Below are positions 1 through 64,000 of a stretch of 64,000 nucleotides of DNA, one piece after another (position 1 is the first letter of the stretch; every line of letters begins with the position of its first letter). The stretch covers positions 1-64,000 of the forward strand of contig JAFDZV010000044.1 in NCBI GenBank assembly GCA_018266795.1, in the 5' to 3' direction. The notes below the pieces were generated by a model that ran no database searches, was not told the origin of the DNA, and saw nothing but the letters and a program-made list of their open reading frames with translations. Position numbers and translations under genes: made by a program. The stretch is from Bacteroidota bacterium (lineage in GTDB: Bacteria; Bacteroidota; Ignavibacteria; OLB7).

Positions 1-1385
1 ACCATCGCTCCAGGAGCTCCGTAGCCGTCGTACGTGCCATAGCCGTACATGTACAGCCCGAACGGAGCACGGGCGCTCATCCGGTGATATCCAAGCTGCA
101 CCGGGATCTGAGCGTAGCTGTAGCTGGTCTTGTCGATCGTTGTGAACGGAACGTTCACGGGGGATCCGTCCAGCCGCAGGGTGTTCACGCGCTCCGTTGG
201 AACCACAACGTTCACGTAGTGATACACGAAGTGGGGCGATGCATAGCTCTCGAACCAGTAGACCGAATCGAACTGTTCCGGCGCCGTGACGAGCATCATG
301 AACGGATCGCCGATACTGTCGTTCGGTTGGCTGATGTACTGCTTGCTCACCGACGAATGATGGTACTGCGCAACCATGATCGGCCCGGTAGCGGTGATCA
401 ACTTCGGGCCGTCGATCTGGAACTCGGCATACTGCCTCGCTTTGAGCGTGGTCTGCAGCGTACTGTCGAAGAAGATCTGCGTGTTGTCGTTCGCTGCGAG
501 AACACGGAAGATGTCCTTGTCGTGCACGGTCTTCGGCAGATCGTAGAACGGAGTGACAATGGCCCGGTTGGCCCATCGGTTCAACGGAGGGAGCTGCTCG
601 ATGAGATGGTTCCGCCCAACCGCCTCGCTCCATGGAATGTTGGTGCGTTGGTGGCTTCCGTAGACGACCACCTTCTGATTGCTGCGGATGTAGGTTCCGG
701 TAAGGTCGATGCCGGCACGCCCGTTCGCCTGCCCGAAGTAGATCTCGCCGGCATTGAGCGTGATCGTGAAGGGGCTCGTGTCCGGACGCCCCTTCAGCCG
801 CACGGTGGGCTGGATGGTAACCTGCGTATTGTCCACAGTAGCCAGCACGGCAAACTGCGACGGGAAGTCCGAGGCGTTCACACCGGCAGCTGCGGCATTG
901 GGATCGATCGTATTGGGATACGAGATAACCAGATGTTCGGTACCCAGCACCTCCTGCGGCAGCGCCAGGAAATTGTCGCTGCTGAAGCGTTGCGTGTTCA
1001 TGCCATACACCACCACCTCGTCGTTGAACTGCAGATGGACGGTATAGTTGCTGATGGGGGAACTGTTCGGATCCGGAAGTATCAGCAGCGAGGTATCGAG
1101 CTTGATCCGGACAGGGATGTTCGGCTGCGCGATTGTAATCGGCACGGAAATGCCGGATCGAACGTAGGTGAGCGTGCCCACTGTTGGCGTCTCCGAGGCG
1201 ATATCCAGCGCCAGTTCAGGCCCGCCGTCTTCACCGTTGGTAAGAAGAAAGGCGATGCGGAAATCCCTCCCCCGGTTGTCCACCCTGTTGCGCGACTGCG
1301 CATCTGCATGCGACGCGAATGCGATGAGCAGGAGTACGACGCCGAGAACGAGACCAACGGATCTGTCAATCATGCGGACGCTCAT
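1..1385 (-). CDS. IgGFc-binding-like surface protein (3' part outside window)
   Basis: Open minus-strand frame from ATG at 1385 (alternative ATG at 1373) to the left edge with no stop, so the C-terminal part is missing. The N-terminus has a hydrophobic signal segment (VGLVLGVVLLLIAFASHADA) followed by a region that reads like the IgGFc-binding N-terminal domain: repeated beta-rich phrases such as VVVYGMN, KVVVYGSH and FFDSTLQTTL, with a Tyr-rich stretch near the edge. Family members are exported surface proteins, common in Bacteroidota as large T9SS cargo; a C-terminal sorting domain would lie outside the window. The domain assignment is by recall of family phrasing. No clear Shine-Dalgarno site precedes either start. 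Confidence 0.72.
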   Translation of the reverse strand, partial: MSVRMIDRSVGLVLGVVLLLIAFASHADAQSRNRVDNRGRDFRIAFLLTNGEDGGPELALDIASETPTVGTLTYVRSGISVPITIAQPNIPVRIKLDTSLLILPDPNSSPISNYTVHLQFNDEVVVYGMNTQRFSSDNFLALPQEVLGTEHLVISYPNTIDPNAAAAGVNASDFPSQFAVLATVDNTQVTIQPTVRLKGRPDTSPFTITLNAGEIYFGQANGRAGIDLTGTYIRSNQKVVVYGSHQRTNIPWSEAVGRNHLIEQLPPLNRWANRAIVTPFYDLPKTVHDKDIFRVLAANDNTQIFFDSTLQTTLKARQYAEFQIDGPKLITATGPIMVAQYHHSSVSKQYISQPNDSIGDPFMMLVTAPEQFDSVYWFESYASPHFVYHYVNVVVPTERVNTLRLDGSPVNVPFTTIDKTSYSYAQIPVQLGYHRMSARAPFGLYMYGYGTYDGYGAPGAM

Positions 1386-1877
1386 ACGGATCAAAGCCTG
1401 AGGAATACGGGATCGGAGGTTCGCGCCACACGGAACCCGCAGTACATCAACGACCGGCAGGTGCCTCGTCGAACGGCGTTCGGGTTCACGCAGCGTGGAT
1501 TTTGGTGGATGGGGTCGCTTGCGCGGCCCTCTCGCCCGGGCGCAACCCACCAACTAACACACGAGTGGGAGATTTGATACATACGACAATCAACCCTGCC
1601 TGAATGTAACGTGGAAGCACCCCTTCAGGTTAACACTTCATATCGGCAGACCATGACCTTCCGCCGGCAGGCAACGCCGCGCGCGCCTGGAACGGTGTAT
1701 GCAGCGGAGCGATTGCGGTTGCGCATACACAATCGATTGCCGGAAATGCCGCCCATGAATCTCGGCCGGTTCGTAACTTGGCCGTTCAATCATGCAATCG
1801 CAATGCAGAACAGCCTGGTGGGCACCTCCGATGCTGCCGCCCGTTGAAGGGCCCGCGCATCGATATCGTTCAACAGC
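1386..1877. other. Intergenic region between divergent genes
   Basis: About 490 bases between the minus-strand surface protein and the plus-strand monooxygenase gene. Frames here look like shadows and none has a recognisable product. It should hold both promoters, but I could not find a convincing TTTG / TAnnTTTG pair on either strand. Confidence 0.4.
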
Positions 1878-2858
1878 GTGACAAAGGCCAACGTGGCAAT
1901 CAGAACCAGGGTAACGGATCTCTTCGGCGTCACCTACCCCATCATCCAGGCCGGCATGGTCTGGTGCAGCGGTCACCGCCTTGCAAGCGCGGTCTCCAAC
2001 GCGGGGGGACTGGGGCTTATCGGTGCCGGCTCCATGAAACCGGAACTCCTCGCCGAGCATATTCGCGCCTGCCGGATGGAAACCGAACGCCCGTTCGGAG
2101 TAAACATCCCGTTGATTCGCGGAGATGTGGAGAGCCTTGTGGCAACCGCGCTCGACGAGGGCGTACGGATTCTCTTCACCTCCGCCGGCAATCCCGGTCT
2201 CCATGTACAAAAAATCAAGGATGCCGGTGCAATCATGGTACATGTGGTTGCGTCGGTGAAGCATGCTCTGAAGGCCGAGCAGGTTGGCGTTGACGCAGTA
2301 GTCGCCGAGGGCTTCGAGGCAGGTGGCCATAACGGCCTCGATGAGATAACAACCCTCTGCCTCGTGCCGCAGGTAGTGGACGCCGTTCGCATCCCGATAA
2401 TTGCAGCAGGGGGTATTGCCGACGGCCGTGGAATGGCCGCAGCGATGGCGCTGGGCGCATCCGGTGTTCAGGTGGGCACCCGCTTCGCAGCCACCATGGA
2501 GAGCAGTGCGCACGCAGCATACAAGCAGGCGGTTGTCGATGCGGGCGACAGCGCCACGGTGCTGACGTTGAAGCCTCTCACTCCCGTGAGATTGATCCGC
2601 AATCGATTCGCCGCAGAGGCACTCCAGGCCGAACGCTCGGGCGCCGCCCCGGAGAGCCTGCGTGAACTGCTCGGCTCCAAGCGGGAACGGCGAGGCATTT
2701 TTGAAGGCGACCTCGAAGAAGGGGAGCTCGAGGCAGGCCAGAGCTCCGGTCTGGTGCATTCGATCCTTCCCGCAGCACAGGTTGTGGCAGGCATGGTGGC
2801 AGAGTTCAGAGCCGTTGCCGCGGAACTGGCGATGCTCGGCTCCGGCATCCCGGCGTAG
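1878..2858 (+). CDS. Nitronate monooxygenase / FabK-like FMN enzyme
   Basis: 326 residues from a GTG start. The N-terminus reads FGVTYPIIQAGMVWCSG, the phosphate/flavin-side signature of the 2-nitropropane dioxygenase family. Further on are GGLGLIGAGSM, the AEGFEAGGHNG loop with the conserved His, and PIIAAGGIADGRGMAAAMALGASGVQVGTRF, the FMN phosphate-binding segment. Members are soluble TIM-barrel FMN proteins that oxidise alkyl nitronates or, in the FabK branch, reduce enoyl-ACP; the sequence alone does not decide between them. It precedes the ABC exporter on the same strand by 170 bases. The GTG start is the only upstream choice that includes the whole RVTDLFG motif; a later GTG at VAIRTRV is possible. 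Confidence 0.85.
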   Translation: MTKANVAIRTRVTDLFGVTYPIIQAGMVWCSGHRLASAVSNAGGLGLIGAGSMKPELLAEHIRACRMETERPFGVNIPLIRGDVESLVATALDEGVRILFTSAGNPGLHVQKIKDAGAIMVHVVASVKHALKAEQVGVDAVVAEGFEAGGHNGLDEITTLCLVPQVVDAVRIPIIAAGGIADGRGMAAAMALGASGVQVGTRFAATMESSAHAAYKQAVVDAGDSATVLTLKPLTPVRLIRNRFAAEALQAERSGAAPESLRELLGSKRERRGIFEGDLEEGELEAGQSSGLVHSILPAAQVVAGMVAEFRAVAAELAMLGSGIPA

Positions 2859-3028
2859 TCCTTATCACGACCTGCCGACAACGGCAGAAGCAGTGGTGCA
2901 CCGGACGGCGCTCCGGCACCGGCTCCTTGCGGATATGATTCGAGCCCGAAGGGAAACTGCAGCCGCACTTCCCGTTCCACTCCCGCGACCGCGACAAACA
3001 TCTCGAGACGAAGAATTATTTACCGAGC

Positions 3029-4900
3029 ATGGCGAGCAACGACGACGTATTGGGAAAAGCTGTAGACAAGACCCTTCTACGGCGGCTGGTGGTGTACCTT
3101 CGCCCCTACAAGTGGCACGTGATCGGCTCCCTGCTGATGTCGATCGCGGCAGCACTGCTGGCGGCGCTGCGTCCGTATCTCTCCAAGGTGGCGATCGACG
3201 ATCACCTGATGCATGGCGACTATGCAGGCATGCTCTGGCTGGTTGCCGCCATCCTGGGTGTGCTGCTCCTGCAGGGGATCCTTCAATACGTGCTCACCTG
3301 GCTGATGCAGTACGTTGGGCAGGAAACCATCCACATGGTACGCCTGAATCTTTTCGAACGCCTGCAGCGCCTTTCGCTCCGCTTCTACGACACCAACCCG
3401 ATCGGCCGCCTGGTAACCCGCGTCACGAGCGATGTGGAGGTGCTGAACGAGTTCTTCTCCAGTGCGCTGGTGATGATCGCAGCGAACGTCTTCATCATCG
3501 TCTGCATCGTGGTGATGATGTTCGCAATGGCGGTCAAGCTCTCCCTGGTCACGCTGATCGCGCTCCCGCTGCTCCTGTGGGCCACCTCCCTCTTTCGCCG
3601 CAGGGTGCGTACGATGTATCGCGAAATACGCACGCAGCTCTCGCGTATGAATACGTTCATCAACGAGAACGTAACCGGCGTGCAGACGGTGAAGCTGTTC
3701 GGGCAGGAGCAGCGCACGTTCGATGACTTCGAACCGATCAACAAGGCGTATACGGTTGCGCAGGTGAAGTCCGTCACCTACTACGCGGTCTTCTTCCCTG
3801 TGGTTGATCTGCTCTCTTCTCTTGCGGTGGCGTTGATCCTCTGGTTCGGCGGGAACGAGGTGCTCAACGGCATTGCCGATCCCGGCCTGGCGGACACGAT
3901 TCGCGGGTGGTTCGGCGCATCCGGCAGCCAGCCGCTCACGTTCGGCGTGCTCTTCGCCTTCATCCAGTTCACGGAGATGTTCTTCCGCCCGATTCGCGAT
4001 CTCTCCGAACGCTACAACATCCTGCAGAACGCGATGGCCAGCTCCGAACGCATCTTCGAACTGCTGGACGAAACATCGTTCTCGCCGGAGGCCGTCAACC
4101 CGGAGCCGTTCGGCGTTACCAACGGCGAGATCGAGTTCCGAAACGTGAACTTCAGCTACGACGGCGTTCAGCCGGTGGTGCGCGACCTCAGCTTCCGCGC
4201 ACAGCCGGGTGAAACCGTTGCGATCGTGGGCGCAACCGGAGCCGGGAAGACATCGATCATCAATATTCTGATGCGCTATTACGAGTTCTCCGCCGGAAGC
4301 GTGGAGATCGACGGCCGCGACATCAGAACGATCCTCACGAACGATCTGCGCCGTGACATCGCGCTCGTGATGCAGGATATCTTTCTGTTCCGCGGCACCA
4401 TCCTGGACAACATCACGCTCGGCAGCCCCGGCATCGGCCTGGAGGAGGCGCGGCGCGCGGCGGAGACGGTTGGGGTGGCGAGATTCATCGACTCCCTTCC
4501 ACAGGGATACGATACTCCGGTGCAGGAGCGCGGCGCAACGCTTTCGGTTGGCCAGCGGCAGCTTCTTTCGTTCGCGCGAGCGCTTGCACACAATCCGAAG
4601 ATCCTGATTCTGGACGAAGCAACGTCGAGCGTGGATACCGAGACGGAGGTGCTGATCCAGAGTGCAACGGAGCGGCTGCTGCAGGGACGTACGTCCATTG
4701 TAGTAGCGCACAGGCTTTCCACGATCCAGAACGCGGACCGGATTCTGGTGATGCATCACGGAGAGCTTCGCGAATCCGGCACGCACGAGGAACTGCTGGC
4801 GCTCAACGGCATCTACTCAACGCTCTATCACCTGCAGTACAAGCTGCAGGAGCGCCTTGCGGGCGCACACATCGGCGGTCCGGCGCATCACCGCGCATGA
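3029..4900 (+). CDS. MsbA-type ABC exporter, fused permease and ATPase
   Basis: 623 residues. Roughly residues 20-335 are a six-helix type I exporter domain with the NEFFSSAL and TRVTSDVEVLNEF coupling region; 355-600 are the ATPase. Visible motifs: Walker A GATGAGKTS (about 400-408), Q-loop VMQDIFLF, signature LSVGQRQL (about 503), Walker B ILILDEATSS (about 524) and H-loop VAHRLST. It acts as a homodimer or half-transporter for lipids, lipid A precursors or drugs; the substrate cannot be told. A non-conserved stretch ADPGLADTIRGWFGASGSQ extends the loop between the last two helices. A terminator lies 105 bases after the stop. Its start ATG follows a purine-rich segment. Confidence 0.9.
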   Translation: MASNDDVLGKAVDKTLLRRLVVYLRPYKWHVIGSLLMSIAAALLAALRPYLSKVAIDDHLMHGDYAGMLWLVAAILGVLLLQGILQYVLTWLMQYVGQETIHMVRLNLFERLQRLSLRFYDTNPIGRLVTRVTSDVEVLNEFFSSALVMIAANVFIIVCIVVMMFAMAVKLSLVTLIALPLLLWATSLFRRRVRTMYREIRTQLSRMNTFINENVTGVQTVKLFGQEQRTFDDFEPINKAYTVAQVKSVTYYAVFFPVVDLLSSLAVALILWFGGNEVLNGIADPGLADTIRGWFGASGSQPLTFGVLFAFIQFTEMFFRPIRDLSERYNILQNAMASSERIFELLDETSFSPEAVNPEPFGVTNGEIEFRNVNFSYDGVQPVVRDLSFRAQPGETVAIVGATGAGKTSIINILMRYYEFSAGSVEIDGRDIRTILTNDLRRDIALVMQDIFLFRGTILDNITLGSPGIGLEEARRAAETVGVARFIDSLPQGYDTPVQERGATLSVGQRQLLSFARALAHNPKILILDEATSSVDTETEVLIQSATERLLQGRTSIVVAHRLSTIQNADRILVMHHGELRESGTHEELLALNGIYSTLYHLQYKLQERLAGAHIGGPAHHRA

Positions 4901-5004
4901 CGCGCCGCGACGCAGAAGAACACGTTCGTTCCAATCCGTTCGGCCGAAGTCGTACTGCGATACGGGAGTCCCCCGCACCCGGCAATACCGTCGGCCCGAA
5001 AACC

Positions 5005-5051
5005 AATCGTCCGTGCACCGGAACATCATGTGCACGGACGATTCTGTTTTT
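5005..5051 (+). terminator. Intrinsic terminator after the ABC exporter
   Basis: Perfect 14-bp stem: 5005-5018 pairs with 5030-5043 (AATCGTCCGTGCAC against GTGCACGGACGATT) around an 11-base loop, followed by CTGTTTTT at 5044-5051. The reverse strand after the stem reads GGTTTT, so it may also stop the convergent outer-membrane gene. Confidence 0.9.
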
Positions 5052-5089
5052 CGTCGCAGCAGGCGAATTCAACGCCCGCTGTAGCCGGC

Positions 5090-6121
5090 TCAGAACTGAT
5101 AGCTGAACTGCGCGTAGGTCTCCGTGTACTGAACGGCGCCGTTGCCGAAGATCCACTTCCCGATCCCCAGATCCAGAGCATACCTGCCGTCGGCCGGGCC
5201 GAGAATCAGCGAACCGTACAAGCGGCCGTAGCGTCCGTTGTTGAAGTTGCTGTTCTTCTGCGGAATGCCGCTGGAGCTCTGCCCGAAACGGTCCGTCGAA
5301 TCAGGTATGCCGCCGTTGCCGAGGCCGCCCGTATAGTCGAACGCAACTTTCGGCATCACCGTCCACTCCTTCATGACCGGAATCGTATAGCCGCCATCGA
5401 TGGAAAAGATTACCTGATCGGCGAATGCTCCCTGACGGAAGTTGTACCCAAGCGAGCTCTGCACGTAGGCCTTGCCGTCGAACGAATGCCCGACTGCGGC
5501 GAAAATGCCGAGATCGCGCTTCAAAAGCCCGCGCCACTCCGACGTCGGAGTCTGCGTGCTTACGGAGTGCTTCACGATCGTATCGCGGCCGTCAGGAGTC
5601 TTCTCCGCCGTTGCGTAGGAATATGCCTGCGTCTTGTAGCGGGTATAGACGGGCGAGGGATCGTTGTACAAATCCGGGAAGCGTGTGGAGACTTCCACGG
5701 CCACCGGATATTCGCCCTTCAACACCTGATACTTCAGATTGAGCCATGAATCGGTGAAGCCATTGTTGTATTCGAAGAATGCCTTCGGAAGCGGCTTCTT
5801 GGTTATTGGATCGCTGGTGACAGCCTCGTATCCCCAGAGATAATTGATTGTTCCGGAGAGCTCGAGATTGTCGATCACTCCCACTTCGAACGAGAGGTAG
5901 GCATATCGAAAATCGTGAAAATGCCCGTCAACGAGCTGACTGTCCGCAGGCGTTGTCAACGTGCCATTGGTCCAGCGCGAGCCAGCCGTCTTGCGGCTGT
6001 AGCCGAATGTCAGCCTGGCCTTGCCGGCACTCTGCGCCCACGGGCCTACACCAGCATATGCATCATGTATGAGAAAGCCGAGGGCAAGAAGGGGGATTGT
6101 CAGACGAAGTAGCAGTCGCAT
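5090..6121 (-). CDS. Outer-membrane beta-barrel protein of unknown function
   Basis: 343 residues from ATG 6121; an upstream in-frame ATG at 6169 would add 16 residues before the obvious signal peptide MRLLLRLTIPLLALGFLIHD, so 6121 is preferred. The mature part is made of alternating strands with aromatic and glycine residues (ARLTFGYSRKTAGSRW, YVQSSLGYNFRQGAF, GRYGRLYGSLILG) and ends in AQFSYQF, a C-terminal Phe typical of barrel proteins inserted by BamA. No enzymatic motif or T9SS tail is seen. It stands alone, convergent to the exporter gene, with a promoter candidate 70 bases upstream. Confidence 0.8.
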   Translation of the reverse strand: MRLLLRLTIPLLALGFLIHDAYAGVGPWAQSAGKARLTFGYSRKTAGSRWTNGTLTTPADSQLVDGHFHDFRYAYLSFEVGVIDNLELSGTINYLWGYEAVTSDPITKKPLPKAFFEYNNGFTDSWLNLKYQVLKGEYPVAVEVSTRFPDLYNDPSPVYTRYKTQAYSYATAEKTPDGRDTIVKHSVSTQTPTSEWRGLLKRDLGIFAAVGHSFDGKAYVQSSLGYNFRQGAFADQVIFSIDGGYTIPVMKEWTVMPKVAFDYTGGLGNGGIPDSTDRFGQSSSGIPQKNSNFNNGRYGRLYGSLILGPADGRYALDLGIGKWIFGNGAVQYTETYAQFSYQF

Positions 6122-6191
6122 TAGGAAATTCCAGGGGGTTAGGTGAATGGATCTGGGGGTATGGGACAAGTTGGCAAATAATCGAACAATT

Positions 6192-6223
6192 CAAAAGTAT
6201 TGCAGGTCAATAATTTAATCGAA
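6192..6223 (-). promoter_or_regulatory. Bacteroidota-type promoter candidate
   Basis: On the minus strand TACTTTTG (6199-6192) matches the -7 consensus TAnnTTTG exactly. A 3-of-4 match to the -33 element (TTCG) lies 20 bases upstream. The outer-membrane gene start is about 70 bases downstream. Confidence 0.45.
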
Positions 6224-6298
6224 TATTCCGGCGCGTCACACGGTTGTTCGATCGCACAACAAACACGCTTGTGCGAACACAAATTCATATTACGACAC

Positions 6299-6324
6299 GG
6301 CCCCGGAGAAAATACTCCGGGGCC
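6299..6324 (-). terminator. Terminator-like hairpin
   Basis: Perfect 10-bp stem GGCCCCGGAG (6299-6308) with CTCCGGGGCC (6315-6324) around the loop AAAATA, about 40 bases past the stop of the upstream minus-strand secreted-protein gene. There is no strong U-tract, so termination efficiency is uncertain. Confidence 0.55.
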
Positions 6325-6365
6325 GGTCTGTACAAGGGTTGCACGCCTGCCGAGTCGGGCTGCGA

Positions 6366-8495
6366 TCAGGGCGCGACAACAACCTTGATTGTGTTGATGC
6401 GCTCGCCCGCAGTCAGCCGCAGAATATATACTCCCGGCGAAACGCGGGAGCCGTTCGCATCACGCAGATCCCACAGGGCAGTGGATGTGCCGGCCTCCCA
6501 CCCGGCATCGGCAAGCCTGCGTACATGGCGGCCCGCGATGTCGTGCACGTCGATTGCCACATGGGCCGCGACCGGAAGCGTAACGCTGACCATGGTGCTC
6601 CGCGTTGCGGGATTGGGCGCGGCAGTGCATGCAAACGTCGGTGCAGCCGCGCCGGCAACGCCGGCCAGACGTACGCCGCCGGATACTCCGGCGGAGGCAT
6701 CGTAGTATGTGCCGCTGGCCGTGGTCCGCAGAATTGCCGGACGCACCAGGTAGGTCACCGAGTCCGCGCGGAGTGTGGAGTCCACATACTCCGTGGCAGT
6801 AATCGCAGTAGTGTTCAGCAGATGGTAGATGCCATCCTTCGACGACGCCCAGTAGATGAAGTAACCGTCGGGCTGCACCGCCGGTGACGGCTGCCAGGTG
6901 ATCCGAACGCCCTTCCCCTCGGTGGTGGGTATCACTGCCACCACACCGAGCGTGGGCAGATGTCCCATCAGGGCACGCAGAGTTGGATCGCCCAGTAGCG
7001 CGGCATGCACCAGCCCGTTGCCGAACGTGTAGAGCACGCCGTTGGGATATTGCTGCGTGAAATAGACATTGGGGATGTAGACGCCGTTGCTGTTGTTCTG
7101 GGAGAGGATTGTGGAATATCCGATCGTTTCGCCCAGAGCCATGTGATGGAAGTACCACTGCGGCCGCGCATCCCACACACACGTGAGCGTGCTGGGTGCG
7201 GAGCAGAGCGAGGCCCTCATGAAGTTGTTCTGCGAATCCCAGTCACCGAAATAGGAACCGAACAGCATTGTGAACACGCCGCGAACCACCGGCTTCGTTG
7301 CAAAGTCGGTGGTGCTGCCGATGCCTCCGGCGCTGGTGTACGTGCCGCCGCCGCAGCCATATGCCCACAGATAGGTAGTGTCGCCGCCGAGTGTTGTGAA
7401 GAAGTCACCATCCGTCGTGGTGTTTTCGCCACCGAACAGCGGAATCGTGCGCCAGCCGGCGCTTGCAAATGCCTCGGGATAACTGGTGGCACCGAAGTTG
7501 TCGTCCACAACGCCCCCCAGCTTCACCCGCATCGCGCCGGACCGGAAAGCATGGTCCTTCGCCAGATAGGCGTTGAGCAGATCCGCCTCCGTGGCGGTGA
7601 AGGCCGGCATGTTGTAGAAATCCACGCGGCCGACAGCGAGCTTCACGGTTGAGGGCATGTCGGACTGGTCGAACTTTCCATCTCCAGGCACATTCCGATT
7701 CTCCTCGCGTCCGGCATCCGCGTTGTTCACCTGCGTGTCGGTCCACGAGGCATCACCATCGATATCGCCGTAGTAGAGATCGGCGGGCCATGCGCCCAGA
7801 TGGTCCGGATGTCCGTCCGGATTGATTTCTCCGGAGTAGGGAACCGCAACGCGGCCGATAATGAACACGGAACGGAGATTGCGCGGCGACTTGCTCTCCT
7901 CCGCCATGATGATCGCCTTCACGGCCTTCACGGCCGCCCCGTCGAACTTCTCGGTGCGCGGCACCAGCCGGCGCGTCACCTGCCACCCTTCACGAATCAG
8001 GTCGCTCTCCAGCTGCTCGAGTTTGGCGGAGACCGCATTCATCATGGTGGAATCCACCAACAGAAGCACGCGCCCCGGAAGCGGCTGGGGAAGACGTTCG
8101 ATGCCCGAGAGGATGTAGCCGCTGCCGTAATACCTGAGCCCGGTTGTGTCGGTGAGCTTGTGGTAGGCCTGCCTGATCACCTGATACTCGTACGCGGTGC
8201 CAACCGCCACCGCCGTGTCGGTCCAGAAGGTCGCCGTTGAATCCAGCGTCACACGCGGCGCCTGCGGCCAGTCCGCATCGGCAGGTGCCTTGCGCCAGAT
8301 GCCGTAGCTGGTAGTGTATGCATCGCGATTCCAGTGAAGCGTGATCGCAGGACGCGGCGCCTTGGCCACATCCGCACGCAGCATCACCGCGAAGTCCTTG
8401 GATTCCTGCGCGCGAGCGGGTGAAAGCGCTGCGAGCAGGATTGCCGCAACGATGACGGCAGGCGCGAAACGTCGAGCAAACGGAAGCAGTGTCAT
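6366..8495 (-). CDS. T9SS-exported, C25 peptidase-like protein lacking catalytic residues
   Basis: 709 residues from ATG 8495, chosen because TGAGG lies 8 bases upstream and a signal peptide (FAPAVIVAAILLAALSPARAQ) follows; the longer frame to 8645 is not needed. The middle has gingipain-family hallmarks: RVLLLVDSTM, RSVFIIGRVAVPYSG, DLYYGDIDGDASW and LAVGRVDF. Where C25 enzymes have GHGS and an active-site Cys, this protein reads YGCGGGTYTS and MLFGSYFGDWD. The last 85 residues (PNPATRS, VHDIAGRHVRRL, SPGVYILRLTAGE) form a T9SS type A / FlgD-like sorting domain, so export by T9SS to the cell surface is expected. A fibronectin-like region precedes it. Function is unknown; it may be a pseudo-enzyme or use other residues. 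Confidence 0.8.
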   Translation of the reverse strand: MTLLPFARRFAPAVIVAAILLAALSPARAQESKDFAVMLRADVAKAPRPAITLHWNRDAYTTSYGIWRKAPADADWPQAPRVTLDSTATFWTDTAVAVGTAYEYQVIRQAYHKLTDTTGLRYYGSGYILSGIERLPQPLPGRVLLLVDSTMMNAVSAKLEQLESDLIREGWQVTRRLVPRTEKFDGAAVKAVKAIIMAEESKSPRNLRSVFIIGRVAVPYSGEINPDGHPDHLGAWPADLYYGDIDGDASWTDTQVNNADAGREENRNVPGDGKFDQSDMPSTVKLAVGRVDFYNMPAFTATEADLLNAYLAKDHAFRSGAMRVKLGGVVDDNFGATSYPEAFASAGWRTIPLFGGENTTTDGDFFTTLGGDTTYLWAYGCGGGTYTSAGGIGSTTDFATKPVVRGVFTMLFGSYFGDWDSQNNFMRASLCSAPSTLTCVWDARPQWYFHHMALGETIGYSTILSQNNSNGVYIPNVYFTQQYPNGVLYTFGNGLVHAALLGDPTLRALMGHLPTLGVVAVIPTTEGKGVRITWQPSPAVQPDGYFIYWASSKDGIYHLLNTTAITATEYVDSTLRADSVTYLVRPAILRTTASGTYYDASAGVSGGVRLAGVAGAAAPTFACTAAPNPATRSTMVSVTLPVAAHVAIDVHDIAGRHVRRLADAGWEAGTSTALWDLRDANGSRVSPGVYILRLTAGERINTIKVVVAP

Positions 8496-8816
8496 GCCAT
8501 GAACCTCACACTGAGTTGGACGGACTATTGTCGAGGGATGATGCAAGATCGGGAATGTGCGCACACGCTGCGCATACAATGCGCACGTATCGCACTGCGA
8601 GCGTTCTGCGCACAATCGTGAGCGCCGCTCTCGCGCAAACGCCACGGCGGCCGGGAGCCAAGAGATCCTGACACGACAGGATGTTGTCCTCTCCCGCCGG
8701 ATATTTCCTGCAACCGCTCAGGAACTCCCAGCGAACCAAGGGCGAGCGTATAAAGAACCAGGCCCCCGGTTTCGAACGGCCGTTGATGGCGTTCGAGGCC
8801 CGTTCGTCCGGAACCT
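8496..8816. other. Intergenic region upstream of the C25-like gene
   Basis: About 320 bases between era and the secreted-protein gene, both on the minus strand. No credible coding frame. It contains the phased TGCGCA boxes listed separately. Confidence 0.4.
8558..8612. promoter_or_regulatory. Four TGCGCA boxes, three spaced exactly 11 bp
   Basis: The palindrome TGCGCA occurs at 8558-8563, 8569-8574, 8580-8585 and 8607-8612, with start-to-start spacing of 11, 11 and 27 bases. The boxes lie 63-117 bases upstream of the C25-like gene start. Helical phasing suggests a binding site for a cooperative DNA-binding protein; this is inference. Confidence 0.45.
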
Positions 8817-9734
8817 TCAGTACCCGAAGCCGCGCAGCCTGTTCTCGTTCTGCCGCCATTCGTCGCGGACCTTCACGAAGAGCTCCAGATACACCGGCAC
8901 CTCCAGAAACTCTTCCACGTTCGCGCGCGCCCGCTCGCCAAGGCGCTTCAACGCCTCTCCCTTCTGGCCGATCACGATGCGCTTCTGCGTCTCTCGCTCC
9001 ACAACGATCTCCGCACTGATGAAGGTTTTCGCAGGAGCCTCACGCTCCTTGAACTCGACTACCACCACTTCCACGGAGTACGGGATCTCCTGCTTGTAGA
9101 GCTTCAGAACCTGCTCGCGAATCAGCTCGCTCACGAAGAAACGCTGCGGCTGCTGGCTGATCAGCTCGGGATCGTACAGCGGCGGCCCCTCCGGCAGATG
9201 CCCGGCAATCAGGTTCATCAACGCATCCACATTGTCGCCATGCTTCGCCGAGATCGGAATCACATCCAGGAACGCTCCCATGTTCATGAAACGCTCCATC
9301 ACCGGAAGCATCACCTTCTTGTCGTGCAGCGTGTCCACCTTGTTGATGGCCAGCACAACCGGCTTGCGAAATCCGGCCACTCCCTCCAGCGGCGTAGCGG
9401 CCAAGCGTTCCAGATCCGGAGCGTTCGCATCAAGCATCAGCAGCACGATGTCGCAGTCCGTCAACGCCGTCTCCACATACCCCAGCATCTTCTGCTGCAG
9501 CAGATAGTGCGGCGTCAGCACGCCCGGTGTGTCCAGAAAGATCATCTGCGCCGCATCCGTGGTCATGATTCCCAGCACGCTCTTCCGCGTGGTCTGCGGT
9601 TTCGATGTCACGATCGAAAGCTTGGCGCCAACCAGGCGATTGATCAATGTGGACTTGCCGACGTTCGGTTCGCCGACGATCGCCACGTAGCCTGTGCGAA
9701 ATGCCGATCCTGTCTCCTGTTGCACCGGGGCCAT
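8817..9734 (-). CDS. era: GTPase Era
   Basis: 305 residues, the usual Era length. GTPase motifs: G1 GEPNVGKST (about 21-29), switch region QTTR, G3 DTPG, G4 NKVD and G5 SAKHGDN. The C-terminal KH domain carries QKRIVIGQKGEALKRLGERAR. Era binds 16S rRNA near its 3' end during 30S maturation and couples assembly to growth; it is soluble and peripherally membrane-associated. It follows the LytM-domain gene by 45 bases on the same strand and is probably the last gene of a run with ldcA. Confidence 0.97.
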   Translation of the reverse strand: MAPVQQETGSAFRTGYVAIVGEPNVGKSTLINRLVGAKLSIVTSKPQTTRKSVLGIMTTDAAQMIFLDTPGVLTPHYLLQQKMLGYVETALTDCDIVLLMLDANAPDLERLAATPLEGVAGFRKPVVLAINKVDTLHDKKVMLPVMERFMNMGAFLDVIPISAKHGDNVDALMNLIAGHLPEGPPLYDPELISQQPQRFFVSELIREQVLKLYKQEIPYSVEVVVVEFKEREAPAKTFISAEIVVERETQKRIVIGQKGEALKRLGERARANVEEFLEVPVYLELFVKVRDEWRQNENRLRGFGY

Positions 9735-9779
9735 CTATGCTGTTTCCCTGTTGATTGTCCTGATCTCGATGTCGTCGAA

Positions 9780-10385
9780 TTATCGTTCCCTGAGCACGGT
9801 CTGCGGATTCAACCGCGTCTGCCCGCGCCACACTTCGAAGTGCACCCGGCCGCTCGATGTGCCAAGTCTCTGCTTCGGCTGCACCGCATGTCCCCGCTTC
9901 ACAACTGCCGCTGCAAGATTGCCGTACACCGTGCGATAGCCGCCGCGGTGAAGCACGATCACAACCGTTCCGTAGCTCGGAAGCCACGATACAACCGAGA
10001 CGCGCCCCGCCGCCGCCGCCGTTACCGCGGAGCCCTTCGGCGCGGAGACGGTGATGCCCGGATTCAGCGTCACGGTGCCGGTCTGTGCGTCCACCTGCTC
10101 ACCGTATCCTTCCAAGATCCTGCGGCCGGTAGTAGGCCAGAGAAATTTCAGCGGGGAGGTCTTCTTCCCCTCCTTCGGCCGGACCACCGGTCCCGCGCGC
10201 CGCGGCGCCGGCCGCACGGCAGCCGCACACACCTTCGCATGCACACGCATGCCGGCTCCGCTTCCAACCGGAACCCGGGAACCCTGCGCGGGCGAAGTCA
10301 GTACCATCCACGAGGCGATGGCGGGGATCAGGATCGACGGTATGGCCTTGCAGAGATGCACCGTGGCAATAGTCTCCGTGCGCAT
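9780..10385 (-). CDS. EnvC-like protein with degenerate LytM (M23) domain
   Basis: About 201 residues from ATG 10385; upstream ATGs would only add a low-quality leader before the signal-like segment AIPSILIPAIASWMVLTSPAQ. Residues about 80-200 follow the M23/LytM fold: GITVSAPKGSAVTAAAAGRV, YGTVVIVLHRGGYRTVYGNL, VHFEVWRG. The zinc ligands seem lost: the HxxxD position reads NPGIT, the catalytic YGHL is YGNL, and only one His remains in VHFEV. Such LytM factors (EnvC, NlpD) do not cut peptidoglycan but activate amidases. It lies between an LD-carboxypeptidase gene and era, consistent with a cell-wall division role in the periplasm. Confidence 0.8.
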   Translation of the reverse strand: MRTETIATVHLCKAIPSILIPAIASWMVLTSPAQGSRVPVGSGAGMRVHAKVCAAAVRPAPRRAGPVVRPKEGKKTSPLKFLWPTTGRRILEGYGEQVDAQTGTVTLNPGITVSAPKGSAVTAAAAGRVSVVSWLPSYGTVVIVLHRGGYRTVYGNLAAAVVKRGHAVQPKQRLGTSSGRVHFEVWRGQTRLNPQTVLRER

Positions 10386-10509
10386 GCGCAGAACTCCTCC
10401 GGCATGTGGTTCACCACCCGGCAGGCCGGCGTATGCTCCGGCTCGTGTATATCGGGATGTCGCGATACGAGCTCCGCTCCCCCTCGGCCCCCAGCTCGGG
10501 AGAATGACC

Positions 10510-11700
10510 TCAACGTACGGCGGCCTCGTCGATGCGGATGGTTCGTGCGTCGGCATCGAGCGTGGCAAGTCCGCCCACCGGCACGGTGAGCTTGCTCTTG
10601 ATATGCCCGATGGAAAGGCCGTAGACCGTGGGCACCTTCAGCGGCTCCAGCAGGCCGTGCACGATCTCCTCCAGCGAGAGCGACATGCGGAACTCACCGC
10701 CGCGCGTCCGCGACTCGCACTTGGTGAAGCGGCCGATTGCTATCCCGGCGCACTTCTGCAGCTTGCCGCCGAGCACGAGCTGCATCAGCATCCGATCCAC
10801 GCGATACGGCTCCTCCTCGACCTCCTCGATGAAGAGGATCTTCCCCTCGGTGTCGATCTCGTACGGAGTTCCCATCAACGCGGTCACCAACGAGAGATTG
10901 CCGCCAACCAACCGCCCCTGTCCGGTTCCGGAAACGATGGTAGAGGCGCGGCGCTCGCTGAACACCTCCCCCTTGAACTCATCGCTCTCGCCGAACTCAC
11001 CCGCCGGCGCGGCGCTCATCACCGTTCGCTTGAACGAGTCCAGCGTGTAGCGATCGAACGTGGAGGATGCCACCGGCCCATGAAAGGCCACCATCCCGGA
11101 GAGCTTGTAGATCGGGTTCACGAGGGCGGTGATGTCGGAATACCCCATGATCACCTTCGGGTTCGCCCGGATGGCCGCCCAGTCCAGCTGTGGGAGGATA
11201 CGCATCACGCCGTATCCGCCGCGCACCGCCATGATGCAGTTCACCTCCGGATCCAGCACGAACTTCATGAACTCCTCCGCACGCGCATCATCCTTGGCGG
11301 AGAGATAGCCGTATGCCTTCGTAAGATGCTCGCCGACCTTCACGTTGAACCCCAGGCTTCTCAGCGTGGCCGCTGCATCCATCGCCTCGCCGTGCGAAAG
11401 GCCGCTTGCCGGAGCAACCAGTGCGATCGTGGATCCCTCCTTCAACGCCGGCGGCTTGATGAGCGGGAGCGGCTGCTCCTTTTCCTTCTCGCCATGCGAA
11501 CGTCTGTGCTCGGCCCGCTTCGGCGCGCCATGCGCCGGGCGCCCCGGCGTGAGGAGCGAATCGTTATGATGGGTGGAGTCAGCCGGAGCAGCCGGCAGAT
11601 AGATCGCCGGCGTGTCCACCTGGGCACGAAGCACCGCGGGTGCGGCCACCGCCCCGCCGATGATGGTCTGGATGAAACGACGTCGAGATCGCGAGCTCAC
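10510..11700 (-). CDS. LD-carboxypeptidase, peptidase family S66
   Basis: 396 residues. The start shows a twin-arginine-type signal, SRSRRRFIQ followed by a hydrophobic stretch ending VLRAQ, so Tat export or membrane anchoring is likely. A linker rich in His, Pro and charged residues (30-75) precedes the S66 domain. The nucleophile elbow is MGYSDITAL, and the other catalytic segments are FIEEVEEEPYR (Glu) and LSIGHIKSK (His). Family members remove the terminal D-Ala from tetrapeptides during peptidoglycan recycling; the classical LdcA is cytoplasmic, so a signal peptide is noteworthy. The gene leads a minus-strand run with the LytM protein and era. Confidence 0.9.
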   Translation of the reverse strand: MSSRSRRRFIQTIIGGAVAAPAVLRAQVDTPAIYLPAAPADSTHHNDSLLTPGRPAHGAPKRAEHRRSHGEKEKEQPLPLIKPPALKEGSTIALVAPASGLSHGEAMDAAATLRSLGFNVKVGEHLTKAYGYLSAKDDARAEEFMKFVLDPEVNCIMAVRGGYGVMRILPQLDWAAIRANPKVIMGYSDITALVNPIYKLSGMVAFHGPVASSTFDRYTLDSFKRTVMSAAPAGEFGESDEFKGEVFSERRASTIVSGTGQGRLVGGNLSLVTALMGTPYEIDTEGKILFIEEVEEEPYRVDRMLMQLVLGGKLQKCAGIAIGRFTKCESRTRGGEFRMSLSLEEIVHGLLEPLKVPTVYGLSIGHIKSKLTVPVGGLATLDADARTIRIDEAAVR

Positions 11701-12078
11701 GATGATTCCGTACCAGCGTTAGACAGTTGTTGAATCGTTGATCGGGGGCGGAGGCGTCTTCGGGTACACGCGCTCGAGACCATCCCTCGCTGAGTGCAGC
11801 CGGCGACGATACGCCCCGGTATGGAGCCTGCGTGGGTCCGGGCCGATACCCGGTTGCCCTCCGTGGGTGCATGGATCGCACGCGCAAGCTGTCCTGTGCC
11901 GACGTCTGGTTCTGCGGGCGGGTGCCGGTTACCCAGGCGGTTGGAAGGGCGCCGGCACGGCATGCCTCGATGGCATACCTGCCGGCACCGGGATCATGAA
12001 AGTACGAATCTTTTCCGCGAATCATTCGCCACCACACACCTTCGCCAGGCCCATCCTCCCCATCTCCCCGAAGAAGCA
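11701..12078. other. Intergenic region with imperfect hairpin
   Basis: About 380 bases between ldcA and the rpsA terminator without a credible gene. At 11951-11966 and 11972-11986 an imperfect inverted repeat (GCCGGCACGGCATGCC against GGCATACCTGCCGGC) could form a stem with a one-base bulge. No promoter pair was found. Confidence 0.4.
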
Positions 12079-12116
12079 GCAAGGCCCGGAACGCGATGAT
12101 GCGTTCCGGGCCTTGC
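12079..12116 (-). terminator. rpsA terminator
   Basis: Perfect 16-bp stem: GCAAGGCCCGGAACGC (12079-12094) with GCGTTCCGGGCCTTGC (12101-12116), loop GATGAT. On the minus strand it is followed by TTCTTC. It lies 23 bases past the rpsA stop. Confidence 0.85.
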
Positions 12117-12139
12117 AAGATCTATCGGACAGATGCGAA

Positions 12140-14044
12140 TCAGCCGTTGGCGTGCTCGCCGCCTTCCTCGTGATGCGCCTCGGCATGAACCGGCTCCGAG
12201 TGCTCGGTCTGCTCCGGTGCAGCGTCCGCCTGAGGGGCCTCCGCCTGAGCGGGTGCTGGTGCCGCCGGCTCCTCTGCGGCCGGTGCCGGATGCTCCTCGA
12301 TGTCCGGATCGGCGGGAGGGACGATCTCCGCAACGCCGGCCGGGGCCGACTGCGGAACCGGATGCAGGCGGTAGTACTCCTCCTGCGCCTCCGCTCCCTT
12401 CGCCTTCAACGCTTCCACCACGGAGAGAACGATCTTCTTCGCTTCCTTGTCGAACTCGATCACCTTCAGCGGGAGGTTGTCCCCCACGCGGAAGAAGCTT
12501 GCGATGCTCTTCACCGGTGCGAAGGCGAGCTGCGAGGTGGGGACGAAGCCGTCCACGCCGTGCGGAAGCTCCACAACAACGCCCTTGTCGATGATGCGGA
12601 CGATCTTCCCCTCCGTCTCGGAGCCCACACGATACTCGTCGGTGAACTCCTCCCACGGGTTCGGGGTCACCTGCTTGTGGCCCAGCGAGATACGGCGCTG
12701 CGCCGCATCGATGCCGAGGATCAGCACCTGCAGGTCCTGCCCCTTCTTCACCATTTCGCCCGGGTGGCGCAGCTTCTTCGTCCAGCTCAGATCCGAGATG
12801 TGCACCAGGCCGTCCACACCCGGCTCCAGCTCCACGAAGACGCCGAAGTTCGCCAGGTTGCGAACCACGCCGGTGTGGATGGAGCCCACCGGATACTTCT
12901 GCAGCAGGGCATCCCACGGATCGGGATCGAGCTGCTTCATGCCGAGCGAGATCTTCTTCTCGTCCTTGTCGATGTTCAGCACCTGCACGTCCACCATCTG
13001 GCCGAGCGAGACCATCTGCGACGGATGCTTGATGTGCTGCGTCCAGGACATCTCGGAGATATGAATCAGGCCCTCGATGCCGCGCTCCAGTTCCACGAAC
13101 GCGCCGTAGTCGGTAAGCGACACCACCTTGCCGGTGAGGCGCTGGCCAACCTGAAGCTTCTGATCGATCGCCTCCCACGGATGCGGTGTGAGCTGCTTCA
13201 GGCCAAGCGAGATGCGGCGGCGCTCCTCGTCGAAATCGAGCACCACTACCTGGATGGTCTCGTCCAGCTTCACCACTTCGCTCGGGTGATTCACGCGGCC
13301 CCACGAGAGGTCCGTGATGTGCACCAGGCCGTCCACGCCGCCGAGATCGACGAAGACACCGAAGTCCGTGATCGCCTTGACCACGCCCTCCAGCACGAGT
13401 CCCTTCTCCAGCTTGGCGAGAATCTCCTCGCGCTGGCCGGCAAGGTTCTCCTCCAGGAGCACCTTGTGAGAGACCACGACATTTTCATTCGGATGATTGA
13501 TCTTCACCACACGAACGTCCATCTCGCGGTTGATGAGCGCGTCGAAATCGCGCACCGGACGGACATCCACCTGCGAACCGGGGAGAAACGCCTCGACGCC
13601 GAGCAGGTCGACAACGAGACCACCCTTGATGCGGCGCGTCACCTTCGCCTTCAGCACATCCTGGGTCTCGTACGCCTTGACGATACGCTCCCAGATGCGC
13701 ATGAAGTCTGCGCGCTTGCGGCTGAGGATCAGTTTGCCGTCGGAATCCTCCACCTTCTCGAGATAGACCTCGACCTCGTCGCCGGGCTTCAGGTCCTCAA
13801 TATTGTTGAACTCGTTGCGCGGCAGCACTCCTTCGGACTTGAAGCCGATATCGATCGAGACTTCATCGTCATTGATCTGAACAACCCGGCCCTTCACGAT
13901 CTCATGTTCCGTGATTTCGCCGAGCGTTCCCTCGTACATCTTTACGAGATCTGCATACTCGCTCGAAGAGTAGTCGCTGTCGCGCTCGAAGCGCGAAACC
14001 TTCTGGCCCTTGGTCTTCCCGCGAAGCATGGTTACCTCTGGCAT
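12140..14044 (-). CDS. rpsA: 30S ribosomal protein S1
   Basis: 634 residues from ATG 14044. Six S1 (OB-fold) repeats are visible, for example [83 protein letters not shown] and [21 protein letters not shown], with the characteristic HISDLSW and ISLGLKQL endings. S1 binds mRNA on the 30S platform and helps initiate on weak ribosome sites. After the last repeat comes an acidic Ala/Pro/Glu tail of about 70 residues ending EEGGEHANG, longer than in E. coli. The start was chosen on AGGAG five bases upstream; a second ATG at 14029 also has GAGG before it. Confidence 0.97.
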
Positions 14045-14049
14045 AGTAG

Positions 14050-14054
14050 CTCCT
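14050..14054 (-). promoter_or_regulatory. Shine-Dalgarno site of rpsA
   Basis: AGGAG on the minus strand (14054-14050), 5 bases before ATG 14044. It decides for this start over the much longer open frame that begins at 14362. Confidence 0.6.
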
Positions 14055-14484
14055 ATAGCTGTGACACATACCCTTGAAGGTTCGCCCGGGGAGGAAACCC
14101 GATCGAACTCCAGACGGCGTATCCTGTTTTCAGTCGCGGCCGGGCTGCCGATTTCGTCAGGCGCATGCGCGTTGACGATGACCGCGGACCGAAACGTTGG
14201 ATACTGTCCGGTTGCCTGTGCACGGAGGGAGTGGTTTGGACGACTCCCCACCGGCGGCGGCGGGTAGGTTTTGATTAGTGAACGGATACTGCGAACGGCA
14301 GCCCCTGCGCTCCTCCCCTTCCGTACGGCCATGGTTGGCGTAGGAAAAGAGGAAGACTGCAAAGATATGGGTATTGTGGTGATTCAGGCAAATGTTGAAG
14401 AGAAACCCGATCGAAGGGCGGGGCCGCTATTTCCGACGCGGCTCCCGGTTGATGCCGGCGGAATCGAGCCGAGACATCATCCAT

Positions 14485-14515
14485 TTTGCAAATCGCTTGC
14501 ACGTGCATACATTTG
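14485..14515 (+). promoter_or_regulatory. Bacteroidota consensus promoter of the Fur-family gene
   Basis: TTTG at 14485-14488, a 19-base spacer, then TACATTTG at 14508-14515: an exact match to TTTG-N19-TAnnTTTG. The spacer carries the perfect palindrome TGCACGTGCA (14498-14507), a possible operator. The start codon is only 8 bases beyond the -7 box, so the transcript may be nearly or fully leaderless. Confidence 0.7.
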
Positions 14516-14523
14516 CACTCCAT

Positions 14524-14967
14524 ATGATTCCGGAAAACCAGACTGCGGAGCCGTCCGATCCGATCGACAGCAGATTGCGCGAACATGGGCTTCGCGTGAC
14601 GGTGGCCCGTCGCGGCGTGTACCACCGGCTGCTGGAGGCCAGCGAGCCCCAGTCCGCCGCCCAGATCGAGATGTCGCTGCATGCAGCCGGGATCACGATC
14701 GATCTGGTAACCGTTTACCGCACGCTCGAAACGCTGGAGCGTTGTTCGCTCGTGATGCGGGTGGATCGTCTCCACGAAGGGTGGCGCTATACGGTTCGCT
14801 CGCGCCAGCACAACCACTCCATCGTCTGTTCGGAATGCGGCAGCGCAACCCCGCTGGACGCCTGCGGGCTGAGACGGATCGAGCAGGATCTGGAGCTGAC
14901 CACTGGATACACGAACGTCAGCCATTCACTCCAGTTCTTCGGCACCTGTCCGGAATGCCGGAAGTAG
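14524..14967 (+). CDS. Fur-family metalloregulator (Zur/PerR type)
   Basis: 147 residues from ATG 14524; the open frame extends further upstream but would run through the promoter. It has the winged-helix segment LREHGLRVTVARRGVYHRLLE and the recognition helix region ITIDLVTVYRTLETLE. The dimerisation domain carries the metal-binding residues QHNHSIVC and two CxxC pairs (CSEC and CPEC) for the structural zinc. The protein is a DNA-binding repressor responding to metal or peroxide. The MerC-type gene 17 bases downstream and its His-rich tail make zinc or another soft metal more likely than iron, but this is inference. A palindrome within its own promoter suggests autoregulation. Confidence 0.9.
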   Translation: MIPENQTAEPSDPIDSRLREHGLRVTVARRGVYHRLLEASEPQSAAQIEMSLHAAGITIDLVTVYRTLETLERCSLVMRVDRLHEGWRYTVRSRQHNHSIVCSECGSATPLDACGLRRIEQDLELTTGYTNVSHSLQFFGTCPECRK

Positions 14968-14984
14968 ATAAATAGATTACGGAC

Positions 14985-15524
14985 ATGCACTACCACTCCC
15001 AACGTTACCAGCAGTTGCTGGACAGGTTCGGCGTTTCGGCGTCGACGCTCTGCGCAATTCACTGTGCGGCGGTCCCTTTCCTGATCAGCATCCTTCCCGC
15101 CGTGGGGCTCGGCTTTCTCGGCGGCAGAGCGTTCGAGCTTTCGATGATCGGAATCTCCACCGTGCTTGCCACGTTCAGTCTCGGAAGCTCCTATCGGGTT
15201 CACCGGAAGTTGAACCCGTTGATGATGATGAGCACCGGCATCATGCTGATGCTCTTCAACGTTGTCGGGCATGAATCGCACACAGAGCTTGCAGAGACGC
15301 TCCATCCCTATCTGGCGGCGCTGGGAGGCCTGATGATCGCCAGTGCACACTGGTTGAACATGCGCCTCTGCAGACAGTGCGATCTGTGCGATGAGAAGTG
15401 CGACGTAGCTCATCACCAAGCAGGCGAGCATTCGCACGCGCACCCTCACGGCGATCATCTACATCACGGCGCCGCGGCCAGACCCTCGATGGCTGAAGCG
15501 GAGCCCCGGGAAGAGGTTGCGTAA
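14985..15524 (+). CDS. MerC-domain membrane protein, metal transport candidate
   Basis: 179 residues. The first transmembrane region has Cys pairs as in MerC (STLCAIHCAAVPF), followed by three further hydrophobic segments (MIGISTVLATFSL, LMMMSTGIMLMLFNVV, LAALGGLMIASAHW). The C-terminal tail is metal-binding in character: CRQCDLCDEKCD followed by many His (HHQAGEHSHAHPHGDHLHH). MerC proteins carry mercury ions across the inner membrane; copies paired with Fur-type regulators in Bacteroidota are more likely to handle zinc. The gene is 17 bases after the regulator and surely cotranscribed with it. Confidence 0.85.
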   Translation: MHYHSQRYQQLLDRFGVSASTLCAIHCAAVPFLISILPAVGLGFLGGRAFELSMIGISTVLATFSLGSSYRVHRKLNPLMMMSTGIMLMLFNVVGHESHTELAETLHPYLAALGGLMIASAHWLNMRLCRQCDLCDEKCDVAHHQAGEHSHAHPHGDHLHHGAAARPSMAEAEPREEVA

Positions 15525-15647
15525 TCGTAGTTGAACGAACGCCCTGCCGTTCGATTGGAACCTGAATGCGTTCGCTCGTGCGGCGGCACACATGCGGCGC
15601 GGAACCGTTTCAGGGCGGCGAAGGCTGTTGAACATGCCGGCAGGCGC

Positions 15648-17252
15648 CTATCGGGCATCCACCACATCACCGACATAACTCACGCGCACCCCTTCGGGAA
15701 GAGATCCGGAGAACGTGGTGAGCTCCTCCCGCAACGCCCGGCTTCCGGCGGTTACGGCGTAGAAGGTCACCGTCTCGCTTCCGCACACGACGTTGTTGCC
15801 GATGGTCCATCTGCCAACGGCGTTCCAGCCGGGAGGCACGCCGCCGTCCCTTGCGAGCCACGTATCGTAAACGATGGCGAGCGCAACACCATGCTCGCGA
15901 GCAATGCGCGCGGTCTCCTGCGGCGACGTGCGCCCGGCCATGCGAAGTCGCGCGGTCTCGAGCGACCCGAGGCCGTAGATGTCCACGAGATGAATGTCCG
16001 CAAGCCAGCAGATGGCACCGATGTCGTTGGCGGCCACGGCCGTCCCCCTCCCGTACTGCCGCAGGAAGAGCCCCATCTGATACTGTTGCCGGTAGATGTT
16101 CGCCGTTGCAGTCGGGGTTACCAGAACCTTGGAGCCGCGATGGAGAAAGGGAAGCATTGCAATCAGAAGGGCGGCCGTTGCAAGGATCCTGCCACCTCGG
16201 ACGTTCCCGGCTCTCTGGCGAAGCTCGGTCATGAGTTCGCACCACGACGGCATTGTGGCGATCACGAACAACCCAACCAGGTAGGCCTCGTATCGATGGA
16301 ACCAGCCGATGCCGGCGAACTGCAGGTGCAGAACCGCCGTGGCGAGCACCGCAGTCTGCATCACGCCGCGCACGGTGAAGAGCGTTCGCTGGCGCATCAA
16401 TGTGTGCAGCATCGCGCCAGCGCCGGCGGCCAGCATCAGAAGCAGGTGCGGCTCGTGCACCAGCCGCGTGTAGGCCCCCTCGGTGATGAAGGTCCGGATG
16501 CCGGCCAGCGTGTCGAGGGATGGAACATTCCCCTTCAGCAGGATCGGATTGGGTAGGAACAACCACCCGTGCGCGGTCGCGAAGATGCCGTAGCAGACAA
16601 CGGGAAGCGCGCCGAGCAGGAGGAGTGCGGCTGCCAGGGCAGGACGCCGGCGCAGAATGAACAGCAGCGCAACCACGCCAACCATCATCGCCCCTTCGTA
16701 GCGGATCGTTGTCAGGAACGGCGCGGCAACCAGCAGAGCGGTGGCCGAGAGTTGCCGGCCGGCCAGGACGCGTGCGGCTCGATAGACGAAGAAGAGGGCA
16801 ATCGCCGCGTGTACCACATGCTCCAATCCGCAGAAGATCACCGGCACCAGCGGGAAGAAGAGCACCAGCGCGGCCAGCCCGATGAACGTTCCGGTCCGGC
16901 CGATCTCCATGGCTCCGAGGATTCGATACGCCATCGCCAGGAACACCACGGCCGCAGTGATGTTCAGAATGAGCGGCGCAAGCGCGTTGGCGCCGGCAAC
17001 CGCATAACTCCCCGAGAGCAGAATCAGCCAGAGAGGTGATGATGACGATGAAGAGAATTCGTACGGCGTGACGCCCCACACGCCGTGCTCGACGATGTTT
17101 CTCGCCATCGACATGTGGATGTACGGATCGTCCAGCGCGTAGACGAAGGTTCCCTGATTCATGTGCAGCGAGACACAGAGGACTGCGCCGACCTGCAGAA
17201 GCAGAAACGCCAGGGCGGCCGCAAGCGGCCAGTGCCGTTGCATGCGGCTCAT
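15648..17252 (-). CDS. Multi-pass GT-C type glycosyltransferase-like membrane protein
   Basis: 534 residues with about ten hydrophobic helices. The first periplasmic loop reads YALDDPYIHMSMARNIVEHG, the DDxY pattern typical of GT-C enzymes that use polyprenyl-phosphate sugars. Helices follow through residue ~390 (for example LAALVLFFPLVPVIF, MVGVVALLFILRRRPALAAALLLL), then a soluble C-terminal domain of about 150 residues. It probably glycosylates lipid or surface polymer precursors in the inner membrane. Its start overlaps the stop of the preceding large exported protein by 4 bases, so the two are translationally coupled. The acceptor is unknown. Confidence 0.75.
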   Translation of the reverse strand: MSRMQRHWPLAAALAFLLLQVGAVLCVSLHMNQGTFVYALDDPYIHMSMARNIVEHGVWGVTPYEFSSSSSSPLWLILLSGSYAVAGANALAPLILNITAAVVFLAMAYRILGAMEIGRTGTFIGLAALVLFFPLVPVIFCGLEHVVHAAIALFFVYRAARVLAGRQLSATALLVAAPFLTTIRYEGAMMVGVVALLFILRRRPALAAALLLLGALPVVCYGIFATAHGWLFLPNPILLKGNVPSLDTLAGIRTFITEGAYTRLVHEPHLLLMLAAGAGAMLHTLMRQRTLFTVRGVMQTAVLATAVLHLQFAGIGWFHRYEAYLVGLFVIATMPSWCELMTELRQRAGNVRGGRILATAALLIAMLPFLHRGSKVLVTPTATANIYRQQYQMGLFLRQYGRGTAVAANDIGAICWLADIHLVDIYGLGSLETARLRMAGRTSPQETARIAREHGVALAIVYDTWLARDGGVPPGWNAVGRWTIGNNVVCGSETVTFYAVTAGSRALREELTTFSGSLPEGVRVSYVGDVVDAR

Positions 17253-20008
17253 GGTTCACCTTGTCCATCCCGAGCACGAACGTCGTGCCGCAGGCGTGTG
17301 GCTGCAGGGGGATCGGCGGAGAGTGGTGCCGGCCCGCCCGCGAACCAGCCGTGAGATCCGGGCTCCGCGTTCTCCGAGCGAAGATCGGCAAGGGGATAGG
17401 TGATCTCGAGAAGCGCGCCGCCCCCCGGACGCAGCCAGAGGTTCACGGAGCTGTCCGCATGGATGAACGTATCCAGCGGCATGCGCGGAGCGCCTGCAAG
17501 CGGAAGGCGGGCTGTATCGGCCGCCAGCTCGCGGACGCGGATGATCCCTCTGCGCCATCCTTCCCGCCCGAGGCCGAAGCGGATGGTGATGCGGCGCGAC
17601 TCCGCCAGCGAATCCAGCCGCCCCCCCTCAGGGCTCGAGGCAGGGACATCGTCCGGGCGTTCGAAGGATCGGCGGTTGACAACGAAGATGTGATCCACAG
17701 TCCGAAGCGAGTCCGTGGCACCGTCGGCTCCCAGGCCCGCAACGGTCTTGAACAGCCCCAGTTCGACATAGGTGGCGCTGGGTGCGTCCACCCGCCCGTC
17801 GCGCGACGCCGCGCGCACCTCGCGAACGATCTCCCCCGCCGGAAGCGGGCGCAGCGGCACCTGCCGCCCGTCGATATGAGGGTGGGCAACGCAGGCGTGG
17901 ATGCTGTACGCATCGCGCCAGCGAAGCCGCGCCATCTCCGCGCCGATGCGCGGCAGCCATGCATCGAGGCGCTTGATCTCCCGGGTACGAACGCCGTACC
18001 CCACGTAGAAGTTCGGGATCAGAACCCTCGGCGTCCCCTGCGGGTAGCGGGGCGTTGCGACGTTGTCCGTCAGTGCAAACGTATCCGCATGGTCCAGCGT
18101 GGTATCGCGGGTAAGCGGGCCGTTCGATCCCCACGAATCGTTGACGCCCACCCAGAGATCCGGGTTCTCCGGCGACCGGTAGAGATAGTTGGTGTAATTG
18201 CCGAGCCAGTAGTAGTGGATGCCGCGCGCACCGTAGCAGAGCGCGAGGTTCGCCATCGTCCGCATCTCCGATGCCTCCACCACATGGCTCAACAGTGTAT
18301 CGAGCGGACGCGTTCTCCCCCGGACGCGCAGGTGCAGTTCCGCAGTGGTGAAGAGCGTGGCGATCATGCGCCTGCCGGTGGCATCGGACACGCGTGCTCC
18401 CTCGCCAAGCCGGGTCACATTCCCGAGACTCCAGGGCCATGCCGGAGTGAACGGATAGTACTGCCCCATGCGAACGATCTGCAGCACGCGTTCGTAGTCG
18501 TTCTCGATCGCCTCGCGCGTTGCGCGGAGCAGGGGTATCTGGAATCGCCCGCCGTTGTGTTCGGCAAGCGACGGCACCTGCACCACGTCGATGTGGAATC
18601 GGTCGCGGTATGCCTTGTACAGATCGTCGCCGTACACGCTCGATGTGTCGACCGGCGGCGCAAGCAGCATCTCCGTGAAGATCGCATCGCCAGGCACCAG
18701 GTAGTGGAAGTTCTGAAGTCCGCGGTCGCTGGTTCCTCCTTCATTGTGAACGGGGATCGCCGTGCCGGCGGCGAACCCGCGATGGAGGCCGTCGTTAAGC
18801 AGCCGCCCGATTGCCGCGGACGTTGCGAACTCCGTCGGATGCGGTTCGATGCCGGACATCAAACGGATCACGGCACGTCGCAGATCGCCATTCGGAGCCG
18901 GCCCGTACAGCATTCGCCGGGCGGCGCCTACGATCGCGGCACGATACTCGGCGCTCGCCGGCTCATCTCCCAGCACAAGCTCGCCGATCGAATCGCGGAG
19001 CGCGATGCTGCGAACTGCCACCGGAGCAGCACCTGTCCAGTAGAGCCGCAGATCGAAGCGGCGGGAATCGTTTCCCTGATGAAGCGGGCCGAAGTACCGG
19101 CCACCGGCCTGCTGGAGATTCACGGGGAGCGATACCTCGGCGTACGCGCCGGCACCGCGCCCCACCGTACGGGCCAGATCGCCCTCCCGCACATAGAGCG
19201 TTGCATAGGGCAGCTCCATGTTCTCCGTCGCCACGCTCCGAACGTTGGCGGTATCGATGTACGCGCTCCCCTTCTGGACTTCGTACCACACCTCCAACCG
19301 CAGCAGCGAGTCCGAGGCGCGCGCCGTACCGGCATCCAGCAGGCGGGCGCGAACGGCAATATGGAATGTCGGCGCATTCCGGTTCGCCGCGCCGCGATAC
19401 TGATACCATGAAAGGAATGCCGCAGCGTCCTGCGCGGTGGTGTCGTACGGTCTCGCCGCGAATCGATTCGTCTGCCACGGATGCCAGTCGTATGCGACAT
19501 TCCAGGCAACCATCTCTCCGGGCGTGGTGGAGTCCGCAACGGAATAGATGCGTTCCTGCACGCCTCCCTGTGCCGCATTGTAGGCGCTTCTGCCGCCGGC
19601 ACGATGAACGAAGAGCCACTGATAGAAGGGGGACTGCACGGAGTCGAACGGATAGAACTGCAGCTCCCTCCCGACGCCGGCCTGCTGCATCGGTGCAAGG
19701 CCGCGTACGATCAATCGGCCGGTGACGGAATCACGCAGCGGCGAAGCGATCAGCGTGTCGAACTGCTCCTGCGTGAGCGAGGGCTCCAGCGTGGTGATCC
19801 CCATCGCCCGCGCGAAGTTCCAGAGCTCGTCTATCGGACCATCCGGGCGCGTTGCGATGTAGCCGCTGAGGAGGAACTCATCCTCGCCGACGCCGTACAT
19901 CGGCACCACGTTGCGGACCGGCTGCGCCTGCAGCAGCCCGGCCGCCAGCATGAACGTGGCGGCGCAGCAGGCTACGCGTCGGGCGGTCACGAGGACGATC
20001 GAGCGCAT
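17249..20008 (-). CDS. Large exported protein of unknown family
   Basis: 919 residues from ATG 20008, followed by Arg residues and a hydrophobic signal (VACCAATFMLAAGLLQAQ); ATGs at 20017, 20023 and 20062 are alternatives. I do not recognise the family. The N-terminal half looks like beta-rich domains with many Arg/Asp turns; the second half contains segments like GYGARGIHYYWLGNYTNYLYR (here LCYGARGIHYYWLGN) and NPDLWVGVNDSWGSN that resemble active-site loops of TIM-barrel glycoside hydrolases, but no catalytic pair can be named. There is no T9SS tail: it ends RARDGQGEP. It is coupled by a 4-base overlap to the GT-C gene, suggesting a joint role in a surface glycan. Confidence 0.7.
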   Translation of the reverse strand: MRSIVLVTARRVACCAATFMLAAGLLQAQPVRNVVPMYGVGEDEFLLSGYIATRPDGPIDELWNFARAMGITTLEPSLTQEQFDTLIASPLRDSVTGRLIVRGLAPMQQAGVGRELQFYPFDSVQSPFYQWLFVHRAGGRSAYNAAQGGVQERIYSVADSTTPGEMVAWNVAYDWHPWQTNRFAARPYDTTAQDAAAFLSWYQYRGAANRNAPTFHIAVRARLLDAGTARASDSLLRLEVWYEVQKGSAYIDTANVRSVATENMELPYATLYVREGDLARTVGRGAGAYAEVSLPVNLQQAGGRYFGPLHQGNDSRRFDLRLYWTGAAPVAVRSIALRDSIGELVLGDEPASAEYRAAIVGAARRMLYGPAPNGDLRRAVIRLMSGIEPHPTEFATSAAIGRLLNDGLHRGFAAGTAIPVHNEGGTSDRGLQNFHYLVPGDAIFTEMLLAPPVDTSSVYGDDLYKAYRDRFHIDVVQVPSLAEHNGGRFQIPLLRATREAIENDYERVLQIVRMGQYYPFTPAWPWSLGNVTRLGEGARVSDATGRRMIATLFTTAELHLRVRGRTRPLDTLLSHVVEASEMRTMANLALCYGARGIHYYWLGNYTNYLYRSPENPDLWVGVNDSWGSNGPLTRDTTLDHADTFALTDNVATPRYPQGTPRVLIPNFYVGYGVRTREIKRLDAWLPRIGAEMARLRWRDAYSIHACVAHPHIDGRQVPLRPLPAGEIVREVRAASRDGRVDAPSATYVELGLFKTVAGLGADGATDSLRTVDHIFVVNRRSFERPDDVPASSPEGGRLDSLAESRRITIRFGLGREGWRRGIIRVRELAADTARLPLAGAPRMPLDTFIHADSSVNLWLRPGGGALLEITYPLADLRSENAEPGSHGWFAGGPAPLSADPPAATRLRHDVRARDGQGEP

Positions 20009-20168
20009 CGATATCATCGACATCCGTTGTTGGATCCAGTAGGAGTGTGGAACTCCCGGCACGAAGCCGGTTCACATCGCGGCGATGGACGCAGCGCACC
20101 CGGGGAGCCGGGTGTGCAGGAACGATTGCGATGCGCCGCTGCTCGGGGCCGGCCGGGGTTCGGCCCCC

Positions 20169-20963
20169 TCAGTCCCGTTGCAAACCGACGGGCGGGCGCT
20201 CCATCGGATCGAACGCTTCCGCCTCGCGCGCAACCTGTTCCCAATCCACGTTCGGGCCAAGCCCTTCCGGATCCATGTGCGTTGCGAGCGACGGAATCGG
20301 TGCGATGAGCGTCCGCTTCGGGAACTTGAACACGAACCACTTCTCCCCGAGCGTAAGACGCCAGATGTGACGGTCGCGCGGCGTGCGCGGCGCCGTGCCG
20401 ATCCGGTGGATCCAGGCATCGCGCTTCAGCCGCGAAACGCGTGCGCCGAAGGTCATGCAGGTGGATTCAACCGTACGCCAGTGCATGCCGGCACCGATGA
20501 GGACGCGGCTGTATCCGCGGCGGGAGTCGTCGGTGCGGATGTAGCGATCGCGATGGTCGAACAACGTGACATAGTCCGCACGCGGAATCTCCTCGAACGC
20601 CTGCAGCATTCGTTCCAGCGCCGCCTCCGTGTAGAGATAGTCGTCCTCCGCGAAGTAGACGATGGCATCATCAGGAAGCGTGAGCGCCCGGCTCAGCGCG
20701 GCACGATACGAGGGACTGTTGCCGATCCCCGCGAGCGGCACAACCTCACCCCACGCGCGTTCGATCGCAAGGCGATCCTCCGGCATCGGACCATCGTTGA
20801 AGAAAACGATGCTCGCCGTATGTTGCACCCTCGCGAACGCACGAAGGAAGCTCTTCAGGCAGAGCATCTTCGAATAGTACGAGGGACGGTTCTTCGGATT
20901 GTCGCCGCCGGTTGCTCGGTAGAGCACGCAGAGATGTCTGCGCGGAGAAGGATTGTCGGACAT
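20169..20963 (-). CDS. GT-A fold glycosyltransferase family protein
   Basis: 264 residues without signal peptide. RHLCVLYRATGG opens a nucleotide-binding fold, IVYFAEDDYLYTEAALERM carries an EDD motif in place of DxD, and conserved Arg/Trp segments follow (HWRTVESTCMTFG, RHIWRLTLGEKW). It probably transfers a sugar in the cytoplasm. It lies upstream of the large exported protein and the GT-C gene on the same strand, with a gap of about 160 bases that contains a GC-rich hairpin (20145-20151 with 20161-20167) just after its stop. Confidence 0.75.
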   Translation of the reverse strand: MSDNPSPRRHLCVLYRATGGDNPKNRPSYYSKMLCLKSFLRAFARVQHTASIVFFNDGPMPEDRLAIERAWGEVVPLAGIGNSPSYRAALSRALTLPDDAIVYFAEDDYLYTEAALERMLQAFEEIPRADYVTLFDHRDRYIRTDDSRRGYSRVLIGAGMHWRTVESTCMTFGARVSRLKRDAWIHRIGTAPRTPRDRHIWRLTLGEKWFVFKFPKRTLIAPIPSLATHMDPEGLGPNVDWEQVAREAEAFDPMERPPVGLQRD

Positions 20964-21223
20964 GATTCGAATGAAAAGCTCCCTGCTTCTAGAACTCTCA
21001 ACTTACAGTTCCTGCGGTAACCGGAGAGTTCCCTTTGAAATGGAAGCGAGGATTGGCGCCCCGCACAACGCCTCTCCTCGAGCGGCCGGCATCTCCCGCG
21101 CAATGCAGTGAGGATGCGAGCGGTACCCTGCCGGCTCCGCGGGGGATCCTTCGCGCGTTCAACCCGATCGGTCATGAGCATGTCACACCCCGGCAATCGT
21201 TCAGTTGCACAGTCCAGCACGGA

Positions 21224-21763
21224 ATGATCATGAGGTTACCGATACAGCACTCGATTCTCCTCTCACTTCTCATCGGCACAGCGCTTCTCGCAGGCTGTCT
21301 TCCAGCCTCCCGCACAACCATCCGGACCGGCAGCGCCGCCGTTCCGAACGCGCAGGCCTCACTGGATCGCGGCCGATCGATGGTGGCAACGGACCCGGCG
21401 CGCCGCGCCGTTCTGGATGAGGCGCAGCGCTGGCTCGGGACGCCCTATCTGTTCGGCGGCACCACGCCGAGCGGTGTGGACTGCTCCGGCTTCGTGGACA
21501 ATGTCTTCCGCGTTGTGAAACGTTCGCTTCCGCGCACCGCTGCCGCCATCGCCGAAGCCGGCAGCGCGGTAAGCCTGTCGCAGGCTCTGCCGGGCGATCT
21601 CGTCTTCTTCAACACCAGCGGCAGCGGCGTTTCGCACGTCGGCATCCTGGTAACTCCGAACTCGTTCATCCACGCCTCCACGTCCAGCGGAGTGATTGTA
21701 AGCAGCCTGGATGAAACGTACTACCAAACGCACGTCCTCTTCGCACGCCAGGTATTGCGATAA
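21224..21763 (+). CDS. NlpC/P60 family lipoprotein peptidase
   Basis: 179 residues from ATG 21224 (ATG 21230 also fits); the longer frame from 21035 is rejected because the lipoprotein signal ILLSLLIGTALLAGC begins here. The Cys after LLAG is the lipidation site. The C-terminal domain has the catalytic triad segments of NlpC/P60 cysteine peptidases: SGVDCSGFV (Cys), SGVSHVGIL (His) and NSFIHAST (His/polar). These enzymes cut D-Glu to diamino acid bonds in peptidoglycan stems. It would be a periplasmic lipoprotein that remodels the wall, like Spr of E. coli. Confidence 0.9.
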   Translation: MIMRLPIQHSILLSLLIGTALLAGCLPASRTTIRTGSAAVPNAQASLDRGRSMVATDPARRAVLDEAQRWLGTPYLFGGTTPSGVDCSGFVDNVFRVVKRSLPRTAAAIAEAGSAVSLSQALPGDLVFFNTSGSGVSHVGILVTPNSFIHASTSSGVIVSSLDETYYQTHVLFARQVLR

Positions 21764-21910
21764 GGAACGGATCGTACCACGATCTCACCGAACCGGGTTC
21801 GGGCTGCCGTTTGCAATCGATCGCCCCGTGAGTAACTTGCCTCCGTTCACCCTGCCATACCTCTCGCGCCACATCGGCGCCATATTGATCACAGTACAAG
21901 GATCGAACGG

Positions 21911-22180
21911 ATGAAGGCTCAACGCATCGTTGCAACGCTTCTTCTGGGAGCAACCGTCGCAGCCGGCACGGAGACATTCGCTGCGATGGATTCCGCCGTG
22001 ACATCGGCTCCGGCGACAGCCACAGCACGGTATCAGAACCCGGCTGGCGTGAAAAGCGAAGTACGGCACCGCGGGCAGGCACGCCAGCGCAGACGTCTGC
22101 GCCGCCATCGCCGGCACGTACGCCGCGTTCACCGGCGCCACCGCCTGCATCGTGTACACCATCGTCGGCATCACACGTAG
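21911..22180 (+). CDS. Small exported protein with Arg/His-rich tail
   Basis: 89 residues. An N-terminal signal peptide (RIVATLLLGATVAAG) is followed by a short neutral region and a C-terminal 40 residues made almost only of Arg and His (RRLRRHRRHVRRVHRRHRL and onwards). No family is recognised. Such tails occur on metal- or polyanion-binding periplasmic proteins. The frame could be fortuitous since CGC/CAC repeats are common in GC-rich DNA, but the signal peptide and the following terminator argue for a gene. Confidence 0.5.
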   Translation: MKAQRIVATLLLGATVAAGTETFAAMDSAVTSAPATATARYQNPAGVKSEVRHRGQARQRRRLRRHRRHVRRVHRRHRLHRVHHRRHHT

Positions 22181-22190
22181 GCGGCACGGC

Positions 22191-22265
22191 CGTTGAAGCG
22201 CGGTTGTTCGCTTCAACGACGAAAGCAGCAAGCCCGTCCCGACGATCGATCGGGACGGGCTTGCT
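22191..22265 (+). terminator. Two tandem hairpins, the second terminator-like
   Basis: First stem: CGTTGAAGCG (22191-22200) with CGCTTCAACG (22209-22218). Second stem: AGCAAGCCCGTCCCGA (22227-22242) with TCGGGACGGGCTTGCT (22250-22265), a perfect 16-bp pair. No U-tract follows on either strand. They lie between convergent genes and may serve both. CGTTGAAGCG recurs at 22308-22317. Confidence 0.65.
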
Positions 22266-22329
22266 GGTAATGGCGGCCGGCGGAAGCGAGCCCGGAATGT
22301 CTGCACGTTGAAGCGCGCACCTCAGGCAA

Positions 22330-23106
22330 TCACCCGCGCGCCTTCCGGAGCTGTGTCAGAAGCGCGTTCATGTCGCGCGGAAGCGGCGCGGTAAACGTTG
22401 TCGGCTGGCCGGTGGCCGGATGCTGAATCGTCAGCTGCTCCGCATGCAGCGTGAGCCGCGCCATCAACGGCTTTTCCTCACGATCGTAGCCGCGGTAGCG
22501 TCGCTTGATCGCCGAAAGGAACAGCTCCGTGCGATTGCCGTAGAGCGGATCCACCGCAAGGGGAAGCCCTACAGCCTTGCAGTGAACTCTGATCTGGTGC
22601 TGACGTCCGGTGCGGGGGCGTGCCTCCGCATAGGTGAAGCCGCGAAAGCGCTCGCGCACCCGGAGCACCGTCAACGACTCCTTGCCTCGAGCGCTCGGAC
22701 GCATCCGCGCGGCGTTCGCCGGGTCCACCGCAAGCGGTATGTCGATCGTCATCTCATCCTCCACCATCTCTCCTTCCAGCACAGCCGCGTAGATCTTCAA
22801 CGGCTCGTGCCGTTCGAACTGGTCGTTGAGCAGCTTGTGCGCCTCGGCATCGCGCGCAAACACGATAACGCCGCTGGTGTCCTTGTCGATGCGGTGCACT
22901 GTCCACAGCCGTCCCATCCGCTCCTCCGCCATCTCCTTCAGCGAGACACCAACCTGGAACCGCTCCCGAATCGCCGCAACGCCCGGCGCCTTGTCGAACA
23001 CGACGATCCGTTCGTCCTCATACAGCACCCTGTACTTCGGGCGTTCCTTCTGCACGCGCTGCGGTTCGTCATCGAAGAACTCGCTGTAGTCGTACGCTTC
23101 GGACAT
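22330..23106 (-). CDS. RluA-family pseudouridine synthase
   Basis: 258 residues from ATG 23106. The catalytic motif is HRIDKDTSGVIVFARD with the nucleophile Asp. Other conserved parts: VVFDKAPGV near the start, IYAAVLEGE, RPRTGRQHQIRVHCKAVGLPLAVDPLYG and LMARLTLHAEQL. There is no S4 domain at the N-terminus, which is a short acidic leader. The enzyme isomerises uridines in 23S rRNA or tRNA. Its start codon overlaps the folD stop by one base (TGATG), so the two are coupled. Confidence 0.92.
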   Translation of the reverse strand: MSEAYDYSEFFDDEPQRVQKERPKYRVLYEDERIVVFDKAPGVAAIRERFQVGVSLKEMAEERMGRLWTVHRIDKDTSGVIVFARDAEAHKLLNDQFERHEPLKIYAAVLEGEMVEDEMTIDIPLAVDPANAARMRPSARGKESLTVLRVRERFRGFTYAEARPRTGRQHQIRVHCKAVGLPLAVDPLYGNRTELFLSAIKRRYRGYDREEKPLMARLTLHAEQLTIQHPATGQPTTFTAPLPRDMNALLTQLRKARG

Positions 23107-23987
23107 CAATGGAAGTCCCCCCGCGCAGAGCGCAGCGTATTCAGCATCAACATGGCGATCGTCATCTTGCCGACGCCGCCCGGAACAGGTGTGATGGCGG
23201 AACACTTCGGTGCAACGGCATCGAAGTCCACATCACCCACGATCCGGTATCCCTTCTCCGATCCCGGATCGTCCACGCGATTGATCCCGACATCGATCAC
23301 CACCGCCCCCTCCTTCACCATGTCGGCAGTGATGTAGCGCGGCCTGCCGATCGCAGCAATCACGATATCCGCATTACGCGTAACAGCGCCGAGATCGGCG
23401 GCGGCCGAGTGGGCTACCGTGACGATCGCATTCCCCCCTTCGCGCTTCTGCATCATCATGTTCGCCAGCGGCTTCCCCACGATGTTGCTGCGGCCGATGA
23501 TCACCACACTGCGGCCGCTGGTTGGAATCTGGTAGTGCGTCAGCATCGCAAGCACGCCGGCCGGCGTGCACGACTCGTGCGCCGGAAGGCCGATCACCAT
23601 CCTCCCCACGTTCACCGGATGGAAGCCGTCCACATCCTTGTGATAATCGATCGTCTCCACCACCTGCTCGTAGTCGATATGCCCCGGAAGCGGACTCTGC
23701 ACAAGGATGCCGTGGATTGCGCTGTCCGCATTGAGCGCGGCGATCAGCGAGAGCAGTTCCAGAGCGCTGGTGGATGCGGGAAGCCGGTGGGTAATCGAGT
23801 GAAAGCCCAGGCGCTCGCACATGCGTCCCTTGGAACGCACGTACGTTGCCGAGGCAGGATCGTCGCCAACCAGGACAACCGCAAGCCCGGGCGTTATCCC
23901 GCGCTCGCGGCGAAGCTCCTCCGCCTCCGCCTTCACGCGATCGAGAATCGCATTCGATACTATCGTTCCATCAATGATGATCGGCAT
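23106..23987 (-). CDS. folD: Methylenetetrahydrofolate dehydrogenase / cyclohydrolase
   Basis: 293 residues from ATG 23987, the usual length. Catalytic Lys lies in TYVRSKGRMC; the substrate loop is GILVQSPLPGHI; the NADP-binding loop is VVIIGRSNIVGKP; the C-terminus reads AITPVPGGVGKMTIAMLMLNT. It interconverts 5,10-methylene- and 10-formyl-tetrahydrofolate in the cytosol. The 18 residues upstream in the longer frame are not part of the family. It is followed by the pseudouridine synthase with a TGATG overlap. Confidence 0.97.
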   Translation of the reverse strand: MPIIIDGTIVSNAILDRVKAEAEELRRERGITPGLAVVLVGDDPASATYVRSKGRMCERLGFHSITHRLPASTSALELLSLIAALNADSAIHGILVQSPLPGHIDYEQVVETIDYHKDVDGFHPVNVGRMVIGLPAHESCTPAGVLAMLTHYQIPTSGRSVVIIGRSNIVGKPLANMMMQKREGGNAIVTVAHSAAADLGAVTRNADIVIAAIGRPRYITADMVKEGAVVIDVGINRVDDPGSEKGYRIVGDVDFDAVAPKCSAITPVPGGVGKMTIAMLMLNTLRSARGDFH

Positions 23988-24100
23988 GAGTCGATATATG
24001 GATTTCGAGATGCTGTGATCTGCAACTGTCGGCGTTCCCATCTATAGCCGCGGCAAGACCCGCAGGCAGGTTATTGCCACCCGGTATTGTCAGGAAACTC

Positions 24101-25195
24101 CTACTTCAGCCCGATGCTCGCAACGGTCCGGTTCAACGCCTCGCGGTAGAATTCGGCAAGCGGAACCGGAACCTCGAACGTGACGATGCAGCCGGAGTTG
24201 TGCGCGGCCAGCAGCACCTGGCATACGTAGAGCGTGCCAAGCTCACCGCCAACCTCAACTTCCTTGTGCACCACGTAGCCGTTGTAGCGGCCTGCCGTGA
24301 GTCCCTTCCGTTCCAGTTCCCGCACCGCGACCGCCCGGCTGTCCGCACGGTTGACGATCTTCACGAGCTGCGGGAGCAGCGAATCGAAGCCCGGCTTGAA
24401 CGCAGGGTTGACCTTCCGGAGATCGCGCACGTACTGCACCGTGATCGTGGCCCCGGTGGAGTGTACCACGCTGTCCATCACCACGTCCTTGGAACCGACA
24501 TACATCTCGCAGACGTTGCCGTTGTCTCTGATGCCGTGGTGCCAGTCCGACGGAATGGAGATGGTGAACGATGTATCCCCGTTCCGGAGCGTCACCTGGC
24601 TGCGCTTCTGCGGAGCGTACCCGAGCTGGTCCAGGTTCCAGCGCAGCTCGTTCGCGCGGGCGCCGTTCGGCGCCGCATCCAGATAACGGCGCATGTCCGC
24701 CATTGCCTCGAACTGCTCCCCTGCAGCCAGATGAGTCTTTACCAGCAACAGCAGTGCCGTGGTATCCTTCGGATCGATGGCCGTGACCTTGTGCAGATCC
24801 TCGAGAGCCGCGACATACAGCTTCTGCTCGATGAAGACGGCCGCCCTGGTGACCCGCGCGGCCGGCGAACGCTGGTCCAGGTCGATCGTTCTGTTCAGAT
24901 CCTCGAGAGCCGCGGCGGTATCACCCGTGTAGAGCAACACGCCGGAGCGCCAGAGGAGCGCTGTTGTGTTGTTCGGTGCGATCGCCAACGCCTTTCCGAA
25001 GTAATCCAGCGCCGCCTTGAAGTCGCGCGCATGCGCGGCCGCATCTCCCTTGCGAAGGAACTCGTCCACCGACTGTGCGCGAAGCATCGGCACGGCAAGC
25101 GGAAGGGCCAGCAGCCATACGAGCAGCAGCCGGCGAGGTCGCGGGATCGCAGCGGCAGGGCGGTCCGTGCGGCAGGAGACGAAGCGTACAATCAT
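24101..25195 (-). CDS. TPR-repeat exported protein
   Basis: 364 residues. The Arg-rich start leads into a hydrophobic signal (RLLLVWLLALPLAVPMLRAQ). Residues about 45-175 form three or four tetratricopeptide repeats (AAALDYF-type helices: DFKAALDYFGKALAIAPNN, AAALEDLNRTIDLDQRSPA, YVAALEDLHKVTAIDPKD). The last 170 residues are a different domain with beta strands (TSFTISIPSDWHH, ATITVQYVRDLR, GCIVTFEVPVPLAEF), similar in character to lipoprotein-like PsbP/DUF folds. It is placed 3 bases after the PolX-like gene, so it is cotranscribed, though a joint function is not obvious. Confidence 0.8.
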   Translation of the reverse strand: MIVRFVSCRTDRPAAAIPRPRRLLLVWLLALPLAVPMLRAQSVDEFLRKGDAAAHARDFKAALDYFGKALAIAPNNTTALLWRSGVLLYTGDTAAALEDLNRTIDLDQRSPAARVTRAAVFIEQKLYVAALEDLHKVTAIDPKDTTALLLLVKTHLAAGEQFEAMADMRRYLDAAPNGARANELRWNLDQLGYAPQKRSQVTLRNGDTSFTISIPSDWHHGIRDNGNVCEMYVGSKDVVMDSVVHSTGATITVQYVRDLRKVNPAFKPGFDSLLPQLVKIVNRADSRAVAVRELERKGLTAGRYNGYVVHKEVEVGGELGTLYVCQVLLAAHNSGCIVTFEVPVPLAEFYREALNRTVASIGLK

Positions 25196-25198
25196 GTG

Positions 25199-26923
25199 CT
25201 ATCCTCGCAACGCCGTTGCGAATCGAATCAGCCCATCGGCGTCGAGCGCGTTCAGCGTTCCATCAGGCGTAAGCCATCCCTTGCGCGCCATCGTGATGCC
25301 GTAGCGCATGTTGTCGAAGTCTGCCAGAGAATGGGCATCGGGGTTGATGGCGATCGGCACCCCCTTGCGCCGGGCATGGCGCACCATTCGCCAGTTCAGG
25401 TCCAGCCGCATCGGATTGCAGTTCAGCTCGATCGCCTTGCCATGCGCGGCCGCCGCGGCGATCACCCGCCGGAGGTCCACATCGTATCCCTTCCGCTTCA
25501 GGATCAGGCGCCCGGTAGAATGGCCGAGGATGGTGGAGTACCTGTGCTCCAGCGCCCGGCAGATCCGATCGGTCTGCGCCTCCATCGGAAGATTGAACTG
25601 CGAGTGAACGGAGACGACAACCGCATCGAGCGCCGCCAGCGCATCATCCTCCAGATCCAGAGCGCCATCGGCAAGGATGTCGCACTCGATCCCCTTCAGC
25701 ACCCGGAATTCGGATGGATCGTAGCGGCGATTGATCTCGTCGATCTCACGCCCCTGCGCCTCCAGCCTGCGCTCGTCCAGACCGTTGGCATAGAATGCGC
25801 TCTTGGAGTGGTCGGTGATCAGCAGATAGCCGTAGCCCAGGCCGTGAACGTGTTCCGCGATCTCCTGGATCGGGCTTCTGCCGTCGCTCCAGGTGGAGTG
25901 CACGTGGATCATCCCCTTCAGATCCTCCCGCGTCACGAGGTCCGGTATCCCGCCGTCCAGCGCGCTGCGCACCTCGTCGATCCCCTCGCGCAACTCCGGT
26001 GTGATGTATTGCATGCCGGCGAGATCGAACAGCTCATCCTCGGAGTCCAGCATCACCATCTCCCCATCCCTGTACAGTCCGTCCTCGCGAAGATCGTAGC
26101 CACGATCGGTAAGCGGGATCGAGACCATGAAGCAGTAGTCGCTCGCGCCTGTACGTTGATGCAGCAGCACCGCGTAGTTGGCAGGCGTTGCCGCATCGAT
26201 GCGAACGCGGAACCCGCCGTCCGCTTGGGCGGTGATCAGGCTCCCATTACGTACGGGCTCCGAGAGAATATCCGCGATCGACGCCAGGTCGCGCTCAAGC
26301 GCATCGACGGAGGCAGCCTGCAGCACGAAGCCAAGCGAATCGAACTCCTCCCCCCCGCGACGCAGACGCCCGGCGATCGCCCCCCGCTCCACCGATGGGA
26401 GCTCGCGCAGGCGCGCAAGAACGGACTCGGCCAACTCCGTGGCCCTGTTGATTCTCAACTTCCCCCCCTGCTGGCGCAGCTGGGAAAGTCCTTCCAGGAT
26501 CTTCGCCTGCGACTTGTCGCCGAAGCCGGGGAGCGCTGCGATGCGATTCTCCAGCGCCGCCTGCTCCAACTGGTCAAGCGTTTCGATGCCGAGCTGTGTA
26601 TGCAGGGCCCGGACCTTCTTCGCTCCAACGCCGCGTATCTCCAGGATCTCCATCAACCCCGGCGGCGTTATCCTCCGCAACTCCTCGAGCTGCGCGGTAG
26701 TGCCGGTCTCCACGATCTCTCGAACCACCGCCCCCAGCGTGCTCCCGATGCCGGGCGCCTTCACCGGCAGTCCTGCATGCACCATGGCCACAACGTCCAC
26801 ATTGCTCGTCTCCAGCGACCGCGCGGCGCGGCCATAGCTCTTGCTCGTGAGCTCCGTATCGCCGTGAAGCTCCAGGTATGTTTCGATGGAGTAGAGAACC
26901 TTCGCAACGTCGCGTGATGTCAT
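25199..26923 (-). CDS. PolX-family protein with intact PHP domain, degenerate polymerase site
   Basis: 574 residues, the usual bacterial PolX length, from ATG 26923. Residues 1-90 form the N-terminal helical domain, with HhH segments (PGIGSTLGAVVREI, IRGVGAKKVRALHT and LPGFGDKSQAKILEG). Where active PolX has GS-x-RR…(D)xD, this protein reads AGRLRRGGEEFDSLGFVL, with no DxD. The C-terminal PHP domain keeps its metal ligands: IHVHSTWSDG, LLITDHS, KGIECDI, SVHSQFN, ILGHSTG and INPDAHS. So a phosphoesterase or 3'-5' exonuclease is expected while polymerisation is doubtful. The alignment is by eye. It probably acts in DNA repair. Confidence 0.88.
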   Translation of the reverse strand: MTSRDVAKVLYSIETYLELHGDTELTSKSYGRAARSLETSNVDVVAMVHAGLPVKAPGIGSTLGAVVREIVETGTTAQLEELRRITPPGLMEILEIRGVGAKKVRALHTQLGIETLDQLEQAALENRIAALPGFGDKSQAKILEGLSQLRQQGGKLRINRATELAESVLARLRELPSVERGAIAGRLRRGGEEFDSLGFVLQAASVDALERDLASIADILSEPVRNGSLITAQADGGFRVRIDAATPANYAVLLHQRTGASDYCFMVSIPLTDRGYDLREDGLYRDGEMVMLDSEDELFDLAGMQYITPELREGIDEVRSALDGGIPDLVTREDLKGMIHVHSTWSDGRSPIQEIAEHVHGLGYGYLLITDHSKSAFYANGLDERRLEAQGREIDEINRRYDPSEFRVLKGIECDILADGALDLEDDALAALDAVVVSVHSQFNLPMEAQTDRICRALEHRYSTILGHSTGRLILKRKGYDVDLRRVIAAAAAHGKAIELNCNPMRLDLNWRMVRHARRKGVPIAINPDAHSLADFDNMRYGITMARKGWLTPDGTLNALDADGLIRFATALRG

Positions 26924-27037
26924 AGCGGATTGAACTGCGAGTTGATGCAGATGCCGGCGCCAGGGTAGGACAACTCTGCAAAGGTACCGAATCGGGCCGG
27001 TTCGCGTGATCCCGCCCCCGTATGAGAACGTAACGTG

Positions 27038-27158
27038 GTGCTTGGTTCTTGGTACGCTCGGCTGCGCCTCGCTGTGGTCCTTGGCGCCGAAACCTGCAGG
27101 ACGTATCACGGCACACCAAGACCCAAGACCCAAGAACCAAGGCCCAAGAACCAAGCAC
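27038..27158. repeat. Intergenic element with 15-bp terminal inverted repeats and heptamers
   Basis: GTGCTTGGTTCTTGG at 27038-27052 is the exact reverse complement of 27144-27158. The right arm also holds degenerate 7-base units of the form CCAAGAA/CCAAGAC. The core between arms resembles, in inverted orientation, the core of the element at 28101-28295 (shared GGCGCCAAGGACCACAGCG-type stretch). It is non-coding, upstream of the YkuD gene. Confidence 0.8.
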
Positions 27159-27263
27159 AGTAACAGTCGTTCCTATCGGGCGTTTCAGAGTGAAAGCCTG
27201 CGCGACGGAATCATCCGGCGTACCACGATGATTCCGGCCCGGCACATCTGCTGCTCCACTCCC

Positions 27264-28094
27264 ATGATCCATTTTCCCTCGGCCATCCGTCGGCTCCTGC
27301 TGGTGGGATCCTCAATGGCACTGATCGCCTCAACGAGCGTAGCCGCCGGCTGCACGCGGCAGCCGGACCAGGCACGGCCCGCCGGCGCAGGGCAGTCCGC
27401 ACCCCGGCCCCCGAAAGCTGCCGGCACCGTAAAACCGAAGGCGGCACAGAACCAGGCGCCTCCCGCGCGGCCGTCCCTTCCGCCAACACCGCGCACGGTG
27501 GAGGATGTGATCGGCCCGCTGAGCCCGGTTGCGAAGGCACGCTACGGCGCGGCATGCCGGCATGCGAACGTGGCCTGGCCGCCGAAGCGGGTGATGCTCC
27601 TCGCCTTCAAACGCGAGCGGCGGCTGGAGGTGTGGGGTGCCAATACCGCCGGCAGCTACGCCCTTCTGTACAGACACCAGGTGCTGGCCGCGAGCGGCGG
27701 CCCCGGCCCGAAGCGGCGCGAAGGGGACGAACAGGTGCCCGAAGGCTTCTACGACATCACGGAACTGAACCCTAACAGCCAGTTCCATCTGTCGATGCGG
27801 GTAGGCTATCCTAATGCCGACGATCTGGCACATGCGCGCGTTGACCGCGCGGCAATGGGGGGAGATATCTACATTCACGGCAATCATCTCTCCATAGGAT
27901 GCCTGGCAATCGGCGACCCCGGCATCGAGGAATTGTTCGGCCTGATGGCGCAGGTACCTCCCGGCAGCCGCCGCATCGTGATCGCGCCGTTCGACTTCCG
28001 TCGTCATCCGGGCGCCGCGTACCCGAAGGAGGCCGCATGGGTTCACGAGATGTACGGCAGGATGAAGAAGTTCCTTGCGGCGTTCAGGGTGTAA
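27264..28094 (+). CDS. L,D-transpeptidase (YkuD) lipoprotein
   Basis: 276 residues from ATG 27264; longer starts run through the repeat element. The signal ends in VAAGC, a lipobox with Cys near residue 30. A Pro/Ala/Lys-rich linker of about 50 residues follows. The YkuD domain has RRLEVWGANT, GPGPKRREGDEQVPEGFYDI and the catalytic IHGNHLSIGCLAIGD (His, Ser and nucleophile Cys). Such proteins form 3-3 peptidoglycan cross-links or attach lipoproteins to the wall; the lipid anchor suggests periplasmic action. It is flanked on both sides by related repeat elements in opposite orientation. Confidence 0.88.
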   Translation: MIHFPSAIRRLLLVGSSMALIASTSVAAGCTRQPDQARPAGAGQSAPRPPKAAGTVKPKAAQNQAPPARPSLPPTPRTVEDVIGPLSPVAKARYGAACRHANVAWPPKRVMLLAFKRERRLEVWGANTAGSYALLYRHQVLAASGGPGPKRREGDEQVPEGFYDITELNPNSQFHLSMRVGYPNADDLAHARVDRAAMGGDIYIHGNHLSIGCLAIGDPGIEELFGLMAQVPPGSRRIVIAPFDFRRHPGAAYPKEAAWVHEMYGRMKKFLAAFRV

Positions 28095-28100
28095 GGGAGT

Positions 28101-28295
28101 AGTCAGTTGTTAGTGGTCAGTTGGGGCTTTGTGCTTGGTTCTTCGTGCTTGGGTTTTGGCGGTGCTACATCCGGCAGACTTCGGTGCCAAGGACTACAGC
28201 GCGGCGAGCGTACAATGAACCACGGCGAGCCGCGATGAGAACGGCAGCGAGCCGATCCCAGCCAGCGCGGCGAGCGTACAATGAACTTCCAACTG
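28101..28295. repeat. Intergenic repeat element with heptamers and a 23-bp direct repeat
   Basis: Heptamer-like units AGTCAGTTGTTAGTGGTCAG start the element; CAGTTGG (28118-28124) pairs with CCAACTG (28289-28295). GTGCTTGGTTCTT at 28131-28143 repeats the arm of the element at 27038. A 23-base sequence, beginning AGCGCGGCGAGCG and ending TACAATGAAC, occurs exactly at 28198-28220 and 28264-28286, with a degenerate copy between. The core is the inverse of the 27.1-kb element. Confidence 0.75.
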
Positions 28296-28337
28296 TAACT
28301 CTCTACGAAGCAGGGCCGCGCTCTGGCCGCCAACCTC

Positions 28338-28345
28338 TATATTTG
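28338..28345 (+). promoter_or_regulatory. -7 promoter element candidate
   Basis: TATATTTG matches TAnnTTTG exactly, 43 bases before the acyl-CoA dehydrogenase start. I see no TTTG at the right distance upstream, so this is a partial match. Confidence 0.4.
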
Positions 28346-28387
28346 TCGAATACGTAAAATCCGATCACTCAACTTCCCCTGCCGAAG

Positions 28388-29554
28388 ATGCCGATCATAA
28401 CTCCCGACTATTTCGATATCGATGGTCTGCTGAGCGAAGAGGAACGGATGGTGCGGAGCACGGTTCGCGAGTTTGTGGACAACGAAGTGCTGCCGATCAT
28501 CGAGAAGCACAATCGCGAGGGGACCTTCCCGCAACACCTGGTGAAGCGCTTCGGCGATCTGGGCATGTTCGGCCCGACAATTCCGGAGGAGTACGGCGGC
28601 GGCGGCATGAACTCCGTCTGCTACGGACTGATCTGCCAGGAACTGGAGCGCGGGGACTCCGCTCTCCGCAGCTCCGTCTCCGTGCAGGGATCGCTGGTGA
28701 TGTATCCGATCTGGAAGTATGCGGGCGAGGAGTTGAAGCGTTACTGGCTGCCGCGCCTGGCGAGCGGCGACGCCATCGGCTGCTTCGGCCTTACGGAGCC
28801 GGACTTCGGCTCCAATCCCGGCGGCATGCTCACCAACGCACGCGAGACCGAGAGCGGCTACATTCTGAACGGCGCAAAGATGTGGATCACCAACGGCACC
28901 ATCGCTGACGTGGCCGTTGTCTGGGCCAAGCTGAACGGCGTGGTGCGCGGGTTCATGGTGGAGAAGGGAACGCCCGGCTTCACGGCGCCGGAGATGAAGG
29001 GGAAGCATTCGCTTCGGGCCTCGGTGACGAGCGAACTGATTTTCCAGGACTGCGAGATTCCGAAGACACACATCTTCCCCGACGTACAGGGCCTGCGCGG
29101 CCCGCTCTCCTGCCTTACGCAGGCGCGCTACGGCATCAGCTGGGGGGCGATCGGCGCTGCCATCGCCGTCTATGAATCCTCCGTCAACTATGCAACCACG
29201 CGCATCCAGTTCGATCGCCCGATCGGCGGATTCCAGCTGGTACAGGAGAAGCTGGTCTGGATGTTGAACGAGATCACCAAGGCGCAGTTGCTCGCATATC
29301 GTCTGGGACGATTGAAGGATGAGGGAACGATGCGGACACAGCAGGTTTCGCTCGCGAAACGCAACAATGTCTGGATGGCGCTCGAATGCTGCCGCATGGC
29401 CCGCGACATTCACGGCGCGAACGGCATTCTGGATGAATATCCGGTGATGCGTCACGCGGCGAATCTGGAATCGGTAAAGACGTACGAGGGAACGCACGAC
29501 ATCCATACGCTGATTCTCGGAGCGGACATCACAGGCATCGAGGCATTCACATGA
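28388..29554 (+). CDS. Acyl-CoA dehydrogenase, glutaryl-CoA dehydrogenase-like
   Basis: 388 residues. FAD/substrate loops: [15 protein letters not shown] (about 138-152) and [15 protein letters not shown]. The C-terminal segment [23 protein letters not shown] holds the catalytic Glu and matches the glutaryl-CoA dehydrogenase branch more closely than the short-chain enzymes. Arg in [17 protein letters not shown] contacts FAD of the partner subunit. It is a soluble homotetrameric flavoprotein that oxidises an acyl-CoA; decarboxylation of glutaryl-CoA is possible but not proven. Its stop overlaps the dut start by 4 bases. Confidence 0.92.
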
Positions 29555-30021
29555 GCATGCGTCGCGAGGCAATGGAGGCAACGGTTCTGGTAACCCGGGT
29601 TCGCGAGGGATTCGACGATCTTCCTCTGCCGGACTATGCAACAGCCGGCGCGGCCGGCGTCGACTTCCGGGCGGCCGTTCAGTCGCCGGTGATCCTCGCC
29701 CCCGGCGAGCGGGCACTGATTCCCACCGGCCTGGCGATCAGCCTGCCGCAGGGATACGAGTGCCAGGTGCGCCCGCGCAGCGGCCTCGCCGCCCGCAACG
29801 GCATCACGATGCTCAACTCGCCCGGCACGATCGACGAGGACTATCGCGGCGAGATCATGGTGATCGCGATCAATCACGGAACCGAACCGTTCACGATCGA
29901 GCGCGGCATGCGCATCGCGCAGGGCATCTTCGCACGATACGAACGCATCGCATGGCGCGAAGTGTCGGGCCTGGAGGCCAGCGAACGCGGCGATGGAGGG
30001 TTCGGCAGCACCGGCCGGTAG
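29551..30021 (+). CDS. dut: dUTP diphosphatase
   Basis: 156 residues with all five trimeric dUTPase motifs: [11 protein letters not shown] (1), RPRSGLA (2), [11 protein letters not shown] (3, with catalytic Asp), [10 protein letters not shown] (4) and [10 protein letters not shown] (5, the flexible P-loop-like end). The enzyme hydrolyses dUTP to dUMP and pyrophosphate, keeping uracil out of DNA and feeding dTMP synthesis. The start ATG overlaps the previous stop (ATGA); an internal ATG at the MEATVLV segment is a possible alternative. Confidence 0.97.
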
Positions 30022-30031
30022 GGCGCGGAGT

Positions 30032-30156
30032 GTCAGTGGTCAGTGGTCAGTGGAAAATGCATCAGCAACTGACTACGAACAACTGACAACTGACTACCAA
30101 CAACTGACAACTGACTACCAACAACTGACCAGAGCGAGTCCCGATTTCATCGGGAC
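30032..30156. repeat. Heptamer tandem repeats with terminal hairpin
   Basis: Three copies of GTCAGTG-type units (30032-30053) face, in inverse complement, a longer array of AACTGAC/AACTGACTACC units (30061-30130), so the whole can fold back on itself. A perfect hairpin GTCCCGAT-TTC-ATCGGGAC follows at 30138-30156. Non-coding, between dut and the AI-2E-family gene. It resembles STRR-type heptanucleotide repeats known from other bacteria. Confidence 0.8.
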
Positions 30157-30173
30157 GAGCGTGCTACCAATCA

Positions 30174-31526
30174 ATGGAAGGCTCACTTCTCCGTATCACA
30201 TTGGAGCATTCAACAGTGGCCGAACAAGATCTTCCGGAATCAGGCTCCGTACCACAGGAAGCCGTCAATGTGCGTGAGGCCATCGTGCGGAAGGTTCGCC
30301 AGAGCGTGATGCTGCGGCGTGGCATGCAGCTTCAGGAGATGCTTGCTCTGCTGGGCGGGTTCATCCTGCTCCTGCTGATGCTTGCCAGCATGATCACGCC
30401 GATCATGCATCCGATCTTTCCGCTCGCGGCTCTGATCTTCTTCCTCTATCCGTTCCGGAAGGTGATCGTTCCTCGGCGCACCATGCAGCTCGGCATCGCG
30501 GCGTTCATGATCTGGCTCTTTCTCAGTCTGAGCGGCGCCCTCTTCCCCTTCCTGGTGGCGCTGGCGCTGGCGTACATTCTCTCGCCGATCGTGGAACGCC
30601 TGGAGAAGAAGGGGATCGCGCGATGGATCACGTCGCTCGGCCTTTCGCTGATGATGCTCGGCGTGTATGCGCTCGTTGGCATCTTCGTTGTTCCCGGGCT
30701 CGTGGAACAGTTTCAGCAGCTCTTCCAATCCGCCTCAGGGCTGATGAAGAATGCGAACACATTCCTGGACAACAATCATCTCACCAGCCGGCTCCAGGAT
30801 CTGGGCATCCCGCGCCGCCAGGCGGAAGATCTGGTGCGCAACGAGATCCAGCCGCAGATCAAGACGATCGTTGCCTGGCTGTTCACCCAGATGGGCGCGT
30901 TCGTCAAGAACGCCAGCTCGATCCTCGAAGGAGTGATAAACCTTCTGCTGATCCCGCTCCTGACGCTCTACATGCTCATCGACTTCAAGCGCTTCCGCAC
31001 GTTCATGCGTACGAAGGTGCTGCGCGAGAACAAGCGCTACGTCTACTACCTTCGTCAGGTGGACGTTATCCTGAGCTCGTATCTGCGCGGTGTGATGATC
31101 ACCTCGTCGCTCGTGGGAACGCTGGCTGTGATCATCCTCTCCATCTTCAACGTGCCGTATGCCGTGGTGATCGGAATTCTCACCGGAGTCTTCAACCTGA
31201 TCCCATCCGTGGGAATATTTCTGAACCTCGGCGTGGCGATGATCATCTTCCTCTTCGCACCCGGCGAGTTCGCAACCAATACGCTGATCACCGCGGCAAT
31301 GGTTGCCGGCCTTCATGCGTTGAATTCGTACGTGATCGAACCGAGAGTTATCGGCCATCGCGTAGGACTTCCCCCCGTGCTGATGATCGCGTCGCTCTTC
31401 GTCTTCGCCCACTTCGTTGGCTTCATCGGCCTCCTGATTGCCGTGCCTACCTCCGCAGTGATCGCCATGTTCATGCGCGAATGGTACCACAGCACGATCA
31501 ACGCCGAGCCCCAGCCGGACTCCTGA
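30174..31526 (+). CDS. AI-2E family transporter (PerM/YdiK type)
   Basis: 450 residues as drawn; a GTG at 30216 preceded by GGAG nine bases upstream is a good alternative start giving 436 residues. About eight hydrophobic helices, with the family arrangement: early helices (MLALLGGFILLLLMLASM, RTMQLGIAAFMIWLFLSLS in part), a soluble central domain, then ILSIFNVPYAVVIGILTGVFNLIPSVGIF and PRVIGHRVGLPPVLMIASL. Relatives export autoinducer-2 or act as Na+/H+ antiporters; the substrate is uncertain. It lies upstream of the RsmI gene on the same strand. Confidence 0.88.
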   Translation: MEGSLLRITLEHSTVAEQDLPESGSVPQEAVNVREAIVRKVRQSVMLRRGMQLQEMLALLGGFILLLLMLASMITPIMHPIFPLAALIFFLYPFRKVIVPRRTMQLGIAAFMIWLFLSLSGALFPFLVALALAYILSPIVERLEKKGIARWITSLGLSLMMLGVYALVGIFVVPGLVEQFQQLFQSASGLMKNANTFLDNNHLTSRLQDLGIPRRQAEDLVRNEIQPQIKTIVAWLFTQMGAFVKNASSILEGVINLLLIPLLTLYMLIDFKRFRTFMRTKVLRENKRYVYYLRQVDVILSSYLRGVMITSSLVGTLAVIILSIFNVPYAVVIGILTGVFNLIPSVGIFLNLGVAMIIFLFAPGEFATNTLITAAMVAGLHALNSYVIEPRVIGHRVGLPPVLMIASLFVFAHFVGFIGLLIAVPTSAVIAMFMREWYHSTINAEPQPDS

Positions 31527-31630
31527 GCAGAACGGCACGAACGGCTTGAACGCACAGTAGATTCTCTTACAGCGCATCGCGGCGGCGGTTCCAGTGTGGA
31601 GTCGTCGCCGTGTTGCCGAATACTCACTTC

Positions 31631-33763
31631 ATGAACGATACGCACACACAGAACGACGCGTCGGGCGAGACGATTCAATCGCAGGGCGAACAGGCGAACG
31701 ATCCAGACAACCGGCAGCCCTCGATGGAACCGGCACATACCGAACCGAACGGCGAAGCAGCAGACACCGGTACGGAAAGCGGCGGCAACTTCGCGGCAGA
31801 ATCGGAATCGGAGGCGAACGCCGCGGCCAACGAGGAGGCGAGTGAAGATGCTGCGACTGAACGTGCCGTGGCCGGGGGCTCTGCGACCGAAGAAGCTGCA
31901 ACCGAAGCCGATGCGGCATTTGCTCCCGTTGAGGATGCGGGCGACGAGGAAGACGCCGAAACGCCGCAGCCCGACGCCGGGGATCCGGTGGCCGACGATG
32001 CGGCAGCGGATGACGAGGGAACCGCGCTGCCCGAGGACCTCGTCGAGCATGTGGAGCCGGCCGTCCCGGGGCGCATTTCACTGGTGGGCGTGCCGATCGG
32101 CAATCGCGACGACATGACGATGCGCGGTCTGAAGACGCTGCAACGCGCAGACGTGGTGGTGTGCGAGGAGTACAAGGTTGGGGCCCGGCTGCTGCGCAAC
32201 TACAACATCACGCAGCGCCTGCTTGCAATGAACGAACACAACGAGGAGGACGCAAGCAACGAGATCATCGAGCTGCTGCGCGCCGGGAAGGAGGTTGCGG
32301 TAATCTCCGACGCCGGGCTGCCGCTCCTTGCAGATCCCGGCCACATTCTGATGCGCAAACTCCAGGCTCTTCACGTTCAGCCGAAAATCGTTCCGGGCGT
32401 AAGCTCCGTGATGACCGGGTTGATGGCGAGCGGATTCGGCATGGAACAGTTCGAGTTCGTCGGATTCCTGCCGCGCAAGCCGGAGGAGCGTCGGAACGCG
32501 GCGCAGGAACTGGCGACGCACCACGCCACGGTGGTGATCCTGGAGACACCCTACCGCCTCCGCTCGCTGCTCGCCGCCCTCTCCGACGCCATGCCCTCGC
32601 GCCAGGCTGCCATCGCCATCAACCTGACGACGGCATACGAGGCGATTGTTCGCGGCTCGCTTGCGGAACTGTTCGCCAAGTTCTCCGACAAGCGCTTCAA
32701 GGGAGAGTTCGTTCTCGTGCTGGACGCTTGGAACCCGAAGGAGGCGACGCGCCGCGAAGCCAAGCTGCACAAGGCTCAGCGCGCCGCCGAGCCGCGGGAG
32801 GAAGCCGCCTACGAGGCCGGGACGGAGGCAGGGCCCGGGTTCGAGAAGGCATTCGATCTCGAGGAGGAGTTGGATCTCTCGCCGGCCTCGCACGAAGGCG
32901 AGGATGAGGAGCGGCAATCATCCGGCTGGTTCCGTCCGGGAACGCGCGGCGCCGAGCGGGAGAAGCCGGAGAGCGGTGCCGGCCAGGGCTGGGCGCCGGT
33001 CCGGCGCACGCCTGCGCAGGGAAAGCGCCCGGGTGCACGTGGAGGATTCGGCGGATCGCGCGAGCGTTCCCCCGGCGGCGGCTCGGGCGGACCGAAGCGC
33101 AGTTCCGGCTCTTCGAAGTGGGGAGCCGGCCCATCAACAGGACGCTCGAAGTGGAATACAGGCGGGCCGCGGGCAGAGCGCCGCGAGAACGATCGATGGG
33201 AACGGCCGGGCCGCGAGCATGCCGGCGATGAGACGCGACGCCCGGCACACGACCGCTGGGAGCGGAATCCACAGGGTGAGGAGAATCGGTCGGAACGCGA
33301 AACGCGGCCGTCAGGCCCGCGCCCGTCAGGCCCGCGGCCAACCGGCCCGCAGCCGTTTGGCGATCGTGCCGAACGCGGTGCACGCGGCGGGTTCGGCGGC
33401 AACCGCCCGGGCGGCCCCCGCGGCGGCGCGGCGCGCGGCGGACGGCCGGCATTCGGCTCGCGCGACAGATCCGGCGGCGGACGTAACGACGACGCCCGCG
33501 GAGGCGGCTCGCGCGGAGGCTGGGGCTCACGAGGCGATGCGCCGCATGGAGAGCGGCCGTCACAGGGAGAATCCGGCGAACGGCGTACCGGCTGGAGCCC
33601 GCGCGGCACGGGCTCCGGCGGACGGGATGCTCGCAGCGGCGGGCAGCGTGGTCCCGGCACGCGGGGCGGCGGTTCGCGTGGAGGCGGCTCCCGCGGAGGC
33701 TGGGGCTCGCCGGGCGGTCGAGGCGGCAAGGGAGGAAAGCGCAGTGGCGGGCGAGGGTTCTAG
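31631..33763 (+). CDS. rsmI: RsmI-type 16S rRNA methyltransferase with acidic head and RGG-rich tail
   Basis: 710 residues from ATG 31631 (GTG 31610 also in frame), far above the usual ~280. Residues 1-145 are acidic and low-complexity (Glu/Asp/Ala). Residues about 148-365 form the tetrapyrrole-methylase domain: ISLVGVPIGNRDDMTMRGL, LLAMNEHNEED, VAVISDAGLPLLADPG, PKIVPGVSSVMTGL, FVGFLPRKPEER and LETPYRLRSLL. RsmI 2'-O-methylates C1402 of 16S rRNA. Residues 366-710 are a basic, Gly/Arg/Ser-rich tail with about ten RGG motifs and repeats such as RPSGPRPSGPRPTGPQP. Both extensions look intrinsically disordered. They may bind RNA or condense. Confidence 0.88.
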   Translation: MNDTHTQNDASGETIQSQGEQANDPDNRQPSMEPAHTEPNGEAADTGTESGGNFAAESESEANAAANEEASEDAATERAVAGGSATEEAATEADAAFAPVEDAGDEEDAETPQPDAGDPVADDAAADDEGTALPEDLVEHVEPAVPGRISLVGVPIGNRDDMTMRGLKTLQRADVVVCEEYKVGARLLRNYNITQRLLAMNEHNEEDASNEIIELLRAGKEVAVISDAGLPLLADPGHILMRKLQALHVQPKIVPGVSSVMTGLMASGFGMEQFEFVGFLPRKPEERRNAAQELATHHATVVILETPYRLRSLLAALSDAMPSRQAAIAINLTTAYEAIVRGSLAELFAKFSDKRFKGEFVLVLDAWNPKEATRREAKLHKAQRAAEPREEAAYEAGTEAGPGFEKAFDLEEELDLSPASHEGEDEERQSSGWFRPGTRGAEREKPESGAGQGWAPVRRTPAQGKRPGARGGFGGSRERSPGGGSGGPKRSSGSSKWGAGPSTGRSKWNTGGPRAERRENDRWERPGREHAGDETRRPAHDRWERNPQGEENRSERETRPSGPRPSGPRPTGPQPFGDRAERGARGGFGGNRPGGPRGGAARGGRPAFGSRDRSGGGRNDDARGGGSRGGWGSRGDAPHGERPSQGESGERRTGWSPRGTGSGGRDARSGGQRGPGTRGGGSRGGGSRGGWGSPGGRGGKGGKRSGGRGF

Positions 33764-33784
33764 ACACCGGCGCCCGGCACGATT

Positions 33785-33838
33785 CAGAACGTCCGCTCCG
33801 GTCCGTACCCGGGGCGGCGACGTTCTGCAGACGGTTTT
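33785..33838 (+). terminator. Terminator candidate after rsmI
   Basis: Stem CAGAACGTC (33785-33793) with GACGTTCTG (33819-33827), long GC-rich loop, followed by CAGACGGTTTT. Placed 22 bases after the stop. Confidence 0.55.
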
Positions 33839-33914
33839 CACACGGGGCGGCTGCAGGGTTGACCGGCCGCGGGAAACCGCGGGCATGCGAACATTATCAT
33901 GAGTTGATCACGCC

Positions 33915-34373
33915 ATGCTCAACACAGGTGACAGGGCGCCGGCATTCAGCGCGCCCGATCAGGATGGCACGACACGAACGCTTGCCGATTACAGAGGCAG
34001 ACGGCTGGTGCTCTACTTCTATCCGAAGGATATGACCGAGGGATGCACGGCGGAGGCGTGCAGCTTCCGCGACAATCTGAATCGCATCGCCGGCCACGGC
34101 GCCGAAGTTCTGGGCGTCAGTCCGGACTCCGTTGCACGTCACAGGAAGTTCATAACGAAGGAATCGCTTAACTTCCCGCTTCTCTCCGATCCGGATCACG
34201 CAATCGCGGAGGCCTACGGCGTGTGGACGGAGAAGAGCATGTACGGACGCACGTACATGGGAGTGGAGCGAACAACGTTCATCATCGATGAGAAGGGCCG
34301 CATCGCCACGATCTTTCACAAGGTGAAGGTGAAGGGGCATGTGGACGAGGTACTGAATGCGCTCGCTGATTGA
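33915..34373 (+). CDS. bcp: Peroxiredoxin, Bcp/PrxQ type
   Basis: 152 residues. YFYPKDMTEGCTAEACSFRD holds the peroxidatic Cys44 and a resolving Cys49 five residues later, the PrxQ arrangement. Arg in the VERTTFIIDEKG region and the GDRAPAFSAPDQDG start fit the family. It is a cytosolic thiol peroxidase reducing H2O2 and organic peroxides with thioredoxin. The stop overlaps the tatD start by 17 bases, so the genes are cotranscribed. Confidence 0.95.
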   Translation: MLNTGDRAPAFSAPDQDGTTRTLADYRGRRLVLYFYPKDMTEGCTAEACSFRDNLNRIAGHGAEVLGVSPDSVARHRKFITKESLNFPLLSDPDHAIAEAYGVWTEKSMYGRTYMGVERTTFIIDEKGRIATIFHKVKVKGHVDEVLNALAD

Positions 34374-35829
34374 CACACACTCGCATATCTACGTTGGACG
34401 GTTTGCCGACGATATCGATGCCGTGATCGAGCGTGCACGTGCCGAAGGCGTGGAGGCGATCGTTGTGCCCGCAACGAAGCCATCCGAGTTCGGCGATGCG
34501 TTGGCGCTTGCCGGGCGATATCCCGAAGTGAAGGTTGCGCTCGGCATTCATCCGCATCATGCCCACGAGGTTACCGATCGGGAGATCGAGGCGATCGAGC
34601 CGCTTGCGGCCGGGCATGGGGCGGTTGCAATCGGCGAGATCGGGCTGGATTACTATTACGAGTACGCGCCGCGCGAACGCCAGCACGAAGTGTTCCGCAG
34701 CCTTCTGGCCATGGCCAAACGGATGGACCTTCCAGCCGCCATCCACAACCGCGAATCGGATGATGACCTGCTCCGCATCGTCGAAGAAGAGCAGGATGGA
34801 TCGCTCCGCTTTCAACTCCACTGCTTCTCGAGCGACAAAACGGTCCTTGCACGGGCGCTCGAACTCGGCGCAATGATCTCGTTCACGGGCAACATCACCT
34901 ACAGCAAGGGAGCGCTGGACGAGGTTGTGCGGATGGTTCCCGATGATAGGATTATGATCGAGACCGACGCGCCGTATCTTACCCCCGTGCCGCATCGCGG
35001 GAAACGAAACGAACCCGCATATGTAAGCCTGGTTGCCGCAAAGGTTGCCGAGCTTCGCGGCACGACACTTGACGTTGTGAGAGAGATGACAACAGTAAAT
35101 GCACGACGATTCTTCCGCCTGGCTGCCGCTCTGATTCTTCTTCTCGGCATCGCTGCCACCGGCGCCTGCGCTCAGCCACCGAAGCCGGTCCATCCCGTCG
35201 ACACCACAGCCCCGGTTCCGTTCGACCGCCTCGTAGGCATTGGCGGGCTCCTGGCAAGCTCCACATACATCAGCGGCGCCACCACCGAAGCCAGTGGCAT
35301 CGGCTACGGCGTATGGTTGACGGTTACTCCGCTTCAGCCCCTTGATATCGACTGGCTCCAGCTGGACATCGCCTACACGAGCGTGAAGGTTATTCCGAAC
35401 AGTCTGGACGAAGCCTCGATCAAGATCCGGAATCAGAACGGCGATTCGCTTGCCCCCATTCCACCCAACCTGCATCGCACGCTGGACATCAAGGTGCGCG
35501 CAACCGCGAACCCGCGCAAGGTGGTGACGTTCTTCGGATCGCTGGGCGTCACCCACTTCAGCAACGAGTTCGGCATCGATCAATATCTGATCGACCACGG
35601 AGACACCACCCTGAAGGATTACCGGGAGAGCGCCTGGGGTATCAGCGGATCGTTCGGCATCTCGCTGAATCTGAATTTCCCGTTCGGAACGTTCGCTCCA
35701 ACAGCGGAATGGCATGTCGCAGCGATCTCCGGCGAACGGCCGCTCTCCCATCGCCAGCAGGAGTTCTTTGTGAGCCAGCCTCGTATCGGCATCCTGTTCT
35801 ATCCCAACCTCAGGAAACTTCTCCACTGA
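34357..35829 (+). CDS. tatD: TatD-family hydrolase running in frame into an outer-membrane protein
   Basis: 490 codons without a stop. Residues 1 to about 254 are a complete TatD metal-dependent hydrolase: DTHSHIYVGRF, GIHPHHAH, GEIGLDYYYEYAP, AIHNRESDDD, LHCFSSDK and ETDAPYL, ending with the family's usual VNARRFFRL. Family members are Mg-dependent 3'-5' DNA/RNA exonucleases in the cytosol. No stop codon follows; instead the frame continues into a hydrophobic signal-like stretch and a beta-barrel domain. An in-frame ATG at 35086 (codon 244) could start the second protein separately. Whether a fusion is made or two products overlap cannot be seen. Its start overlaps bcp by 17 bases. Confidence 0.85.
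   Translation: MRSLIDTHSHIYVGRFADDIDAVIERARAEGVEAIVVPATKPSEFGDALALAGRYPEVKVALGIHPHHAHEVTDREIEAIEPLAAGHGAVAIGEIGLDYYYEYAPRERQHEVFRSLLAMAKRMDLPAAIHNRESDDDLLRIVEEEQDGSLRFQLHCFSSDKTVLARALELGAMISFTGNITYSKGALDEVVRMVPDDRIMIETDAPYLTPVPHRGKRNEPAYVSLVAAKVAELRGTTLDVVREMTTVNARRFFRLAAALILLLGIAATGACAQPPKPVHPVDTTAPVPFDRLVGIGGLLASSTYISGATTEASGIGYGVWLTVTPLQPLDIDWLQLDIAYTSVKVIPNSLDEASIKIRNQNGDSLAPIPPNLHRTLDIKVRATANPRKVVTFFGSLGVTHFSNEFGIDQYLIDHGDTTLKDYRESAWGISGSFGISLNLNFPFGTFAPTAEWHVAAISGERPLSHRQQEFFVSQPRIGILFYPNLRKLLH
35086..35829 (+). CDS. Outer-membrane beta-barrel protein nested in the tatD frame
   Basis: Proposed 247-residue product starting at the internal ATG 35086, preceded by the purine run TGAGAGAG. 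Its start would be MTTVNARRFFR followed by LAAALILLLGIAATGACAQ, a normal signal peptide with a lipobox-like or Ala-x-Ala end, the n-region being the last residues of TatD. The mature part has alternating strands (YISGATTEASGIGYGVWLTV, LDIKVRATANPRKVVTFFG, GISGSFGISLNLNFPFG) and ends PRIGILFYPNLRKLLH. Function is unknown. The TGA stop overlaps the upp start by one base. Confidence 0.6.
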   Translation: MTTVNARRFFRLAAALILLLGIAATGACAQPPKPVHPVDTTAPVPFDRLVGIGGLLASSTYISGATTEASGIGYGVWLTVTPLQPLDIDWLQLDIAYTSVKVIPNSLDEASIKIRNQNGDSLAPIPPNLHRTLDIKVRATANPRKVVTFFGSLGVTHFSNEFGIDQYLIDHGDTTLKDYRESAWGISGSFGISLNLNFPFGTFAPTAEWHVAAISGERPLSHRQQEFFVSQPRIGILFYPNLRKLLH

Positions 35830-36470
35830 TGAGTCTCGAGCAGCAGGTCTCCCCTCCGGTTGTTCTCTCGCACAGCGTTGTCGCGGATGCAATCCGCGTG
35901 ATGCGGATGCAACAGAGCGATGCCGTCCAGTTCCGCGCAGCCGTCCGCACGGTCTCGCGGGCCCTGGCCTACGAGGCCACGCGCGACCTGCCGCTTGAGC
36001 CGCTGGAGATCGAGACACCGCTGGAGCGGATGCAGGCCTTTCGCCTCGCCGGCCGCACGGTTGCGGTTCCCATTCTTCGCGCCGGCCTGTGGATGCTGGA
36101 CGGTGTGCTCGATATCATTCCTGCCTCGGCCGCCGGCTTCATCGGATTGAAGCGGAATGAGGAGACCCTGATCCCGTACGAGTACTATCGGAAGATCCCG
36201 CCCCTGGAGAGTGCGCATCTCTTCCTGCTCGATCCGATGCTCGCCACCGGCGGCAGCATCACCGCAGCGCTGGGCGGGGTAGCGCTGGAATCGGTGGCCT
36301 CGGTTTCCATCCTCACCATTATCTCCTCGCCCGAAGGCATCGACGCCGTTACCACGGCCTTCCCCAACGCACGGCTCTTTACCGGTGCGGTGGATCGCTG
36401 CCTTAGCGACATCGGCTACATTCTTCCAGGTCTCGGCGACGCCGGTGACCGCCTGTGCGGCACCGTTTAG
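35829..36470 (+). CDS. upp: Uracil phosphoribosyltransferase
   Basis: 213 residues from ATG 35829, which overlaps the previous stop (TGATG). PRPP-binding loop: LLDPMLATGGS. Uracil-binding C-terminus: DRCLSDIGYILPGLGDAGDRLCGT. Also conserved RAGLWMLDGVLDIIP and YYRKIPP. The enzyme salvages uracil to UMP in the cytosol. Placement behind an outer-membrane protein in one coupled run with bcp and tatD is probably by chance of operon growth. Confidence 0.97.
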   Translation: MSLEQQVSPPVVLSHSVVADAIRVMRMQQSDAVQFRAAVRTVSRALAYEATRDLPLEPLEIETPLERMQAFRLAGRTVAVPILRAGLWMLDGVLDIIPASAAGFIGLKRNEETLIPYEYYRKIPPLESAHLFLLDPMLATGGSITAALGGVALESVASVSILTIISSPEGIDAVTTAFPNARLFTGAVDRCLSDIGYILPGLGDAGDRLCGTV

Positions 36471-36881
36471 CAGCGGCAACACGTTGCGCAGCGCAGCGCG
36501 CAATCCGTCGCTCCGGCAGTTGGCACGATGCGCGCGGCGGAGCAGACGGCGGCGGCAGGGATTCGTACCGTATGGTATGGCGCAGTTCGCGCAATCGGAC
36601 ACTGGTGCATGCGCGCACGTTGCTCGTGCAGAGCATCCGGTCGACGACGCATAATCCCCTCCCCTCCAGGCCTTGCGGCACCGGATGTTGAAGGCAGCGG
36701 CCTTGCAACGGAGAGTGCGCGGGCTTCGAAGCGAAATAAATCGTTCAGCAGGTAGTGGAAACGGCCCCGCCTGCTTGGATACCCTCCCGCGATTGTCCAT
36801 ATTTGTGCCGTTTTACCAAAAGGCGATTCCTGCGGCGCGAATCGCTCTTTTGTTTTCAGCAACTCCAGTCAACTCCTGCCT
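36471..36881. other. Intergenic region upstream of mreB with promoter candidate
   Basis: About 410 bases without a gene. A possible Bacteroidota promoter sits at 36774-36805: CTTG (3 of 4 of TTTG), a 20-base spacer and CATATTTG (7 of 8 of TAnnTTTG), about 75 bases before the GTG start of mreB. The rest shows no structure I can support. Confidence 0.45.
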
Positions 36882-37901
36882 GTGTTCGGCGTTTTCTCCA
36901 ACGACATCGCGGTCGATCTCGGCACTGCCAATACTCTCATCTGGGTCAAGGGGAAGGGAATCGTTCTGAACGAACCCTCCATTGTCGCCTTCGATCGAAC
37001 CACAAAGAAGATCGTCGCCATCGGACGCGAGGCACAGGCGATGATCGGCAAGACGCACAAGGATATTCGCACCATTCGGCCGTTGAAGGATGGCGTTATC
37101 GCCGACTTCGAGATTGCCGAGGGGATGCTTCGTGCGTTCATCCGCAAGATTTCTCCGTCGTGGCAACCGTCACGGCGAATCGTTGTCTGCGTTCCGTCCG
37201 GCATCACTGAAGTCGAGAAGCGCGCCGTGCGCGATTCGGCTGAGCATGCCGGTGCAAAGGAGGTACATCTGATCGCGGAGCCGATGGCTGCAGCGATCGG
37301 CATCGGCCTGGATGTGGAGGCGCCGGTCGGCAACATGATCATCGATATCGGCGGAGGCACCACGGAGATCGCCGTGATCGCGCTCGCCGGCATCGTGAAC
37401 GACGAATCCATCAGGATCGCCGGCGACGAGATGACCAACGCGATCATCCAGTTCTTCAAGAAGAACCACAACATCCTGATCGGCGAGCGAACGGCTGAGG
37501 CGATCAAGCACGAGGTGGGAACGGCGATGCCGCTCGAGGAGGAGGTGCAGATCGAGGTGAAGGGGCGTGACCTGGTTGCCGGCGTGCCGCGCATGACCAC
37601 CGTCACCAGCGCCGAAATACGCGAGGCTCTCTCGGAGCCGATCATGGCCATCGTGGATGCCGTGAAGCTTTCGCTCGAACGGACACCGCCGGAACTCTCC
37701 GCCGATATTCTGGACCGCGGCATCATGCTCACCGGCGGCGGCGCGCTGTTGCGCGGACTGGACGAACGCCTGCGCCGCGAGACCTCACTCCCGGTGTTCG
37801 TTGCGGAGGACCCGCTGACCGCCGTTGTGCGAGGCACCGGAAAGGTGCTGGAGAATCTGAATCAATACTCCCAGGTACTCATCAAGAGCCGCCGGTACTG
37901 A
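36882..37901 (+). CDS. mreB: Rod-shape actin MreB
   Basis: 339 residues from a GTG start. Actin-fold phosphate loops: IAVDLGTANTLIWVKGKG (phosphate 1), IIDIGGGTTEIAVIAL (phosphate 2) and GIMLTGGGALLRGLDERL (adenosine). An AEPMAAAIGIGLDVE helix and the ERTAEAIKHEVGTA connection are also present. MreB forms membrane-bound filaments that direct cell-wall elongation, so a rod-shaped cell is expected. mreC follows after 174 bases. Confidence 0.97.
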   Translation: MFGVFSNDIAVDLGTANTLIWVKGKGIVLNEPSIVAFDRTTKKIVAIGREAQAMIGKTHKDIRTIRPLKDGVIADFEIAEGMLRAFIRKISPSWQPSRRIVVCVPSGITEVEKRAVRDSAEHAGAKEVHLIAEPMAAAIGIGLDVEAPVGNMIIDIGGGTTEIAVIALAGIVNDESIRIAGDEMTNAIIQFFKKNHNILIGERTAEAIKHEVGTAMPLEEEVQIEVKGRDLVAGVPRMTTVTSAEIREALSEPIMAIVDAVKLSLERTPPELSADILDRGIMLTGGGALLRGLDERLRRETSLPVFVAEDPLTAVVRGTGKVLENLNQYSQVLIKSRRY

Positions 37902-38075
37902 TACATCGCTTCGCGAGCGCAAGCCAGCGGGCGCCGGCGATCGGGCCGTTTCGAAGCCCCTTCGCCGGCCGGGGAAGCAAGCCCGGCCGTTCGAGGCCAG
38001 CACCGCGGTGAACAGGCGTTCCGCTCGATGCTCCCCATCGTTTCCCCTGTCCAAACCTCGTAATTGCAAGCCGCC

Positions 38076-38936
38076 ATGCAACGCATTGTCGAGCTCTTTC
38101 TTCGATACAAGGAATACGCCACGGCACTGCTGCTGATCGTGATCTCGCTGCTCGCCATCTCGCGCAGCAGCAGCTCGCAACTTCGCTCCTTCCGCACGAT
38201 TTCGGTGGGCGTTATCGCAAGCGTGCAGTCCGCTCTGAGCTGGCTGCCGAATCCCTACGCACTGGAAACCGAGAACCACGCACTGCGCCAGTTGAACAAG
38301 GATCTCTCGCTGCAGACGATGCAGTATCGCGACGCCGCACTGAAGGTGGAGAAGCTGCGTGCCATGCTGGGGTTCCGCGAACACTCGCCGATGAAGCTTC
38401 TCTCGGCGGAGGTGCTTGGGAAGACCACCATCCAGGAGCGGAACTACGCCACATTGAATGTGGGATCGAAGGCCGGTGTGAAGGAGGGGATGCCGGTGAT
38501 CACGGAGCGCGGCCTGGTTGGGCGCGTCACGGGATTGAACGACGACTACTCCGTGGTGGAGCTGCTGCTGAACCGCGACACGCGCGTTGCCGCACGAACG
38601 CTCGAGGGACGGAACGACGGCAAGATCACATGGGACGGCAAGGGATCGCTCTATCTGCAGGACATCCCGGCAGCGCAGCCGCAGAAGAAGGGGGATACGG
38701 TTGTGACCTCGAGTTACTCGCCCCGGTACCCGGAGAACATCATCATCGGCATCATCTCCGACATCAAGGAGGAACGCGGCTCCCTGTTCTATCAGATCCG
38801 CGTGCAGCCGGCTGTGAACTTCGCGACGCTGGAGGAGGCGTTCGTGGTGCTCTACTCCCCAGACCAGTCGCGCCTCGACCTGGAACGGAAGTTGATCGAA
38901 CCCAATCAGACCGGCGGCGGGGAGAAGGGACGATGA
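38076..38936 (+). CDS. mreC: Rod-shape-determining protein MreC
   Basis: 286 residues from ATG 38076 (TTG at 38064 possible). One N-terminal transmembrane helix (YATALLLIVISLLAIS), then a coiled-coil (ENHALRQLNKDLSLQTMQYRD) and the periplasmic beta domains: ATLNVGSKAGVKEGMPVIT, GLVGRVTGLNDDYSVVELL, GDTVVTSSYSPRYPENIIIG. It links MreB to periplasmic elongasome enzymes. The stop overlaps mreD by 4 bases. Confidence 0.96.
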   Translation: MQRIVELFLRYKEYATALLLIVISLLAISRSSSSQLRSFRTISVGVIASVQSALSWLPNPYALETENHALRQLNKDLSLQTMQYRDAALKVEKLRAMLGFREHSPMKLLSAEVLGKTTIQERNYATLNVGSKAGVKEGMPVITERGLVGRVTGLNDDYSVVELLLNRDTRVAARTLEGRNDGKITWDGKGSLYLQDIPAAQPQKKGDTVVTSSYSPRYPENIIIGIISDIKEERGSLFYQIRVQPAVNFATLEEAFVVLYSPDQSRLDLERKLIEPNQTGGGEKGR

Positions 38937-39427
38937 CCGCGTACATGAACTATCTCTGGTACGCCATCGCGGGGCTCATTCTCCTGCTTGTGCAGCTCAA
39001 CCTGGGCTACATCGCAGTGGAGAGCATCACACCCGATCTTCTGGTGATCCTCACGGTATTCATCGCAATACGTGAAGGACAGTTCGCCGGGGAGATCGCC
39101 GGCTTCGTGCTCGGGCTGTTCTTCGACATCATCTCCAGCGACATCATCGGCACCAACGCCCTCTCGAAGATGCTCGCCGGCTTCGTGGCCGGCTACTTCT
39201 TTACCGAGGGCGCAGCCCTTTCCGAGTCCGTAGGAAAGTTCAAGTTCCTGGGTGTGATGGGGCTTGCCGCACTGGTGCACAACATCGTCTACTACTTCTT
39301 CTACGTTCAGCCCACCAATCTCTCCTTCATATCGTTCTTCGTGAGTCACGGGATTGCGGCATCGCTCTACACAACCGTTGTCTCCGTGATCGTGATGCTG
39401 GTTGCCGCACGCAAGCAGCGATGGTAA
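38933..39427 (+). CDS. mreD: Rod-shape-determining protein MreD
   Basis: 164 residues starting at ATG 38933 inside the mreC stop (ATGA). Five or six hydrophobic helices: LWYAIAGLILLLVQLNLGYI, PDLLVILTVFIAIREG, EIAGFVLGLFFDIISSD, MLAGFVAGYFFTEG, LGVMGLAALVHNIVYYFF, GIAASLYTTVVSVIVMLV. The GLFFDIISSDIIGTNALSKML segment corresponds to the conserved MreD/S-component pattern. It is an inner-membrane elongasome component. No rodA or pbp2 follows; a convergent gene is next. Confidence 0.92.
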   Translation: MTAYMNYLWYAIAGLILLLVQLNLGYIAVESITPDLLVILTVFIAIREGQFAGEIAGFVLGLFFDIISSDIIGTNALSKMLAGFVAGYFFTEGAALSESVGKFKFLGVMGLAALVHNIVYYFFYVQPTNLSFISFFVSHGIAASLYTTVVSVIVMLVAARKQRW

Positions 39428-39469
39428 CCCTTCCAACGCCCACGCGACAACCGGCGTAACCGGCGCGGC

Positions 39470-39889
39470 TCACGCCGATGAGCCGCCACCTGTGGAGCTT
39501 CCGGTGGAGGAGCCTCCACCCGTGGATGGCCCGCTGCCCGAGGAACCGCCCTCCGGCGAGGAACCACCTGCCTGCGACGAACCCGCGGAGCCCTCCGGCG
39601 ATGAACCGCTCGATGCCGACTTCGGCGACGAGGGCGTAGAGGTGCTGCTCTTGCCCGATTCCTCCCCCTTCCCCTTGCGGGCGTAGTCCGTGAGATAGAA
39701 TCCTTCCCCCTTGAACACCAGACCGGCTCCGCCGCTCACGAGCCTCGTCACCTCTCCGGTTCCCTTCAGGCTTTCGTCTTCCTGCACGCACTCCTTTACC
39801 GGACAGTGTGCAAGCGGATCGGCGTTGATCGATTGAAGAACCTCGAAGCGATGTCCGCAGGTCCTGCATAGATATTCGTATGTGGGCAT
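39470..39889 (-). CDS. FmdB-family zinc-ribbon protein with Ser/Gly tail
   Basis: 139 residues from ATG 39889. MPTYEYLCRTCGHRFEVLQS with CxxC, then CPVKEC, forms the zinc ribbon; LVSGGAGLVFKGEGFYLTDYA completes the FmdB regulatory domain. The last 70 residues are low-complexity Ser/Gly/Pro/Thr (GGSSPEGGSSGSGPSTGG and similar), longer than usual. The family's role is poorly known; some act as regulators of amidase genes or ribosome-associated factors. It is convergent with mreD, 42 bases away. Confidence 0.88.
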   Translation of the reverse strand: MPTYEYLCRTCGHRFEVLQSINADPLAHCPVKECVQEDESLKGTGEVTRLVSGGAGLVFKGEGFYLTDYARKGKGEESGKSSTSTPSSPKSASSGSSPEGSAGSSQAGGSSPEGGSSGSGPSTGGGSSTGSSTGGGSSA

Positions 39890-40064
39890 TGTTCCCTGAT
39901 CGTATGATTGTATGTGATGCGGTACAGGAATAGGCGGCGACAAAATTATCATCCCCACGGCAAATTCGCATCGCCGGTGCACGCTGTTACGGCGCGAGAG
40001 AGTGGCTTCAGTGGTGGAGCATGTCGGCGCCGTCTTCCGGGACGCACAACAACCCGGCCGCGGT

Positions 40065-42548
40065 TCAGAACGCGTATCCGATCCCGACGTGCATCGTAAG
40101 CGTACTGCCGAACTTGCGGTTGAACACCAGACGTTCGCGCGTGGTGAGGAGCGTTGGATCCAGCGGATCGTAGATCCGGGTTGCCACGCCGAAGCGGAAC
40201 GGCCCCACCGGCGTGTCGTATCCGATGCTCGTCCCGAAGTCCACGCCGATGTTCTCCCAGAACTTCACGACGGACTTGTCGCGGCTGTCACGAAAGAACG
40301 CGTTGCCGGCATCGATGAACGTGATAAGCTGAAGCTGGTTCAACTGCCGCGCGAGCACGGAGTTGGCAACGAGGTTGAACAGGCGCGCGCGGTGCTCGAT
40401 GCTCGCCTCCACCACCGCCAGCCCTCCCAGGATTCTGGTGCTTCGTTCATCGATTGCATTGGCGATGGCGGTCTCGCAGTCCGGCGTGGTTACCAGATCC
40501 GGCGGGCGCGTTGCCAGCATGTCGCGCTCCACCCAGCCCCGGACGCTGTTTGCACCGCCGGCGATGAAGCGGCTGGAGGTGGGCGTGAACGGGACGGCGC
40601 CGAACTCCTGGATATACCCCATCCGCAGACGCGCCGCGCCGATCCCGGCCGGCACGGGGGAGTAGAAACGCATGTTGAGATCGGTCTTCAAGTAACCTGA
40701 GGCGCCCAGACCGGTGAGCCCCCCTTCGAGCTTCAGATCGATGGCATGGCCGCTCTTCGGAACGAACACCTCGTCGCGCGTGTCCATCGTGAGCGTTCCT
40801 CCCAGCACGATCGTCTGCTTCAGCGCGCTGAACTTGTCGATCGCCGCGGCATCGTTGCTGGAGAGAAGGCTGGGATCGTCTCCCTGCAGCACCGCGGGAC
40901 GAAACACCTGGCTGCGAAGGAGATCGAACACCACATTGTAGGTGGAGGCGGAATCGCACAGCGACGGCGACTTCGAGACCTCCTGCGCCACGCTCTTCGC
41001 GAACGTCTCCAGGAACTGCCGCACATCGTACGATCGCGTCTGCTCCAGCGTCAGATGGAACGTGAGCGACGTGAAGAGCGTGTAGCGCTGAAACTGCAGT
41101 TGCAGATCCATGCCGGCACGATACTGCTCGTCGCGCAACACCGATATCGAACCATCCGGCGCGTTGATGCTTCCTTCCACACCATTGTCGTAGCTCGCGG
41201 ACACGCTCATGTTCTGTCGCCGCTGCCGGCCCACCGAGGGAAAGAACATCGAGGTGGTGACGCCCCCCTGCGCGCCGCTGAAAAAGCGGCTGATCCCGGT
41301 AAGATCGGTGAGCGGTACGGAGACCTTGCTCGAGATGGAGAAGTGGCCTCCCGAGTTGAAGGCGTTCAGACGGCTGTAGGAGATGTTCGGGCTGGCGTTG
41401 AGCACGTACTGATCCAGACGCCGTTCGTAACCGATATCCCCGCCGACACGCAGATCGTTGCGCGCCCGCAGTCTCCCATGGATGCGCATCGCCAGCACGC
41501 TGTCCGATCCGCTCCGCACCGTGTCCACGGTTACCAGGTCGAACGCGCCGAGCGAGTAAAGATTCTCCAGCGTCTGATCAACCTTGTCGTGACTGTACCA
41601 CTCCCCTTCCACATACTCCCGCTGCACCATGATCATCTCCTCGCTGAACGTGCCGGCATCCACCACCCCTTCGGTGGTATAGGTCGTCGGCCCGAAGCGA
41701 TAGCGACCGCCGGTATAGACGAAGACAAGGGCGCTGTCGTACGGAGCGCCCGGAACACTGTCCCGCTCCCTGGCCGTGAGCACGAGCGTCTGGCGCGTGG
41801 CCGCGTACGGATACCCGTTGTTGCGCAGTTCCGCGACAACGCGATCCGTCTCGGCGGAGAGGTCGCTCAACGAGAAGTACCTCCCGAGCTTCACCTTCTC
41901 CTGCCGCGTGATACTGGTACGGACATCCTTCGGCACCGCATCCATGCCAAGATATGTCAGGCCCCGCAGCGGGTAGCGCTTGTTCTCCACGATATTGAAC
42001 GTGACGATGGAGGTGCTTCGCAGGGTGTCGAGCGTGAGGGTATAGCTGGCTACGGCATCGTGATAGCCGAAGTCGTTGTACAACTTCTGAATGCGAACCA
42101 CATCGCTGTCCAGAAGCGTCGTGTTCAGATATCGAAGTTCGCCACCCAGGCTGTCGATGGCGCGGCGCAGCATCGGATATTTGGAATACGGCTGCGAGTC
42201 GCGCCCGATAACGCGGTAGCTGCGCGGCACTGTAGGGTTCTCCTCCAGGAGATCGGCGAGCAGCAGGTAGTATTGCTTGATCAGCGGCGTGTGGGTGGGT
42301 CGCGTCTGGATATGTGCCAGCAACTGATCGTCATCGATGGCGGTGTTCCCCTTCAGCCGCACGTCGACCAGAATCGGATGAACGGAGTTCAGGATTGCAC
42401 GTCCCGTGAACACGGGAACGGGAGGGGCGTTGCCGCCGGGCCCCTGTGCCCACGCGGAGCCATGGAGCACAATCGCCATCAGCACGAGAGGCCAACGACA
42501 GTGATGCCACGGGGAGCGCCGACGATATGATCCTGGTTTCTGGTGCAT
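40065..42548 (-). CDS. Omp85-superfamily outer-membrane protein (BamA/TamA-like)
   Basis: 827 residues from ATG 42548; the upstream frame to 42650 adds a leader without sense. Signal: RWPLVLMAIVLHGSAWAQ after an Arg-rich n-region. POTRA-type repeats cover about 40-380 (NSVHPILVDVRLKGNTAIDDDQLLAHI, STSIVTFNIVENKRYPLRGL, YRFGPTTYTTEGVVDAGTF). The C-terminal barrel has FIAGGANSVRGWVERDM, the conserved loop-6 region with the (V)RGW/(V)RGY motif, and ends LTMHVGIGYAF with terminal Phe. Such proteins insert beta-barrels or move substrates across the outer membrane. The architecture with few recognisable POTRA repeats fits TamA-like members better than the essential BamA. No partner gene is adjacent. 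Confidence 0.88.
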   Translation of the reverse strand: MHQKPGSYRRRSPWHHCRWPLVLMAIVLHGSAWAQGPGGNAPPVPVFTGRAILNSVHPILVDVRLKGNTAIDDDQLLAHIQTRPTHTPLIKQYYLLLADLLEENPTVPRSYRVIGRDSQPYSKYPMLRRAIDSLGGELRYLNTTLLDSDVVRIQKLYNDFGYHDAVASYTLTLDTLRSTSIVTFNIVENKRYPLRGLTYLGMDAVPKDVRTSITRQEKVKLGRYFSLSDLSAETDRVVAELRNNGYPYAATRQTLVLTARERDSVPGAPYDSALVFVYTGGRYRFGPTTYTTEGVVDAGTFSEEMIMVQREYVEGEWYSHDKVDQTLENLYSLGAFDLVTVDTVRSGSDSVLAMRIHGRLRARNDLRVGGDIGYERRLDQYVLNASPNISYSRLNAFNSGGHFSISSKVSVPLTDLTGISRFFSGAQGGVTTSMFFPSVGRQRRQNMSVSASYDNGVEGSINAPDGSISVLRDEQYRAGMDLQLQFQRYTLFTSLTFHLTLEQTRSYDVRQFLETFAKSVAQEVSKSPSLCDSASTYNVVFDLLRSQVFRPAVLQGDDPSLLSSNDAAAIDKFSALKQTIVLGGTLTMDTRDEVFVPKSGHAIDLKLEGGLTGLGASGYLKTDLNMRFYSPVPAGIGAARLRMGYIQEFGAVPFTPTSSRFIAGGANSVRGWVERDMLATRPPDLVTTPDCETAIANAIDERSTRILGGLAVVEASIEHRARLFNLVANSVLARQLNQLQLITFIDAGNAFFRDSRDKSVVKFWENIGVDFGTSIGYDTPVGPFRFGVATRIYDPLDPTLLTTRERLVFNRKFGSTLTMHVGIGYAF

Positions 42549-43035
42549 GCGTTTGCGAACGGGCACCGCGAACATGCTGGACAATCCAGCTGCCCACCTC
42601 TGCGCCCCGGCTGCCGATTCCGCGCTGCGCGCGAACCGGCTTGACACCACCGCAGTTACGAGGGTTTATCGCCCGCCGGGGAACCAGGCGAGCATTGCAT
42701 GGCATCGTCGCAACCGTGACCATCGCCGAGCGCAATCATTCGCCCACAACGCAAGCCCGAAGCGCTGGCCCGAAAACGAACACGGGGAAGCAGGCCGCGT
42801 CGATAACACTGCCGAGTGCTTCCCCGGATTTGACTGGCGCCGTACGAGCCTTGCGAGAACCCGCCTCCGCGCCTCGGGAGGTTGTACCACAGCGACGCAC
42901 CCATCCCGTCACAACGATCAGCTGCGGAGCACTCCGGCAACTGCGCCGAAGCAGCGCTTCGGAGGCATCGGAGTCGACGCTCCCACCATCGCGTTCGCGC
43001 CTGCGCGCACGCAGATGAGGCTGTGCAGCAGTCTC
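42549..43035. other. Intergenic region, no gene seen
   Basis: About 485 bases between the Omp85 gene and the DUF2795-type gene, both on the minus strand. Frames here have no family resemblance. I see no strong hairpin or promoter pair. Confidence 0.4.
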
Positions 43036-43266
43036 CTAGTAATCTTCCGAATCTTCTTCGAAGAACATATCATCGTGATTCATGGCCTCCGGCCAGATAT
43101 CCTCGATGCTATCGTATACCTCGTCCTCTTCGTCGTTCAGTTCCTGGAGGTTCTCGATCACCTGCAGCGGTGCTCCGGTGCGGTTGGCAAAATCGAGCAG
43201 CTCCTCCTTTGTCGCCGGCCACGGCGCATCCTCGAGATAGGCGGCTAGCTCAGGTGTCCACAACAT
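43036..43266 (-). CDS. Small acidic DUF2795-like protein
   Basis: 76 residues from ATG 43266, fixed by AGAGGAG 8 bases upstream (43281-43275). The N-terminal half, ELAAYLEDAPWPATKEELLDFANRTGAPLQVIENLQ, matches the DUF2795 pattern (WPATKEELL…A…GAP..V…L). The C-terminal 35 residues are strongly acidic (EDEVYDSIEDIW, DDMFFEEDSEDY). It is cytosolic with no known activity. The mRNA would have a long leader with a hairpin. The longer frame to 43512 is rejected because of the ribosome site and the family start. Confidence 0.8.
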   Translation of the reverse strand: MLWTPELAAYLEDAPWPATKEELLDFANRTGAPLQVIENLQELNDEEDEVYDSIEDIWPEAMNHDDMFFEEDSEDY

Positions 43267-43440
43267 AGAGCGTACTCCTCTGGTTGATTTGGTTGCGATA
43301 AAATTGATCTGATGTCTGCACTCGGAAGCGCTACCGGGAACAGCGTTGCCCTGCATCGAATCCATGCGGAGGGTCCCAGCGTCTGGGGCAACACTACGCC
43401 CCTGTGAACGGGGCGCGAAGTTAGAGATCTTTCGTTCAAA
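43267..43440 (-). promoter_or_regulatory. Long leader and promoter candidate of the DUF2795-like gene
   Basis: On the minus strand CTTG-N19-TAACTTCG (3 of 4 and 7 of 8 matches to TTTG / TAnnTTTG) lies near 43420-43450. The leader of roughly 150 bases contains a small hairpin CGCCCC (43397-43402) with GGGGCG (43410-43415). The ribosome site AGAGGAG is at 43281-43275. Confidence 0.35.
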
Positions 43441-43574
43441 CGCAAGATCTCCTGCGGGTGATTTTTTGTTAGTACACCGGAGCCCGACGCGTGTCCATGT
43501 GTCGTGAACCATCGTTCGGCCTGCTCGAACCGCGAATAATCCTCACGTGCTCAACGGCACCGTACAGTTCGAGG

Positions 43575-44612
43575 TTAGGAAGTTGTCCCCGAAAGCGCAT
43601 AACGACGCGCGATGTTCGGGATGAGATATTCGTTGAACGAGCGATCGAAGTCGTATTGCGGAGCCCAACCCCAGTCGGCTCGCGCGCGGCTGTCGTCGAC
43701 ATCCGCAGGCCATGTATCCAGGATGCCCTGGCGCTTCACATCGTTCTGATAGGTGATCTCCGCGCCCGGGAATGCCTCCAGCGTTTTCAACCGCACCTCT
43801 TCCGCTGACGGAGAGAACGCGCCGACATTATATGCAGTCGTGGTAAGTGCCTCGGCAGGCGCCTCGAAGAGCTTCATCAGGGCGTCGATCGCATCCGGCA
43901 TCGCCATGAACGGGATGCGGGTATCGGGCCGCGCGAAGCAGGCATACGGCTCTCCCTTCGCGGCTGCATGCAGCATCTCGGGTGCATAGTCGCTCGTTCC
44001 GCCGGACGGAACCGTGAACGCGCTGATCAGCCCGGGGAAGCGGATCGAGCGAAAGTCCACATGAAAGGGATCGCGATCGGAGGAGAGCTGACGGTAGTGA
44101 TGGGTGTAGTAGCGGCCGAGATGTTCGCAGGAGAGCTTGTTGACGCCGTACATGGTGGTCGGCATCAGGAATTGTTCCTCGGTGATCCTGCCGGCCGCCT
44201 CCTTCGCGGAAATGCTGGGAGCACCGTACACGGCAATCGAACTCGGGAACAGGAAGCGAACGTTGGCGCCGGCATTGTTCGCCTCGCGGTTTGCGAAGGT
44301 CAGCAGGTTCAGCGTCCCCTGCACGTTCACCGCATGGGCAAGCTCCGGCTTCGCCTCGCCGCTGGTGCTGAGCATGGCGGCAAGGTGGAAGATGCCCGCA
44401 ACCCGATACTTCGAGGCAAGAGCCTCCAGCAGCGCCGTATCGAGAATGGAACCCTCCACCGTCTCCGCGCACAGCTTCGCCAGATCAGGATCGAGTGGGC
44501 GCAGGTCCAGCGCCAGAATGCTGTAGTTCCCCTCCGCTGCGATGCGCTGGATCAGGCCGTGCCCGATCTCTCCGCCGGCCCCCGATATCACGACTACCGG
44601 TTTATCAGTCAT
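43575..44612 (-). CDS. NAD-dependent L-threonine 3-dehydrogenase, SDR type
   Basis: 345 residues from ATG 44612. Rossmann motif SGAGGEIGHGL (10-20), catalytic Ser 124/125 in LFPSSIAVYG, Tyr155 and Lys159 in TMYGVNK. The segments FRSIRFPGLISAFTVPSGGTSDYA, PFMAMPDAIDALMKL and the ending ILDTWPADVDDSRARADWGW are typical of the epimerase-like threonine dehydrogenases. It converts L-threonine to 2-amino-3-ketobutyrate in the cytosol; a Kbl lyase is not in the window. The acylphosphatase gene lies 43 bases upstream on the same strand. Confidence 0.92.
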   Translation of the reverse strand: MTDKPVVVISGAGGEIGHGLIQRIAAEGNYSILALDLRPLDPDLAKLCAETVEGSILDTALLEALASKYRVAGIFHLAAMLSTSGEAKPELAHAVNVQGTLNLLTFANREANNAGANVRFLFPSSIAVYGAPSISAKEAAGRITEEQFLMPTTMYGVNKLSCEHLGRYYTHHYRQLSSDRDPFHVDFRSIRFPGLISAFTVPSGGTSDYAPEMLHAAAKGEPYACFARPDTRIPFMAMPDAIDALMKLFEAPAEALTTTAYNVGAFSPSAEEVRLKTLEAFPGAEITYQNDVKRQGILDTWPADVDDSRARADWGWAPQYDFDRSFNEYLIPNIARRYALSGTTS

Positions 44613-44655
44613 TGAGTCTCTGCAAGGATAATGTGTTGTCTGTTGTTGCCCTTCG

Positions 44656-44928
44656 CTACTGCCGCACGATCGCGAACCCACGGTACCGCTCGTCCGGAAG
44701 ATGCTCGGTTTCGATCCGGTCCACGCGGGCGCCGGCAGGCCCAAGCTCCACCTGCTCCTTGAAGGCACGCAGGTTCTCGGGCGTCCCCGCAGCAACGATC
44801 TCCACGCCGCCGTCGGCGCGATTGGAAACCGAGCCGGAGATATCGAACGCTTCGGCGATCGTTTTCACGAAGTACCGGAAGCCCACTCCCTGAACACGTC
44901 CTGTAACTATGTATCTGCGGGCCGGCAT
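44656..44928 (-). CDS. Acylphosphatase
   Basis: 90 residues from ATG 44928. The phosphate cradle GRVQGVGFRYFVKTIAEAF with catalytic Arg and the following SVSNRADGGVEIVAAGT with catalytic Asn define the family. It hydrolyses acyl phosphates such as acetyl phosphate or carbamoyl phosphate in the cytosol. It precedes the threonine dehydrogenase by 43 bases; an exact -7 promoter box lies 11 bases before its start. Confidence 0.95.
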   Translation of the reverse strand: MPARRYIVTGRVQGVGFRYFVKTIAEAFDISGSVSNRADGGVEIVAAGTPENLRAFKEQVELGPAGARVDRIETEHLPDERYRGFAIVRQ

Positions 44929-44939
44929 CGAACGAACGG

Positions 44940-44947
44940 CAAATATA
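44940..44947 (-). promoter_or_regulatory. Promoter -7 element of the acylphosphatase gene
   Basis: TATATTTG on the minus strand (44947-44940) matches TAnnTTTG exactly; TGTG (3 of 4 of the -33 element) lies 20 bases upstream. The start ATG is 11 bases downstream, so the leader would be very short. Confidence 0.55.
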
Positions 44948-45333
44948 GGAGTACGGGGCTCGATCGGCACACGTGTCGAGGACGGTGCTTCGAGATACGC
45001 AGGGTATGTGGCGCGAACGTACCGAAAAAATGAGAACTGAGGAACGGAACGGTATACTCTCCCTGCGGCTGCGGGAAGGGCAAACGGAGCCCGCGATGCA
45101 ACCTTCCTCCCTCGCAACCGGTTTCGATAAGGCATCGAGCGGCATCCGAAGCGGCCTCGGCAAAGGCCCGCGGGAAGAACGTGGGGACCGGATCGCCGGC
45201 TCGTCCTTCGCGCTCCATGGGTCAACGGCCCAAACAGCGCACCGCCGCGCGTCCTGGTTGCCGGACACGCGGCGGTGCATCGCTCCTCTACACATTCCGC
45301 GAACGCTCGCCCTGGAACAGCTCCGGTTGGAAC
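44948..45333. other. Intergenic region with a GC-rich hairpin
   Basis: About 385 bases, no gene. A hairpin ACCGCCGCG (45241-45249) with CGCGGCGGT (45268-45276), extended inside by GTCC with GGAC, lies 58 bases past the cytochrome gene stop and may end that transcript, though no U-tract follows. Confidence 0.45.
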
Positions 45334-46245
45334 TCAGCGGCCGCCGAATGGCTTCGCAGGAATGGTCTTCAGAAACAGATAGAGTGCGCGGAGATCGTCA
45401 TCCTTCATCAGGCGCGTGTTCTTCCATGGCATGAGCGTATCGAGCGTCCTGCCATCGGGGCGCATTCCCTCACGAAGGGCGCGGATGAAATCCGCCTCGC
45501 TCCAGGAGCCGATACCGGTCTTCGTGTCCTGCGAGATGTTCGCTGCAGCCGGCCAGTCGGGCGGCGTTCCCGGGATCTGGCCGCCGGAAAACGTAGGCCC
45601 GTGGCAGCCGACACAGCCGGCGGTCAACGCCAGATGGTGGCCGTAGGTTGGATTCACGCCGGGCACGGCCGTGGGCGGAATCGGAACGTTGTGATCGATG
45701 ACTTCGGCCGGCAGCTTCGGCAGCACACCGAAGGCAAACAGAACGCGGCCAAGCATGGTGAAGGAGCTCGGCTGCGACGGTCTGTTCACCGGCGGCATGC
45801 TCTTCACCCAGCTTACAAGCGAATTGATCTCCTCGATGCTGAGGTTCTGATAGTCCTCCGCCGGCATGATCACGAGCGGACGGCCGTCCGGCGCAACACC
45901 ATGATGCAGCACGCGCACCCAGTCGCTGTCCTTGAAGTCGCGAACAACGCTCCCCTCCCCCGAGGTAATGTTCGGCGCTGCAACGAAACCAACAGGTGCA
46001 TCGATCACCACCTTGCCGCCGAGATCGTCACCATGGCAGTGCGTGCAGACCGCAACGCCGTTGCCAAGCTGGCGTCCGGCAGCAACCGTGTTGGAATCGC
46101 TGTAGAGAGTGAACGGCTTCACACCGATCTCGTACTTCTTGGTAAGGCGAGCCTCCGTTCCGAAGTAGATAACGATGCCGGCGATCAGCAGCAGCCCTAC
46201 AAGACTGCCGAGCGTGATCCCCGTCCACTTCAAAAACTTCTTCAT
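45334..46245 (-). CDS. Membrane-anchored diheme cytochrome c
   Basis: 303 residues. One N-terminal helix (ITLGSLVGLLLIAGIVIYFG) anchors it to the inner membrane. Two heme-binding motifs: CTHCH (Cys67, Cys70, His71) and CVGCH (Cys211, Cys214, His215). Repeated domain signatures NITSGEGS / NISQDTKTGIGSW and PAEDYQNLSIEEINSLVSWV / LKDDDLRALYLFLK show two cytochrome c domains; Met residues in MPAEDY and MPWKN are likely axial ligands. It resembles the cytochrome subunits of dehydrogenases or oxidase-linked electron carriers, but no partner gene is next to it. GGAG lies just before the start. Confidence 0.92.
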   Translation of the reverse strand: MKKFLKWTGITLGSLVGLLLIAGIVIYFGTEARLTKKYEIGVKPFTLYSDSNTVAAGRQLGNGVAVCTHCHGDDLGGKVVIDAPVGFVAAPNITSGEGSVVRDFKDSDWVRVLHHGVAPDGRPLVIMPAEDYQNLSIEEINSLVSWVKSMPPVNRPSQPSSFTMLGRVLFAFGVLPKLPAEVIDHNVPIPPTAVPGVNPTYGHHLALTAGCVGCHGPTFSGGQIPGTPPDWPAAANISQDTKTGIGSWSEADFIRALREGMRPDGRTLDTLMPWKNTRLMKDDDLRALYLFLKTIPAKPFGGR

Positions 46246-46741
46246 GCATTGTCTCCTGTGTGTATACGATCTGAGTGGATGCTCGCGAATGTTCTACGTG
46301 ACGAACAAGGGGCTGGATTGAGGCCAGGCGCCGCGAATCTCGAAACCGCACACCACTCTCCTTTCGCCGCCGCGATAACACCGATACGTTTGCCGCGAAA
46401 GCGCGGCCGGGCACTTCTATCGGAGGGAGAGGGACGAGGTTGCAGTAACGAGATGTACGTGTGGCGGCTACGATCGTTCCCGCCGATGCCGTGCGCCTCC
46501 TACACCGTATGGGGCAAGGCCTCCAGGGCGACTGCTCCCTGGCACGAGGCGGATGTGATTCATGGCGGATGATCAGCGGTGCGAGTATGCGAGGAGTGGA
46601 TGGCAACTCGATGCGGTACGTTCGCGATCTGCTTCCGGCCGATATATCGTACCACGACAGAGCCCGCTCCGCCGGCAGTGCAGCCGCAAGGTTCGGCCTG
46701 ATGAGCATCCGGACCGGCGCCGCTCGGGACGCGCAACACAG
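46246..46741. other. Intergenic region, no gene seen
   Basis: About 495 bases upstream of the cytochrome gene and downstream of the next minus-strand gene. Open frames occur on both strands but none has a recognisable product or a supported start. Confidence 0.4.
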
Positions 46742-47332
46742 CTACATCTCCGGGCCGAGCTTCGCGACGATTCGCGACTTCACCATCGCAAGCAGGCGAT
46801 CGTGTGTCGGGAACGTGGAACCGAGATAGACAAGGGTGATGCAGACGGGAACGGCGAGGATCGCGAACTCGGGGTTGTAGAAGAGCACACCGATGCGGAG
46901 CGCGTAGAGCGCGAGCACGAGGCCGATCAATGAGGGGCCGGCAAGGAACACAAGGCGCACGGCAAGTGCGGTTCGGAGCATACGAAGTCCCTTCTCCACC
47001 CAGTCCGCACTCCCCTTCTCCCCCGCAGCCGCAAGACGTGCGTGCAGGTGTGCGGGGCTGAGAAGCCAGCGAGGCAGAACGGCCGCCACCACCGCGCCTA
47101 CAACCACGAGGCCGATGAAGAGATAGGTGAGCAACCACATGAAGGCAACCGGCCCCTCGGCCGGCGGACTCTCGCTGCCGAGCGCGTACAGGAAGAAGTT
47201 GACGGCGAGGCCGAACATGCACGCGAACGCGATGCCGGCATGGATCATCTGAAAGTCGCGTGCGCGTGCGGGCGTAAGACGCTGAGCAAAGGTATCGAAG
47301 GCTGAATCGGCGGAGGGTTGGGAAGGGGTCAT
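46742..47332 (-). CDS. Four-helix membrane protein of unknown function
   Basis: 196 residues from ATG 47332; ATG at 47350 and 47368 are alternatives. Four hydrophobic helices: MIHAGIAFACMFGLAVNFFLY, FMWLLTYLFIGLVVVGAVVAAVLP, LVFLAGPSLIGLVLALYAL and FAILAVPVCITLVYLG. The loop LHARLAAAGEKGSADWVEKGLR would face the cytosol. I do not recognise a family. It lies 77 bases downstream of the DUF6483-like gene. Confidence 0.7.
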   Translation of the reverse strand: MTPSQPSADSAFDTFAQRLTPARARDFQMIHAGIAFACMFGLAVNFFLYALGSESPPAEGPVAFMWLLTYLFIGLVVVGAVVAAVLPRWLLSPAHLHARLAAAGEKGSADWVEKGLRMLRTALAVRLVFLAGPSLIGLVLALYALRIGVLFYNPEFAILAVPVCITLVYLGSTFPTHDRLLAMVKSRIVAKLGPEM

Positions 47333-47409
47333 CGAGAAGTGTCCTTGCATGTACAGACGAGCACCCAACTTACAACGCCGCGATGAATGTGGCGTACAGC
47401 AGTGTCACC

Positions 47410-48063
47410 TCAATTGCGATCGCGCAGGGAGCGCATTCCCTCCTCCACCTCCTCGCGAGGGAGCCCGCCGGAGAGGAGATCGTCATCACCGCGGCCAAGA
47501 AGACGCTGGTAGAAAGGGATCGCATCGCCGTCACGATCGGCAGTCCCCGCATCCAGCATCTCGTACAGAAGGTCCTCCGCATCGGCATAGTATCCGGTAA
47601 GCTCCAGATGGCGGAGCAGTCGCCGCTGAACCGATGGGTCGAGCCCGCAGGCAGCGCAGCGCTCGATCATCAACTCCAGCGTATCCACCGCGTCCAGCGG
47701 AAGCGCAACCGTTCCATCACCGTACGCATCGAGCAGCAGCAGCAGCGCACGCTCGTAGCTGCCGCACGGCTCGTACTGCGCATCATCGCGGCGGGAGTCG
47801 ATATCGCCGAGTTCCTTCAGGAGGCTTGCAAGCGCTACGGCGCGATGTGGTTGGAACTCCCCCTCCTCCACGCAGAGCTCATGCAGTTGTTCCTCTGTCG
47901 CCTCGCGCAATGCCCTGGCCCCGATGCCGAAGATCTTTCCCAGGAAGTCCTGCACCTCCACCTCCGCCACATCGAACCGCCGGGTCTCCTTCAGAAACAA
48001 CACGCGGGCCAGCACGTAGCCGAGTTGTTCCACCATCGTCAGTATGTAATCACGCTTGAGCAT
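47410..48063 (-). CDS. DUF6483-like helical protein
   Basis: 217 residues from ATG 48063. It begins MLKRDYILTMVEQLGYVLARVLFLK, the pattern of DUF6483 proteins, followed by helical segments rich in Leu, Glu and Arg (ALASLLKELGDIDSRR, YERALLLLLDAYGDG) that look TPR-like. No catalytic motif or signal peptide. The family occurs in several phyla without known role. The frame upstream of the ATG adds only a short unmatched leader. Confidence 0.78.
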   Translation of the reverse strand: MLKRDYILTMVEQLGYVLARVLFLKETRRFDVAEVEVQDFLGKIFGIGARALREATEEQLHELCVEEGEFQPHRAVALASLLKELGDIDSRRDDAQYEPCGSYERALLLLLDAYGDGTVALPLDAVDTLELMIERCAACGLDPSVQRRLLRHLELTGYYADAEDLLYEMLDAGTADRDGDAIPFYQRLLGRGDDDLLSGGLPREEVEEGMRSLRDRN

Positions 48064-48136
48064 CCAATCGATCGTTGGTCGTGAATCGTGTGATGTGCCG
48101 TACAACCGTTGCGCCCCACAAAGCGGGCGAAGCGGA

Positions 48137-49174
48137 TCAACGAGCGGACCAGTGATAGGAACGTGTCCACTTCAGATAGGCGTCCTCCGCCTTCGCGTCA
48201 TCCCGGCAGGCAGTACGTTCCTCCGGCTGCAGCGTGCGCGTTACGATGCACACCATGGTTTCGATATAGCCTTCGCGCTCCGCGGCAACAACGTACGGCC
48301 GATAGTAGCGTCCGGCAAATGACGGCTCATGTACGTGGCCAGTGTTGCTGCCGATCAACTGGAGCGCGGCACGGAGATGGTCCGGCAGCATGGCCTGGCC
48401 CTCCGTGGCCGCGTGCGGAGCCGCCGCAACGATGGCCGCATCCACGCCGGAGAAGTCCCCCTCCTCATGGTGCCGGCTTGGCTTGAATGTGGCGGCGCCG
48501 GAGACCGTGGGAGGAAGTTTCAGGAGCGCGCGGAGCATCTGTATCGCCGACTCCGCTCTGCCGGACGACGGCTCCAACAGCAGCGCACGCGAAAGCGCAA
48601 GGAGCGCCGGAACGCGATATCCCCGCACGAAGTACAGCTGGCCAAGTCCGAAGTGGCTGCTGGCATGGTTCGGGTTGAGAAGGAGCGCATGCTCGAATGC
48701 ATCGCGGGCGCCGTTCAGTTTGTTCAGACCGAGCGACGTAACGGCAAGGTTGTAGTAGAGAAGGAAGTTGGTGGAATCGAACCGCAGCCCCTCGCGATAG
48801 GTGCTCTCGGCCTCCTGCGGCCGTCCCATCCTGTCGTAGCAGGCACCGAGCGTAACGTAGAAGGAGCCCAGGTGTTCGGATTCGTACTGCACACCGCGCC
48901 GCGCAACCTGCTCGCAGGCGGCAAACTCCTGGCGCTCGTAGCGGCAGGTAGCGAGCTCGTAGAGTGCGTCCACATTGTGCGGATTCATCGCGAGCACCTT
49001 TTCGTAGCGGGCTATCGCTGCATCGACGTCCTGGTGGTCGTGAAACTCGTTCGCCTCCTCCACCAGACGGCGCTCCTCGCTGCTCGGCGCAACCGGCTGA
49101 CGTTTCTGGGCGTGCGCCGAACCCGCGATCGCAACGAGCGCGAACAGTGGCCAGAGGATTCGGGTACGCATCAT
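48137..49174 (-). CDS. Exported TPR-repeat protein
   Basis: 345 residues from ATG 49174 (or 49171). Signal peptide ILWPLFALVAIAGSAHAQ. Four to five TPR units between residues 30 and 210: DVDAAIARYEKVLAMNPHN, ACEQVARRGVQYESEHLG, AESTYREGLRFDSTN, ARDAFEHALLLNPNH, ALLALSRALLLEPSS. The C-terminal 130 residues are not TPR and contain HEEGDFSGVDAAIV and GYIETMVCIVTRTLQP. It is probably a periplasmic scaffold. The hydrolase gene ends 77 bases upstream. Confidence 0.82.
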   Translation of the reverse strand: MMRTRILWPLFALVAIAGSAHAQKRQPVAPSSEERRLVEEANEFHDHQDVDAAIARYEKVLAMNPHNVDALYELATCRYERQEFAACEQVARRGVQYESEHLGSFYVTLGACYDRMGRPQEAESTYREGLRFDSTNFLLYYNLAVTSLGLNKLNGARDAFEHALLLNPNHASSHFGLGQLYFVRGYRVPALLALSRALLLEPSSGRAESAIQMLRALLKLPPTVSGAATFKPSRHHEEGDFSGVDAAIVAAAPHAATEGQAMLPDHLRAALQLIGSNTGHVHEPSFAGRYYRPYVVAAEREGYIETMVCIVTRTLQPEERTACRDDAKAEDAYLKWTRSYHWSAR

Positions 49175-49251
49175 GAACGGAAATACCTGGGTTACGCCGG
49201 GAAGGGAATATAGCGGCAATCGGTGAGTGGTGGAAGCGTCCGGGCTGTGGC

Positions 49252-49965
49252 TCAGAAGGACGGGCCGCCCGTGATGGGGCTCAGGCCGGCAAGGAAATGC
49301 CGGATTGCCTCGGCGCACGCCTCAGGGGCCGCCTGCAATGCGAGGTGGGGAGCATCGACTGCAACGATGCGGCAATCCGGACGCAGCCGGGCGATGTAGT
49401 TCGCGGAGGCATGGCCAAGCAGCCGGTCGCGGGTGGGTGAAAGCACCAGCAGAGGCACACCGGTACGCTGTAGCGAACGCGAGGCATCGGCGCGAAGCAC
49501 GAGGCGGATCCGCGAGGCGATCACCCGCACGGGAACGGACCGGACAATGTCGCGAACCGAACGCAGAAGCCATTCCGGCACGGGGCCGTTCAACATCAGC
49601 CTGCGGAGCAGCGTCCCCACGGGAATCGGAACGAAGGGGGCGGCCCGCGATGCCGCTCGAACCAGAGCGCGGAGAGGCAACGGCAGCGGACATCGCACGA
49701 AGGATGCCACGAGCACCAGGCCCCGCACACGATCGCCGAGCATGACCGCGAGCTCCGCGGCAACCGGACCGGAGAAGGACTCCGCGACAATCACCAGCGC
49801 ATCCCCGCCTTCGGCGTGCCGCGCAGCAAGACGGACAAGATCTGCGTAGCCGGGGCGCTCGTCCACCGGATAGGGAACAACAACGGCCTCATCTGCGGTC
49901 CCCATTGCATGGATGAACCGCTCGAACAGTTTGCCGGTACCATCCATGCCCGGCAGCAGCAGCAT
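49252..49965 (-). CDS. Alpha/beta hydrolase, BioH-like in size
   Basis: 237 residues from ATG 49965, selected by GGAGGAG 8 bases upstream (49980-49974); the longer frame to 50001 is not needed. MLLLPGMDGTGKLFERF gives the oxyanion-hole loop, IVAESFSGPVAAEL the nucleophile elbow with Ser, SPTRDRLLG the acid and DAPHLALQAAPE the His. It is a small cytosolic serine hydrolase; the substrate is unknown. It follows a membrane protein gene closely (4 bases in the longer frame). Confidence 0.85.
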   Translation of the reverse strand: MLLLPGMDGTGKLFERFIHAMGTADEAVVVPYPVDERPGYADLVRLAARHAEGGDALVIVAESFSGPVAAELAVMLGDRVRGLVLVASFVRCPLPLPLRALVRAASRAAPFVPIPVGTLLRRLMLNGPVPEWLLRSVRDIVRSVPVRVIASRIRLVLRADASRSLQRTGVPLLVLSPTRDRLLGHASANYIARLRPDCRIVAVDAPHLALQAAPEACAEAIRHFLAGLSPITGGPSF

Positions 49966-50004
49966 CCGCACGGCTCCTCCCTGTAATCCGCGATGGTGCA
50001 TGCG

Positions 50005-50379
50005 CTACTGCCGGCTTGCGCGGGGCTGTCCTGCCGGGCGGCCATAGCGCTGTGTAGCGAAGCCCACGATCAATCCCACGATGCTGCCGGGAATCATGAT
50101 CTCGAGATAGTAGTGCCTACCGGTCTGCGGATCGGGCATCATCGCAGCCAGATAGGCCAGCAACATACCGACCCCGAGGCCGATAATGATTCCGAGCGGC
50201 AGCGACCGAAGCTTCGTGGCCACGAAGCCAACGATCACCCCGGCAATGATTCCCTTGATCATGGATCCGATCACGATGCCGAGGATCTTGGGCGACATTC
50301 CCGGGTACAGCAGCGCGGTGAGCCCGTCGAAGACGCCGAGTATTCCGCCGAGAACGATTCCGAGTAACGGTTTGGACAT
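50005..50379 (-). CDS. Small glycine-rich membrane protein
   Basis: 124 residues from ATG 50379, with GAGG seven bases upstream. Three or four Gly/Ile-rich helices: LLGIVLGGILGVFDGL, ILGIVIGSMIKGIIAGVIVGFVA, LGIIIGLGVGMLLAYLAAMM and MIPGSIVGLIVGFA. There is no known domain; the GxxxG pattern suggests tightly packed helices. Placed between the VOC and hydrolase genes, on the same strand as both. Confidence 0.75.
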   Translation of the reverse strand: MSKPLLGIVLGGILGVFDGLTALLYPGMSPKILGIVIGSMIKGIIAGVIVGFVATKLRSLPLGIIIGLGVGMLLAYLAAMMPDPQTGRHYYLEIMIPGSIVGLIVGFATQRYGRPAGQPRASRQ

Positions 50380-50404
50380 GGTAATACCTCACTGATGATG
50401 AAGG

Positions 50405-50436
50405 GCGGTGCGCCTGCCTGAGCGGCCGCGCACCGC
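50405..50436 (-). terminator. GC-rich hairpin between the VOC and membrane-protein genes
   Basis: GCGGTGCG (50405-50412) pairs with CGCACCGC (50429-50436), 16-base GC-rich loop, 23 bases after the VOC stop. There is no U-tract, so it may be a weak terminator or mRNA-stabilising stem. Confidence 0.45.
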
Positions 50437-50459
50437 ACTGCAAATGTTCACGCAACCGG

Positions 50460-50828
50460 TCACGACCCGGCGGCCGCATCGAACTGGATCAGCCCGAACT
50501 CGTTCCCCTCGGTGTCGCGGAAGTATCCCAGATAGCCTACTCCCGGAACGGCTGACTTCGGAACCGTCTGCGTGCCGCCGTTCGCCGCGATCCTGGCCGC
50601 CCACTCGTCGAACGACGGCACATCGATAACGTTGTTCGCACGCTCCTCCGGGCTGTTCCGGCGTCCCATGCCTCCATCGATACCCGGCCCCTCGGTGCCG
50701 GTGGCGATCATCCAGTAATCCATGGGGCCATCCCACTTCGTGAACGTCCATCCGAACACGTTGGAGTAGAACGACTCTGCACGGGCGGGATCGTTTGCCA
50801 ATAGTTCGAAGTGGCTGATACGTTGCAT
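50460..50828 (-). CDS. VOC-family (glyoxalase/dioxygenase-fold) protein
   Basis: 122 residues from ATG 50828, fixed by the strong site AAGGAGG 8 bases upstream (50843-50837). Two beta-alpha-beta-beta-beta modules: ISHFELLANDPARAESFYSNVFGW and the C-terminal YLGYFRDTEGNEFGLIQFD. His6 and the Glu in GNEFGL may form part of a metal site. The substrate is unknown; close relatives are annotated as PhnB-like or glyoxalase-like. It lies 118 bases downstream of the kinase gene. Confidence 0.88.
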   Translation of the reverse strand: MQRISHFELLANDPARAESFYSNVFGWTFTKWDGPMDYWMIATGTEGPGIDGGMGRRNSPEERANNVIDVPSFDEWAARIAANGGTQTVPKSAVPGVGYLGYFRDTEGNEFGLIQFDAAAGS

Positions 50829-50946
50829 CGTGACTGCCTCCTTGCTGGCGCATTGAAGTGTTGAATCGGCGCGCCTCACCACGAGCACCGCGCCGGGAGG
50901 CTTGCGCTCCCCTCCATCGTTCCATTCAACGTCCTGCAGAGGATCT

Positions 50947-51984
50947 TTAACGTCCCATCAAAAAAAATACCACGGCGCGCATCACGAGATAGGCCAGCAC
51001 CAGGAGAACCAGGAACCGATGCCGGCGCGTCCATCGCAGCGCCCGCTCCAACAGGTTCTCGCGGTAGGCCGAGACCGCGGCGCCGTCCAGAAAGCGGAGC
51101 ACGTCATCGGCAAGGAACGCGGCGGATTGATAGCGCGCGGCCGGCCGCTCCTCCATCGCCTTCCGGCAGATCGCCTCGAGCGCACGCGCACCCCAGACTC
51201 CGTAGGCGCGCACGGCCGCATGCAGCGCGCCGGCACGCGCGCCCGGATCGGGGGGCGGCGTACCGTTCAGGAGAAAGAAGAGGATGCCGCCGAGCGCATG
51301 AATATCGGATCGCTCGTCCACCTCCCCGCTGCTTCCACGAGCCTGTTCCGGCGCCATGTAGTACGGCGTGCCCATGATGGCTCCGTGGGCGGTGTGGTGC
51401 CCGCTTCCGGCAACGTCGCGAGCCCCGGCTCCTGCATCGGATGCGTTGCCCGCGGCAGCGGCGTCATCGAGCAGCCGCGCTATCCCCCAGTCCATCACCA
51501 GCACCTCGCCGAACGTTCCCACCATGATGTTTTCCGGCTTGAGATCGCGATGCAGCACACCTCGCGAGTGTGCGAACGCAACCGCCTCACAGACCTTGTG
51601 GAACAGGCGCAGCCGGTCCGGCAAGCCCTCCAGGAGAGTGACATGGCGGTCCAGGCGCTCGCCGTCCACATACTTCATGGTGAAGAAGACGCGTCCATCC
51701 GCAAGGCGCCCAACGTCGTGCACCGGAACGATGCCTGGATGTTCCAGCCGCGCAACGATGCGCGCCTCGCGCAGCATCCGCTCCGCGAGATCGTTGCTGG
51801 CCAGCGGTGCAGCAAGCACCTTCAGCGCAACACGCCGCTCCAGGGCGGTATCCTCCACGAGGTAGACTTCCCCCATTCCGCCCGAGGCAATGAAGCTCTG
51901 GATGCGGTATCCGGTCCCGCTCAGATCGGGCCAGACCGTTTCCCGGCGCAGGCGCTCGAGCACGCTGTCGGAAAGCCAGGTCAT
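50947..51984 (-). CDS. Membrane-anchored Ser/Thr protein kinase
   Basis: 345 residues from ATG 51984. Hanks motifs: Gly loop FIASGGMGEVYLVED (31-45), Lys55 in RVALKVL, HRDLKPENIM (145-154), DWG in place of DFG (165-167) and the activation-loop end GTPYYMAPEQARG. One transmembrane helix closes the protein (LVLLVLAYLVMRAVVFF). There is no extracellular sensor domain beyond a few residues, unlike PASTA kinases. Its start overlaps the stop of the sigma factor gene by 4 bases, so kinase and sigma factor are made together; phosphorylation of the sigma factor is the likely link. Confidence 0.92.
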   Translation of the reverse strand: MTWLSDSVLERLRRETVWPDLSGTGYRIQSFIASGGMGEVYLVEDTALERRVALKVLAAPLASNDLAERMLREARIVARLEHPGIVPVHDVGRLADGRVFFTMKYVDGERLDRHVTLLEGLPDRLRLFHKVCEAVAFAHSRGVLHRDLKPENIMVGTFGEVLVMDWGIARLLDDAAAAGNASDAGAGARDVAGSGHHTAHGAIMGTPYYMAPEQARGSSGEVDERSDIHALGGILFFLLNGTPPPDPGARAGALHAAVRAYGVWGARALEAICRKAMEERPAARYQSAAFLADDVLRFLDGAAVSAYRENLLERALRWTRRHRFLVLLVLAYLVMRAVVFFLMGR

Positions 51985-52721
51985 GCCGCAGTTACCCCCA
52001 GCAGCAGAGCCGCCTCGCTCCGGAACTCCTCCTCGCTTGCCGTCAGTTCGTGAAGAGCGTCGAGAAGCGCACGCCGGAGATCGCGACGTATCGCGGCGAG
52101 ATAGTTCGTGACGGCCACGGTGGTAACCCCGAACTCGCCGGCAAGCTCGCGATAGCTGGGGGGCGGGCCGTCTGCATCGTCCGCAAGCACCACACGCTCC
52201 AGGAGCGCCGTGTGCACGGGACGCCCGGCGTCGGCAAGAGCCGCCTGCACGCGCCGCACGGCAAGCATGTAAAGGCTCCGCACGAACTCGCGGTCGAAGC
52301 AGGCATCCGCATCGCTCACGGCGCCGGCTGCGGCGATCGCACGTTCCGCCTCCTCCGCATCCAGCGCGATATGCTCGGCATCGCCGCCGCGCTTGATTCT
52401 TCGCTCCGCCTTCATGTGATTTGCCACGAAGCCGTCCAGGCATGTGCGGAGATAGGTGCGGAAGCGGGCACGCGAAGGATCGTAGCGGCCAAGCAGGTTG
52501 CGCTCGATCAGTTCGGCGAAGAAGCCGTGCGTGAGATCCTCCGCCTCATCACGCTCACGGTTCCAGCGCAGCCGGATGTAGGTATAGACCGGAAGGCGAT
52601 AGGCCGCTGCCACGGCGGCAAGTCCGCGCGCGCGCGTGCCACCATCGGCGCTCGCGGCAGCGGCGATCGCTGAGATGCGCGTGGATGGGAAGCGGTTCGA
52701 GGAAGAGGAAGCGTTGCTCAT
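51981..52721 (-). CDS. ECF-type sigma factor coupled to a Ser/Thr kinase
   Basis: 246 residues from ATG 52721. Region 2 reads RERDEAEDLTHGFFAELIER followed by RYDPSRARFRTYLRTCLDGF and VANHMKAERRIKRGG, the wording of the sigma factor group found beside Ser/Thr kinases in Planctomycetes, Verrucomicrobia and relatives. Region 4 is SYRELAGEFGVTTVAVTNYL, the helix-turn-helix. A Ser-rich start (MSNASSSSNRFPSTR) could be a phosphorylation site. It likely redirects RNA polymerase to its own regulon. No anti-sigma gene is adjacent. The 4-base overlap with the kinase is ATGA. Confidence 0.9.
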   Translation of the reverse strand: MSNASSSSNRFPSTRISAIAAAASADGGTRARGLAAVAAAYRLPVYTYIRLRWNRERDEAEDLTHGFFAELIERNLLGRYDPSRARFRTYLRTCLDGFVANHMKAERRIKRGGDAEHIALDAEEAERAIAAAGAVSDADACFDREFVRSLYMLAVRRVQAALADAGRPVHTALLERVVLADDADGPPPSYRELAGEFGVTTVAVTNYLAAIRRDLRRALLDALHELTASEEEFRSEAALLLGVTAA

Positions 52722-52866
52722 AAACGCGAATGGAGATCGGGATGGCGCATGCGCGCCGTTCCAATATGGCAATCGCAGCCGAAGAATCCGCAGGATGCAG
52801 GATGAGCCACCGCAGCGGACGCAGAGGAACGCAAAGGGAGAATGGCTGGCGATGCATGCATGGGCC

Positions 52867-52874
52867 TATATTGG
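52867..52874 (+). promoter_or_regulatory. -7 element directly before a start codon
   Basis: TATATTGG, 7 of 8 matches to TAnnTTTG, ends 4 bases before ATG 52879. If used, the transcript would start at or about the ATG (leaderless). No good -33 element is seen. Confidence 0.35.
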
Positions 52875-52878
52875 CACC

Positions 52879-53943
52879 ATGCGTTCACACGAGTTCATGA
52901 TCTACGGCGCCACCGGTTTCACGGGAAGGCTGATTGCGGAGGAGGCGGTGCGCCGCGGACATCGCCCGCTGCTTGCGGGGAGGTCGCAGGGGCCGCTCGC
53001 GGAACTGGCCGTGCGCCTGGGTCTGGAGCATGCGGCGTTCGACCTCGGCGATCACCGGCGGCTGGTGAAAGCCGTGAGCGATGTCGATCTGGTGCTCCAC
53101 GTCGCCGGCCCGTTCGTCTTTACCGCCGCTCCGATGGTGCGGGCCTGCCTGGAGGCGGGAACCAACTATATCGACATCACGGGGGAGCTACCCGTGCTTC
53201 AGGCCACATTCGCCTGCGACGACGAAGCGCGCTCAGCCGGCGTTGCGCTGGTTACCGCCTGCGGGTTCGACGTGATCCCCACGGACTGCCTGGCGGCGAT
53301 GGTCGCGGCGCGGCTGCCGGACGCAACGAACCTGGAGATCGCCATCAACACCGGAACCACGCCCTCCCCGGGAACGCTTCTCTCCACCATCGAATCGCTT
53401 CCACGCGGCGGCTGGGTGCGTAGAGAGGGACTGCTCTGGCCGTATGCGCTGGGACGCGGAGCAAGGCGCCAACGCTTCCACGATCGCGAACGCACGGTGC
53501 TGCCGATGCCGATCGGCGATCTGGAGACCGCATGGCGATCCACCGGCATTCCGAACATCACCACCTGCTTCTCCGCCCCGCGCTGGCTTCCTCCGCTGAT
53601 TCGGATTCTGGGCCCGTTGCTGAGGCCGCTGGTGCGGATGCAGAGAGCGGGGGCGTTCATCCGGCGCATCGCATTGCGATACGCACCGGGACCGGAGCGG
53701 GAACTGCAGCAGCATGGATTCGCCTCCGTATGGGCGCGCGTCTCCAACCGGCAGGGAGAGCGTGCAGAGGCATGGCTCCAGACCGCGGAGCCGTATAGAT
53801 TCACGGCGATGGCAACGGTAATGGCGGCCGAGTACGTGCTGGTAACCCGCCCCATCGGAGCGCTGGCTCCCTCGCAGGCACTCGGCGCGGACTTCGTGCT
53901 GAAGGTGCCGGGCTCAAGGTTGTTGGAGGGATTGGAGGGGTGA
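52879..53943 (+). CDS. Saccharopine-dehydrogenase-like oxidoreductase
   Basis: 354 residues from ATG 52879; the frame upstream is open but unlike any family. N-terminal Rossmann segment MIYGATGFTGRLIAEEAVRRG, then LAGRSQGPLAELAVRLGLEH, VVLHVAGPFVFTAAPMVRACLEAGTNYIDITGE-type motif (here DLVLHVAGPF and YIDITGELPVL). Members are trans-acting enoyl reductases and related NAD(P) enzymes. No signal peptide. The protein is monocistronic, convergent with the following cluster, and a 12-bp inverted repeat follows. Confidence 0.88.
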   Translation: MRSHEFMIYGATGFTGRLIAEEAVRRGHRPLLAGRSQGPLAELAVRLGLEHAAFDLGDHRRLVKAVSDVDLVLHVAGPFVFTAAPMVRACLEAGTNYIDITGELPVLQATFACDDEARSAGVALVTACGFDVIPTDCLAAMVAARLPDATNLEIAINTGTTPSPGTLLSTIESLPRGGWVRREGLLWPYALGRGARRQRFHDRERTVLPMPIGDLETAWRSTGIPNITTCFSAPRWLPPLIRILGPLLRPLVRMQRAGAFIRRIALRYAPGPERELQQHGFASVWARVSNRQGERAEAWLQTAEPYRFTAMATVMAAEYVLVTRPIGALAPSQALGADFVLKVPGSRLLEGLEG

Positions 53944-53952
53944 TGAGTGCAC

Positions 53953-53992
53953 GAGTTATGGGTGTGGCGACATAACTCATCACCCATAACTC
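53953..53992. repeat. Inverted repeat with heptamer-like arms
   Basis: GAGTTATGGGTG (53953-53964) and CACCCATAACTC (53981-53992) are exact inverse complements; the loop contains another CATAACTCAT. The neighbouring GATGAGT also pairs with ACTCATC. The unit resembles the heptamer elements at 27, 28 and 30 kb in structure, not in sequence. Confidence 0.7.
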
Positions 53993-54026
53993 ACATGGGG
54001 TAAGCGGAGCAGCCGGTGCGGACCGC

Positions 54027-54836
54027 CTACTTCCCGTTCGGAAAGAAGAGCGTCGGCGCCTCGCCGGTGACGGCCTTCCAGGTGTTCACGCGCACGGCGG
54101 CGTCCAGCAAGGTACCAACCTGATAGCGGACGGCACCGACCACGCAGAAGAACGCAGGGCACGCGGACGTTCCAAGATGGTGAAACTCTCGATCGACATA
54201 GGTGTAGACATCCGCATTCAGCACGGGATGATCAAACACCGTACGTTTTGCAAACGTCCAGCTTTTCCAAGAATCCGTTGTGGGCGCGGATGCCAGTAGA
54301 AACAGCCTCCAGAGATGGAGGCCGTTTGTATCCGTATAGGATGCAGCAACAAGGCTCCTCCTCACATCGCCGGATGCTGAGTCGATATTCGACTCTCCAT
54401 TCCGTGCAAAATAGCTGTTGATGTGTTCCACCTTCCATGCCAGCAGATAGATCCCGTTGACATGCGCCAGCGTATCCGATACACGGAACCGCCTGCTCAT
54501 CACGAAGAAGATCGGCAGGCCAGCGAGCATGCTGTCCTGCGTTGTCGATTTCGTGAAGCCCCAACCGGGATACCGAACCTGCCCGTACACCTCGCGGTAG
54601 ATGCCGGACACGTCGAACGGCGGCATGGGGTCCGCACTGTCCGCCGCCTGCATGGCGTACCGACCTGATGTGTTCACCTCCTGTGCAAATGCAGTTCCAG
54701 GCATGCGGCCCCACGCTATCGCAAACGCAACAGCAATCGAGGTTGCGACATGACGACTGCGGCGTCGAGTGAAAGAGGCTCGGCCTGCCGGATGCCTTCT
54801 AGAAACGCCACATTTTTTTATTCTTATCCTTTTCAT
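54027..54836 (-). CDS. Exported protein of unknown function (cluster member)
   Basis: 269 residues from ATG 54836, selected by GGAG 6 bases upstream; ATG 54848 would give 273. Positively charged start then ATSIAVAFAIAWGRMPGTAFAQ as signal. The mature part has aromatic strands (GIYREVYGQVRYPGWGFTKS, LPIFFVMSRRFRVSDT, YLLAWKVEHINSYFARNG) and two close Cys (SACPAFFCVVG). No family recognised. It overlaps the upstream cluster gene by 38 bases. GC content falls toward its start. Confidence 0.7.
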   Translation of the reverse strand: MKRIRIKKCGVSRRHPAGRASFTRRRSRHVATSIAVAFAIAWGRMPGTAFAQEVNTSGRYAMQAADSADPMPPFDVSGIYREVYGQVRYPGWGFTKSTTQDSMLAGLPIFFVMSRRFRVSDTLAHVNGIYLLAWKVEHINSYFARNGESNIDSASGDVRRSLVAASYTDTNGLHLWRLFLLASAPTTDSWKSWTFAKRTVFDHPVLNADVYTYVDREFHHLGTSACPAFFCVVGAVRYQVGTLLDAAVRVNTWKAVTGEAPTLFFPNGK

Positions 54837-55740
54837 TTCGATCTCCATTCAAAACGTTGCTAATGTCTGGCACCACTCCAACATCGCCATTATCTCTATC
54901 CCACCAAACCCAACGCCCACGTAAAACTCGACGCATTTTACCAGGTACCGATGGATCTTCAACGATGTCAATTGGACAATTGGCACACAAGCTATCGCCC
55001 CAATTGCTATTGTGATCTGCAACATTGCTATATCCGCCCCACCTCGGTTCATTGGGATCATAGGAGGAAATAGCAAGGGCATCAAGCTCCGTCCCCCCGC
55101 ACATTTTAATGAGTAGGCCTAAGAGATCATATCGTGCGAATTGCACACCACGCGAATCTTGCTCATATGTAAACATGCTTGGGTAAAGCGTCAAGAACGG
55201 AACCGGGATGGCGCTACTAGGATCATCTGTATATTCCCCGTCTAAACCATCAGGATCATCATACTGCTTACAATCAATCACAATGCCGCACCATTTTTCT
55301 TTCATGCACTCGAGTAATGAATATCCTTCCATGTCAATAAATTGAGAAAGGTAAGGCGCCATTTGAGTCACCAAATAATGATAATTAAACTGCAATAGTT
55401 CTTGTTGAGCTGGCGTGCACGTATGCTTAACCGCTCCCCCTCCAGCGACAGGTTCTTCCATCCATACCGGACAGTTGACCGGCGGCGGAGGGGGCGGCGG
55501 CGGATATGGATTGTAGAAGGATGTTCCGCCACCGCCGACGGGATCTATCCCCCCTCCTCCCCATTCCGTCGGCGGATCCACCCAGTATCCCTCATCCACC
55601 CAGTGCCCTCCCTGAAGCGGGTTGGTATTGCCCCCTTCGTAGCGCTTGATCGTCACCCAGCGCCCCGAAATCGGATCGGGGCGCTTCGATGCCAGTGGCC
55701 CCAGTATGGGGCCGAGATTGAGACCAATATTCTTTGCCAT
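54799..55740 (-). CDS. Cys- and Pro-rich protein of unknown function (cluster member)
   Basis: 313 residues, ATG 55740, without a signal peptide (MAKNIGLNLGPILGPLAS). An N-terminal part has repeated His/Tyr-Gly turns (GGHWVDEGYWVDPPTEWGGG), then a run of eight Pro after NPYP, then a region with Cys (VNCPVW, HTCTP, LLECMKEKWCG, IDCKQYDD, IKMCGG, CANCPID). The last 200 residues are coded by clearly AT-richer DNA than the neighbours. It could be a secreted toxin-like or structural protein, but nothing supports this. I do not recognise a family. Overlaps the next gene. Confidence 0.65.
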   Translation of the reverse strand: MAKNIGLNLGPILGPLASKRPDPISGRWVTIKRYEGGNTNPLQGGHWVDEGYWVDPPTEWGGGGIDPVGGGGTSFYNPYPPPPPPPPVNCPVWMEEPVAGGGAVKHTCTPAQQELLQFNYHYLVTQMAPYLSQFIDMEGYSLLECMKEKWCGIVIDCKQYDDPDGLDGEYTDDPSSAIPVPFLTLYPSMFTYEQDSRGVQFARYDLLGLLIKMCGGTELDALAISSYDPNEPRWGGYSNVADHNSNWGDSLCANCPIDIVEDPSVPGKMRRVLRGRWVWWDRDNGDVGVVPDISNVLNGDRNEKDKNKKMWRF

Positions 55741-55837
55741 TGTTGTGCCGTCACACGTTGGTTGGAAGATGACCCGTAATGCTTTCGATACCTGACGCTT
55801 TCAGGCACCAGCCACCAGATAACGATCTGATATGTCC

Positions 55838-56428
55838 TTACGGCACGATAATCCACTCACTCTCGTACATGCTCCACTTGCTCGTGTTGTCCAGGCCGCG
55901 GAGCCCCATCCATACATGACCGAAGCGTTTCAGTGTGATACTCAGAGTCTGTGAGCCGGTAAAGGTTCCCGCGAACTCGATAACTGGCACCGTACCGGCG
56001 AAGTCGCCGCGTGTGCCCGCGTTATCACGGAAGCTGAGCTGGATGTTGAGATAGGTTCCCGCTCCAAGGTCCAGCGGGATCGCCATTTCCCAATCAGTTC
56101 CACCTCGCAGAAATATCACCTTGCTGAGCGGCGGGGCAAGCGTGGCACTGGAGTTGCGCGTGATGTGCTGGAAATTCCACTGGTTCGCGTTCGCAACGTT
56201 CTGAAGGTTGTCGCTGCCGAGCGCCGAACATGTCGGATCGCCGTTCAGTGCAAATGCAGTGGGATAGGATGATCCGCTGGGCGAAGAGAAGGTGGTGCTG
56301 TTGACATATATGCCAACGGTGCCGCCAAGCTTGGCACGGGCGATGAGATCAAGCGGATCCTGTGGTGCCTGGTTCTGCCAGTCGATCCAGCTTGTGATGG
56401 GACCAGTCGAGTTACAATTGCAGCTCAT
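55838..56428 (-). CDS. Protein of unknown function (cluster member), beta-rich
   Basis: 196 residues from ATG 56428. It starts MSCNCNSTGPITSWIDWQ without a signal peptide. The rest is beta-rich with many Thr/Ser/Gly (GGTVGIYVNSTTFSSPSG, LNIQLSFRDNAGTRGDFAGT, GSQTLSITLKRFGHVWMGLRG), looking like a carbohydrate-binding or jelly-roll fold. No family is recognised. It lies 97 bases upstream of the next cluster gene. Confidence 0.65.
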   Translation of the reverse strand: MSCNCNSTGPITSWIDWQNQAPQDPLDLIARAKLGGTVGIYVNSTTFSSPSGSSYPTAFALNGDPTCSALGSDNLQNVANANQWNFQHITRNSSATLAPPLSKVIFLRGGTDWEMAIPLDLGAGTYLNIQLSFRDNAGTRGDFAGTVPVIEFAGTFTGSQTLSITLKRFGHVWMGLRGLDNTSKWSMYESEWIIVP

Positions 56429-56799
56429 GGAAGTATGTGGTTGATAGTTGATGTATCGTGGCGCACGAAGCCGTATGTCAGCCGCACCGCCGGCGCCAGA
56501 GGTGTTGGTAATTCAATACGATAACGCTCAAATAGTTCGATCCTTACAGAATCCCAATGTTTTCGGCGCGCCTGTTCAACCAGTAAGGAATTTGAATGAA
56601 GGCGGAGCAACGGGCGCTGAAATCCGGACCAATCATACAACAGGAATACATACCTGTCAAGCCGCTACTGCATCACCATCACCACGTGTACATTGCAAAA
56701 TGCATCGGGCGCGTGCTCGCAATGTGATGGATGCATACAGCAAGGGGATGCGGATCGCCGCATCCCCCGTGAAAAAACAACAACCTCGGAAATTCCGTG
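56429..56799. other. Gap inside the unknown cluster
   Basis: About 370 bases of lower GC content. A 71-codon frame (56425-56640, minus) overlaps the next start by 4 bases but has no supporting signal. A hairpin GGGGATGCGG (56744-56753) with CCGCATCCCC (56758-56767) lies 33 bases past the Cys-rich gene stop; on the minus strand TTTTTT precedes rather than follows it. Confidence 0.45.
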
Positions 56800-57228
56800 C
56801 TACACGATGCAGGGACGGATGGTGAGATACACCTGCCCGGCTGCATCGAGTGCCGCGGTGAGACGATAGCAGCAGCCGTTGATAACGTACTGCTTGGTCT
56901 GGCCAAGGGGCGTCGGATTGATGATGCCATTCAGCGAGGCCCAATTGAAGAGGCACGCGGGCGGGCACGGACCGCCGCCGGGCGGATTCAACGGAAATAC
57001 GAAGACGCCGTTGCCCGGAATTGCCTTGTTGTCCATCGTGATCGCTCCGAGACAATTCCATTCTGTCTGGAGATTGATCGGGAAGCAACATGGCGGAATT
57101 CCCGCCACGTCAACGGTGTAGGTGCAGATGTTTGGATTGTTCTGCGCGGACGCGGTGCGCGTCATGCCGATCGTGCCGATAAGCGCGACGGCAGCGACAA
57201 GCATCGCCAGAAGTGAACGTCTGGTCAT
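56800..57228 (-). CDS. Small exported Cys-rich protein (nine Cys)
   Basis: 142 residues from ATG 57228, chosen because AAGGAG lies 8 bases upstream; ATG 57234 would be only 2 bases from it. Signal peptide LLAMLVAAVALIGTIGMTRTASAQ. The mature part of about 115 residues has nine Cys: NICTY, IPPCCFP, WNCLG, GPCPPACLF, NGCCYR and RPCIV. Paired CC and CPPAC suggest several disulfides and a compact extracellular domain. No family is recognised. It is the first gene of the unknown run. Confidence 0.72.
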   Translation of the reverse strand: MTRRSLLAMLVAAVALIGTIGMTRTASAQNNPNICTYTVDVAGIPPCCFPINLQTEWNCLGAITMDNKAIPGNGVFVFPLNPPGGGPCPPACLFNWASLNGIINPTPLGQTKQYVINGCCYRLTAALDAAGQVYLTIRPCIV

Positions 57229-57236
57229 GGTCATAT

Positions 57237-57242
57237 CTCCTT
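57237..57242 (-). promoter_or_regulatory. Ribosome site deciding the start of the Cys-rich protein
   Basis: AAGGAG on the minus strand, 8 bases before ATG 57228 and 2 bases before ATG 57234, so the second ATG is the likely start. Confidence 0.65.
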
Positions 57243-57370
57243 AATGCCGGTTAAGGTGTGAAGGGAGGGAGCGAAACGGAAAATTCAGTGTACGATGGTA
57301 AGAGGAATTACCCCATCGGGAATGGACATGAGGTGGCGAAACATACGCGATACAAGATTTACGTGCCGGC

Positions 57371-57399
57371 GTAGGCGCAGGTCTTCAGCCTGCGCCTAC
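57371..57399. repeat. Palindromic repeat overlapping the nitrilase stop
   Basis: GTAGGCGCAGG (57371-57381) with CCTGCGCCTAC (57389-57399), perfect 11-bp stem, loop TCTTCAG. The nitrilase TAG stop (57396-57398) lies inside the stem. Palindromes of this wording occur as dispersed elements in other bacteria (recalled, not checked). Confidence 0.7.
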
Positions 57400-58199
57400 A
57401 CGGCAACGAATTCCCGATATCGCTCCGGAGCAAACCGCCCGGCAAGCAGACCGGTTGCGGCGCCGAGATCGAGAGTCTGCACCAGCACGCCTTCGCGGCC
57501 GTACGGTAAATATGCCTGGCAGCGGCCGGAAGGGTGGATGAGGGCCGTCGCGGACTCCGGAAAGCGGAGTGCATAATTCACGCTGGCGAAATAGATCGTG
57601 TTCTCGATGCTGCGCATCATCATCGCCTTCTCGTAGTACGGGCTTTCGGGCGCGCACCACTCTGTTGGTACAACGCCTGCCGTCTCGTACCCCGTGTGCT
57701 GCGGATGGAAGACGATCGCGGCACCGCGCGCCGCTGCCCATCGCACCGTCTCCGGATAGCGCCACCCCTCGTGGCAGATCGCGACACCGAATTTGACACC
57801 GTCGATCTCGAAGATCTGTCTGGTATCTCCGGGTACGTAGAATCGATCCTCCGACGGGTCCAGCTGATTCTTGGTCTGCCATCCCAGAAGCCGGCCCTCC
57901 GCATCGATGACCGCGGCGGCGATCTGGCGGCCGGTATCGGATAACCGCTCCATGCCGAGGATCACTGCCAGCGAATGTGTTCGGGCCCATTGCGACACGG
58001 TTTGGATTGCCAGTTCCTGCGCCTCCGGATCCCATGGCGGCACCTCGAAATCCAGCCCGCGGAGTCCGGGAAGGTAGGCTTCGGGGAAGCAGACGATCGC
58101 GGCCCCCTGTGCCGCCGCATCGGCCATCAATCGCCCGATCCTCTCCAACCCGTCATCAATCGTCGAAGCAATGCGAGGTGACGCCAGTGCAATGATCAT
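57396..58199 (-). CDS. Carbon-nitrogen hydrolase (nitrilase superfamily)
   Basis: 267 residues. Catalytic triad Glu40 (VCFPEAYLPG), Lys110 (WQTKNQLDP) and Cys142 (AICHEGWRYPE). The fold length and the second Glu-rich loop (PTEWCAPESPYYEKAMMMRS, ENTIYFASVNYAL) are typical. It hydrolyses amides or nitriles in the cytosol; the substrate cannot be told. The palindromic repeat provides its last codon positions and stop, so the natural C-terminus may have been trimmed. Confidence 0.9.
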   Translation of the reverse strand: MIIALASPRIASTIDDGLERIGRLMADAAAQGAAIVCFPEAYLPGLRGLDFEVPPWDPEAQELAIQTVSQWARTHSLAVILGMERLSDTGRQIAAAVIDAEGRLLGWQTKNQLDPSEDRFYVPGDTRQIFEIDGVKFGVAICHEGWRYPETVRWAAARGAAIVFHPQHTGYETAGVVPTEWCAPESPYYEKAMMMRSIENTIYFASVNYALRFPESATALIHPSGRCQAYLPYGREGVLVQTLDLGAATGLLAGRFAPERYREFVAV

Positions 58200-58265
58200 G
58201 AATGTGTTGCTGGATTAATTGCTTCCGTTCTCACCGGGGGAACAGGTTTCGCGAGCTCGAGGGGA

Positions 58266-60764
58266 TCACTTCTTCCCCTTCGTCCTCCCCGCATGCTTCC
58301 TCGCTCCCGAATGCTTCTTCGCGGACGCACGCTTCGGCGCCCCCTTTGTCTTCTTCTTCGGCGCAGCACGCTTGCCGGTTGTACGCCTGCCGGCACCGGG
58401 AGCCGCACCCGTCCGCTCCTCCCTGCCGCCGCGCGGCTTCCTTCCCCGCTCACCCGCCTTTTCCGGAACGGCGTCCTTCACATGCCCCTTGCGTGCCGCG
58501 CGCGGAGGCATGCTCATCAATTCGGCGAGAGTGAATCCGGACTCATCGGCGGCGACATGCTCACGCTTCGTCCGCACCGGACCGGACTCGCTCATCTCGG
58601 CGCGATACTCCTCCTCCTCGATCAACTCCATGTCGATCTCGGAGCGAATCTCGTCCACTCGAATCACGCGCACGTGAATCGCGTCGCCGGTACGATAGCT
58701 GCGCTTCGTACGAAGACCGCGGAAGGAACGCGTACGCTCGTCGTAGACATAGTAGTCCCCCTCATGCGCGCGCAGGCGCACAAGCCCCTCGATGCCGAAG
58801 CCCTTCAACTCCGCAAAGAGCCCGAACGGCATCACGCCGGCAACAGTTGCCTCGAACACGTCGCCAACATGGTCCTTCAGGAACTCCACCTGCGCGATCT
58901 TCACGGACTCACGTTCGGCGTCCACTGCGGCACGCTCGCGCTCCGAGCAGTGGTCCGCAATCTCCCCCATCTGGGCCATGTACCACTGGCGGCGCGCACC
59001 GTTCATGCCGGCAGCATACTCTGCAAGCAGGCGATGCACCAGGAGATCGGGATAGCGCCGGATGGGGGAGGTGAAATGGGTGTAGTGCGTGAACGCCAGA
59101 CCGAAGTGGCCCACGTTGAACTCGGAGTAGACGGCCTTGGCCATCGAGCGGAGGGCCATGTCGTTGATCAGCTCCTCCTCGTCAGTGCCGCGCGCCTGCT
59201 CCAGCAATCGCTGGATATCCTTTGGCCGCACGTTGTCGATCGAAAGCGAATAGCCCAGCGTTGCCACGAAGTCCGCAAGCTCCATCAGCTTCGCCTTCGG
59301 CGGCACATCGTGGATGCGGTAGATGAACGGGTTGCGCGTATCCTTCCCCTTCTTCGCACCGCCGATATGTTCTGCAACAATCCGGTTCGCAAGCAGCATG
59401 CAATCCTCGATCAGCCGCGTGGACTCCGTTGCACGCTTCTCGATCACCTCCACGGGATGATTGTTCTCGTCAAGACGGAACTTCATCTCCGGCCGGTCGA
59501 AGTCCACGCTCCCCTTCCGCCTCCGGTTCGCGCGCAGCACGTGCACGATCCTGTTGATCGCTAGCAGCTCCATTGCAAAGTCGCCGCGCCCGGTCTGGAG
59601 CACGTCCAGCGCCTCCTCGTAGGTAAAGCGGCGCTTGGAGTTGATCACGCTCTTCACGATCTCGTATCCCTTCACGGCGCCGTGCGGCGAAAGCCGCGCG
59701 AACACGGAAAAGGCAAGGCGATCCTCGTGCGGCCGGAGCGAGCAGAGATCGTTGGAGAGGCGCTCCGGGAGCATCGGGATAACGCCGGTGACCAGGTACA
59801 CCGACGTGCCGCGCCGCAATGCCTCGCGGTCCAGCTCGGACCCCTCACGCACGTAGTGCGCCACATCGGCGATGTGAATTCCCAGCGTGACGTCTCCGTC
59901 CTCGTGCTCCTCGATCGAGATCGCATCGTCGAAGTCGCGTGCGTCCACGGGATCGATCGTCACGATCGTCATCTCGCGCAGATCGCGGCGGCCGTACAGA
60001 TCCTCCGCCGTGAACGGAGAGCCGAACGCATCGGCCTCGGCGAGCACGGAGTCCGTGAAGACATGGGGCAGCTTGTGCGATGCCGCGATGGCGGCGATCT
60101 CCGCGTTCATCTCGCCGGCACGACCAAGCACCGTCTCGATCCGTCCCTCCGGCTCGGCATCCGGATCGTTCCACTCCATCAACCTCGCCACCACCTTGTC
60201 GCCGGGCTTTGCATGAGCAACCCAGCGGCGCGGAATGGTAATGGTGCGATGGATGCGGCGCTCGTCCGGATCCACGTACAGCCCGCGCCCCTTCTTCAGC
60301 GTCCCAACAACCGTGGCATTGGCGCGCTCCAGCACGCGCGTCACCTCGCCGCGCGGCTCGCCGCCGGGACGCGAGGGAGCGATCATCTTGGCGCGGACGG
60401 TGTCCCCGTGCATGCCGGTCCAGAGCAGCCGCTGATCCACTTCGAAGATGGTGGCCGGGTCCTCGCGCGAGACAACACGCCATCCCGATTTCAGGTTCTC
60501 CAGACGCCCTTCGATAACCACATGCGGGACGCGGAAGCCGTAGCGACGGCGCGTGGTGCGGAAGATCAGTCCTTCCTCCGCGAGCGTCTCGAGCGCCTCG
60601 CGCACCAGATCGTATGCAGGTTCGGTGGATTTGATGCCGAGCGCCTTGGAGATCTCGTTGCTCTTCAGATGATCCTCGCCGGCATTCTGCAACAGCTCGA
60701 GGATGGCGCCGCGCACTGCTTCCAACGTAACGGCGGGCTTTTTCGGGATCGGGGTGTGTTTCAT
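58266..60764 (-). CDS. rnr: Ribonuclease R with basic C-terminal tail
   Basis: 832 residues from ATG 60764 with AAGGA 10 bases upstream; a G-run lies just before. Domains: N-terminal winged helix (LEAVRGAILELLQNAGEDH…), cold-shock domains (GEVTRVLERANATVVGTLKK), RNB catalytic core with DPVDARDFDDAISI (four Asp), S1 domain (GDVFEATVAGVMPFGLFAEL) and a tail of about 90 residues rich in Lys, Arg, Ala and Pro (GKRAAPKKKTKGAPKRAS…). RNase R is a 3'-5' exoribonuclease that degrades structured RNA and matures rRNA. The tail is longer than in E. coli and histone H1-like. Confidence 0.95.
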   Translation of the reverse strand: MKHTPIPKKPAVTLEAVRGAILELLQNAGEDHLKSNEISKALGIKSTEPAYDLVREALETLAEEGLIFRTTRRRYGFRVPHVVIEGRLENLKSGWRVVSREDPATIFEVDQRLLWTGMHGDTVRAKMIAPSRPGGEPRGEVTRVLERANATVVGTLKKGRGLYVDPDERRIHRTITIPRRWVAHAKPGDKVVARLMEWNDPDAEPEGRIETVLGRAGEMNAEIAAIAASHKLPHVFTDSVLAEADAFGSPFTAEDLYGRRDLREMTIVTIDPVDARDFDDAISIEEHEDGDVTLGIHIADVAHYVREGSELDREALRRGTSVYLVTGVIPMLPERLSNDLCSLRPHEDRLAFSVFARLSPHGAVKGYEIVKSVINSKRRFTYEEALDVLQTGRGDFAMELLAINRIVHVLRANRRRKGSVDFDRPEMKFRLDENNHPVEVIEKRATESTRLIEDCMLLANRIVAEHIGGAKKGKDTRNPFIYRIHDVPPKAKLMELADFVATLGYSLSIDNVRPKDIQRLLEQARGTDEEELINDMALRSMAKAVYSEFNVGHFGLAFTHYTHFTSPIRRYPDLLVHRLLAEYAAGMNGARRQWYMAQMGEIADHCSERERAAVDAERESVKIAQVEFLKDHVGDVFEATVAGVMPFGLFAELKGFGIEGLVRLRAHEGDYYVYDERTRSFRGLRTKRSYRTGDAIHVRVIRVDEIRSEIDMELIEEEEYRAEMSESGPVRTKREHVAADESGFTLAELMSMPPRAARKGHVKDAVPEKAGERGRKPRGGREERTGAAPGAGRRTTGKRAAPKKKTKGAPKRASAKKHSGARKHAGRTKGKK

Positions 60765-60831
60765 AAGATCAGATCCTTGGGGGGGGGAGCAGCGGTGCTG
60801 CGGATTGCAGCACGCTGGTGTGGGGAGGCTG

Positions 60832-62064
60832 TTACCGGGCGTAGCGGGCAGCGATCCGCTTCCGCATGAAGTCGACGACCGTTCGAGCGCGGGCCGTCCA
60901 GGAGAAGAGACGAACCTGCTCGAAGGCGCGACGCGCCATCGCATCCGATTCCTCGCGATGCGCCAGCGTCCGCTGCAACGCATCGGCCAGGGCCTCCGGC
61001 GCATCGGCCGGGACGAAGACCGCTGTCCCGTTCCCGCCAAGCACCTCGTGCAGCACGGGATAGTCCGCGGTGACGATGGGCCGGTCCGCAGCCATGTATT
61101 CGAAAAGCTTTCCGGGGGAGCGATACTTGTTCAGCTCGAGGCCGGAGGGATAATACATCACGAGCACATCGGCAGCCGCAAGGTATGCCTGAACGTCGAT
61201 CGGCGCAACGAATCCCGTGAAGAGAACGTTGGCAGGCCCCTCGCGTTCGATCCGCTCGCGATACCGGGCAACGTGATCGGCGCGGCCGCCAACCATCACC
61301 ACACGAACATCGTCCGGCAGCCTGCGCGCGGCCTCCAGGATGTACTCCACCTCGCGATACTCCCAGTAGATCTTCCCGGCGTAGACAATCAATTGTTCAT
61401 CCAATCCGAAGCCGAACCGCGCACGTGCCTCCGCTCGCGAGATGCGATCCTCCTCCACCAGTTCCAGATCTATTCCCTGATGAATGCCCAGCACCAACTC
61501 GCGGCGAATGCCGTAGCTCTCCACGATGTCCCGCCCCAACGCGTAGGAGTTGGTGACGATGCCGTCCGTGCGATTCAGTATCGCACGATGAATCCGGCGG
61601 CGCGGCGGAACGTGCGCCTCGAAGAAGACGGCAAGATGCCGTCGCGTGAAGGCGCGCATGATCACAAACGCCAGCGTAGGCCCGTAGTTCTTGGCGAAGA
61701 AGGCGATCGGGTGCCCGCCCGGCACCCGCCGCAGCCATCGCAGCCCCTCGGCGATGTTCACCCGGAGCCTCGTGAGCGCGGAGTGGATGGCCCGATTGTC
61801 CTGCGTCCTCTGGCGGATCGATGTGGGAACCGTGCGCACCGGAAAGCGCTCGCGGATGCGGTACAGATCCAACGGATGCTCCGGCCGCGCCTCGCTCTCC
61901 AGCATCTCGATCCCGAGCGTCACCAGCTCGATCGGAATGCCGAGACGATGCACCGACTCACAGAAATGCACAACACCCTGGCGGTCCACACGCGGCACCT
62001 GAATGTCGGCCGGCGCGAAGTAGACGAACGTGAAATCCGTTGGCGGCGTGGATTGCGGCGTCAA
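60832..62064 (-). CDS. GT4-family glycosyltransferase
   Basis: 410 residues. N-terminal domain with QVPRVDRQGVVHFCESVHRLG, GHPIAFFAKNYGPTLA; C-terminal GT-B domain with LIVYAGKIYWEYREVEYILEA, VRVVMVGGRADHVARY and GLELNKYRSPGKLFEYMAADRPIV (the EX7E region). It transfers a sugar from a nucleotide donor, probably for a surface polysaccharide. Its start overlaps the stop of the next glycosyltransferase by 4 bases. Confidence 0.9.
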   Translation of the reverse strand: MTPQSTPPTDFTFVYFAPADIQVPRVDRQGVVHFCESVHRLGIPIELVTLGIEMLESEARPEHPLDLYRIRERFPVRTVPTSIRQRTQDNRAIHSALTRLRVNIAEGLRWLRRVPGGHPIAFFAKNYGPTLAFVIMRAFTRRHLAVFFEAHVPPRRRIHRAILNRTDGIVTNSYALGRDIVESYGIRRELVLGIHQGIDLELVEEDRISRAEARARFGFGLDEQLIVYAGKIYWEYREVEYILEAARRLPDDVRVVMVGGRADHVARYRERIEREGPANVLFTGFVAPIDVQAYLAAADVLVMYYPSGLELNKYRSPGKLFEYMAADRPIVTADYPVLHEVLGGNGTAVFVPADAPEALADALQRTLAHREESDAMARRAFEQVRLFSWTARARTVVDFMRKRIAARYAR

Positions 62065-62957
62065 TGGAATCGCTCCTTCAATCGCCAGAGGAAACCGAAG
62101 CGAAGATGCATCTCGTCCTTCAGATACTGCCGGTAGACCCGCGAGAAGATGTTCCCGCCGTACCGCCTGCAGATAACCAGGCGCTCGCGCCGTCCCTTGC
62201 GCGAGATCGTTGCAGTCTTGCAGTCGTCGTAGTAGCGCAGGTTCGCAACCGGATGATCGATGAAGCGGACGGGAAACCGGAGGCCCAGCCTGATCCAGAG
62301 ATCGCGGTCCATCGTGTAGTGCAGATTCTCGTCAACCTCCCCCACTGCCGCATAGGCGCTCCGTCTGAAGAAGGCGGCCGGCTGTGGAATGAAGTTCCAT
62401 GCATTGACAAGGATCTTCAGATCGAAGTCGCGGCTCGGATAGCGCCGATACAGGGAACCATCCTCGTTGGTGATGTCGCACGCACCATATACCAGGCCGC
62501 ACGCGGTGTCGGCGGCGAACGCCTGCGCGATCGTGGCAAGCGCGTTCCGATGATAGACATCGTCCGAGTTCAGCCATGCGATGATCTCGCCGGCCGCGCG
62601 GCGGAATCCCTTGTTGATTGCATCGGACTGGCCGCTGTCGCGCTCCGACACCCAGCTCGTGATCCAGCGCTCGTACTTGCGGATGATCTCCACGGAGCCA
62701 TCCGTGCTGCCGCCGTCGATGACATGATACTCCAGACGCGGATAGCCCTGCAGGATGACGGAACGGATGGTCTCCTCGATGAACCGAGCCTGATTGAACG
62801 AAGGGGTCACGATGGTGATGAGCGGCCACTCCGCGCCGTCCGGCATCCGTTCGGGAACCGGAGTGCTCCCCTCGGTCCACGGCCAGCCTGCAAGCCCCTC
62901 CGGCGGAGGGGGAAGTTCATGAATGCCCGGGGGCCGTATCGTCGTTGTCGAAGTCAT
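62061..62957 (-). CDS. GT2-family glycosyltransferase
   Basis: 298 residues from ATG 62957. GT-A motifs: WPLITIVTPSFNQARFIEETI, VIDGGSTDGSVEIIRKY, GEIIAWLNSDDVYH (DxD-like SDD) and MDRDLWIRLGLRFP (acceptor/base region). It is a soluble or membrane-associated enzyme adding a sugar in the surface-glycan pathway. It lies 25 bases after the next glycosyltransferase stop and overlaps the GT4 gene, so the three form one unit. Confidence 0.92.
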   Translation of the reverse strand: MTSTTTIRPPGIHELPPPPEGLAGWPWTEGSTPVPERMPDGAEWPLITIVTPSFNQARFIEETIRSVILQGYPRLEYHVIDGGSTDGSVEIIRKYERWITSWVSERDSGQSDAINKGFRRAAGEIIAWLNSDDVYHRNALATIAQAFAADTACGLVYGACDITNEDGSLYRRYPSRDFDLKILVNAWNFIPQPAAFFRRSAYAAVGEVDENLHYTMDRDLWIRLGLRFPVRFIDHPVANLRYYDDCKTATISRKGRRERLVICRRYGGNIFSRVYRQYLKDEMHLRFGFLWRLKERFH

Positions 62958-62982
62958 GTATGAAGAATATCTCACCGCAGGG

Positions 62983-64000
62983 TCATCGCTTCCAGAGGCG
63001 CCTGATGCCGCGAACCCCGCGAGCCACCGGCCAGAGATCAACAAGCACGATGGCGGCCCCAACGGCAATCAGCACGCGGGTATCCAGCATCCGCCGGATC
63101 CGCTGAGGCAGCCCGCCGCGATGAGCGCGGCGCACGCTTCCCAGATTTCCCACACCAACACTCCGCATCAGCGAACGCAGCTCGCGAACATACGGCGCAT
63201 AGATGCCGCGACGCACCGCGCCGCTCATGCGGGCTCTGCGATCGCTGAGACCGGCATCGTACGTCGACGAACCGATCGCCTTCAGCTTGTGAAAGTGATA
63301 GAAGACGAGAGGGACGTCATCAACCATCACGCGCCCGTCGTGCATCGAGATGGTGTAGCCTGCAAGGTTCCACGGCGCAAGGTTCGCCCCCTTGTGCTGG
63401 AGCACGACAACACCACTGAAGCGCGCGGGCCAGTCATCCAGATACTTCTGGTCGCCGAACCTCCCCTCCTCCAGCCGGTCGTAGCACCACTCGATGCAGC
63501 GCTCGCGCCACCACTCCAGGCACGCACGCCCTTCGGCGTTGTTGCGGAACAGAAGCAGCCCCACGTTGTATTTCCCGAACACTTCGAGGTGCCGCAGATG
63601 TTCGGGGAAGCGGTGCTCCACGATCATCACGCTGCCGTTCCCCAGCTCGCCGAAGATCGGCGCCGGCGAACTATAGAAGTAGAGATCGGCATCGAGGTAG
63701 GTGATCTGCTCCAGTTCCGGATGCCGTGCAAGCAGATGTCGAATGAAGGCCGCGGTGCAGGTGAAGTAGTACTCCACGATGCTGCGCGAGCCCTTCGTTG
63801 CCGCAAGCTCCGGGTCGGCAGCCTCCAGCTCCGCGAGCGGAACCGGCACGATCTCCGGAAGGGCAAGGGCGCTCAACGCCGTGAAGGCCGCATCGTCAAG
63901 GCAGAGCACGTACAGCCGGAACGGCCCGGCGTGCCGGCGCAACGATGCATGCAGCGCAAGCCCGCGCAGCAGGTAGTTTACATCGAAGTATGTGCAGAAC
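62983..64000 (-). CDS. Glycosyltransferase, GT8-like, 5' end outside window
   Basis: The frame reaches the right edge with no stop (it reads FCTYFDVNYLLRGLALHASL upstream of the first internal Met at 63942), so its start lies outside. ITYLDADLYFYSSP holds the DxD metal site; KYNVGLLLFRN, RFGDQKYLDDWP and LQHKGANLAPWNL are typical of the family that uses nucleotide sugars on long acceptors. One hydrophobic segment near the C-terminus (VLIAVGAAIVLVDLWPV) may anchor it. It leads the three-gene glycosyltransferase run. Confidence 0.85.
   Translation of the reverse strand, partial: FCTYFDVNYLLRGLALHASLRRHAGPFRLYVLCLDDAAFTALSALALPEIVPVPLAELEAADPELAATKGSRSIVEYYFTCTAAFIRHLLARHPELEQITYLDADLYFYSSPAPIFGELGNGSVMIVEHRFPEHLRHLEVFGKYNVGLLLFRNNAEGRACLEWWRERCIEWCYDRLEEGRFGDQKYLDDWPARFSGVVVLQHKGANLAPWNLAGYTISMHDGRVMVDDVPLVFYHFHKLKAIGSSTYDAGLSDRRARMSGAVRRGIYAPYVRELRSLMRSVGVGNLGSVRRAHRGGLPQRIRRMLDTRVLIAVGAAIVLVDLWPVARGVRGIRRLWKR

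Follow-up and report, generated by a model that had tools for sequence, protein, structure and literature searches.

On balance we favour the reading that a sigma factor, a Ser/Thr kinase, a small membrane protein (TMP) and a promoter-like element in a 64,000-nt stretch of bacterial DNA (hereafter the window) form a compact signalling module, in which the kinase controls the sigma factor, the sigma factor serves a private promoter ahead of the genes for a VOC protein and the TMP, and the TMP is both target and partner. Comparison of these genes with their relatives shows a conserved overlap of the sigma factor and kinase genes, co-occurrence of both with the TMP, and a promoter-like element before TMP operons; the TMP and the promoter, which go beyond the initial annotation, give the best evidence of what the sigma factor does. 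In the mechanism that we propose, the membrane-anchored Hanks-type kinase would control, most likely through direct phosphorylation, the sigma factor whose translation immediately precedes its own, and the sigma factor would guide RNA polymerase to a single promoter, TTAAAG(R)-N13-GTTKAATRGA, which starts within the kinase stop codon and would drive the VOC protein and the TMP. The TMP, as target and constant partner, would probably feed back on the kinase or protect the membrane. Control of the sigma factor by the kinase is likely, judged from adjacency, co-occurrence and the EcfP/EcfK literature, while the sign of this control and the role given here to the TMP should be read as putative. 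The features are listed in Table 1.

Table 1. Features of the putative signalling module, in window coordinates.
Feature	Position	Strand	Basis
ECF-type sigma factor, 246 aa, sigma2 + sigma4	51981..52721	-	ORF, Pfam, AF2 model, relatives
Hanks-type Ser/Thr kinase, 345 aa	50947..51984	-	ORF, Pfam, catalytic residues
ATGA overlap, sigma stop/kinase start	51981..51984	-	4-base overlap also in relatives
Region 2.2 acidic motif E59-A60-E61-D62	52536..52547	-	alignment of close family
Single C-terminal hydrophobic kinase helix F324-M343	50956..51015	-	sequence, 20 cognate kinases
TMP, 124-aa four-helix membrane protein, invariant D18 + K42	50005..50379	-	profile, alignment, model
Predicted cognate promoter TTAAAGA-N13-GTTGAATGGA, 23.1 bits	50921..50950	-	motif model; -35 part overlaps kinase stop
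VOC/glyoxalase-like protein, first gene after promoter	50460..50828	-	Pfam; ATG 50828, longer ORF from 50888

Judged from the reading frames of its relatives, the sigma-kinase pair is real and conserved, and its overlap is not due to chance, since an automatic test found the sigma locus to carry a full kinase ORF in 21 of the 29 close family members (the window protein plus 28 others), from several phyla, with the exact 4-base overlap at 14 of these 21 loci. Two loci (L048 and L053) had been overlooked by the automatic kinase test, and a profile scan placed a kinase at −4 in both. The initial annotation had described a sigma factor that overlaps the kinase by ATGA with no anti-sigma gene present; the ORFs and their overlap were found as described, and the absence of an anti-sigma gene held for the adjacent genes of the window, where Pfam annotation gave the VOC protein, the TMP, an alpha/beta hydrolase, a TPR protein and, divergent from the pair, a saccharopine-dehydrogenase-like gene. 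The adjacent anti-sigma gene of canonical systems was thus not found, and the TMP also had no confident Pfam family and lay below the cut-off in all curated families. The alpha/beta-hydrolase gene (49252-50001, minus strand) begins directly after the TMP gene and could belong to the same transcript. A check for plasmid carriage of the locus gave no match, and a search for anti-phage defence genes gave generic kinase matches only.

The first four relatives of the sigma factor (44-45% identity) came one each from a KSB1, a deltaproteobacterial, an ignavibacterial and an acidobacterial genome, and in each of these four taxa a kinase gene lies directly behind the sigma gene. Profile searches, which covered the phyla of three of these four relatives, gave scores in two tiers, with a close family at 216 bits or more and a sister family at 152 bits or less. 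The 28 close relatives, drawn mostly from draft genomes, share 39-51% identity with the window protein. The home genome has a single copy, and the close sigma factor was absent from 147 other genomes of the home phylum, with one weak partial match (E 3.6e-4). Sigma and kinase distances were correlated (r 0.70, 0 of 5000 permutations as high) with species history left in, and three genomes of the KSB1 phylum have the sigma gene apart from the kinase gene, yet retain both. In KSB1-phylum loci a radical-SAM-like gene of ~530-590 codons is conserved directly behind the sigma gene (L066, L068, L069), and in two other genomes of the phylum it separates the sigma gene from the kinase. Several loci depart from the common arrangement. 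Genome G590 has two sigma paralogues (L060 and L062) that adjoin carboxypeptidase-regulatory-like or TonB-like genes and have no adjacent kinase or TMP gene, and a third copy (L064) with both; at L056 (3708-3878) the sigma gene is intact, the kinase is reduced to 57 residues and the TMP is gone. Decaying modules were seen at L116 (4147-5380), with sigma and kinase remnants beside an intact TMP, and at L118 (3212-3914), with sigma and TMP remnants and no kinase. In the deltaproteobacterial L003, a 722-aa protein (6720-8888) with two tandem kinase domains follows the sigma gene, and both the TMP and the cognate kinase are absent from that genome.

The window sigma factor has sigma2 and sigma4 and no sigma3, as ECF sigma factors do. 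Its Pfam match was to Sigma70_r2 (24.4 bits versus a cut-off of 24), its score with TIGR02937 was under the cut-off, and its AF2 model consists of two helical domains carrying the sigma2 and sigma4 helices; the solved structures closest to it are those of ECF sigma factors, with weak E values (best 0.02). According to published accounts, kinase-regulated ECFs lack the DAED motif of region 2.2 and phosphorylation restores the charge; in the STPK-regulated ECF43, ECF59 and ECF60 the motif is replaced by uncharged Ser/Thr-type residues (PMC8103513, PMC8999054), namely QTTA or STTA with a phospho-Thr in ECF43 and a phosphorylatable Ser in ECF59/60. In contrast, region 2.2 of the close family reads (D/E)-A-x-D, with D62 invariant (29/29), D or E at position 59 in 27/29 and K, E, Q, A, R or G at position 61, so that by alignment its acids are those of ordinary ECFs, unlike ECF43/59/60. 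Since the sigma factor retains this acidic motif, and the position of the EcfP phospho-Thr is never Ser or Thr among the 29 members, the EcfP switch, in which a phospho-Thr replaces a missing acid, is not transferable to this family and was ruled out; what the family does share with EcfP is the adjacent Hanks-type kinase gene, at 21 of 29 loci. The earlier proposal of a phosphorylation-controlled sigma factor therefore stands as far as the association with a kinase goes, through adjacency and co-occurrence across phyla, but not as far as the known switch is concerned, and its suggestion that the phosphosites lie in the Ser-rich N-terminus fell away, as that stretch occurs in the window protein and is not conserved among relatives.

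Alignment also points to no outstanding phosphosite among the conserved positions of the sigma factor. The sister family is likewise conserved or Ser/Thr-rich at T14, S17, T64 and T89; T205, T227 and S229 are retained in members without a cognate kinase; and several conserved Ser/Thr positions begin a helix of the AF2 model, which makes a structural role likely. S189 is Ser or Thr in all 25 kinase-linked members, and two paralogues without a kinase have R and K there. It was demoted to a weak candidate because it lies at a sigma4 helix start, a place where ECFs usually have Ser, and because both exceptions come from one genome, as paralogues related to each other. As the known switch fails and the conserved Ser/Thr positions are explained otherwise, the kinase may act at another site of the sigma factor, or may restrain a sigma factor that is competent by default.

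The kinase matched Pkinase with 115.6 bits (E 3e-33) and has the catalytic residues of the Hanks type (K55 as the VAxK lysine, E73, HRD at 145-147, N152 and D165), with DWG replacing DFG. As had been noticed initially, it has a single C-terminal helix and almost nothing outside, about 2-3 residues following the hydrophobic stretch. All 20 cognate kinases compared share the motif Y332-x3-R336 in this helix and terminate 9 (once 8) residues past the Arg. Since none of these 20 kinases has an outside sensor domain, the signal probably arrives through the membrane helix, through the TMP or from the cell interior.

The TMP family comprises proteins of 117-128 aa with four predicted membrane helices (model pLDDT 91), in which D18 and K42 are invariant (18/18); the model places these two residues within helices 1 and 2. 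A profile scan found the gene behind the kinase in most loci. Of 396 genomes from the acidobacterial phylum, 18 have the close sigma factor and 20 the TMP, with 17 having both (Fisher p = 7e-26, which overstates independence because the genomes are related). The sigma/TMP co-occurrence persists where the TMP gene is unlinked: in G656, G651 and G827 it lies on a separate contig, and in G1058, G1059 and G1060 of the KSB1 phylum the kinase and TMP genes are together and the sigma gene is elsewhere, all three genes being present in each of these genomes. Sigma or kinase remnants adjoin the TMP gene in two (G820, G886) of the three genomes that have the TMP only, and the TMP is absent from G189 and G839, where the sigma factor accompanies an atypical or truncated kinase. 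By this three-way co-occurrence, the TMP accompanies the sigma-kinase pair; it appears to represent an undescribed family, for which the module gives a first context. Fold searches added little, as the best Foldseek match was unconvincing (E 0.9) and a similarity to complex I subunits (VIA Z ~6, rmsd 4) was too weak for a helical bundle. A distant relative (L087/L119, G011 C141:7436-7762; E 3.5e-13) occurs in the home phylum, with no sigma or kinase gene beside it.

A further reading, which we hold only tentatively, is that the acid-keeping sigma factor is switched by another route, in which the TMP would sense the signal and touch the kinase helix via intramembrane charges (R336 and D18/K42), its own gene being a sigma target so that a feedback loop would result. 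In our view unlikely is the idea that the sigma factor, having kept the acids that bind RNA polymerase, is active by default and that the membrane-bound kinase, by holding or phosphorylating it, acts as an off-switch in place of an anti-sigma factor. The retained region 2.2 is consistent with this, translational coupling would suit two proteins made in fixed proportion, and L060, L062 and L056 keep the sigma factor without a full kinase; however, the known kinase-ECF pairs are activating, and no recognised sigma-binding domain was found beyond the kinase domain.

The preferred reading, in which the sigma factor has a private promoter, draws on a two-part element first read by inspection upstream of TMP genes: TTAAAG(A/G)-N13-GTTTAATAGA, at fixed spacing, stands ahead of the TMP gene or TMP operon in most loci. 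Expectation-maximisation, run on 21 upstream regions, yielded nTAAAGn-N13-GtttAAtaGa at a single spacing, with a total log-odds of 280, versus 142 ± 6 for ten shuffles. The window element lay outside the training stretch, because the VOC gene separates it from the TMP gene, and scored 23.1 bits, the second-best site in the 64 kb reaching 9.3 bits. Held-out elements scored 20.6 bits (L053), 19.8 (L004), 26.6 (L055, where the element also precedes a VOC gene), 25.5 (L100) and 24.0 (L103), and L102 provided a further held-out site; elements in some TMP-bearing genomes were weak (13.1 bits at L113, 14.2 at L114). The strict pattern with at most one mismatch matched once in the 5.97-Mb home genome, at the window site, and reversed-pattern controls gave 0-5 matches per genome. 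In about half of the kinase-bearing loci the element begins one base ahead of the kinase stop and shares its TAA; in other loci it follows 5 to 978 nt later, or precedes TMP genes that are unlinked or divergent, and coding constraint therefore does not account for it. Position, co-occurrence and the element together suggest that the VOC-TMP operon is most likely the single, private operon transcribed with this sigma factor, and from co-occurrence and position we infer that the sigma factor itself recognises the element.

An element of at least 10 bits was absent from the 160 nt upstream of every sigma gene tested, so that autoregulation of the sigma gene was rejected and nothing favours control via an autoregulated level. 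This weighs against a reading to which we give little credence, namely that the kinase mainly acts on the TMP or another protein and that the sigma factor is merely co-transcribed, its activity following its level. Although kinase-TMP adjacency is kept in the three genomes with a displaced sigma gene, and the sigma factor has no compelling phosphosite, the recurring 4-base overlap and the correlated distances also argue for a tie between the sigma factor and the kinase. It is similarly improbable that another regulator or the housekeeping sigma factor binds the element, a reading that the likeness of TAAAG to the −35 of sigma28 promoters would allow, but against which stand the 16 sister-family loci without a site of 13 bits or more (best 12.3), the location of the sole home-genome match beside the sigma factor's own kinase, the presence of the element at TMP genes that lie unlinked in sigma-bearing genomes and its absence at the TMP copy of G730, which has no close sigma factor, and the finding of neither a sigma70-type promoter nor an Rfam match.

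Kinase control of an ECF sigma factor has one mechanism worked out, in one group (ECF43), whose pairs EcfP-PknT of Vibrio parahaemolyticus and EcfK-PknS of Xanthomonas citri resemble the window module in that an ECF stands beside a transmembrane Hanks-type kinase with no anti-sigma gene. The window module departs from the defining residue pattern of ECF43 yet retains the kinase; unlike the ECF43 pairs it includes a four-helix TMP and a putative private promoter, and its kinase is without the periplasmic signal region described for PknS. ECF59/ECF60 and the predicted kinase-linked ECF61, 62, 217 and 283 are alike in the microsynteny of a Ser/Thr kinase gene. The sister family (L070-L085; 'FATTRWSLVLAA ... 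DLTQGFF ... VAVHRLRRRYR'), found in acidobacterial and KSB1 genomes, some of which carry several copies, shares the N-terminal motif, the region 2.2 DLTQ, KRGG and the C-terminal tail and is often near a large kinase gene, but has a different sigma4 recognition helix (K/R at 205 versus T in the close family), no TMP and no element. The module links an ECF sigma factor, a kinase, a small membrane protein and one matching putative promoter across several phyla. As it adds a third protein and a putative one-operon regulon to the predicted promoter, the way in which the kinase controls the sigma factor becomes testable with a reporter in a few strains.

Judged from the other genomes, the payload of the element varies and the TMP is constant. 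Exact element sites also precede YCII, AHSA1, DUF4287/DUF5655 and DUF3828 genes, and AHSA1 behind the element recurs in two genomes (L103, L131).
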